Shown here: one piece after another, positions 1-46,609 of the stretch
Layout of the letters: every line of letters begins with the position of its first letter
Numbering within the stretch: the first letter of the stretch is position 1
DNA from: Chromera velia
Lineage: Eukaryota > Sar > Chromeraceae
NCBI GenBank assembly: GCA_018398765.1
Contig: JAHBMJ010004310.1
Location: 35,576 to 82,184 of the forward strand
DNA length: 46,609 bases
Reading direction: 5' to 3'
Notes under the pieces: model-generated
What the model saw: the letters and a program-made list of their open reading frames with translations, nothing else
Told to the model about the DNA's origin: nothing
Databases searched by the model: none
Translations under genes and position numbers: made by a program

Positions 1-58
1 AGCGCCGCCTGTCCATGCACCTTCCCTTCCAAAGAAAGTCATCTCCCCCCACCCCCAC

Positions 59-658
59 CTCTGCAAAAGTCCCAAGGCCATCACCTGGTTGATCTGTCCA
101 TCAACGTTTCTGTCATTGTTCTGGAACAGAGGGGCGTGAGACACCACAGTGAAGACCTGAGGAGGCACGGAAGAGAAGGAACCAGAGAGGGGGGTACGAC
201 ATTAAATTTCGAATCCAATGAAAGAATTGTGGGTGTTCAATCTGAGGAGGCTCTGAGGGGAATTCAGTTGAGAAGGAAGGGTGCAGGTTCCAGCGTATCC
301 TGCAAATATAGAGGGGCATCGCAGAGGGGCCCTAAAGCATATAGAGTGAAGGGGAGCTAAAGAAACGCCCTGGAGACTCGACCACCATGACTGCATGAGT
401 GCATGGGTCTCTTGACCGACACACAGCCCTGTAGACGGAGTGCTGTCTAGCCTTCCTGCCTACCTGCAGAGCCACGTTTCCCTTGAGGAGCCTGGGGAGG
501 TCTACATGGCCGATGCTGTTCTCCTCGAGGAGTGATCGGTCTCTCCACAAGAGTACATCGCAATGAAGGTCAGACACAAACGGAAGGGAATCGTTGAGCT
601 CCAAGAAAGCTGGAGATGCGCTCCGAATCATCTCCTCTCCGACAAAAAAATCATTCAT
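59..658 (-). CDS. M19 (membrane/renal-type) dipeptidase, N-terminal exons, partial
   Basis: Zinc-dependent M19 dipeptidases hydrolyse dipeptides. Exon 658-464 encodes 65 residues from MNDFF to NVALQ, including LPFVSDLHCD, the HxD zinc-ligand motif, followed by GHVDLPRLLKGNVALQ. It ends in CAG|GTAGG. Exon 156-59 starts after a CTCCTCAG acceptor, in frame (phase 0), and reads VFTVVSHAPLFQNNDRN; it ends at AG|GTGGGG in phase 2. The join NVALQ|VFTVV is the family's usual continuation. The reading frame stays open upstream of the ATG to 850 and encodes a hydrophobic stretch ending FAGLVDWH. M19 proteins with an N-terminal membrane anchor have a similar VDxxxN segment, so the true start may be further upstream. 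The catalytic remainder lies beyond the left edge. This is array copy 1, the only copy directly followed by exon 2. Confidence 0.8.
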
Positions 659-1201
659 GTGCCAATCGACCAATCCAGCAAAGAGTTCCGTCACATAAAC
701 GTACCATGCGAATGCGTCTAACACGAAGAAATAGATGCGAAACTTCGAGCCGCATGCTCTAAACAAAAAACGAAGGAGCATAAGTATAAAAGCTTGGCCA
801 AGTACGACATGCCATATTTTTGCTAGCATTTTCTTCACCAACAAAATCAATAGTCACTTGTGGATCACCCCCAAGCACAAAGAGCCTGCCAGCAGAACAG
901 TCCGAGGAGATGGCAAACGTACACAGCGAAGAGACATCCAAAGCAACAGTCCGACAGACGCTTAATTCACCCCTTCGGATCACTGATAAGAATGGCCAAC
1001 TCACAGTGCATTGGAGAAGTAAGGACCTTTAAGACCTTGTATGCCCAATAATTAGTTTATATAGTCCACTTTTCTTCCGACCGGTTCCACTTATGTCAAA
1101 TTTTGTAATGCATGCGGGACTACTTTTTCCCCTTGCGTGACAAAACACAAAGTTTGTGTACTGCATGCATGCATAGAGTGCTGTCCAGCCTTCCTGCCTA
1201 C

Positions 1202-1396
1202 CTGCAGAGCCACGTTTTCCTTGAGGAGCCTGGGGAGGTCCACATGGCCGATGCTGTTCTCCTCGAGGAGTGATCGGTCTCTCCACAAGAGTGCGTCGCA
1301 ATGAAGGTCAGACACAAACGGAAGGGAATCGTTGAGCTCCAAGAAAGCTGGAGATGCGCTCCGAATCATCTCCTCTCCGACAAAAAAATCATTCAT
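1202..1396 (-). CDS. M19 dipeptidase first-exon copy 2
   Basis: This is array copy 2 of the 65-codon exon, with DLHCD, the GHVDLPRL stretch and the CAG|GTAGG donor intact and no stop between the ATG at 1396 and the donor. Upstream, in the frame that stays open in copies 1, 3 and 5, a TAG at 1444-1442 replaces a Trp codon. If the protein starts at the internal ATG this copy is usable; if it needs the upstream hydrophobic segment it is broken. It may be an alternative first exon spliced to exon 156-59, or a dead duplicate. Confidence 0.6.
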
Positions 1397-1939
1397 GTGC
1401 CAATCGACCAATCCAGCAAAGAGTTCCGTTGCATAAATGTACTATGCGAATGCATTCAACACAAAGAAATAGATCCGAAACTTCGAACTGCATGCTCTGA
1501 ACAAAAAACGAAGGAGCACGAGTATAAAAGCTTGGCCAAGCACGACATGCCACATTTTTGCTAGCATTTTCTTCACCAACAAAATCAATAGTCACTTGTG
1601 GATCGCCCCTAAGCACAAAGAGCCTGCCAGCAGAACAGTCCGAGGAGACGGCAAACGTACACAGCGAAGAGACGTCCAAAGCAACAGTCCAACAGACGCT
1701 TAATTCACCCCTTCGGATCACTGATAAGAATGGCCAACTCACAGTGCATTGGAGAAGTAAGGACCTTCGAGACCTTGTATGCCCAATGATTAGTTTACAT
1801 AGTCCACTTTTCTTCCAACCGGTTCCACTTATGTCAAATTTTGCAATGCATGCGGGACTACTTTTTCTCCTTGCGTGACAAAACACAAAGTTTATGTACT
1901 GCATGCATGCATGGAGTGCTGTCCAGCCTTCCTGCCTAC

Positions 1940-2134
1940 CTGTAGAGCCACGTTTCCCTTGAGGAGCCTGGGGAGGTCTACATGGCCGATGCTGTTCTCT
2001 TCGAGGAGTGATCGGTCTCTCCACAAGAGTGCGTCGCAATGAAGGTCAGACACAAACGGAAGGGAATCGTTGAGCTCCAAAAAAGCTGGAGATGCGCTCC
2101 GAATCATCTCCTCTCCGACAAAAAAATCATTCAT
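1940..2134 (-). CDS. M19 dipeptidase first-exon copy 3
   Basis: This is array copy 3. The exon is fully open and the frame continues upstream to 2326 without a stop, including the hydrophobic leader. The donor is intact; a silent change makes the preceding Leu codon CTA. It could act as an alternative first exon. Confidence 0.62.
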
Positions 2135-2677
2135 GTGCCAATCGACCAATCCAACAAAGAGTTCCGTTGCATAAACGTACCATGCGAATGCGTCCAACAC
2201 GAAGAAATAGATCCGAAACTTCGAGCTGCATGCTCTGAATAAAAAACGAAGGAGCACGAGTATAAAAGCTTGGCCAAGCACGACACGCCACATTTTTGCT
2301 AGCATTTTCTTCACCAACAAAATCAATAGTCACTCGTGGATCGCCCCTAAGCACAAAGAGCCTGCCAGCAGAACAGTCCAAGGAGACGGCAAACGTACAC
2401 AGCGAAGAGACGTTCAAAGCAACAGTCCGACAGACGCTTAATTCACCCCTTCGGATCACTGATAAGAATGGCCAACTCACAGTGCATTGGAGAAGTAAGG
2501 ACCTTCGAGACCTTGTATGCCCAATGATTAGTTTATATAGTCCACTTTTCTTCCAACCGGTTCCACTTATATCAAATTTTGCAATGCATGCGGGACTACT
2601 TTTTCCCCTTACGTAACAAAACACAAAGTTTGTGTACTGCATGCATACATGGAGTGCTGTCCAGCCTTCCTGCCTAC

Positions 2678-2872
2678 CTGCAGAGCCACGTTTCCCTTGA
2701 GGAGCCTGGGGAGGTCCACATGGCCGATGCTGTTCTCCTCGAGGAGTGATTGGTCTCTCCACAAGAGTGCGTCGCAATGAAGGTCAGACACAAACGGAAG
2801 GGAATCGTTGAGCTCCAAAAAAGCTAGAGATGCGCTCCGAATCATTTCCTCTTCAACAAAAAAATCATTCAT
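2678..2872 (-). CDS. M19 dipeptidase first-exon copy 4
   Basis: This is array copy 4. The exon is open from ATG 2872 to the donor, with Pro to Leu and Gly to Glu changes early in the exon. Just upstream, TGA at 2878-2876 replaces the Trp of the VDW motif, separating the exon from its otherwise open upstream leader. Confidence 0.58.
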
Positions 2873-3415
2873 GTGTCAATCGACCAATCCAGCAAAGAGT
2901 TCCGCCATATAAACGTACCATGCGAATGCGTCCAACACGAAGAAATAGATGCGAAACTTCGAGCTGCATGCTCTGAACAAAAAACGAAGGAGCATGAGTA
3001 TAAAAGCTTGGCTAAGCACGACACACCACATTTTTGCTAGCATTTTCTTCACCAACAAAATCAATAGTCACTTGTGGATCGCCCCCAAGCATAAAGAGCC
3101 TGCCAGCAGAACAGTCCGAGGAGACGGCAAATGTACACAGCAAAGAGACGTCCAAAGCAACAGTCCGACAGACGCTTAATTCACCCCTTCGGATCACTGA
3201 TAAGAATGGCCAACTCACAGTGCATTGGAGAAGTAAGGACTTTCGAGACCTTGTATGCCCAATGATTAGTTTACATAGTCCACTTTTCTTCCGACCGGTT
3301 CCACTTATGTCAAATTTTGCAATGCATGCGGGACTACTTTTTCCCCTTACGTGACAAAACACAAAGTTTGTGTACTGCATGCATGCATGGAGTGCTGTCC
3401 AGCCTTCCTGCCTAC

Positions 3416-3610
3416 CTGCAGAGCCACGTTTTCCTTGAGGAGCCTGGGGAGGTCTACATGGCCAATGCTGTTCTCCTTGAGGAGTGATCGGTCTCTCCAC
3501 AAGAGTGCGTCGCAATGAAGGTCAGACACAAACGGAAGGGAATCGTTGAGCTCCAAAAAAGCTAGAGATGCGCTCCGAATCATCTCCTCTCCAACAAAAA
3601 AATCATTCAT
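3416..3610 (-). CDS. M19 dipeptidase first-exon copy 5
   Basis: This is array copy 5. The exon and the upstream leader are fully open (to 3802), and DLHCD and the donor are intact. With copies 1 and 3 it is one of three copies without a nonsense change. Confidence 0.62.
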
Positions 3611-4153
3611 GTGCCAATCGACCAATCCAGCAAAGAGTTCTGTCACATAAATGTACCATGCGAATGCGTCCAACACGAAGAAATAGATGCGAAACTTCGA
3701 GCCGCATGCTCTGAACAAAAAACGAAGGAGCACGAGTATAAAAGCTTGGCTAAGCACGACACGCCACATTTTTGCTAGCATTTTCTTCACCAACAAAATC
3801 AATAGTCACTTGTGGATCGCCCCCAAGCACAAAGAGCCTACCAGCAGAACAGTCCGAGGAGATGGCAAACGTACACAGCGAAGAGACGTCCAAAGCAACA
3901 GTCTGACAGACGCTTAATTCACCCCTTCGGATCACTGATAAGAATGGCCAACTCACAGTGCATTGGAGAAGTAAGGACTTTCAAGACCTTGTATGCCCAA
4001 TGATTAGTTTATATAGTCCACTTTTCTTCCAACCGGTTCCACTTATGTCAAATTTTGCAATGCATGCGGGACTACTTTTTCCCCTTGCGTGACAAAACAT
4101 AAAGTTTGTGTACTGCATGCATGCATGGAGTGCTGTCCAGCCTTCTTGCCTAC

Positions 4154-4348
4154 CTGCAGAGCCACGTTTTCTTTGAGGAGCCTGGGGAGGTCCACATGGC
4201 CGATGCTGTTCTCCTCGAGGAGTGATCGGTCTCTCCACAAGAGTGCGTCGCAATGAAGGTCAGACACAAACAGAAGGGAATCGTTGAGCTCCAAAAAAGC
4301 TGGAGATGCGCTCCGAATCATCTCTTCTCTGACAAAAAAATCATTTAT
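4154..4348 (-). pseudogene. M19 dipeptidase first-exon copy 6, start lost
   Basis: This is array copy 6, furthest from exon 2. The ATG used in the other copies is ATA here, and a TAA at 4354-4352 replaces the VDW Trp two codons upstream. Translation could only begin at the internal EEM methionine. The donor, GCAGGTAGGCAAG, is still usable. Confidence 0.5.
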
Positions 4349-4866
4349 GTGTTAATCGACCAATCCAGCAAAGAGTTCCGTCACATAAACGTACCATGCG
4401 AATGCGTCTAACACGAAGAAATAGATCCAAAACTTCGAGCCGCATGCTCTGAACAAAAAATGAAGGAGCATGAGTATAAAAGCTTGGCCAAGCACGACAC
4501 ACCACATTTTTGCTAGCATTTTCTTCACCAACAAAATCAATAGTCACTTGTGGATCGCCCCTAAGTACAAAGAGCCTGCCAGCAGAACAGTCCGAGGAGA
4601 TGGTAAACGTACACAGCGAAGAGACGTCCAAAGCAACAGTCCGACAGACACTTAATTCACCCCTTCGGATCACTGATAAGAATGGCCAACTCACAGTGCA
4701 TTGGAGAAGTAAGGACCTTCGAGACCTTGTATGCCCAATGATTAGTTTACATAGTCCACTTTTCTTCCGACCGGTTCCACTTATGTCAAATTTTGCAATG
4801 CATGCGGGACTACTTTTTCCCCTTGCGTGACAAAACACAAAGTTTGTGTACTGCATGCATGCATGG

Positions 4867-5235
4867 CATTGCATGCGTAGAGTACATGCAGTGCGTGTAG
4901 TCCGCGAAATACCTATAGCTCGATCGGCGCGCAATGCTCTCGATGGACACATGCATGCGCGCCCACTCTAAAAGAAATAACACCGATACAGCTCTGTATG
5001 CGCAGAATGGCAGCTCAAATTTTAAAATCCGGACCCCTTAAATGAGTCGAATGGGCGTTCCCTTCAATGAAGGAGCTCTCTTCTTCCCCTCCCTTCGTCG
5101 ACAAACAATCGAAGTCTTCGCCAAGAGCCGCTTGCACCAGTAGACGGAGTCAAGTGGAGGACGAGCGCACTGCGCAGTCTGACATGCAACTGTTGCTTGA
5201 AATGTTCCAACATGCACTACAATCACATGCGTAAA
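4867..5235. other. Spacer between dipeptidase array and giant gene
   Basis: This is unique sequence after the last array unit. It begins with further GCATGC-type motifs (about 4855-4875 and 4950-4962) and ends at the chosen start of the multidomain gene. It would hold the upstream regions of two divergently oriented genes. No defined promoter element beyond the GCATGC motifs is supported. Confidence 0.4.
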
Positions 5236-6491
5236 ATGTACCGTTCCTCTCCCACAGGTCTCTTGAGGCGCTGTCTAACTCTTCTTTTACTGATCTGTAC
5301 ATCAATGTCTCAGCCCTTCGATACGGGAAGAGTGCAGGCAGACCACAACTGGAGATGGGTCTCTTTGAGAGAGTCTTTCTCCAACCCCGCAGTAATTGTA
5401 ACAAAAACAACTTTTGGAAATCCCGACTCTCTGATTCGCACTCGGAACATCAACGGAACGGGGTTCGAGGTCAGGGTGGATACATACGAGTCAAGAGCTT
5501 TCGTTTATGACGATGTTGACTACGTTGTCTACGACACAGGGGGCAATTACACAACAGATTCTGGCAGCTTGATCGAGGTGATGACTTTCACTGCCACTTC
5601 CAGTTGGCAAACTTTTGCTTATCCAACCTCCCGGTCGGCCTCTCCTGTGGTGGTGTGTCACGTACAGTCATATGTCGATATCGGATTCAAACTGGTCCGA
5701 GTCGATGACATCACCACCAGCAATTTTAAAGCGATGGTTGACCGTGACAAATCAAACCAAGGCACTAAAAACCCCGAGACGGTGGGATGTCTTGTGTCTG
5801 AACGCATCAACAGTCCGGAAACTTTCAAAGACAGAGGGGTGATTGCGAGGATACAGACAAATGTGAAACACAATTGGCTCAACTTGGCCGACCTGCCGGC
5901 TTCGCAAGTCGGTGCGAACTTTCAAAGACCCTCCTTCGCAGGAGCACTGTCCTCCTTCAAGGGCGGTGACCCTGCAGTGGCATTCTTCCGACCCACATCT
6001 GATGTCAGTGGCAACATCTGTGTAGAACTGTTGTGTTTCACCAGCCTCGTTCCCTTTGCTTGTCGGAGATCTGCTGCCCTTTTCGCTTTGCCGTGTGATG
6101 AATATTACTGTTGACATCCTTTCTTGTCATCTTCACATTTTCCCTCCTGTGTTTCCTACTTCTTCATTTTTCAACCTACTGCCCACCCTTCAGTCAACAG
6201 TTCCTACTACTACTTAATTTGGTCAACAGTTCCAGCTTGACAATTCACTGAAAGTGGCCCCGCTCCCTTTCGCTTGTGCGTTCTTCTCTCCCACGTGCTC
6301 TTGTGCTCTGTCTGAAGCCCCAAACAATGCTGCAAACAAACAAGTAATCCCAAACACCGTTTGTTGCCTTGCATGATTTGTGTTGCAGCCTGAAGTGATG
6401 CAGACAGCAGTGATCGAGGACCTCTCGACGGACGGGGGCACACACACAAACGAAGAAGTGCACTACCTCGCATTTGACCTTGTGCCTTCAG
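5236..6491 (+). CDS. Exons 1-2: signal peptide and H-type-lectin-like modules
   Basis: After a hydrophobic leader ([15 protein letters not shown]) come three related beta-sandwich-like segments. Repeat 1 has the pattern F.NPAVIV and [15 protein letters not shown]; repeat 2 has SPVVVCHVQ and [11 protein letters not shown] ending ETVGCLV; repeat 3 has [11 protein letters not shown] and, in exon 2, [15 protein letters not shown]. These patterns match the H-type-lectin-like modules of secreted adhesion proteins, so sugar binding is possible. Exon 2 (6389-6491) was found by translation: acceptor TGTTGCAG, donor G|GTCTGT, phase 1, as the EGF exons require. The exon 1 donor is probably at 6003 (gtcagt); 6021 is an alternative. 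Confidence 0.65.
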
Positions 6492-6795
6492 GTCTGTCAA
6501 ACACGAAATGGAGAAAGAATTCAAAGACCAGACAGACCAACTTGAATTGAAAGGAAACCGAAGAATTCACATGACGGAGTCTGTTCCCTTCGTTTTTGTT
6601 GAAAAGACTACTTGCTCATTGGAACAGCATCATTTGGTCTGCTTGCTTCCTGCCTGGTGTCGTGTTGCCCTTCCCTTCTTGTTCCGAGAGCCAAAACCCA
6701 TTGTTAGTCTCCACTCTTCTTCTCAAATCTGCATGTCTGTTTCTGTCCACCCCCGATTTCTGAGTGCCGCGCGCATGCACAAGCGCGTGTGTGTA

Positions 6796-6839
<44 letters not shown>

Positions 6840-8019
6840 TATGTGTGTATGTGTGTATGTGTGTATGTGTGTGTGTGTGTGTGTGTAGATGTAAAACCGA
6901 ATGAATCTGTCTGGTCTGCGAGTCTGCATGTGCAGGAGTAGACGAGTGCACAGACAGCACGTACCCGCATAACTGCGACCCCACCCACGCAGTCTGTTCG
7001 GACATCGACCTCTCCTTCCTCTGCACCTGCAACCAGGGCTACGCAGATCCTTCTGGACTGGGGACCGACTGCGCAGGTGAGCAGAGAAGTAGACTAGACA
7101 AACTATATACCGGACAGAAAAAAAGACGGATCTTCACTCCTGTGTGACACGAGATTTCAGAGGAAGAGGGAAGCTGAGAAAAGAAAAATGTGCAAAGGGG
7201 GACAGATCCAGTCACCGTCTCTTCTTGTCTGTCAAATATGTTGTGCCCACCTCGGTTCTTACTGTTCGTATTAATACAACTGCATGTGAGACTGATGATT
7301 TATCTTCACGTGATTTGGCTGCTTTTTGTCTCTGCTTTCGACCCTTCACGCTGCAGATGTCGACGAGTGTCCCACGAACGTCCACAATTGTGACTCCGGT
7401 GCCTCGTGTACAAATTCAGAGGCATCCTTCTCTTGCAGCTGCAACGACGGGTTTTTGGGTAGCGGCATTGTCTGCACGAGTAAGTCAGTAGGTGAGAGTA
7501 TTCATAATCTCAGGTGTGAAAGGGGAAAGGCTGACAAAAAGAAATAAAAGGGTTTCGTCTCTCCATCGCGTTTTCTTTCTGCCTTCTCATTTCAGATCGA
7601 GTGGTCTCTCCGAAAACTTCATTCATCCAAAGAGATTATTAATACAGACAGACAGACAGACAGAAAGACAGATTTGTCGTTTCAGAGTTTTGGGATTTTC
7701 GGATTTCAAGGCCCCTAGCTGCCATTCTAAAATGGTTTGCACATTGACTTCAGGACAAAGACGAACTTTCTTTTTCAATGTCTGTCATTCACGGGAGGGA
7801 CAGTTGCCACCTGCAAGTCAGAATTCTGCTTTGTCTTCTTCAACTTTCTGCGTCCATCTTCTTTGTGTGCATGTGCAGACATCGACGAGTGCACGACGGG
7901 TACCCACAATTGTAACTCCAACGGTGCGTGCACGGACACTGCGGGGTCCTTTTCTTGTGGGTGCAACGGCGGGTACAGCGGCGATGGGGTCACGTGCACA
8001 GGTCGGCAGATGAAGAAGC

Positions 8020-8052
<33 letters not shown>

Positions 8053-8102
8053 CAGATAGAAAATGAGCGAAACTAAGAGAGTGGCGGGAGAGGTGGCGGA
8101 GG

Positions 8103-8139
<37 letters not shown>

Positions 8140-9105
8140 TTCTACGAGTGATGCCGGCTTTCTTTCCGCCGTTCCCGAAGTGATTTCACTGCTCTGTTTG
8201 TTTCACCACCGAGTGGTCATGTGCTCGGCAAATTCGGCTTCTGTCTGACTGTCTCCCGACTTTTCAACTCTTGTCTTTGTGGTCCTTCTAGCTTCTTTAT
8301 GTGTCTCTCTTCTCTTCTCTTCCTTGTCCTGTCTGCCTGCAGACATCGACGAGTGCAGCGTGAATGTCCACGACTGTCACACTAACGCCGCTTGTGCAAA
8401 CTCTGTCGGGAGCTTCTCATGCATATGCAACGATGGGTGGTCTGGCAGTGGGGTGAGCTGTGCAGGTCAGTTAGCAGCAAGCGAGTGAGTCAGAAGGGTT
8501 TGATGGTTCTTTTAAGAAGACGACGAAAAGAAAAGAACATGCACAGCATTATTTCGAACGAGCGGATGTGGATTTCGAGTTGGATCGACGGAACTGGAGA
8601 GGACGTGACGCCACCCAACTGAAGGAAAACCGTTTCAGAGGTTGTCCCCCCCCGCTGTGTTCTCTCTACCTCGCCTCAGCTTCCTGCATGTGCACAGCCT
8701 GGAAGACGGAACAGAACTTGCCTCTACGATCCTGCCAGGTTCACATCGCGAGTAGATTTACGGATACACATTGCAGACCCATCCTATTCGTCCTTCCTCC
8801 CTCTTTTTTTCAGATGTTGACGAGTGCAGCACGAACGTCCACAATTGTCACGGGAATGCAACCTGCTCGGATAATGACGGGAGCTTCACTTGTTTATGTA
8901 ACGTCGGACACAGTGGGACAGGGCTCTCGTGCATCAGTCAGTTAGTAGACTTCCCGTGCGCTTTTTGCCGAATTTACTGATGTCGTGGTGTGACAAAACC
9001 AAACATACTCTCGCTTGCTCTTTCTGACTAGGATGTCCTCTCTGTTTTGCTTTTTGGCTTTTCAGGACTGGCATCTTACTTTTCACTCGCTGACCATGGC
9101 CGTCC

Positions 9106-9143
<38 letters not shown>

Positions 9144-12100
9144 CGATGCATGCAGATGCGGACGAGTGCGCCGGCATCGCCCATGATTGCCACACGGATG
9201 CAGCGTGTTTGGACAACCATGGGAGCTTCTCGTGTCTGTGTAACTCGGGTTACTCAGGCTCTGGTGTCGTCTGCACAAGTGAGTCCCTGTAGGTGACTGA
9301 ACATGGTTGCATGGTCTTCAGGCTGCAGCGTACATCGACTTCATTTCATTTCTAGATCGATTGCACTGTGAGTTCATCCCTACGTGAAGGAGAAGAATGC
9401 TTGGCGGGTCTCTCAGAAAAGTTTGGCACCTTGCCGCTGTGTTCCGCATGACTTCATCTGTGTATCGATTGACTTGTTCACCTTCTTGCATCGCTTTGCC
9501 TTTCTTGCAGACGTGGACGAGTGCGCTGGCAGCACTCACAACTGCCACACAAGTGCCTCGTGCTCTGACAGTGCGGGCAGTTTTGCTTGCTCGTGCAACG
9601 ATGGGTGGTCGGGGAGTGGGATTTCGTGTGCAAGTGAGTGTTTTTTTTTTTTAATCTTTTAAGTTTCTTTCTGATTCCCAAAAGACGCTGTACGAGAATA
9701 TTTTGAAAAAATCTCTTTTGGAGTCGGTATGAAAACCTGAGTTCTCCTCCATTTGCAAGATGATACATGGGAGTTCATTTGAAGCGAGTGAATTTCAGCC
9801 GCTTCCTCATTTTCTCATGACTCTTCGTGGTGCTTTGCTGTGTTTTTTTTCTCTTCTCCTTCATGTACTTCGCAGACGTCGACGAGTGTACGACCAACGT
9901 CCACAATTGTGACGCAAGCGCAGAGTGTACAGACACTGCGGGTTCCTTTACATGCTTTTGCAACACCGGATTCAATGGCAATGGCGTCTCTTGCACAGGT
10001 GTGTTGGAGAGCTGCAAGTGTCGTTGATGAGTCTCCTCAAGTCACCTTTTCTCATTGTTGCACTCAGTCTTGACACTTCCATGTCCTCCACATTAAATGG
10101 TGAAGTCATTCTTCTCACAGGTGTCGTTCTGTCGACCGCTGCCTTTCACTCATTTCATATGGATACAACAGATCTCACACATGTGTTGAAATGGAAATCT
10201 CCGTAGGCGCAATTGAGAGCCGCCCCCATACTCTCTCTGGCTTTGCACTGTGCCTTCCTTTTCTGCAGACGACGATGAGTGTACCGCCTCAACCGACAAC
10301 TGCCACTCGAACGCTGGGTGCACCAACACAGTTGGATCGTTCACCTGTGCGTGCAACGCCGGATTCAGTGGAGGCGGCATTGCATGCTCCAGTGAGTCAG
10401 TCAGGCCGACTGTAACGAATCTGCCAAGTGCCTCCCTTTCCCTCTCTTGCTCTCTGTTGAGAAAGCAGGTCTGTCTCTGCAAGGATCCTTCACTCTTCAA
10501 AGAACGACGGCACTCAATCACTTGCGTCTCTTGTTCAAAGTATGTCTCCGGTAGAATTTCACCACATCATTTGTCGGCCTCGCAGATGCCGACGAGTGCA
10601 CGACCAACGTCCACAATTGTGACACCAGCGCAGAGTGTACAGACACTGCCGGTTCCTTTACCTGTTCTTGCAACACCGGGTTCAGTGGAAATGGAATCTC
10701 TTGCACAGGTGGGGGATAGAGAGGAAGTGCCCAATCGGGTTGCATCACAACTGTACTTTTCTTTTGGTCTTGGATGCAGTGGTGTCACTTCATCCGCCGC
10801 GACTCCGATCCTGATTGTTGAATTCATTACTTTTAAGAAAAAAAAAATCCGGGGAGGCGAACACATATAGCTGCAATCATTTTCATCCGCATTCTCGCAA
10901 GAAGAGGGAAGCAAGTTTTCACAAATGGGCGCGAACAATTCGCTGTTTTTGTTTTCGTCCTTAGCTCCCTGTATGCTGTGCCTTTCATTTCCTTTCGTCT
11001 GCAGACGAAGATGAGTGTACAGCCTCGACCGACAACTGCCACTCGAACGCTGATTGCACCAACACAGTCGGATCTTTCACCTGTGCGTGCAACACCGGAT
11101 TCAGTGGGGATGGTCTGACATGCTCAAGTCAGTCACTCGGCTTAATTATTTTGTGTCTCTTTCGAACAAACAGGTGTTCCCTCAGTCTTTCCTTTTCTTC
11201 ATGACATCATCCACTTTTTTGCTTCCCCCTTTCTGTAGAAAACTGCCTTGGAAGCCCCATTGCATGATTGAGTGGGATCGCATCTCAGGTCACTTGTCGA
11301 TTTGACCTTCTTTTTTTTTGCTGTGCAGACGTCAACGAGTGCGTAACAAACGTCCACGACTGCGATGCCAACGCAAACTGCACTGACACTTCAGGATCCT
11401 TCACTTGCTCTTGCAACACAGGCTTCAGTGGCAACGGAGTCACTTGCACAGGTCAGGGGTCATAAGCCCCGTCTCCTTGCAGCTGTTTCTTTTTTCACTT
11501 GCGTCACTGACAGGCACACCTCATGCAGGGACATGTTTGGGGTGTGTTTTTGCGGACCCAAAATTACTCTTTCCTCCCAGCTTCCCTTTGACTTCAGTTA
11601 TCCTCCACGCGACTTCCTTTTCTCTCTGCAGACGACGACGAGTGCTTCAACTCCGATGCCAACTGCCATTCCAACGGGACATGTGCGAACACTCTGGGCA
11701 CCTTCTCCTGCACGTGCAACTCAGGCTTCTCTGGGGACGGGATCACGTGCACAAGTCAGCAGCCTGGCTGGTCTACATATCCCCATATTCATCTGCATGT
11801 GATCTTTTTCGCCTCATGCATGAGCCTGCCCAGAGCACCCACCCCAGCTGTTTGTGCAAAGTCAAGTGCGTGCTCAAGTTGACATCACATGCATTGATTG
11901 TTCGCGTCGTTCCGCATTTGTTTTTCCTGTCGCTGCAGGCAACGACGAGTGCGTTCTGGGCACTCACAACTGCGACGCAAATGCCACCTGCACGGATTCG
12001 CCTGGATCCTTCTTGTGTGCTTGCAATTCCGGGTTTGTGGGGGACGGTGTGTCTCTGTGTGACTTGGATGAGTGTCTGACAGCAGCTGCAGACAACTGCC

Positions 12101-13093
12101 ATCTGCAAGCGACTTGCGAGAATACTGTGGGATCGTTCAGGTGCGAGTGCAACGTGGGCTACAACGGCACTGGCATCTTCTGCACGGGTACGTCTATCAT
12201 GACTGTGGGCGTAGGAAAGAAAGGCAGGGGTCAGGACACTGTCTCTCTCCCTGTCGTCACTTTGGTAGAAATCAAATAAGTTCTTTGGGGGGCAAAGGTT
12301 AGCCAACATTCTCGTGTGCACTCGTATTTGAGGCTGCAGGGGCGGACCTTTGTGATGCTGCATGAGCGTGAATGCACATACGACTGTGCAAGCGTGCAGC
12401 GTAATGTACTGCTGCAACATGGAGAGGCTGCGTGCGTTCCTTGGCCCTCTATAAATGATGTCCTTTGGCCTCTTAAGTTGATCTTTGTTGCCCTTCTTCC
12501 CGCACGTGCAGACATCGACGAGTGCTCTGAAGGGACCGACACCTGCGTTCAATCGGGTGCTTCTCTTTCCCTGTCTGCTTCCTGTGTGAACAACGAGGGC
12601 AGCTTCTCTTGCGAGTGCGGACAGGGATTTCAAGTTGTCGGGGGCAGCCTTTGCACAGGTGAGGAAGAGGAAATGAGAGGGCCTGTCTGTGCTGCAAATT
12701 GATGGAAGCCCCGTGAGAAAACTGAACACGTCCCGCAGGCACAAAAACATCCCGCCACCAGCAGAAGAGAAACATTGAGAGGAACAAACAAAAATGCGAG
12801 CTTGACTTTTGCAGTCCCAGCAGTCTAACAGATGGGTGCACGTCACGTTTTGTTTGCTTGCAGACATTGACGAGTGCGCACAGGACGCGCACGACTGCGC
12901 GAGCCCAGGAGGGAAGTGCGTGAATTCAGACGGCAGCTTCAGCTGCAACTGCTCGATTGGGTATGGAAACACTACCTGTACTGGTCAGCCTTGACAGACA
13001 ATTGTGGACTCTCCACCTTGATCGTCTTGAGGCTTGAGGATTTCTTTTGCTGTTCGCAGTCTGTGGATCTCCAGAGTTGCGTGACTGTAAAAG

Positions 13094-13128
<35 letters not shown>

Positions 13129-16100
13129 TATTTCTTCTTCTTCGTCTTTTGTCTCTATTTGCACGCAGACATCGACGAGTGTGCGGAGGGCATCTCTGAC
13201 TGTGACGTCTCCGCTGAGTGCACAAACCTGGGGGGATCCTTCTCGTGTCGGTGCAACGATGGATTCGGGGGAGATGGCGTTATGTGCTGGGGTCAGTTTG
13301 TTTGTTTGTTTGATGGCAATTATGTGGTTGTAAATAACTGTGCGGGTGGTGGGAGTTCAGTTGAAGTACTACTTTGATTGTGCGGTAAGCAGGCTTCACA
13401 GTACGTTTGCACTGGCAAGCCGTTCTTTCCATTCCGTCGACGATATTCTTTTTGTACGCATTCTTGCTTGTGTGTGCTGGTTGCATGCAGGTACACAGTC
13501 GGTCAACTGCGGTGAGACTTTGGAGTTTCGTGCGTCACTTAGTGGAGCAGAACCGGCTGACGTGTGCGGACTCCGTGCAAGTGACCCTGGGGTCCTCCAC
13601 AGGATTTCCTTCGCATGGCCGTTGTTGGAAGGCAATCAGCAACACCCAAACCTGACTTACAGGGTCAGTAAATGAGGCGCCACCAACTGAGAAGCAAACT
13701 TTGAATTTCAGGATTCATTCACCTTTGCGTCCCTCTCTGTGGTTGTCCCCCTTGCGTGCATTTTTATTTATGCGTGCCACCAAATTCCTGTGTGTCCTCT
13801 GCCCTTGCCTCCAGGCGTCGACCTGCAACTCCGAAACTGCGTTCGATACCGACATGTCCCTTGCGCTGGTCACTGATACTGTTTGCTTGGGTGTAGCCAC
13901 GGACCCGCAGGGCTCCTCTGGGTGTGCCTACAGGGGCGATTCGGCAATGATCAGCCTGAATGTATCAAGCAGTGAAGTCTCAGACGTGATTGACGTCCGT
14001 GTGTCAGGGCCCTCTGGTAGCATCGGGCAGTACTTGCTCAGCTGGAAGACCGAGTGTTCATGCTCCGGTTTCTCGGACTTTTCTCTTGAGGGAAATGCGT
14101 GTGCGCTCGATGAGTGTGCGACTGGACGTCACACGTGCTCAACGTATTTTGAGTACTCCTCGCTGTCATTTGAGCCCTCTGCAACTTGCACCGACATTCC
14201 GGGATCGTTCGAGTGCTCCTGCCTCCCCGGGTTCACTGACAGAAGGGGGGACGGGGTACTCTGTGAGCCTGTGCTGTGCAGTAATCAGCCTGTGAGTCTG
14301 CCAAATGGAGTGCTGACGTTCACCGATCAGATGAGACAGGCCGTCACGCAGGCAGCACTGACTGCAGAATGCGACCCCGGGTATGAACTGAGAGCAGATG
14401 GGCAGGGTGTGCAGGGGGGTGGGGTTCTCCGGTTGGAGTGCAGTGGAAGTGGAACGACAAGCGCTGAATGGCCTGCTTCTGCCCTGAATTTAGAATGCGT
14501 AGCGCTCGAGTGTGGTGGACAGACGCCTGAGAATCCCAAGGGCGGGGTGATGAGTGGGGGGCCTGCTGACGGCATTTCATGGAAAGTGGGAGACTCTGTG
14601 ACGTTCTCGTGTAACGATGGACATATCCAGACAGGTGTGCTGTCTCTTGAGTGTGAGGGCGTGACGGGGGCAGTCCCACCACAAGCAGAGTGGCCAGCTC
14701 ACAATGTCTCATGTGAGGCTGTGGTGTGCACAGGGGACGCTCCAACGGCGCCGCCACTGGGCACAATGACCCCCTCAGGTCCAGCCAACGGCATCGCGTG
14801 GGTGGCTGAGGAGTCTGTGAGCTTCTCTTGTCCTGAGTCTCTAACGTTGATCGGGGACTTGTTCAAGACATGCCAGGGGCAAAGCGATGCCTCGGCCGCA
14901 TGGACTGACTATGTGATGGGAGGGCCTAAGTGTGTGGACGTCACGGCACCATCCCTTGTCTGTTTGGATGTAAAGAATATGACGGCAGACGCCCGACAGT
15001 CTTCAAAGCGTGTTGAGGCACGAGACCTTGAGGGTGTGTTTGTTTTGTTTGATGACCCGGGGGGCATGCGTGAGGAAGAGCCTGTCACGTACCTGCCTCC
15101 ACTGCCCTCTCGATTTCCCGTTGGGAGTACGGAGGTGCAGGCGACAGCCTACGATCGTGCTGGAAATTCCGCCTGGTGCAATTTTTCCCTCGACATCCTT
15201 GACTTGGAGCCTCCGAGGATTCTGTGTCCGTCCTCCATTGCAGTGAAACACGTCGGACCTTCAGAACTGCAGAGGGCGGTGTCCTTTTCGGAGAGCTTGG
15301 TGGAGGTGATCGACAATGTTGATCAGCCCTCTGAGATCTCTGTGAGCTTCCTGCCTTCCTCAGGAAGTCTCTTTTCAGTTGGGACGACTCAGATCACTAC
15401 GTTGGCTACAGACAAGAGCCAAAACGTGGGAATCTGTACTTTCACAGTCTCTTTGGAAGCATGCCCAGGAAACGCAATGAGAGACTGTGAGGAGTGTGAG
15501 TGTTACTGCAGGTACGCACATAGAGTAAGAGGACTACACTGATTGTGCAAAAGCAACAAAGAGGCTTTCCCTCCGTCCAGTCTTCTGCTTTCCCCAAAAA
15601 ACAGATTTAGATTCAATACAAAATTTATTTCTTCAAACTTGCACTCTTGTGTTTTTTTCCCTGCGTGTCTTCTCTGGTCTGATTCAGGGCGGGTTTCTGG
15701 AGAGATACGAGGGGCATCGAGACGTCAGGAGGTGAAGCTGAAGCGGCAGTTTGTATTAGCTGCGTTCAGGTCAGCGGGCAGCCAAGCAAAAAATTAACGG
15801 ACAGACAAAACGGAAGACCTGCATAAAGAAAAGCAGACAGATGAATTTTCGCAGCCATGTTCAAAAGCTGAATACGCAGAAAAGCGACCAAGTGAGAGAG
15901 CACGGCTTACCCCAAGCTTCGCTGCAGAGGCAGTAGACTGATGGATTAGATGGTTAGTGAAGTGGAGAGCTTTCTGTGTGTGTGAAAGGGCGAGATTCCT
16001 CCTTCTCTTTTAGTTTTCTGTTTGTTCCCGTGATTCGGCCTCTGCAGAGTGCGGAATCGCCGGAACGGTCTGTCCATCCGTCCCTCTGTAGATGCGAGGA

Positions 16101-19100
16101 GGGCTTCTACTTCGAGCCTGACGACAGCGGTGGAAAGGACGAGACCGACTACGCTTTCTGGACCCAGGGGCACTGCAGGTCGTGTCCAGACTTTGCTACT
16201 TGTTCCGGTCAGATTTTGCCCCCCCCTCCCTCGAGTGGACGCAGACTCATTTCAGAGAATCAAGAAGAAGAACAAAAAGAAGGGAGGGAGGGGAGAGCAT
16301 TGGAGGAACAGAACGCCGAGACAGAAGAGACGGAGTCTGTCAGCATGCTTCGACACAGCAGGCCCATTCCAGAAGACGGATTCAGTCTCGTGCAGGCGTG
16401 GCCACGTGCCCAGGTGGTTCGATGTCCGAAGAAAGAGACCTGCCTGAGAAGCGAGGACGTTCAGACCTATCAGTCGGAAGGAGGAGGAGTGGACTGTCGT
16501 GAGGGCTGGAGAGGGGTCAGTCAGTCGGCTGGAACGACCATTCGCTCATCCATCAGAGACTGTATATCTTACTTCTTTCAACGACCGGTTTTGTGTTCGT
16601 GTCTTCAAGGCCTGGATTTCATCACCCCATTCTTCTCAATTTTGTTGTGTCTGGAGGGCTTATTTTCTTTCTAGGTACAGAGGAATCAAGCTTATCCCCC
16701 TGTCAAGGCTCGGAAAACTGTGCAATGATTCCTTTCTTTCTTTCCTAAATTTGTGCAGCCAATGTGCGTCCAGTGTGAGCCCTTTCGGTACGGGGAAGAT
16801 TGCCGTGAGTGCCCATCCGCGATTGAGAGTGCTGTCGCTTTGGCCTCCGGTTTTCTCCTCTTTCAATTGATCGTGGTGGTCTGGACACTGGTCAACTTGG
16901 TGAGAAGCGACGCTGAAGATCCAATTCACCTGATTCTCCTGCGCACTCTGATGAACTTCTTCAACCTGCTCAGCGTCTTGTGGGCATTTGACCCTGAAAG
17001 AATCGATCTGCCCTCTGTTGGCAACGTCTGGGCTTTTCTTCCGACGTTCCTCATCCCTAGATTTAATGTGATCGCATCCTCTCCTTGTCTAGTCGAGGGA
17101 ATTCTGGCAACTCATTTTGGGGACCTGCAACCACGTCAGAAGGACGAGATGCTTCTTGCGTTGCGTCTCTCTTCAGTAGTCCTTCCCGTTGCCTCTTGCA
17201 TCTTCTTAACCTTCGTCGGCCTGGTGCTTGTGGGCCTCGCTACTCCGTGCGCTGTCTGGTACAGCAGACGCAAAGAGAGACAGGGGGCCTTGAGGAGAGC
17301 AGAGTCCTTGAGAACTCAGGGGGGGATACAAGGGAGGGGGGGTCTAGGTGCGACGTCTCGAAGAGTCTTGTTGGATGCAGAAGGAGAGCAAGAGATGGGA
17401 GGGCGGAGGGGGGCTGGATTGTCGGCTCCTCCTTTCGACCTCCTGGGGCATTTCGGTGCTCTGGACACTGTCCTTGCAAAGGTCGAAGAGAGACGATGGA
17501 GGGGGTATCGTCTTGTGGGTCTTTTGAGGATCCATCTCGATGACGTTGAGGAAGGAAGAATCATGGGCGGGATGGGTGGAGACAAGAAGAGACGCACCCC
17601 CTTCTTCCTTCGTGTGATTCAATCAGTCACTGCCGATTTGGTGCCTGCGTACATCGTCGTATACTTTCTCACTGTGGACGGAATCCTGGAAGCTCTGGTG
17701 GGTGTGATCAGCTGTCGTCCTCTCGGGGATGGGCTGGAGAAACGAATGACAGAGATGCCTTCTGTGGCATGCGACTCCGAACTCTACTCTCAGTGGGCCA
17801 TCAGGGCTCTGTGTCTTCTGATGCTGGTAGGCTTCGTGCTCCCGATGGTCTTTGCTCTGCTCATCATAACAGGCAGACCTAGAGAGAGAAACCCGGCGAG
17901 ACGAGCAGAGTATCGCAGAAGGTCAGCACAAAGAGCTGCTCAATGGAGCTTTCCCCAAGTCGACAGCTCGATGGCAATTTCATCGAAAGTGGAAGAACAA
18001 GTCTGAGCGCAGTTTTTTGAAGAACGGCAATCAAAGAAAAAGGCTGAAAGGCGGACAGACAAAGAAGAACCCTGCACCGTTGCGGACACATCAAAAACAT
18101 TCTCTACGTGATCGATTCCACCCCGCTGACTTCTTTCCTGAATCCTATCGTGCTGCTGCAATTGTTTACCCTCCTTTTTCCGCTCAAGTTTTTCCCTGTC
18201 CTCCACAAGACCGCTTGTGACAGACACAAAAACCTTTTTACCCGATGATCCGTTTTCCGCAGATACGGTTTTCTGGTCTCCGGATACGCTCCTCAGTTTG
18301 CCTTTTGGGAGTCTGTGCTTTTGATTCGGAAGGTGATCTTCCAGCTAGGCGTGGCCTTCTATCCTGGGGAGAATCCCGATATGAGACTCGTCCAAACAGT
18401 CATCATAGCCCTGATGTCTCTCCTCGCACAGGTCAGTAAAGGGGGGGGGGGAGGGGGACTGCTTGGTTTTTTCGAGAGAAGAGAGGCACCGATAGTGATC
18501 AAATGTGTCCCTATCTCCGTCTCTCTCTTTCTTTTCCTCTGCCTCTGCTTGTCTACATGCTTAGTACTGGGCGTCTTTAATTGCGTATTCTGTTCAATTG
18601 TTCCCGTCTTTTTTGTCCTGGGGGGCTCTTTGCTTCTATGCAACTTTCTATGACAGAACATGTCGAAGTCCGCCACTCTCATCCATATCACCCACTGGGT
18701 CATTCTTTATGTCTTGCAGCTTTTCTTCCAACCTCTGAGCAGGCGGGAGGAGAACATTTTGAATCGCACAGAGGCGGAAGGATTGTCCATTTTTCTTTTC
18801 GTTCTGCTTCTGTTCGAGGTCGGCCCTTCACCAGACAGACAGACCATCCATGCAGTCGACTTTTCGGTCTGATGTTGCACCTCGGCCGGGGGGGCTGCTG
18901 GATTTTCCTTCTTTTAATTCTTCTGCAGTGCATGCTTTCACCTATTCTGCAAGCAGAGCATGCCTCGATCCTTGGAATGACAGAAACTGGAACAGATTCT
19001 CTTCCTCGTCTTGTGCCTGGTCGATGCACCACATGGCACTTGCTTTGACCTTCTTTTCTTGTGTGCTGAGTGCAGGCGGCATACTTGGGAGAGATGGACA

Positions 19101-22100
19101 AATGGCAGAACTTCGCAGTCATTTCCCTCGCCGGAGGGCTTGGCTTCTGGTTCGTTCTGCACATGATCGTCCGTCTCTGTGGTTCCCTGTATATGCACGT
19201 GCTCTTGATGCTGCAGAGGGCAGCAGAGAAAGAAGGCAATGCGAACGTACAGGCACGAACGCGAACGCAAAAGCGCTCATTCAACTGTGCGTGTCTGAAT
19301 CGTCACCGACTGGTCAAATACGTGATGTCGGTCTTCAAACCTTTCTTGTGGGTGTGGGAACGAACGACAACCGAGGTGTTCGTTAGTCTGCCTCCAGAAG
19401 AAGAGAGAGTGAAAGCCGAGGAACAAGGGTCCAGGTTCGACTTCAGCCTCTGCACCGTAGGCCGTAGGTCCCCTCTGCAAAAAAAACCGCGTGAGATGAT
19501 GCAGAAGGACATTCAGTCCATCTGTGATCCCTTGCACGACATCTTCAACCAATTACGGGATCATTTGTTGTCTCTTTTGTACTCCAACAGGGCAGCATTG
19601 TCAGCTGTCTGTGTTCCTGGGATGGTGGAGGAGTTTGCGATTCGATGGGCTCTGGTGGTTGGTTCAAGGTTGGAGGAAGATGAGGAACTCCGCCAGAGTC
19701 TCGAGGAAGCGTCGGAAGAGGAGGAGATCTTTCTGACTTCCCAACTTCTCTTGACTCCGTTAGAAGAGACAGAAACACTGCCAGACCCCCCTTCCACTGA
19801 TGACCCCTCAAGACTTCAACGAAGGTCAAGTGTCCAGAGAAACCCCTGGTTTGACATTGAAGTGGAGGAATCAGATCAAGAGGGGGAGGGATCAGAAATT
19901 GAAGCTGAGACACCATCTGAGTCATCAGAGGGGGGGAAGGAGACAGCAGGAGAACGGGAGCCCCTGTCGCCATCCAAACGGCAGAAAGACAAACTTGACC
20001 CTTCTCCCTCTGCCTCCCCAAAATCCCCACAGGTCCCACGCGCCGCCACACGGGGGCACAGACGCGCGTCCTTCCAACTGTCCACTGCCCCAGTGGAGGA
20101 GAACAGACTTCATCTCCATGCAGCCCGAAGGCGCCAATCTCTGAGTGAGATGCTGCTGAGGGGAGGAAACAAGTCTCAATGGAGGATTTTAAATCCACAT
20201 CACTGTCCGGTCCCCTCAGCAGACACATTGACGAGAATGGCACCCGAGGACGTATGGGCGACAGTTCGAAATGGATCGCCCTGGATCCTTCCGAGAGCTG
20301 CAGCACTGGAGGGGGAGGAGAAAGCGCAGTGGGGGGGGAGAGGAGACCAGAGCAGCGAAGAGAAGAGTCCAACGGGTCTTGAAGATGAACGAGAGGTCGA
20401 GGCGGAATCGGAAAGAGAAGAAAAATTGACGCCTTTAAGCAAACGATTCGAAGACATGGAGAGAGGGGAGCTGGGCCCACCAAGTCCCGCTCCTCCTCCA
20501 GAGACTTTGAAGGAGTATCAAGAGCGTCTGCATCGGGAGGGAATTCGTCGTCTCCCGTCGATCCAGAATCATGGCAAAGGAGCGCCCACCAGTTTGGCCA
20601 AGATTATCCAACGCTCTGTATCGAGAATTCAAGGTACAGTGGGGTCACGTCAAAAGAGAGGGGAGGAGTTTAAGAAGAGTGTGAAAGAGAAACAAGGGAG
20701 ATATGCCAATCGAAATTGGGCAGGTCCCAGCACTTTGAATCAGAAACAGAAGGGGCAAAGAAGGCGGGATCGAGAGAAGAGCTCAGGCTGCCCGCCTCTT
20801 CTGTCTTCCCTGAGAGAATGTTGCAGGAATCAAGAGGGTGTTGAATCAGCTGATGATCAGGGACCTCTCTTGCCTCAGAGAGCAGCCATGGGATCCCCCC
20901 TTCCGGGATGCGCTCTGTGGTCTCCCTTTGCATTCAACAGGCAAACTTTGGCCGATTTTGGGGGTGCTTTTTTCGAGGACGTGGTAAGGGAGAAAGAGAA
21001 AGAGGGGAAGCGAAACCGACTCGAGGAAGAGGAAGGAGCGAGGGGACGTACAGACAGGAGTGGGGCCTTCAAGACAGATTTGGTTGCTGGGAAGGTGCCT
21101 TTGTCCCTTCTCGCCCTGTCTGTCCGACGTCTGTTCACGTTTGACTCCGCAGGCATTCTCTGGGTCAGTCTTGATATTGAAATCTGGAAATTGGAAAAGA
21201 GAGGAAGGGGAAAAAAGCGAAGAAGAGTCAGCAAGACAGGCAGCAAACAAAAATTCAATGGAATGTGGATACGCTGAGAGGTCAGAAGCGATCTTAGAAA
21301 GTACCAGCACTACCAGTTTTACAGACGGAGAGATGGATGTACATCTAATTGCACGAGTAAGTTCTTGTTGATTGGACAGCACACAGGTTGCATGCATGAA
21401 TACCTCCCACATGTGTGCGTGACATGTGTGTGTGCAGCACTTTTTCGCATTTGTGGCGGCGAAGCGACAACGAGAGTGGAAGGCCTCGTTTGCCCGTCTC
21501 GTGTTCTTCACAGGCCAAAGGGGAGAGAACGGTCCTCTGGAGGACGAAGAGCTCGTCTGTCCGCATTCACAGCTCCAGGCTGAAGGCGCTGAGGCCTCTG
21601 CACCAACTGCCAGGCTGCCTGCTGCTGCATTCGAAAAAGAAAAGGAGAAAGAAGGAATGGGGGGAGGGTTCAGCCTCTCTGTTCATCCAGCACATGCAGA
21701 GGGGGGTGAGATTGTGGGACTTGATGACATCACTCTTTCACTAGATTGCAGTCCGGGTCCTCATCATCATCAGGCACGAGAGAAGGAGGTTGAGCCTGTC
21801 CCTGAGCCTGTACTGCCCCTTTCCGTCGACCTTGACCAGATTCAACTTGAACTTTTCAAAGATGAAGACAAAGAGGAGGAAAAGCGACTTGAGCTGCCGG
21901 TCTTCAAAGCGAGAGACGAAATGCAGATGGAAGAAGAGGGCGAGTGTGGGGACTCTGTCCGCTCACTTGAAGCTCCAAAGGGGTGTCAGTGCATTCGTGT
22001 GTTTCGTCGTGGGCAGTCCACTCTCTGTTGCGTCAAGCTGCCTCTTTCTGGCCCCTTCGGTTCGTTGCCCCCCGTTCCGCAGTCTCTACGCTTGGCGGCT

Positions 22101-23839
22101 CAACAGAAAATCAGAATCGATCTTCCACCCTCCTTGACGACCTCAAACAACTTTGAGTTTCTCTGGTTTCCTCTGGCCTCCACTCTGTTTGAGAGAATTC
22201 TTATCTGGAAATCGGAGAGAGAACGGCGGACCGACAGGCTCAGAACACAGATGCACATGAAGAAAGAGGCTGGCCGAGAGGAATTCAATAGGCGTCTCAG
22301 GTCAGTCAGAAAAGCAGCCTTTAAAAGCAGCTGGAGACACCAATACCTGGCATTTTCTATTTACGTTTGCTCACGAGATCTTTTCTTCATAGAACAAATG
22401 TGTGAAAGCATGTGACTAGTGTCGTCTCCCATCTGCTCGGTCAATTGGCTGTTCCTTTTTTCTTTTTGTGTGTGTCTTGTTTCAGTACAAGCTCGGTCAA
22501 TTGGCTGTTCCTTTTTTCTTTTTGTGTGTGTCTTGTTTCAGTACAGTCTCCACTTTGTCTGGTGATATTAATCAACTGTCTGATTACATCATCGAACAAT
22601 CGTAATTTGATGAAGGAACGTTTTGATCAATCTCTCCCTCCCTTCCCCCCCCCTCCTCTGTCTCTTCCTCTTTCTGTGCGTGTCTGTTTGTCCGTCCGTC
22701 CGTCCGGTTTTCTCTCTCTCTCTCTCTCTCTCTGTGTGTGCGTGTGTGTGTGTGTGTGGTTTGTGTGCAGGGGAGAGGAGGCCCTTGCAGCTCTGGCAGA
22801 AGAGTTCCTTCAGGAGGAGAAAGAGAGAATCAGAAAACAGAGGTGGTCTGTGAGGGCAGGACTCTTCCTTCTCCCTGCAGAAGCAGAGGGACACGATGAG
22901 AATAACAAGGTCTTCTTGCAGTCTGTCGATTATGACGACGACCAGAAGGAGAACTTTGCTTCTTCTTCTCCTGAACGAATCGAGAGAGTCCCCGCAAACC
23001 CCCTTACGGGGGCCCATACAGACTCCGACGGTGGTGACAGCGTTCTCTCCGTCAACGATGTCCGGTTCCGCATGGAACACGAAGAGGTAGAGAGAGAGCA
23101 GGACCCTCATCAAGAAAAAGAAGCCATTCAGATTCCAGACACGACACAGCCCTCCACACCCCTCTATCGTTTCCTTCTGGGAGCAGGTACTGGCAGTGTG
23201 GCACCTCTAGCCGCTCCTCAAACAGAGAGCTCCGTGCGAACGACCTCAGATCCGAGGACATCTCAAGAGGAGCCTCTGAGAAGAGGAGAGAGGAGAGCAC
23301 TCAGGCAGGCAGCTGCACAGTTTCTGAAGGACACCAATCCGGGAGTCGCTGTGTCACCAATCGACAGCGAGTCGCGGCAGGTGCAAGAGGAGAGAGTGGG
23401 ACTTTATGAGGACGCCAGGCGTGCACACAAACAAGAGAGTCACAAGGATCTTAGGAACTCGAACGACGAACAGATGGAGGAGGCAACGGAAGCAAAAACA
23501 CCTCTCACGGTGCGAGAATCGAAAAAGAGAGAGAAAACACAGGATGCAAAGGACTCCCAGGCATCTGCTCACGCCTCACGCCTCCTCCTTCAGATTGACG
23601 AAGTCCTCGGAGAAGAATCCGACGAAGAAGATGAGAGAAGTCCTCTCAGAAGAACAGAAAAAAGAGTGACAGAAGAAAAGACAAACAAGGGGGCACGGCA
23701 GAGCGCATCTCGAGGAAGACAGACAGAAACAATTCCGTCTCAAGCTTCTCAACACGCCTCGCGTATGCTCACAAACCTTGAAAATCTTGTTGACGCCCTT
23801 TCTCCAACAAATCTTTCAAAAAAACAGACAAACCACTAG
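5236..23839 (+). CDS. Giant EGF/CCP/HYR multi-membrane surface protein, 30 exons
   Basis: Exons chained by phase: 5236-6003 (donor uncertain), 6389-6491, 6936-7076, 7357-7479, 7879-8001, 8343-8465, 8814-8936, 9156-9278, 9511-9633, 9876-9998, 10269-10391, 10586-10708, 11005-11127, 11329-11451, 11632-11754, 11939-12187, 12512-12658, 12864-12983, 13169-13291, 13491-13663, 13815-15511, 15688-15769, 16048-16515, 16759-17921, 18263-18431, 18657-18818, 19076-20983, 21153-21356, 21438-22300, 22771-23839. The sum is 11,085 nt, divisible by three, giving about 3,694 residues. The order is signal peptide, adhesive ectodomain, cysteine-rich stalk, about ten membrane segments, charged tail. The fourth in-frame Met (5236) is chosen because a signal-peptide-like stretch follows at once; 5197 is the first. 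Introns favour gtcagt/gtgagt donors and tgcag acceptors. A receptor or adhesion role is inferred. It could be two adjacent genes, but every junction keeps frame. Confidence 0.78.
6785..6886 (+). repeat. (GT)n microsatellite in intron 2
   Basis: About 100 bp of GT with interspersed ATGT, upstream of the first EGF exon acceptor (6935). Confidence 0.95.
6936..13291 (+). CDS. Exons 3-19: array of 18 EGF modules
   Basis: Seventeen exons encode eighteen EGF modules. Nearly all are calcium-binding type: D-I/V-D-E-C start, six cysteines, and C-x-D/N-xx-GSF-x-C-x-C carrying the aspartate/asparagine hydroxylation-type position and the aromatic residue. Thirteen exons are exactly 123 nt and all introns are phase 1, so each module can be gained or skipped without a frame change. 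Exon 11939-12187 holds two modules fused without an intron. Exons 6936, 12512 and 12864 differ in length (141, 147 and 120 nt). Tandem calcium-binding EGF modules form rigid extracellular rods and mediate protein contacts. Introns between them hold no other recognised genes. Confidence 0.92.
8021..8051 (+). repeat. (GT)n microsatellite
   Basis: Pure GT run in the intron after EGF module 3, just downstream of its donor. Confidence 0.95.
8107..8136 (+). repeat. (GA)n microsatellite
   Basis: GA run in the same intron as the GT run at 8021. Confidence 0.95.
9110..9141 (+). repeat. (GT)n tract next to a 3' splice site
   Basis: GT run ending 14 bp before the acceptor (9154-9155) of EGF module 6, in the place of a normal polypyrimidine tract. 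Confidence 0.9.
13094..13146 (+). repeat. (CTT)n polypyrimidine tract
   Basis: CTT/TTC repeat just upstream of the EGF module 18 acceptor (13167-13168). It probably serves as its polypyrimidine tract. Confidence 0.9.
13491..15511 (+). CDS. Exons 20-21: PPC-like, EGF, three CCP and two HYR modules
   Basis: Exon 13491-13663 (phase 1 in, phase 0 out) and the start of 13815-15511 form a beta-rich segment with a C-terminal FDTDMSLAL ... [10 protein letters not shown] pattern, resembling a bacterial pre-peptidase C-terminal domain. It is followed by one more EGF ([11 protein letters not shown] to FECSCLPGF). Three CCP/sushi modules come next, each with four cysteines and a Trp before the last Cys. 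Two HYR-like modules follow: [16 protein letters not shown] and [16 protein letters not shown] are the typical HYR signature. CCP and HYR modules are extracellular adhesion modules. The exon ends TGC AG|GTACGC in phase 2, inside the next cysteine-rich region. Confidence 0.8.
15688..16515 (+). CDS. Exons 22-23: cysteine-rich ephrin-receptor-like stalk
   Basis: Exon 15688-15769 completes a CxC..GFW motif and ends CISCVQ. Exon 16048-16515 continues [12 protein letters not shown] ... [13 protein letters not shown] and ends DCREGWRG, which joins to [19 protein letters not shown] in the next exon. This CxCxxGF ... CxxC layout is the GCC2/GCC3 or ephrin-receptor-like cysteine-rich type often found just outside multi-membrane regions in protist proteins. 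A charged Glu-rich insertion ([16 protein letters not shown]) sits between the cysteine pairs. Phases are 2-0 and 0-0. Confidence 0.72.
16759..19240 (+). CDS. Exons 24-27 (start): multi-pass membrane region
   Basis: The region follows the last stalk cysteines ([11 protein letters not shown]). Clear hydrophobic segments include [73 protein letters not shown] and [20 protein letters not shown] in exon 16759-17921. Further segments lie in 18263-18431 (around [18 protein letters not shown] and [14 protein letters not shown]), 18657-18818 ([15 protein letters not shown] and [11 protein letters not shown]) and the start of 19076-20983 ([18 protein letters not shown]). That makes about ten spans. 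The order WE...RK, then a QP-rich loop, then N.L..TEA is typical of multi-membrane proteins downstream of ephrin-like stalks. Exon 24 ends AG|GTCAGC in phase 2 at 17921; reading on to the stop at 18004 is intron read-through. Confidence 0.75.
19241..23839 (+). CDS. Exons 27 (rest)-30: long charged cytoplasmic tail
   Basis: The tail is mostly low complexity: Glu/Asp/Ser-rich blocks, Arg/Lys clusters and a few more ordered stretches ([65 protein letters not shown]). The frame is kept by small introns at 20984-21152 (gtaagg donor), 21357-21437 (gtaagt donor) and 22301-22770. The last exon repeats an [14 protein letters not shown] / [15 protein letters not shown] motif (about 23572-23620 and 23758-23800), which could be paired short helices binding a partner. 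It stops at TAG 23837-23839. No enzymatic domain was recognised. Confidence 0.65.
22434..22546 (+). repeat. Duplicated 56-bp segment containing a 3' splice site
   Basis: Two adjacent copies, 56 bp apart, of ctcggtcaattggctgttcc followed by a T-rich tract and cttgtttcagtaca. Each copy has a branch-point-like A, a pyrimidine tract and a TTTCAG acceptor. They lie in the intron 22301-22770; the acceptor used in my model (22770) is further downstream. Confidence 0.9.
22709..22759 (+). repeat. (TC)n(GT)n tract before last exon
   Basis: TC run followed by a GT run, directly before the acceptor TTGTGTGCAG (22770) of the final exon. Confidence 0.95.
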
Positions 23840-25118
23840 TCTCTGTAGATTGATCATTAATTGATTCTAAAAGTAAAAAAAACGTCAGACTGCAGATTTC
23901 AATCCTTACAATATAAATTCACTGCGACTAAGCAACTGCTAGTCAACTGCTTAAGCATGTTTAAGTTACTCTCAACAGTGAATTGCTTTACCAGTTACTA
24001 TATTAGCTAGGCGCCGCACATAAAAAAAAAAAAAAAAATAGGCGCCTTCAACTTTTTTTTTTTTTTTTAGGTTAAAAGTTAGGTTCACATTTTATGTGGA
24101 AAAGTAAGTTTCAGAGTCGAAAGTGTTTCTTTTCTTTTTGGAGACACGTACTTGAAATAAAAAAATAAAAAAAAAGAAGAAAAAAAATAGGTCTTCCCAA
24201 CTTTTTTTTTCTTTTTTTTTTCTATGTGCGGTGCCTAGTATATTAGCCGCTGAGTTTATCTAGTTTAAAATAGTTTCCCAAGTAGTTTTCTTTGTTAAAC
24301 TTATAGTTTTTGATAATAAGTATTAAAAATATTTAGAAAAACATATTTTATGATTCATGTTTTTATTTTACACCTTAGTAACACCTGGTTTCATGCAAAT
24401 TTGAGTTAACTGGTGATTTTTAGTGATTTTTTTTAAAGGCCCAGAAGCTTAGTTCATCTTAATTCATCCTGAATCTAGAATAAAATTGATTAACTTACAC
24501 CATTTAAATGCTGATATGCAATAAGTTACGATGAGCTATAAATTACAAACTTGAAAAAGAAAACAAAAGTATAGTTTACTAAGTGAGTGATATAAGTATA
24601 ACAATATATTTCTACCTCTTTGACGGTATGAATTTGTTTTCTGCATGCACTAAGCTCAGTGAGCTGCACAAAAAGAGACTATTTTTATTCTGAAGTTAAT
24701 TTTTTAGTTAAATCTGAATACAGTTTGCTTCATTAATCGATCCATCCTATGCAACTTGACTATTTTTTCCTGTTATTGAATGCTTTAAACTTTAAGTATT
24801 TCAGTACCATCCTCTGGGACGATTTCAGCACCAACAAGAGTAGTAGCGCAGGACTCGATCACTGCGACAAGACGCAATCCAGATTTACTCCCATGAAGCT
24901 CAACATTGCCCTCTTGATGCCCACTTCCCCAGCTTGATCAAGCGCTCGTTGATAATGCTGATTCCTCGAGCTTTTCCCGATCTTTCTCTCCTTTGTGTCT
25001 GGTCTATAAGTCACACTCCCATTTATATGCCTGTCTGGAGAAGTGTAGGTTCACCCGTCTCCATTTCTGCAGCAAGGAAAAAACAGCGGCAGCCAGCAGC
25101 CAGAGCGCCCCTGTACCC
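23840..25118. other. AT-rich spacer
   Basis: Between the 3' end of the giant gene (plus) and the minus-strand proline-rich gene. Composition drops sharply to AT-rich, with poly-A/T runs near 24023, 24053 and 24170-24220. It contains the small inverted-repeat element at 24007-24238. From about 24740 to 25118 the composition recovers, but I found no supported coding exon there. The 3' UTRs of both convergent genes should lie here. Confidence 0.6.
24007..24238. mobile_element. MITE-like element, 232 bp, 8-bp TSD
   Basis: The left end ctaggcgccgcacata is mirrored by the right end tatgtgcggtgcctag (two mismatches). Both ends are flanked by an identical direct repeat, tatattag, at 23999-24006 and 24239-24246. 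The inside is A/T homopolymers and has no ORF. An 8-bp duplication is typical of hAT-type insertions; the family assignment is inference. Confidence 0.75.
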
Positions 25119-28100
25119 TCAACGCGGGCAACGCCCAAAAGCCATCGAGGGAGGGGGCCCGCCTCTTCCTCCAATCTGCAGAGCTTGGGGACAGACAGGG
25201 GAGACGGCTGAGGCTGTGGGAGGGACTTGGCAGAAGGGGGGGGGATGGGGAGGAAAGGCAGACCGAAGCTGGGGATGAAAAACGGCATGCGGGGCGGGAG
25301 GGGTGACACCGACGAATTGACGAGTCTGTCTAGTCCCGTGAGGCATTGGTTGAGGTCCTGAAGTCGTCAGTGGCTGTGCAGCTGCTCTGCTGTCTGTGCC
25401 GTTTGGGCGAGGAGATGGAGAGGGTGAGAGGACTTGGGCCTGCGGGAAGGTTGGGGCAAAATACCACTTTGTTGTAGGTGCAGGATTGGGAGAAGAGCTC
25501 TGGCCAGTAGATACCGTCCGGTGTGTGGCTCCTTGAGAGTTTGATCTTTGCTTTTGCTGAATGTGGTTGTGGAAGGAGGGCCCACTGCGGACACCTGCAA
25601 GACTGTATTCCGGGGCCTCTGTACGGACAGGGGAAGCAGCAGAGTCGAGCACAGCACCATGTGGAGTCTGTCGCCACACAGGCCGGGGGGAGAACCGGCT
25701 GGGGACAGGGGCTCTCACACCAGACGTGGAAGGAATAAGAAGCCCCCCGGTTCCCCCTGGAACCATCAGGGTGCCAGGAGGGGGGGGACACAGGACTCTA
25801 GGGGAGTGTGTGGGTAGAGTGGGATGAGGAAACCTGTGCGAGACGGCAAATCCTGCCCTTGCTGGGAACGGCAAAGGGATTGAAAACTTTGGAGCGGAGG
25901 CTGGTCGTTGATGCCCTGGCATCAGCTGTGCGGGATGGGTTAGACGGTTGGGCTGACGTTGCGGTAGCTGGTGTGCGTGTGTGGAGGTGGACACGCCAGA
26001 CATAGCAGGACCTGGGGGCACACGAAGGTTGGCGTTGGCAGTCGATGCTGATGATGTGAGAGAACGACGATTAGAGAAGTGGTCGTTAACCTGAGGTTGG
26101 TGTACGCTCTGTGGCTCGACTTTGGAGGAATCTTCTTTGTCAGTTGATCGGGTTGGTTCTTTGAATGTGAACGCTTCTGTTTGGGGAGGGGGGTTAAGAA
26201 CGCTTGCAAGAGCGGCTGCCTCTCTATCATGTGGTTGTTCTTTGACTCGGGAGGCGCCTAAGAGGTAGTGGTTGACGGGAACGTGAAGAACTCGGGGAGG
26301 ACTTGCAAGCGGGGGGGGGGATTCGATAAACGTGGGCCACTGCCTGTTGGGGTTCTCCTTTTGGTTCTCGTCTTCTTCTTTTGCGGTGGTCTCTCCAAGG
26401 AGGTCAGATGTTGTAGGTTGTTGAGGTGGCCCTGCTGTGATTCCTGAACTGCCGATGGGGGGAACTGTTGCTTCATTATGTTCTGCTTCTCCATTCCTTT
26501 CACTAATCACTTTCCTATCCGCTCCCGAGAGGTTGCAGGGATCCCTCCCTCTCTCCCTGCTGCTTCGCTCTTCAGACAGCCCTCTTCCTTCTGCCTCGCC
26601 CGGTCGCCCCGAAGACTTTGAGAGAGGAGGGTCAAAAGACTCGCCTTCTATTCCTGCATCTGTCCCGATGCAGAGGGGAAACTTCAGACCCTGAGGGGGG
26701 GGAGGGAGACCTGCATGCAGATACAATTAAGGCATATGATAGAATATTCACTCGACACATGCATCTGCGCAACGTTCCTGCTGTGAATATAAAAACGTGG
26801 CTCTGGGCAAGACGGCAAACATTTCAAACACGTCTGTAAATCGGTTTTTCTTGAAGACCTGGCCCCAGCTTTTTTTTTTTAAGTCGAGAAAGCCGGCTGC
26901 ATGACTTGCACACTGGCTGGCTGCCTTGTGTCGTGATTGGCTTGACGGGGTGTCTGTGTGAGTAATCAGATGTCCGAACCGCTCCGTCCCCTGTCTGCTC
27001 GAAAGAAATACATTAGAAAGAGACTCACCAAGAGAGCTCCATGCTGCAGCCGCCAGAGAGTTCCGACTCGAAGCTCCGCTGTCCCTCTGGCTTCTGTCCG
27101 TGAGGGTGCGGGAGGTTGAGAGCGCACTGGGTGACTTTTTGTCTCTGGAAGAAGAGGAAGGAGGAATCCTCCGGCTTCGGTCCTCCTCCGTGGCTCTTCT
27201 CTGGAGAGGGCGACTTTCAATCTGCTGAGGTGCAGAGAGAAACCCTGGCAGTTGGGCGTCTGGAGGGTTCCGCATTCTCTCTCTGCTGATTGGTCTTGGT
27301 GACCCGCTGCTGGCGCTGCTGGCATCCCTACTGTCATATTCACTTCCTCCGACACTTGCCGGATAGACAGGAGGAGCATGCGGTATGGGAGAAGGAAGAG
27401 GGAAGAGGTCGTCTCTTAGTTGAGGTTCGGGAGGGGGGGGTGAGAACTGATCGCGGTCTGTGACTGTCAGGGGTGTGCAGGGGGATCTGTTTTGGTCTGT
27501 CAATGGAGTCGGTGGTGTTCTTGGTGAGGGGCTGGCTTCCTGGACATGAACTCCGATTCTTCTGACTGTGCCCTCTTCTGAGGTACCTTCCAAGAAAGAA
27601 AGTTCACTCCGGCATCTCGAGTGCGTGGGCTCTCTCGAGTTGTGGTGAGAAGAAAGGGGGGGGGAGGGGTAAAATGGGTTTGAGCTCTCTGTCTGTCTGT
27701 GTGATTCTCTCACACCACCTCCAGCATATGATGGCCCTCCTTCACGGGAGGGGGCAGGGACGCGAGATGGAGATTGGAAAGAGGCGAGGGGGGCTGGAGA
27801 AAAATTTAATTGGAAGAAGGGGATGTTGTTCTGAGTGTATTCAGTTTCGTGTCTTCTATCCAGTTCCCTTCTCCCCCCCTCTATCCACTCAGTTCTCCTC
27901 GACGTTTCAGGAGAGCCCCCTCTCTCCCCCTCTCTTTCTTTCTGTCTTTGTGATAACCCCACAGTTTCCCTGAGGCCCAACCTTGAAGCCCAGAGACCAA
28001 AAGAACCCCTTTCTCTAAAGTCAAGAGGGGCAGAGGGAGCTCTGGCAGGAGGGGGCGCACGCATCCGGGGAATCCGGAGAGGGGCGGGTCTCGTGTCCTC

Positions 28101-28611
28101 TCTCTCGTCGGACCTTTCTGTCCTCTCTCTACCTCTGTCTGTTAGCTCGGTAGGGCTCAGACAGGTTAGCTCGGTAGGGCTCAGACAGGTTAGGGGCATC
28201 CCATGGCGAGGCACAGGGGGCGACGGCGTTCCAGAGACGCCACAGGGAATCACAGGTCTGTCTTCTCTGATCCATCCTTTCTCTTCGTCTACTTCCCCTT
28301 CTCCTTCTTCTTCGCATGATGCCCTGCTGGCAGATGGATGGAAGGAGGTTGAGGCTGCCTGTGGACGGGCGGAGCCATCGGTATGAGCTGCGTGGGAGAT
28401 GGAGAGGTCTAGAGGAGAAGGGAAAGTCACGCGGTGTGATTCGGATTCGGATGATGATTTCTCTCTGCGTCCCCTCCCCTCCCTGTGGCCTTCGCTAGAT
28501 TCCTCTCGCCCCCTGTGGTTGTTTTTGTTGCTAGTCTCTCTTTCCCGCCTTCCCCTCTCGAAGCCCCTCTCTCTCTCGTGCTGCAACTGTCTCAGAGACT
28601 CCTCCCACCTG
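25119..28611 (-). CDS. Unrecognised Pro/Ser/Arg-rich protein, two exons
   Basis: Exon A 28611-27029 starts after a CTATTTTTGCAG acceptor and ends CTTG|GTGAGT in phase 1. Exon B 26710-25119 starts after a CTGCATGCAG acceptor with matching phase, giving the junction WSSLG|GLPPPPQGLKF. Together they give about 1,060 residues with no known domain. Exon A is Arg/Ser/Glu-rich (QHERERGFERGRRERE, then Ser/Pro blocks); exon B is Pro-rich with Gln and His and ends in a Pro/Phe-rich tail, stopping at TGA 25121-25119. The protein is probably intrinsically disordered, possibly an RNA-binding or scaffold protein; no function is claimed. Because exon A begins at an acceptor, an upstream exon should lie to the right of 28611 (see 29063-29650). 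Alternatively ATG 28640 in the same frame is the start. Confidence 0.65.
28143..28191 (-). repeat. 24-bp in-frame tandem duplication
   Basis: Two copies of ttagctcggtagggctcaga(cagg) lie within exon A, encoding a duplicated LTCLSPTE peptide. It is a whole number of codons. Confidence 0.9.
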
Positions 28612-29062
28612 CAAAAATAGATACAGATGCAGGCACCCATTTAATCCTACATGTGCATGTCGATCGGTCAGTCACGGGAGGAATCAGTGGATGTAGAGAA
28701 GGGACCATACATTAATAGGGTGGCCTGAGGATGGATGTCTTGCATGCATAACCACGGGGCAAACAAGTAGGAAATGAGCTAAAAAGGTTTTGGACACATG
28801 TATGCTCAAGCTTACATTCGACTGGGTTCCTCTGTATGGGGACAGTGACAGAAGAAGTGGCGAGAAAAAATCAAGGACGGAGAACTGAAAACGAATGAAA
28901 AGTCTCCCCAAAACAAAGATAGAAAGAAGGTGAGATAGCAAGTGCAGGCGCATACGGACAAGGGAAAGAATAATCCTGTGTTGCTTTGCTTTTGAAAAAT
29001 GACACAGTCACTCGTGAGAAGAGAAAGGCAAAATCAAAGAAATTTGAACACCCAAAGAACTG

Positions 29063-29650
29063 CTAAGAAAGAGACACACTGTATATAAGTAAAAATGATG
29101 GACAGGCTTGTAGGCCCAAGGCGACACACTTTGTTCGAAAGAAGAAGACCTGAGAGGTCAAACTCTCGACCAATTGTCTCTCCAAGATCCTCGACGCCTT
29201 CTCGCTGTCCTTTTCTCTTTCCCTTTCTCTTTCCTTCGCACCACTTCTTCCCTTCCCTCTGTGCTCGCATATCGAGCAGCCCGTCCTCTTGGTGCAGCCC
29301 TTCTTCGAAGCCTGCCTGGCAGTGTTAGTGCCTTGACGACGCGCTCGCAACTCAAGCTGATTGCACCTCTCTAAAGTTTCCAGAATTTCAAGCACAGGTC
29401 CACCACTCCTGCTGGAGGAGGTCTGGGTACGTGTTGCAAATCCGGAATTGGAGGTCTTGGGTGTTCGGCAAAGTACCCGTAAAGGCTTTTCTCGATTGTG
29501 CTTTGCACGCTGAGAAGAAGAACAAGGTTGTTCTCCTCCTTCTCCTCTGAGGATGTTCAAAGACGGCCTGCGCAGGGCTGTGGCCTGATCGAGAGGGTTC
29601 CTCTCCACCATGGTGTTGTTTGGCAGCCTGAGGTCCCTCAGTCCTGACAT
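29063..29650 (-). CDS. Possible 5' exon, basic low-complexity protein
   Basis: Open frame starting MSGLRDLRLPNNTMVERNP, rich in Arg, Ser, Gln and Lys, with a CxxxxxTGCSIC-like cysteine group and an [13 protein letters not shown] run. Composition resembles exon A of the neighbouring minus-strand gene, so it may be that gene's first exon, with a donor somewhere near 29160-29250. I could not find a donor of the phase (2) that exon A needs, so the link is unproven. The last 20 or so codons (VFFFRTK onwards) look like intron or UTR read-through. It may equally be a separate small gene or not coding. Confidence 0.35.
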   Translation of the reverse strand: MSGLRDLRLPNNTMVERNPLDQATALRRPSLNILRGEGGEQPCSSSQRAKHNREKPLRVLCRTPKTSNSGFATRTQTSSSRSGGPVLEILETLERCNQLELRARRQGTNTARQASKKGCTKRTGCSICEHRGKGRSGAKEREREREKDSEKASRILERQLVESLTSQVFFFRTKCVALGLQACPSFLLIYSVSLS

Positions 29651-30051
29651 TTCTTTCTATGAGCCAAAGAAAATATGGCACCGCTTTCAAAGCTCCAGTT
29701 GGAGAGACTATGTGCAAAATGAGGCTGAAGGATTAAAAATGAAATAATCGGAGAGCGTAAACCCCAATGAAAGTCGATTCTCGAACTGGTCTGTTCGGAT
29801 CTGTCAAACAAATCTGTAGACTTGTCAGAAGAGGCGGCTCAGTCTGTTTCTCCCCCCCTTGCTGCGCCGATCGGAAAAGCACTCCAGCAGATATGCAGCA
29901 GACAAGTTCGCCCTTTGCTCTCAAAGAGCTAGCCATTGGAGGAGATGCGTGGGAATGTGTGTTCGATCGAGTGTGTACATATCGATGTACATAAACTTTT
30001 CCATGTATATATATATGCATGCATGCACGTAATTTTAATAATCAAATAAAT

Positions 30052-30454
30052 GGCCCCGGAAAGCGAAGCGGGGGGCACTTAGAAAACAGAAATACCCCAG
30101 CCCACGTGCGTGCACGCTGTCTTTCGGCAAAAACCCGGCCCCGAAAGGCTGAATGTGCGCCAAATGTGCGTGCGTCAGGTGGACTTCAGACCCGATTACC
30201 CGATTTTTGCCAAAAAAGGCCCCGGAAAGATCCCGCCCCAAATGGTCCAGAAAAGCGTGCATGAACCCGTGCCGTCATGCATGCGTGCGTCAGTGGCCCC
30301 GGAAAGCGACAGGCTACATCCCCGGGCTTTTTTCCTGGGGGAGGGGGGGTTCTACGGCTTTTCCTGCGGGGGGGAACGGGTCGGCACGACTGCCCGATCG
30401 GCTAGCCTGCGTGCGTCAATCGTGAAGTTCTCATTTTTCTTGCTTTCCGGGGCC
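30052..30454. repeat. Degenerate GGCCCCGGAAAG repeats with an inverted copy
   Basis: The core ggccccggaaag recurs at 30052, 30137 (one change), 30218 and 30295, spaced 85, 81 and 77 bp. It appears inverted (gctttccggggcc) at 30442-30454. Interspersed copies of tgcgtgcgtca occur near 30168, 30283 and 30409. Parts of a small repeat family or a decayed inverted-repeat element are likely. Confidence 0.7.
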
Positions 30455-32524
30455 GTTCGCAAGCTTGCTTGCTGCATGCATGCGTGGTGGCCAGCCCTGC
30501 AATGTCGGTAAACTCCTGGGCATGCATGGCGTTGCCAACCCCCCTTGTCCCTGCTAGTCCCTGCCCCGCAGAGGCTCAAAGTGCATGAGTACACCAGCGC
30601 CCTGACAGCACAGTAGTGCATGGTCGTTATAGGCCGGCCTGTGGCTACTAGCCACTGGCTACCTATGGCTAGGACCAGGCTGGACGCACACATATATTAG
30701 TTTGTGGGTCTGGGTAGAAAAAATCCGGTTTAAAACCAAGTTTCTTGGTCTATAAAGAGTAACTGAGTTAAACTAGGTAACAGATGATAATCCAAACTTA
30801 TTGTAAATTAGGTAAGAAAGATAACTTTAATAAGGTGGCTAGAAGTGATTAGAAATGAACATGCATCCAATTAGAATACTATCAGACATCCTTGGTTTAT
30901 CGTTTTGGTCACAGACTCACAGCTGCCTACAGTCACCATATAAATAGTATTAAATAGTGTAATCCTAGATTTTATCATGTAAATATCTATACAACTTGAA
31001 ATTTAGGTATACCATAACATTATATTCCATGCATAGATATTTTTTTAACTTTTTTGTAAGGTAGAAACTTAGTATTCAATTACTACTAGAAAGAAACCTG
31101 TACCAACATGTTTGAACAGCCTGGGGACCTGCTCTGTCTCGCGGTTACACACCGGCTGTTCCTGTATGGCTCGCTTTTAACTTGTACGCATCGATCCGTT
31201 TTTACATTTGCGCACGTCTTTTTGGTGATGTCTTCGAGAATGGAGGTCCCCTTTGGGGTCGCTCACTCATCGCATTTCGCCACAGGAATTAAAATTGTGG
31301 CCACCTGCTTCGTTCACTGATTCATTTCGACATTCTGCAAGACTGCCTTCCTGCCTGCCCACACCCTCAAAGACAAGACACAGGTCTGCATCAGCACGCC
31401 GATCTGATTATCGGCGTGGATGCACTCAAGCCACTTCGTTGTACTGCTTGTCTGCACGACTGTGCGACGCACGCATCGAATCCTTAGCTCTCTTTCTCTC
31501 GCGCTTTTTGAGACTGCACGGATCGGCCTGGATGCACTTCCCATGCAGTTTCTCCTTCCTTCGACAAACATGAGCACAGACAGAAAGCAAAACAAAACGA
31601 CTCCAGGGATACACGTGTGGGTGTCAATGGCGAGATGAAAAGAGAATCAACATGTCGAAAGAATGCATGTTTGTTCTTCACCCCTTTTCTGCATGATTGT
31701 GAAATTCGTGCCCCTTACAAAGAGAGAGGAGCTTCTCTCTGCCACTGCACAGATGTCAAATTTTTGTCCGTCTTACTTTCTGATGCTCTCTCTTTTGTTT
31801 TCGCTCTTTGAATAAACGACAAAGTCTTTCTTCGCCTTTCTCATGTCGCTTCTAGCTCCTTTTTTCAAGGCCTTTGCCTCAATGAAAGAAAACTTGGATT
31901 CTAGATAGGTTCAGTCTCAAAATCGAAGTCAAGAATAGAATGGACGTACATCTCTGGACCTGTGTATCGTCTTTGTGTTGTTTCACGAACAGAACAAGAA
32001 ACAGAAGAGACACAAACAAAAACGACACGCACTCACCGACCAACGCCCTTTCAACAGACACGGAATGAACAAGAACAACAAAACAACCAACAGACAGATC
32101 CTTTCCCCCTCCTTCTTTCTCTTTTATGCCTCCATTGCAATGTTCGAATAGAAAGAACAGAAATGAGCGAGAGAAAAGGTTGGCTTTGAACAGAACGACA
32201 AAACCAGCCAACCCAGTTTAATCATGCATGCTTGGATGCACTCTGACCCTCTCTTTGCCTGCCCGCTAGCTGTCGCGTCTCTTCAACCCCTCGATCGGTC
32301 ATCTTCTTCCATCCATTCCTTTCCTCCCTCTCTTCCGTCTTTCTTCCCGTCCCCATAGAGTAAACGAAACCTTCAACGATGACGTCTTTCTACCTTTCTT
32401 CCTTCCTTCCTTGCTTTCTCTCCCTTCCATTCTGTTCGTCTCTCTTTCTGAACATTCGCCCTTAATTAAGTCAAGCGACTCCATGCGGGGCAGACACACA
32501 AACCAACGTGTGTGCATACGAATT

Positions 32525-32568
32525 TACACACACGCACACACACATGCACACATGCACACATGCACACA

Positions 32569-32600
<32 letters not shown>
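32525..32600 (+). repeat. (CA)n microsatellite
   Basis: CACA run with ATGC interruptions, downstream of enolase. Confidence 0.95.
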
Positions 32601-32602
<2 letters not shown>

Positions 32603-32911
32603 AAACATGGCGGGGGAACGAACACAAGCACCGACCCGAGCACCAAGGGGGGCCACGCACAGAGAGAGAAAGACACACGGACAAAGAGGAACTGCTCGTA
32701 CCATTCCCTGCCTTCCTCCTGGGAGGAAGGAAAGTTCAAAGGAAGGTCGCTCACAGCACCAGAAAGGGCACAGAGAGAAAAGGCTGCACGGAAATGCACC
32801 CAGATCTCCTTTCCTCTTCTCTCTGACTGTCCTTCTCTTTCTTGCCTTCTGTCCCTCTGCACGTCTCCTTTCTTTCTCCTCATGTCCCGCCCTCCCTCCC
32901 CCCCTCCCTGC

Positions 32912-35688
<2,777 letters not shown>

Positions 35689-36335
35689 GACGGAGAGAGG
35701 ATTCAAAAGAAAACGGCGACGGGAGAGGGAAGAAGTGGAGCTAAAAGCACCGTTTGAGACGAATAGAAAGGAAGTGGAAACTCTCGCCGCCACGCTGCGA
35801 CACTTACGCAAAGAAAGCTGGAGAATTTTGTGTTCGTTCCACAGCACAGCACACTTGTTTTGGCTGACGGGGTTTGGATCTACAGAAGGCCTTGCGAAAC
35901 TTGTCAGAGACCGGCGCAGTTTTGAAACAGGCCGGAAGAAGTGCTTCCCGTCTAAATTTCGCTTGTGTATCGCTTTTTCGGTCGACCGGCCGGTACTCTG
36001 AGGGCCGGCCCGGCCGGGTGCCTAAAGTTTTTTAGCCATGCACTCAATTAAAGACAAAATTTAGGCGCCGGCCGCCGGCGCCGCGCGCGGGGAAGGTCCC
36101 GGGGGGCCGCACCCCGGGCCCCGGGCCCGCCCCCGCATGGTTTAATAATACGCGAGGCGGAGTGGTGAAGTTTATTCCGCATCAATTAAGTTGCCGTAAA
36201 CATACTAAAACGTACAAGCAATGAAAAATAATTTTCAAAAATTAAGTAAGACTTGCCGTGGCCCCCGGCCGACAGTATGTTGAAGTGGTAGTACCCCCCA
36301 ATGCTTAAGTACCTACGAAAAAATGTAAGAGTTTG
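35689..36335. other. Enolase upstream region and GC-rich block
   Basis: Contains the enolase 5' region (to about 35870). A very GC-rich, palindrome-rich block follows at about 35980-36136, with GGCCGGCC and CGGCCGCCGGCG strings and a taggcgcc motif near 36063 like the one in the 24007 element. The left flank of the LTR element runs from about 36140. No gene is visible. Confidence 0.5.
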
Positions 36336-36679
36336 CGTAACATAGTGAGGCGAGCCACGGGACTGGCCAATCCCGGGGTGAGCCAAACTAACGCGCACCG
36401 CCGCCGCACGGGATGCTCGCAGCTCAAAGACCAACACATGCACGCAGGCTCATGGAGGCACCACTATGCCAGTCTGTATTAGAAGAGAATTAAATAAAAT
36501 AGAAATAAAGTGGAATTAATTCAGTCAGCTGCGTATAGCCTGGATTGAGTAAACAACAGTTACTTGCAAAGCTTCTAGAAGCAGTTTGGAAGTGAACCTT
36601 GAACTGACAGACTTTCCGTAGTAGAGATCTAACCTAACTAAGTGTGCTCACTTAGGAGAAGAGGAGTTACCTCCTTACG
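36336..36679 (+). repeat. 5' LTR
   Basis: 344 bp, bounded by cgtaa and ttacg (short inverted ends). By eye it differs from the 3' LTR at 11 sites, all transitions. Confidence 0.95.
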
Positions 36680-36697
36680 TGGTAGCACAGAGCCTAG
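36680..36697 (+). other. Primer binding site
   Basis: TGGTAGCACAGAGCC begins immediately after the 5' LTR and resembles the initiator-Met tRNA 3'-end complement (TGGTATCAGAGC type) used by many Ty3/gypsy elements. Confidence 0.7.
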
Positions 36698-36801
36698 TTG
36701 ATCTCTCCAGGACCTCTGTTACTCAGTCCAATACTGTAACAGTCATCTTCTTTCTTGGCAAGTAAATTCTTTTCTTCTCCTAAGACTCTCTCTCGATAGA
36801 G

Positions 36802-37869
36802 CAGGTTCTGCAGCAATTGCTGGAGGGGCAGCAATTCATGTAGCAGCAGATGATCTAGGCACAGTAGACGCAACAACTTCAGCAATAACAGATGGATGCT
36901 CTGGGAGCACAGCAGCAACAAACAGCCACCGACGGGGGCCCAATCTATCAACAGCAGCAGCAGACACCAGAACAGCAGCAGCAGCAGCGGATGAATCAAC
37001 AGCCGACTTCTCCATCTCCCCAGCGGTCGAACTTTAAGGTGAAAGAGCCGCCGGTGTTTCATGGGGACTGGAAGTTGCTCGAAGGTTGGGTCGCGGATAT
37101 GAGGGAATACATACAGCTCTCCGATATTCAGGTGTCGAAGCAGTTGGGGTCAGTACATCAATACTTCTCCCGATTCCTCAAGTAATGGTATGACAAGACG
37201 CAGAGGTCCGCCTCCCCTTTTGTTAACGTAGAAGATCTCTTCACCCGTCTGTCCGAGCGTTTCCCCGATCCCAACAAACAGACAGACTTGAGAGGGGAAG
37301 TCCGAAACGTCCGTTGTCAGGGCAATGAGGGGGTTCACAAGTACTCTGTCCGATTCAACGATATTGCAGAAAAAATCGTTGATGTGAGTGAGATCGATTT
37401 GATGTACAACTATATTTGGGGCCTTCCGGATAAGGTGAGGAAGGAAGTGAGGAGGAGGAAGCCTGACAGTCTCGATGCTGCGATGAAGGATGCAGAGGAG
37501 GCCGAGCAGCTGTTGAGTGGGGGGAGAAAGAAAGACTACGGGGGCCAGGGCAGAGACGGGCGAAGTGATTCGCACCCGTCTTTGCAACCTCAGTCCCTGG
37601 CCAATCAAACGATGGGCCCGTCCCGATGGATCTCAACCGAATCTCCCGAATTTATTCCCTTTCCCAAGATGAGATCAAGAGGCACATTCAGAAGAATAGG
37701 TGCTTCAATTGTCACACGGTGGGACACTCTGCACGCCAATGCAGGAACCGCAAGCAGTAACAGCAACAACAGGGTCCTAGGGGTCATAGGGGTCAGAGAA
37801 ATTTCTATGGAGGTCAGGGACGCATGCACAACCTACAGAATGGGGTGCAGCAGCACTACGGTGGTTTAG
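36802..37869 (+). pseudogene. gag: gag (capsid, zinc knuckle), broken
   Basis: A Gln-rich N terminus leads to a capsid-like region: PPVFHGDWKLLEGWVADMREYI, then WYDKTQ ... FTRLSERFPDP, then YNYIWGLPDKVRKEVRRRKP. In the frame of ATG 36892, stops at 36841, 36856, 36865, 36886 and 37183 all sit in Gln-rich or Gln-plausible positions. After a frameshift around 37540-37610 the frame reads MDLNRISRIYSLSQDEIKRH and the zinc knuckle CFNCHTVGHSARQC (CX2CX4HX4C, 37701-37742). Gag packages element RNA. Confidence 0.85.
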
Positions 37870-38765
37870 TGCAAGGGCAGTGGGGGAATCCAGTCATCCC
37901 ACAGGGGCTTACACCTCCCCCTGGACTGTGCCCACCACTGCAGTTCCAGGGGAACCCTCCCCAGTGGTCATAGCGTCAGCAGCAGAATGCACCCCCGAGA
38001 GGGATGTACTCCACGAGTGGGGGCAGGACAGGCAGGAGGGGGAAATTGATCACCTTCCACGGCACAGCGAATGGCATCCCGATCCGTGCCCTTTGGGATC
38101 CAGGGGTGGACTCCATTTATGTGAGCAAGAGAGTTGTTGAGGCCGGGGAGTTCCGTTTATCTGCCTTGGAGCCCTCCACGTGCAAAGGGGGCATCCGACT
38201 CGATGGTGCGCAGGCTCCCTCGACTACTGTCCAATGGGAGGCGCCTGATATCGATCTAAAAATTCAGGACTTCGCAGCCCCCCTGACCATGACTGTACTC
38301 GATTTAGATGAGAATTATGATGTGGTCCTGGGGATGCCCTTCTGTGAGACCTTCAAACCCCTTTCCAATTTCGAAGCGAAGTCTTTCTTCATCGCTGCAG
38401 ATCGTTCTCCCTCCGGGTCGCAGTTCACACTGTATAACTCGGAAATCTACCATATTCCGGGGGCCAAGCCTGAGCCCCTGACCCACAGAGAGATCCGTAG
38501 GCTTTCCAAGAAGGAATCTACCACCTTCCAGTGCTACTGTCTTGAGGTCCGCCCTCTTCCCTCCGTTTCCTCCCCCCTAGAGGTCAACCAAATTCAAGGA
38601 GCCACGACACAGAAGCCCCCGCCTCTCTCGTCTTTCCCGCCCGATCACCCAGTCAATTCGGATGATTTAAATTTATACAGATTTCCGCAGGGAAGTGCAG
38701 AGGGAGGGAATGAGGCCGGGGATAAGAAAGGTTCTGGAGAAGCATTTCAGCATCTTCCCAAATGA
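37743..38765 (+). pseudogene. Aspartic protease region of pol
   Basis: Same frame as the zinc knuckle, with in-frame TAA 37758 and TAG 37971 in Gln-rich linker. The protease reads GIPIRALWDPGVDSIYVS, where the expected catalytic D-S/T-G is D-P-G, and later NYDVVLGMPF, the conserved second motif. A TGA at 38763 ends this frame; RT continues in another frame from about 38695, so a frameshift lies just before. Confidence 0.8.
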
Positions 38766-40696
38766 GATTCCCACCCTTCCGCCCAAGAGGGAAGTCGAGT
38801 GTCATATCAAACTCGAGCCAGGTCACCACCCCCCTGCTCGAGCTCCGTATAGGCTCACCTACGGGCAGCTCGATGAGCTCCGAAAAGAGTTGGAGTCATA
38901 CTTGGCCAAGGGTCAGATCCGCCCTTCCAACTCCCCGTTTGCTGCCCCTGTCCTTTTTGTTATGAAGGCTGACGGCACTCAGCGTATATGTATTGATTAC
39001 ACGCAGCTAAACAAGATCTGTGTGAGGGACAGATATCCCCTGCCGCATCCGGATGACTTAATTTCCCGCCTGCACGGGGCCAAGTACTTCTCGTCTCTCG
39101 ACTTGAGACAGTACTTCCATCAGATCCGGATGGCCGAGGGCGACGAAGAGAAAACTGCTTTCGTAACAAGGTACGGCACGTTTGAGTGGCTGGTCATACC
39201 GTTTGGTTACTGCAATGTGCCCGGTATTAGCATGCGTATGATCAGTAAGACATTGTGCCCTTTGTTAGACAGGTGTGTAATTGTTTTTATTGATGATCTC
39301 TTGATTTTCAGCCGCACTCCTGAGGAACACGAGAGAGACGTGGAGGCCGTCCTCCAGCTCCTTACCGACGAGTCTCTCTATGTCAAACTGTCGAAGTGTG
39401 GTTGGTTCCGGACGGAAGCCAAGTTCCTGGGGCTGATCATCAGTGAGGGTGGATTCAGGCCTGCGCTTGAAAAGGTGCAGGGACTCCAGGACTTCCCCAA
39501 GCCGACCGACCGCACTTCACTGCGTCAGTTTTTGGGGTTAGGGAATTGGTTTCGGAAGTTTGTTAGGGGGTACAGCCAGGTTGCTTCTCCCCTTCTCTCT
39601 CTTCTCCGCACCTCAATCCCCTTTGTATGGGAGCCTGTGCATGATCAAGCATTCGTTGCTCTAAAGAAAGCTGTCCTTGAGCTTGCTACCCTTACACTGC
39701 CTAACCCCAGTCAGCCTGTCTACATTGCACACGACGCCTCATAGTCGCACCAAGCCATCGGGGCAGTTGCTATTCAGCGCTGTCAGAAGACAGGGGCATA
39801 CTGTCTGCTTGCCTTCGGCTTCCGCCGCCTGACCCCACTGAGGCACGCTACCCAGTGCAGGAGTTAGAGCTGTTGGCGATTGTCCATTTTGCGAAAGTTT
39901 GGCGTTATTTCCTGACGCCCAGGTCGGAGTTTTGGACAGATCACAAGAGTTTGGAGAATTTGGGGAAGTCGTTTGAGCACTGCAGTCTGCGTGTGAGACG
40001 GTGGATTGAGTTTTTGGAGGAAGTGGCGGTTTCAATCAAATATATTCCACGGAGGGCGAACATCGTTGCCGACGCACTTTCCCGCAATCCGCCTCCTTTG
40101 GTCCAGTCCTCCCCTTCTGCCCCTTTGCCATCTCTCAGAGTGAGGCAACCCACCCTGCCGACGGTTAGTCAGGCCGACGGTCCTGACGACGATGAGGTCC
40201 CAGGGCTTGAACCTAAGTATGAGGATGAGGGGGCAGTTGTTGGCGAGACCCGTTCTTTGGGGGGGGGGCACGGGGGCACTGAGGAGCGTCGGTACTGGAC
40301 AACCTTGAAGGTTGAGGGAGATGTTGAGCTGCAGAGGCGCTGCAGAGAGGCGTATGCAAACGATCCCTGGTTTGCCCCGGTGTATGCTTACCTGAAAAAT
40401 TCCCCAAACAAACTTCTCTCCCCTCATCTGGTGCCCCGTTTGAAAGGTCTCTCTCTGAGAGATGGTCTGTTGTTCCGGGGGGACTGCTTTTGTGTCCCTC
40501 GCTCACAGCGCACGGCTCTTATTTGGGAGAGCCACTCATCTCCAGAGAGTGCACACTTCGGGGTCAGGAAAACCTACAGTCGAATGGCAGAAAGATATTT
40601 CTGGCCTCAGATGTGGAGAGATGTACGCAGATTCGTTCGTGCCTGTGATCCCTGCCAGAGAAAAGACAAATCTATCCCGAACGGTCTCCAACAGTA
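38695..40696 (+). pseudogene. pol: Reverse transcriptase, RNase H and integrase N terminus
   Basis: RT motifs: PYRLTYGQLDELRKELE, IRPSNSPFAAPVLFV, RICIDYTQLNK, SSLDLRQYFHQIRM, catalytic VFIDDLLIFS, and the thumb FLGLGNWFRKFV. RNase H starts IAHDAS but is cut by TAG 39742. A frameshift near 39835 moves the frame to [18 protein letters not shown] and [12 protein letters not shown]. The integrase HHCC zinc finger follows ([16 protein letters not shown] ... CDPCQR), then the nested insertion at 40663. Confidence 0.93.
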
Positions 40697-41329
40697 AAAC
40701 GGTCTCCAAAACAACCATACCTCTCAAGCTTTTTTAGGCAGTAAACAATATTTAAAAGCTTAAAACAAAGAGTTTTAAGCAATTAAACAGTACGATTTCC
40801 TATTTTTAAATTAATTGGGTTTAGTAAGAGAAAAAAATATATTGTATTTGACCGTGCGGCGTGCGTGTTTCGTGCGTCAACGCACGTGCCTGTCATGCAT
40901 GCAATTAAGGCGGCGGCGGGGAGCACCGGAATTAAAGCAGCTTTGCTGAGGAGCTGGGGTTGCTTTCGCCATTCTTCCAGTGAGTCTATAGTTCCGTGAG
41001 TACTTGTAAAAGCTCTACACTATGTTTTATATGTTTTCAATCTTTCTCTTAAAACCTTAAGATTCATTGTAAAGAAAATATTTTAAAGAGTTAAAAACTT
41101 AAAATCATACATTCAAATTTAAATATATATATATAGTTATCATAAATCAAATTTTTATATAATTTTCTTACTAACTAGGATTTTAAAAACACTTAATTGC
41201 ACTCTCAAACCGTTTAAAACTCTTTGTTTTAAGTTTTTAATCATTGTTTAGTACCTAGAAATGTTTGATAGATATGGTAATTTTGGAGACCGTTTTGATG
41301 TTGGAGACCGTTTGGGATAGATTTGTCTT
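40663..41329. mobile_element. Nested 667-bp long-inverted-repeat element
   Basis: The ends are inverted copies of each other: aagacaaatctatcccgaac... on the left and the reverse complement on the right, about 46 of the first 49 bases. Similarity continues inward for about 125 bp (for example ttaaaacaaagagttttaa on both arms). The 4-bp sequence agaa is duplicated at 40659-40662 and 41330-41333. The interior is AT-rich with one GC-rich stretch near 40855-40935 and has no coding capacity. Taking out the element and one agaa leaves the integrase frame continuous (CQR|SKAP), which confirms the boundaries. Confidence 0.88.
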
Positions 41330-41908
41330 AGAAGCAAAGCTCCCAGCCGAGCGCCTCCCGGTCTCCTCCGACCGCTTCCTGTTCCCAACCACCCATGGGA
41401 AGTCACTCAAATTGATTTTCTCGTTGGACTGCCCGCCTCCGGGGATGAACAGTTTGACTGTCTTATGGTTGTCACTGACTCTCTGTCAAAAGGGGTATGC
41501 CTGATCCGGACCCACACAACAGCAACAGCAGAGCAGGCAGGCCGGCTATATTATGAAAACATCACAGTAAAGAAGGGGTGGCAGCGTATGATCCTCAGTG
41601 ACAGAGACCCCCGTTTTCTGTCTCGATTCTGGCAGACCCTACACACCCTCTCGGGCACGCACCTGTCATTCTCTACGATGGCACACCACGACACACCAGG
41701 GTCAGCAGAACGCATGAATCGAACAATCGAGGAGGCCCTCCGTTGCCTCGTTGAGACCCAGCATCACCGATGGGCGGAATTCATCCCGTTCCTTGAGTTT
41801 GCATACAACACATCTGTCCATGTCGGGACAGGTCGCTCTCCCTTTCAGCTTGAACACGGAAAAGAACCCCTCACGCTCCCTGCTCTTTCTCTTTCTCCTT
41901 CTGTCTAG
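41330..41908 (+). pseudogene. Integrase catalytic core
   Basis: After the nested insert the frame reads [22 protein letters not shown]. The D,D,E core follows: [24 protein letters not shown] and the Glu in [12 protein letters not shown] at 41906 interrupts the frame at [10 protein letters not shown]. Confidence 0.9.
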
Positions 41909-42478
41909 CCTTCCCCCGAGGCCTTTGACTTTTTGAAGGAACACAGAGAAGCCATTGAGTCCGCCCGCGCCTCTTTCGAAGCAGCCCAGTCCAGTCAAAT
42001 CCGAAATGCCAACAGGCGACGCTGCCCAACCAACGATATCAAGGTGGCGGACTATGTGCTTGTCCATCGCTCCTGGTGGGCAACTGCTGCAAAGCCCGAT
42101 GTCCCCCTGTACTGTGTAACAGCCGCAAGCTCGACAGCCTGTGGTTTGGTCCCTTCGAAGTGACCCAGTTCGATCAGTCCCGAGACAATTTCGAAGTCGC
42201 CCTACTAGCGGGAAGCCGCAAAGACCCCCATGTGCACACGTCGCTGTGCAAGCTGTACTGCCACGAAGGACGGGGCCGTCCGGCTGTCCGATTGCCCTCC
42301 TGGGCCGACAAAGAGTATGAAGTCGAAAAGGTCCTCGGTGTTCGGGGAAGAGGCAGAGGAATGTTCGGGGAAGAGGCAATGCCGCGTGCAATGGGTGGGG
42401 TTCCCTGAGAGTGAAGCGTCTTGGGAGCCAGTCTCCCACCTCCGAAATGCAAAGGAGAAAATCGAAGAATTCAAGTGA
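41909..42478 (+). pseudogene. Integrase C terminus with chromodomain
   Basis: The same frame continues [21 protein letters not shown] and [15 protein letters not shown]. Frames then shift: [13 protein letters not shown] (about 42310-42350) and [21 protein letters not shown] (about 42385-42440) are the two halves of a chromodomain, which directs integration to particular chromatin. A short duplicated gttcggggaagaggca at the shift (about 42342 and 42362) may be the cause. Confidence 0.85.
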
Positions 42479-42576
42479 CGATCAAAGTGAATAAACAGGA
42501 ATTGTACGGTCAATTTTGGTTGGCAGTTAACCGCAAAAAAGCTGAGAAGAAGGACAGAGCACGTGGGACACACGCT

Positions 42577-42592
42577 CCAAGGGGGAGGGGCA
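42577..42592 (+). other. Polypurine tract
   Basis: aagggggagggg followed by ca, immediately before the 3' LTR; it would prime plus-strand DNA synthesis. Confidence 0.85.
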
Positions 42593-42936
42593 CGTAACGT
42601 AGTGAGGCGAGCCACGGGACCGGCCAATCCCGGGGTGAGCCGAACTAACGCGCACCGCCGCCGCACGGGATGCCCGCAGCTCAAAGACCAACACATGCAC
42701 GCAGGCTCATGGAGGCGCCGCCATGCCAGTCTGTATTAGAAGAGAATTAAATAAAATAGAAATAAAGTGGAATTAATTCAGTCAGCTGCGTATAGCCTGG
42801 ATTGAGTAAACAACAGTTGCTTGCAAAGCTTCTAGAAGCAGTTTGGAAGTGAACCTTAAACTGACAGACTTTCCGTAGTAGAGATCTAACCTAATTAAGT
42901 GCGCTCACTTAGGAGAAGAGGAGTTACCTCCTTACG
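42593..42936 (+). repeat. 3' LTR
   Basis: 344 bp, co-linear with the 5' LTR and ending ttacg before the gtttg target duplication. Confidence 0.95.
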
Positions 42937-42941
42937 GTTTG

Positions 42942-43828
42942 CATCCCCAGCCGGCCGGTGCCCTAGCCCCCGGCAGCCTGACCGCCGGTATTAATAGCGC
43001 GGCCGGTGTATAGCCATCGGCAGAGCCGGCTAATGGACATCAACACGTCAGATACTGTGGCTGCCGGCGGAGCCGGCCAGCGAAATTGAATTTTCAATAG
43101 TTCATAAACTTTTGGGGGCCATGGCATACTCCCTGGGAACATTTCATTCTCACCATGTAAACACATTTTCACTAGTATTTTCATAATTTTGTTTAATTTT
43201 GTCTATCATTTACTACTATTTTGTCATATTTTTTTATAATGATTTTTCATAATTTCATTATTAATTTATTGGATCAATAGTAACAAACTCATGCAGTGAA
43301 ATATGATGTGAGTAGATGTAAGCAGAATACGGGGCTAGAACTCTCAACACTAACGATGTGCATTCAGAGTTCATAGACTATAAGAGTTTGACCTAGAGAG
43401 GTTTGTACATTGTTCCTTCGATCAAGCCAGTCCAACGATCATTAGCGATTGTTAGCTAATTCGAATGCATGCAGATCGATGTCACTTTATTCAGTCCTGC
43501 GCTAAGCCACACTTATTGAAGTCCGCGCGCATATCGCCGCGGCGCCGCCGGCCTCGCGGCTCCGCCACTCCGCGGGCCCGTCGCGTACTCGCCGCTCGTA
43601 GCCGGCCTACACCTGCCCGCTGCTTCGAAACCGACGTCCACGCTCGGTTCCAATGCCTGCACACATCCATAACTAATCGACCTCGTGGCATTGATTGATG
43701 ACATGCACCTGCATACTTCATCGAACCATAAATGAACGAAGCAAATCGGAATGCAAAGTCCGACCCCCACACTGCCACCCTGCATCTATGCATGATGCAA
43801 GATAGATTTGTTTTCTTCCTCGAATCAC
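42942..43828. other. Spacer between the two retroelements
   Basis: Starts with CCGGC-rich sequence (42950-43080), then AT-rich (43090-43480), a GC-rich block (about 43525-43610) and mixed sequence. If the second element keeps an LTR it should lie here, but its partner would be off the right edge, so I cannot delimit it. Confidence 0.4.
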
Positions 43829-46609
43829 TTACCAGGGAATTTCATCTTCCCAAAACTTACATACACGTATCCCACTCCACAAACCTCTTAGTTCTGCCCA
43901 TACTGATTTCATCACTCTACTTCTTAATTGCCACTTACACCTGCCCGTTGCTTGCTTCTCTTTCTCCTGCTGTCTCTTCTTTTCTTTGAAGCCATACAAT
44001 GCCTCCTTTGCATGTGTCAGATTGACAGCAGGCTCCCATGATGCATTCTCTTTACTTTCTCCTTCCTACCACACCAGGTAGTACGCCTGTTTGTCTATCT
44101 TTCTGTGGTCGAGAATCTCTTTTACTTCATACTCAATCTCTTCTAATGTAGGCAACCGAACAGCAGGCAGAGGATCATCCTTCCTTCTCTCATACTTCTT
44201 CAGGTATGATACATTAATCATATTATGACCCTTCATTCCTGCAGGGAATATGAGCTCATACGCGTTGCTCCCCACCTTTCTCTCTACCTCGAATGATCCA
44301 TAAAATACAGGCTCAAGCTTCCCGCTTGGCTTCCTGCTTCCCTTAAAATATGCATTGCGTACAAGCAAAAAATCCCCTGGAGCAAAGGAAACCTCTTGTC
44401 TGTGTAGATCTACTTGTCGAGCTGCTCGTTCTCTTGCTTGCTCAAGTCTCTCCTTTGCTCTCATGATTTCTGCCTCTCTGCGATCTGCAAAGTCTGCTGC
44501 TGGCGGACAGAATGACTTAGAACGCACAGAGACAGAAGGCAGGCGAATCGGGTCACGTCCGTACAGAAAGCGAAAAGGAGACATGCCTGTGGCTGGATGC
44601 ACCGAATCACGATACGCAAACTGACAAGAACACAACCACTTCGGCCAGTCCGTTTGATGCTCGTTCACGAAACAATGCAACATCTGTTCGATGGTCTGGT
44701 TGTCTCTCTCTGTCTGTCCATCTGACTGTGGGTGTCCTCTTGTGCTCATATTCAATTTTATGCCCCACAGCCGAGCGAGTTTCTTCCAAAATACAGAGAG
44801 AAAACGAGGATCACGGTCACTAACCACTGATTGGGGCATCCCGTGCTCGCAGACAATCCTCTCAAAGACCACCTCGGCTGTCTCTTCTGCTGTAATCTCT
44901 TGTGAGACTGCAGCGAAGAAAGGAGTTTTGGAGAGGCAATCAACCATAAAGAGGATTCCATCTACCTCTTCTCCTTTAAACACCACCCTCGGGAGTCCAA
45001 ATACAAAATCAAAAGAAATAGACTGAAAAGAAAATTCAGGAATAGACAGAGGTTGGAGCAATTCATACTGCTTCTCAGTCAGCCTCTTTGCTTTTTGACA
45101 GGCATCACACTTTCTGATGTACTGAACAACCGATGTGTACATATGTGGCCAATAGAAACTCCCTGCCAGTTTTAAATATGTTTTCTCTGCCCCCAAATGC
45201 CCCCCTGCGGCCGTATCATGATGTTCATAGATGAGGTTTCTTTGTAATCTCTTTGTCGGGACGGCCAGTCTGTCATTGAAATAGAGCAGTCCGTCTTCTA
45301 TCTAAAATCTCGGAAGAATCAGCCGCAAATATTGAGGACCAGGCACTTCTTTCTCAGGGTCTTTGTCAGGGTCTTCAATTTGGAGCCTTGCTTCAAGCAC
45401 TTCCTTCACCTCCATCCAGAATTTCTCTTCTTCATATCTTTTCCTTATCCTTTCCAGTAATTCCTCATCCGGTTGCACTCTTGATTCCATTTGCGACAAT
45501 TGACACACTTCTTTTCTTTCTTTATCTTTTTCTTCTTTCTCAGCGTTCACCCCAGGGCACCTGCTCAGCGCATCTGCCACGCGATTCCGAGCACCGGGCA
45601 CGTACCTTGGAGTGATCCCGATCTTGTCGAACATGCTGACAAATCTGCACATACGTGGAGACATTAAGGTACGGTCAGTGGACACATTCACATATTTAAG
45701 AGACTCATAATCTGACCACACCTTAGTTGTGTGACTAACGTACGGCCTCCACGATTTGACCGCAAACACGCAGGAAAGAAATTCTTTATTTCTGATCGGA
45801 TACTTGAGCTCTGCCTGTGTCATTCTATGTGATGCGAATGCACACGGACGGAGCCAGCCGATCTCAAGATCTTCTTGCATGAGCGCAGCAGCGAGCGTTT
45901 CTATCAATTCGCACGCATCCATAAAAATTTCGAAGGGACGCGCAGGGTTAGGAATGTAGAGTTCGACAGTATTCTTCACTGCTCGCTTTACTGCTTCAAA
46001 GCTTTCTTCCTCTTTCTTCCCCCACTCAAACGATTTGTTTCCCTTCAGCAATGCATACAAAGGGCCTGCTTTCTCACTGAAGCAAGGGACAAACCGTCTC
46101 ACCCAATTTGCAAACCCCAAAAACGAAAGCACTTTATTTCTGTTCTTAGGAGTAGGCCACTTACTGACTTGGTCTGTCTTGCTCTGCTCGGGCCGCACTC
46201 CGGTCCTGGAGATCTTCAGCCCGAGAAATGTCACCTCAGTCTGCATGAAATGGCATTTCGACAATTTTGCATACAATTTATTTTCACTCAACAAATGCAA
46301 AACAATTCTGATGTATCTCTTGTGTTCTTCTCTTGTACGTGAATAAATCAGAATTTCATCCAGAAAAACCGAAAGAAAACGGTCAAGACAAGAGCGAAGA
46401 GCAAATTGAATCAACCTCATCGCTGCAGGAGGCGCGTTTGTCAACCCAAAAGAAACAACCAGCCACTCAAAAGAACCATAGCGTGTAGTGAAAGCTGTTT
46501 TTGGGATGTCTTCTTCTCTGACCCTCATTTGATGATAATACTGTCTGAGGTCCAGTGTCGTGAAGAACCGGGCCCCATGTAATCGATCAATCAACTCTTG
46601 CGGATGAGG
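43829..46609 (-). pseudogene. pol: Second Ty3/gypsy chromovirus pol (RT-RH-INT-chromodomain), partial
   Basis: One minus-strand frame runs from the right edge to TAA 43831-43829, broken only by TAG 45304-45302 and TAG 44068-44066. RT: FFTTLDLRQYYHQMRV, catalytic VFLDEILIYS (second Asp is Glu), FLGFANWVRRFV. RNase H: IFMDACE, RNKEFLSCVFAVKSW, WSDYESL, RVADALSRC. Integrase: HHDTAAGGHLGAEKTY ... CDACQ zinc finger; D,D,E core in MVDCLSK, VVSDRDPRF and DNQTIEQML. Chromodomain: YEVKEILDHRKIDKQAYYLVW, then stop, then ASWEPAVNLTHAKEAL. The sequence is clearly different from the first element, so it is a separate family. Gag, protease and the 5' LTR lie off the right edge. Confidence 0.92.

What the first reader, a model, noticed from the sequence alone, without database searches (positions are those of the whole stretch)
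438..4866. Six tandem first-exon cassettes of an M19 dipeptidase feeding one second exon
Each 738-bp unit carries upstream sequence, the DLHCD zinc-motif exon and a good splice donor, but only copy 1 is followed by exon 2. If each unit has its own promoter, this is a cluster of alternative first exons (protocadherin-like layout) giving near-identical N termini. Promoter-choice regulation, dosage of start sites or amino-acid tuning of the anchor are possible outcomes. I know of no described case for this enzyme family.
Basis: partly seen in the sequence, partly recalled or inferred. Interest (0 to 1): 0.75.

Follow-up and report, generated by a model that had tools for sequence, protein, structure and literature searches.

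The report
Decaying tandem copies of gene start
Six back-to-back copies of the start of an alga's peptide-cutting enzyme gene are really there, but half are broken and all carry the one-way C-to-T changes seen in this genome's jumping genes, so they look more like worn-out duplicates than a set of alternative gene starts.

Summary
The array is real: six units of exactly 738 bp (window 438-4865), 95-97% alike, no indel. On the minus strand each holds upstream DNA, an anchor/DLHCD coding exon and an intact GT donor. One exon 2 (from 156) lies beside copy 1; 2,500 N follow just outside the window. Copies 2, 4 and 6 carry in-frame stops. Exon changes fit neutrality (23 nonsynonymous, 20 synonymous, 3 stop columns; expected 24, 16, 2). 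And 79 of 80 variable columns are transitions, 55 of 57 singletons C>T/G>A, mainly at CpG and CpA. Two retroelement-like repeats of this genome show the same one-way decay; light-harvesting gene duplicates and a 200-bp satellite do not. Best reading: a promoter-plus-first-exon segment, amplified to six, now decaying like a silenced repeat. Copy 1 is the natural first exon; 3 and 5 are still open. A working protocadherin-like cluster is unsupported but not excluded; no transcript data were available. The more interesting lead is repeat-associated C>T decay in a photosynthetic, non-fungal eukaryote: deamination of methylated repeats, or something RIP-like.

The parts
438..4865 (-). tandem array of six 738-bp units, gene sense on the minus strand
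464..829 (-). copy 1 first coding exon, 122 codons, open; next to exon 2; TATATAA at 1057-1063
1202..1567 (-). copy 2 exon, stop at codon 42; TATGTAA upstream
1940..2305 (-). copy 3 exon, open; TATATAA upstream
2678..3043 (-). copy 4 exon, stop at codon 56; TATGTAA upstream
3416..3781 (-). copy 5 exon, open; TATATAA upstream
4154..4519 (-). copy 6 exon, stop at codon 56; TATGTAA upstream
59..156 (-). exon 2 (start after AG at 157-158; the 3' end at 59 or 85 is inferred from GT sites and weak homology)
   Evidence: (weak match, E 0.65)
4751..4852 (-). stretch of the upstream region (copy 6) that resembles a low-copy dispersed element found in five other contigs; similarity may run on past the array edge

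Best explanation
A segment with the upstream region and first coding exon of a membrane-anchored M19-type dipeptidase gene was duplicated in tandem at a 2-nt overlap (CC) and amplified to six copies. Copy 1, next to exon 2, is the ordinary first exon; copies 2-6 are redundant and any use by splicing over the proximal copies is incidental. All six have since diverged almost only by C>T/G>A changes with the context preference of this genome's retroelements, as a silenced repeat losing cytosines by deamination would, and this has already put stops into copies 2, 4 and 6. Shown: array, donors, stops, mutation spectrum, fit to neutrality. Inferred: route of amplification, silencing or methylation, lack of function, which copy is transcribed, and that the gene is complete beyond exon 2.
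For: 79 of 80 variable columns are transitions; 55 of 57 singletons C>T/G>A; no indel. Stops in 3 of 6; neutral model gives a stop with probability 0.49 per copy. Exon columns 23 N, 20 S, 3 stop against 24.0, 16.2, 2.4; exon not less variable than flank (76 derived cells against 66.9 expected; flank 46 against 53.9). Same polarity and CpG, CpA lead in an LTR retroelement and a second repeat, not in light-harvesting duplicates (Fisher p 2e-10 against the longest). Junctions CTCC|ATGC.
Against: Copies 1, 3 and 5 are open and all six donors, ATGs and start contexts are intact. Only 10-17 exon changes per copy, so weak selection on one copy cannot be excluded. No methylation or expression data. 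Dinucleotide indices do not set the array apart.
Confidence: 0.7

Rival explanations
1. A working cluster of alternative first exons: each unit has its own promoter and its donor splices to exon 2 over the proximal copies, giving more start sites or slightly different anchors, perhaps with only 1, 3 and 5 in use.
For: Each unit holds upstream DNA, exon and intact donor. TATATAA and an open frame go together in copies 1, 3 and 5. A database protein marked as the window's own (P0002) equals copy 2 from codon 67 joined to exon 2 (compared by eye), though it begins after the copy-2 stop and lacks the anchor.
Against: Stops in 3 of 6; no sign of purifying or diversifying selection; the odd/even pattern is shared by only 2 of 80 columns.
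Confidence: 0.12
2. An active, RIP-like process recognises repeated DNA in this alga and mutates C to T; the array is one of its targets.
For: Near absence of transversions and indels; all CpN contexts hit, CpG and CpA most; same polarity in two retroelement-like repeats; a 200-bp-unit satellite shows no such polarity.
Against: A 1973-bp light-harvesting gene duplicate at 94% shows 34 ti, 25 tv and 12 gap openings, so homology alone does not suffice. No RID-like enzyme identified: two DNMT2-like genes and one fragment. Dinucleotide indices show nothing. Passive decay of methylated DNA explains much of it.
Confidence: 0.12
3. Assembly artefact: copy number or order is wrong.
For: A 2,500-N stretch lies next to exon 2; no reads available.
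Against: 6-13 private variants per copy; variable columns at most 67 bp apart; the array has no N and passes into different sequence on both sides.
Confidence: 0.05

Closest known systems
Vertebrate UGT1 and GCNT2 variable-first-exon clusters (PMC1885805, passages seen)
   Same: Tandem first exons upstream of common exons of an enzyme gene; birth-and-death with pseudo-exons among them.
   Different: There the exons are divergent, each with its own promoter and shown to be spliced; here near-identical, neutral, half broken, no transcript evidence.
Repeat-induced point mutation of fungi (PMC9246332, passages seen)
   Same: C>T-only decay of repeated DNA, almost no other changes.
   Different: Host is photosynthetic, not a fungus; a 2-kb gene duplicate escapes; no RID-like gene identified; meiotic timing unknown.
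Spontaneous deamination of methylated transposons (general knowledge, not tested)
   Same: Repeat-biased C>T, CpG strongest.
   Different: The near absence of transversions and indels here is extreme and non-CpG sites are also hit; no methylation data.

Membership tests
M19 membrane dipeptidase | sequence relation to M19 over the N-terminal part with the HxD zinc motif (motif recalled) | tested here: met
   10 relatives with PF01244 at E 1e-3 or better among 226 candidates; DLHCD present in 6 of 6; but Pfam score 16.5 is below the cut-off 26
M19 membrane dipeptidase | remaining catalytic domain | tested here: inconclusive
   not seen in the rest of contig C3528; 2,500 N follow exon 2; the only genome match to PF01244 is a different gene on C2041
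alternative first-exon cluster | several first exons, each with donor, one common downstream exon | tested here: met
alternative first-exon cluster | intact coding potential of the variable exons | tested here: not met
   3 of 6 with in-frame stops
alternative first-exon cluster | own promoters and spliced transcripts | not testable with these tools
   no RNA data; TATA-like sites only
RIP | C>T-only change restricted to repeated DNA | tested here: inconclusive
   met for array and two other repeats; light-harvesting duplicates escape
RIP | RID/Masc1-type methyltransferase | tested here: inconclusive
   PF00145: 4 matches in 3 contigs; two genes DNMT2-like, one fragment unclassified; the search is exon by exon and may miss genes
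RIP | action in the sexual cycle | not testable with these tools
   no crosses or strains available

The most novel reading that the evidence does not exclude
A photosynthetic protist, outside fungi, has a directed, RIP-like genome defence that turns C to T in repeats (CpG and CpA first) and spares short-unit satellites and some gene duplicates; this six-copy first-exon array is a natural substrate that records it almost without background.
Probability: 0.14. Interest if true: 0.8.

Novelty: new member of a known kind. Interest (0 to 1): 0.42.

Why it matters
As a first-exon cluster the array is probably not functional. Its value is as a record: six aligned, near-neutral copies in which one mutational process can be read with almost no background. 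Set against retroelements and gene duplicates of the same genome, it points to repeat-associated cytosine decay in an alga. A review (PMC9246332, passages) lists RIP for fungi, mostly Ascomycota, and says it may well have evolved elsewhere; whether this is that or passive deamination can be tested directly.

Tried and rejected
Rest of the gene on another contig: C2041 carries PF01244 positions 78-318, the complement of exons 1-2, but its upstream exon is different and has no DLHCD (read by eye), so it is a separate gene.

Odd/even pattern: stops and TATGTAA fall in copies 2, 4 and 6. Only 2 of 80 columns have that pattern, 154 of 253 informative column pairs are incompatible with a tree, and an alternating order has chance 2 in 20 (own arithmetic). 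Not pursued.

Shared promoter module: the dispersed element upstream of exon 1 (L007, L008, L048-L050) did not lie at a steady distance from open frames. Left open.

Dinucleotide indices did not separate array, retroelement and other stretches. Solved structures: no match for exons 1-2 at E 1. Organism: a light-harvesting protein matches many red-lineage types without identity (60 of 548 shown); size resembles but does not equal that published for Chromera velia (passages). Identity not established.

Literature: 10 searches. In the listings shown (for, 15 of 51 papers; for, 12 of 14) no title or start of abstract described RIP in an alga or a first-exon array of an M19 enzyme. Passages only were seen of PMC4501334, PMC9998398, PMC1885805 and PMC9246332; no paper was read whole.

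Full report
Observation. Repeat finding gives six copies at a constant spacing of 738. The six units have exactly the same length and differ pairwise at 25-36 of 738 sites. On the minus strand each unit holds an upstream region, an ATG that opens 366 coding bases, and a GT donor, intact in 6 of 6. The exon has a hydrophobic N terminus and the DLHCD motif. Exon 2 (from 156 downward) follows copy 1 only; it was found once in contig C3528 (outside its N) and C2041:5001-23178. Exon 1 has six places genome-wide, all here.

What gene. Exons 1-2 score 16.5 bits with PF01244, below its cut-off of 26. With a full-length bait, 10 M19 proteins of 347-438 residues match this stretch at E 1e-3 or better. 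Support for exon 2 on its own is weak (E 0.65). Directly beyond exon 2 the contig reads 2,500 N, a scaffold gap or a withheld stretch, so the catalytic part cannot be seen. The only PF01244 match of the genome search is a different gene on C2041.

Missed, 1: broken copies. Copies 2, 4 and 6 have TAG, TGA and TAA at Trp codons 42, 56 and 56; 1, 3 and 5 are open. Under a context-matched C>T model without selection (5000 runs) a copy gains a stop with probability 0.49, so 3 of 6 is what neutrality gives. Exon columns: 23 nonsynonymous, 20 synonymous, 3 stop, against 24.0, 16.2 and 2.4 expected. The exon is not less variable than the flank (76 derived cells against 66.9 expected; flank 46 against 53.9). 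Copy 1 has 23 derived sites against 18-24 in the others; its exon changes, 6 N and 6 S, fit neutrality and weak constraint alike. Copy 3, with 3 N and 7 S, is the most conservative.

Missed, 2: the spectrum. Of 80 variable columns 79 are transitions and one is C/G; of 57 singletons 55 are C>T or G>A and 2 are A>G. Rates per C site fall in the order CpG 0.113, CpA 0.062, CpC 0.030, CpT 0.023.

Controls in the same genome. (a) An LTR retroelement in the window (reverse transcriptase and integrase domains), 12 of 42 matched places compared, the window's own among them: of 327 variable columns 304 are plain transitions, 16 plain transversions, 7 have three letters. Singletons: 190 C>T/G>A, 25 reverse, 13 transversions. 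CpG and CpA lead, less strongly than in the array. Its two 344-bp LTRs differ by 11 transitions and nothing else. (b) A second repeat, 4 copies: the contig's own and 3 of the 48 matches listed, chosen by me from those listed at 95-96%: 112 transition and 18 transversion columns; singletons 91 C>T/G>A, 8 reverse, 18 transversions; CpG and CpA lead again. (c) Light-harvesting gene duplicates, 11 distinct comparisons at 88% identity or more (three of its 14 rows repeat others): the longest, 1973 bp, has 34 ti, 25 tv, 12 gap openings; another 24:10; summed over the 11 overlapping comparisons 119:89 (own sum). Some of the closest go the other way (8:0, 5:1, 5:1). (d) A satellite of about 200-bp units on C2041, 40 units: transition-rich (80 of 110 variable columns) but not polarised, singletons 15 C>T/G>A, 11 reverse, 18 transversions. 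(e) Other short repeats of the contig range from 9:9 to 21:5. Array against the longest gene duplicate: Fisher p 2e-10; against retroelement columns: p 0.21. The array thus goes with the retroelements.

Origin. Inner junctions read CTCC|ATGC; the outer edges read CTCC|GTCT and TGCC|ATGC, a 2-nt overlap, which suggests end joining or template switching, then amplification. Most changes are private to one copy (57 of 80 columns), which suggests quick amplification and then divergence. The upstream edge lies in or near a low-copy dispersed element.

Mechanism. The likeliest account is a repeat that is silenced, methylated and losing C by deamination, with stops as a by-product. Silencing and methylation are inferred, not shown. 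An active RIP-like process is the bolder account. For it: purity, all CpN contexts, sparing of the short-unit satellite. Against it: a 2-kb gene duplicate escaped, dinucleotide indices show nothing, and no RID-like enzyme was identified. PF00145 gives two DNMT2-like genes and one fragment ending in a motif-X-like stretch (motif recalled).

Organism. 58 matches to the chlorophyll-binding family show a photosynthetic host, so not a fungus. Genome size (177.8 Mb, 4040 contigs) resembles that published for Chromera velia (193.66 Mb, 5953 scaffolds; PMC4501334, passages), but identity was not established.

A transcript begun at a distal copy could splice to exon 2 (inference). P0002, a database protein marked as the window's own, equals copy 2 from codon 67 plus exon 2 and runs on past it (by eye). 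It starts after the copy-2 stop and lacks the anchor, so I read it as a gene-finder product; that is a judgement, since its source is not shown. Arrayed first exons in enzymes, with pseudo-exons among them, are known from UGT1 and GCNT2 (PMC1885805, passages).

Verdict. A real array, probably ordinary in function, with an unusual and testable mutational signature.

Noticed in passing
window 36336-42936: LTR retroelement with 344-bp LTRs that differ by 11 transitions only; reverse transcriptase, RNase H and integrase domains; 42 matched places listed in the genome.
   Followed up: partly
L015:5201-6978 (same contig, before the window): High-copy repeat, 92-99% alike in the matches listed, polarised C>T decay; type not identified.
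   Followed up: partly
L010:3076-5575 (just below window position 1): 2,500 N beside exon 2. Part of the tail of database protein P0002 is not found in the visible genome, so the stretch may be known elsewhere.
   Followed up: partly
window 4751-4852 and L007, L008, L048-L050: Low-copy dispersed element with a conserved palindrome-like ACACAAACTTTGTGT core upstream of exon 1.
   Followed up: partly
window 24007-24238: Short dispersed repeat matching many contigs, with ends that match on both strands (foldback-like).
   Followed up: no
L013:1-8610 (C2041): Satellite of about 200-bp units beside a second, different M19-type gene.
   Followed up: partly
window 5197-6114 (+): Open frame head-to-head with the array, no Pfam match; looks like an H-type lectin repeat protein (recalled, not tested).
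   Followed up: no
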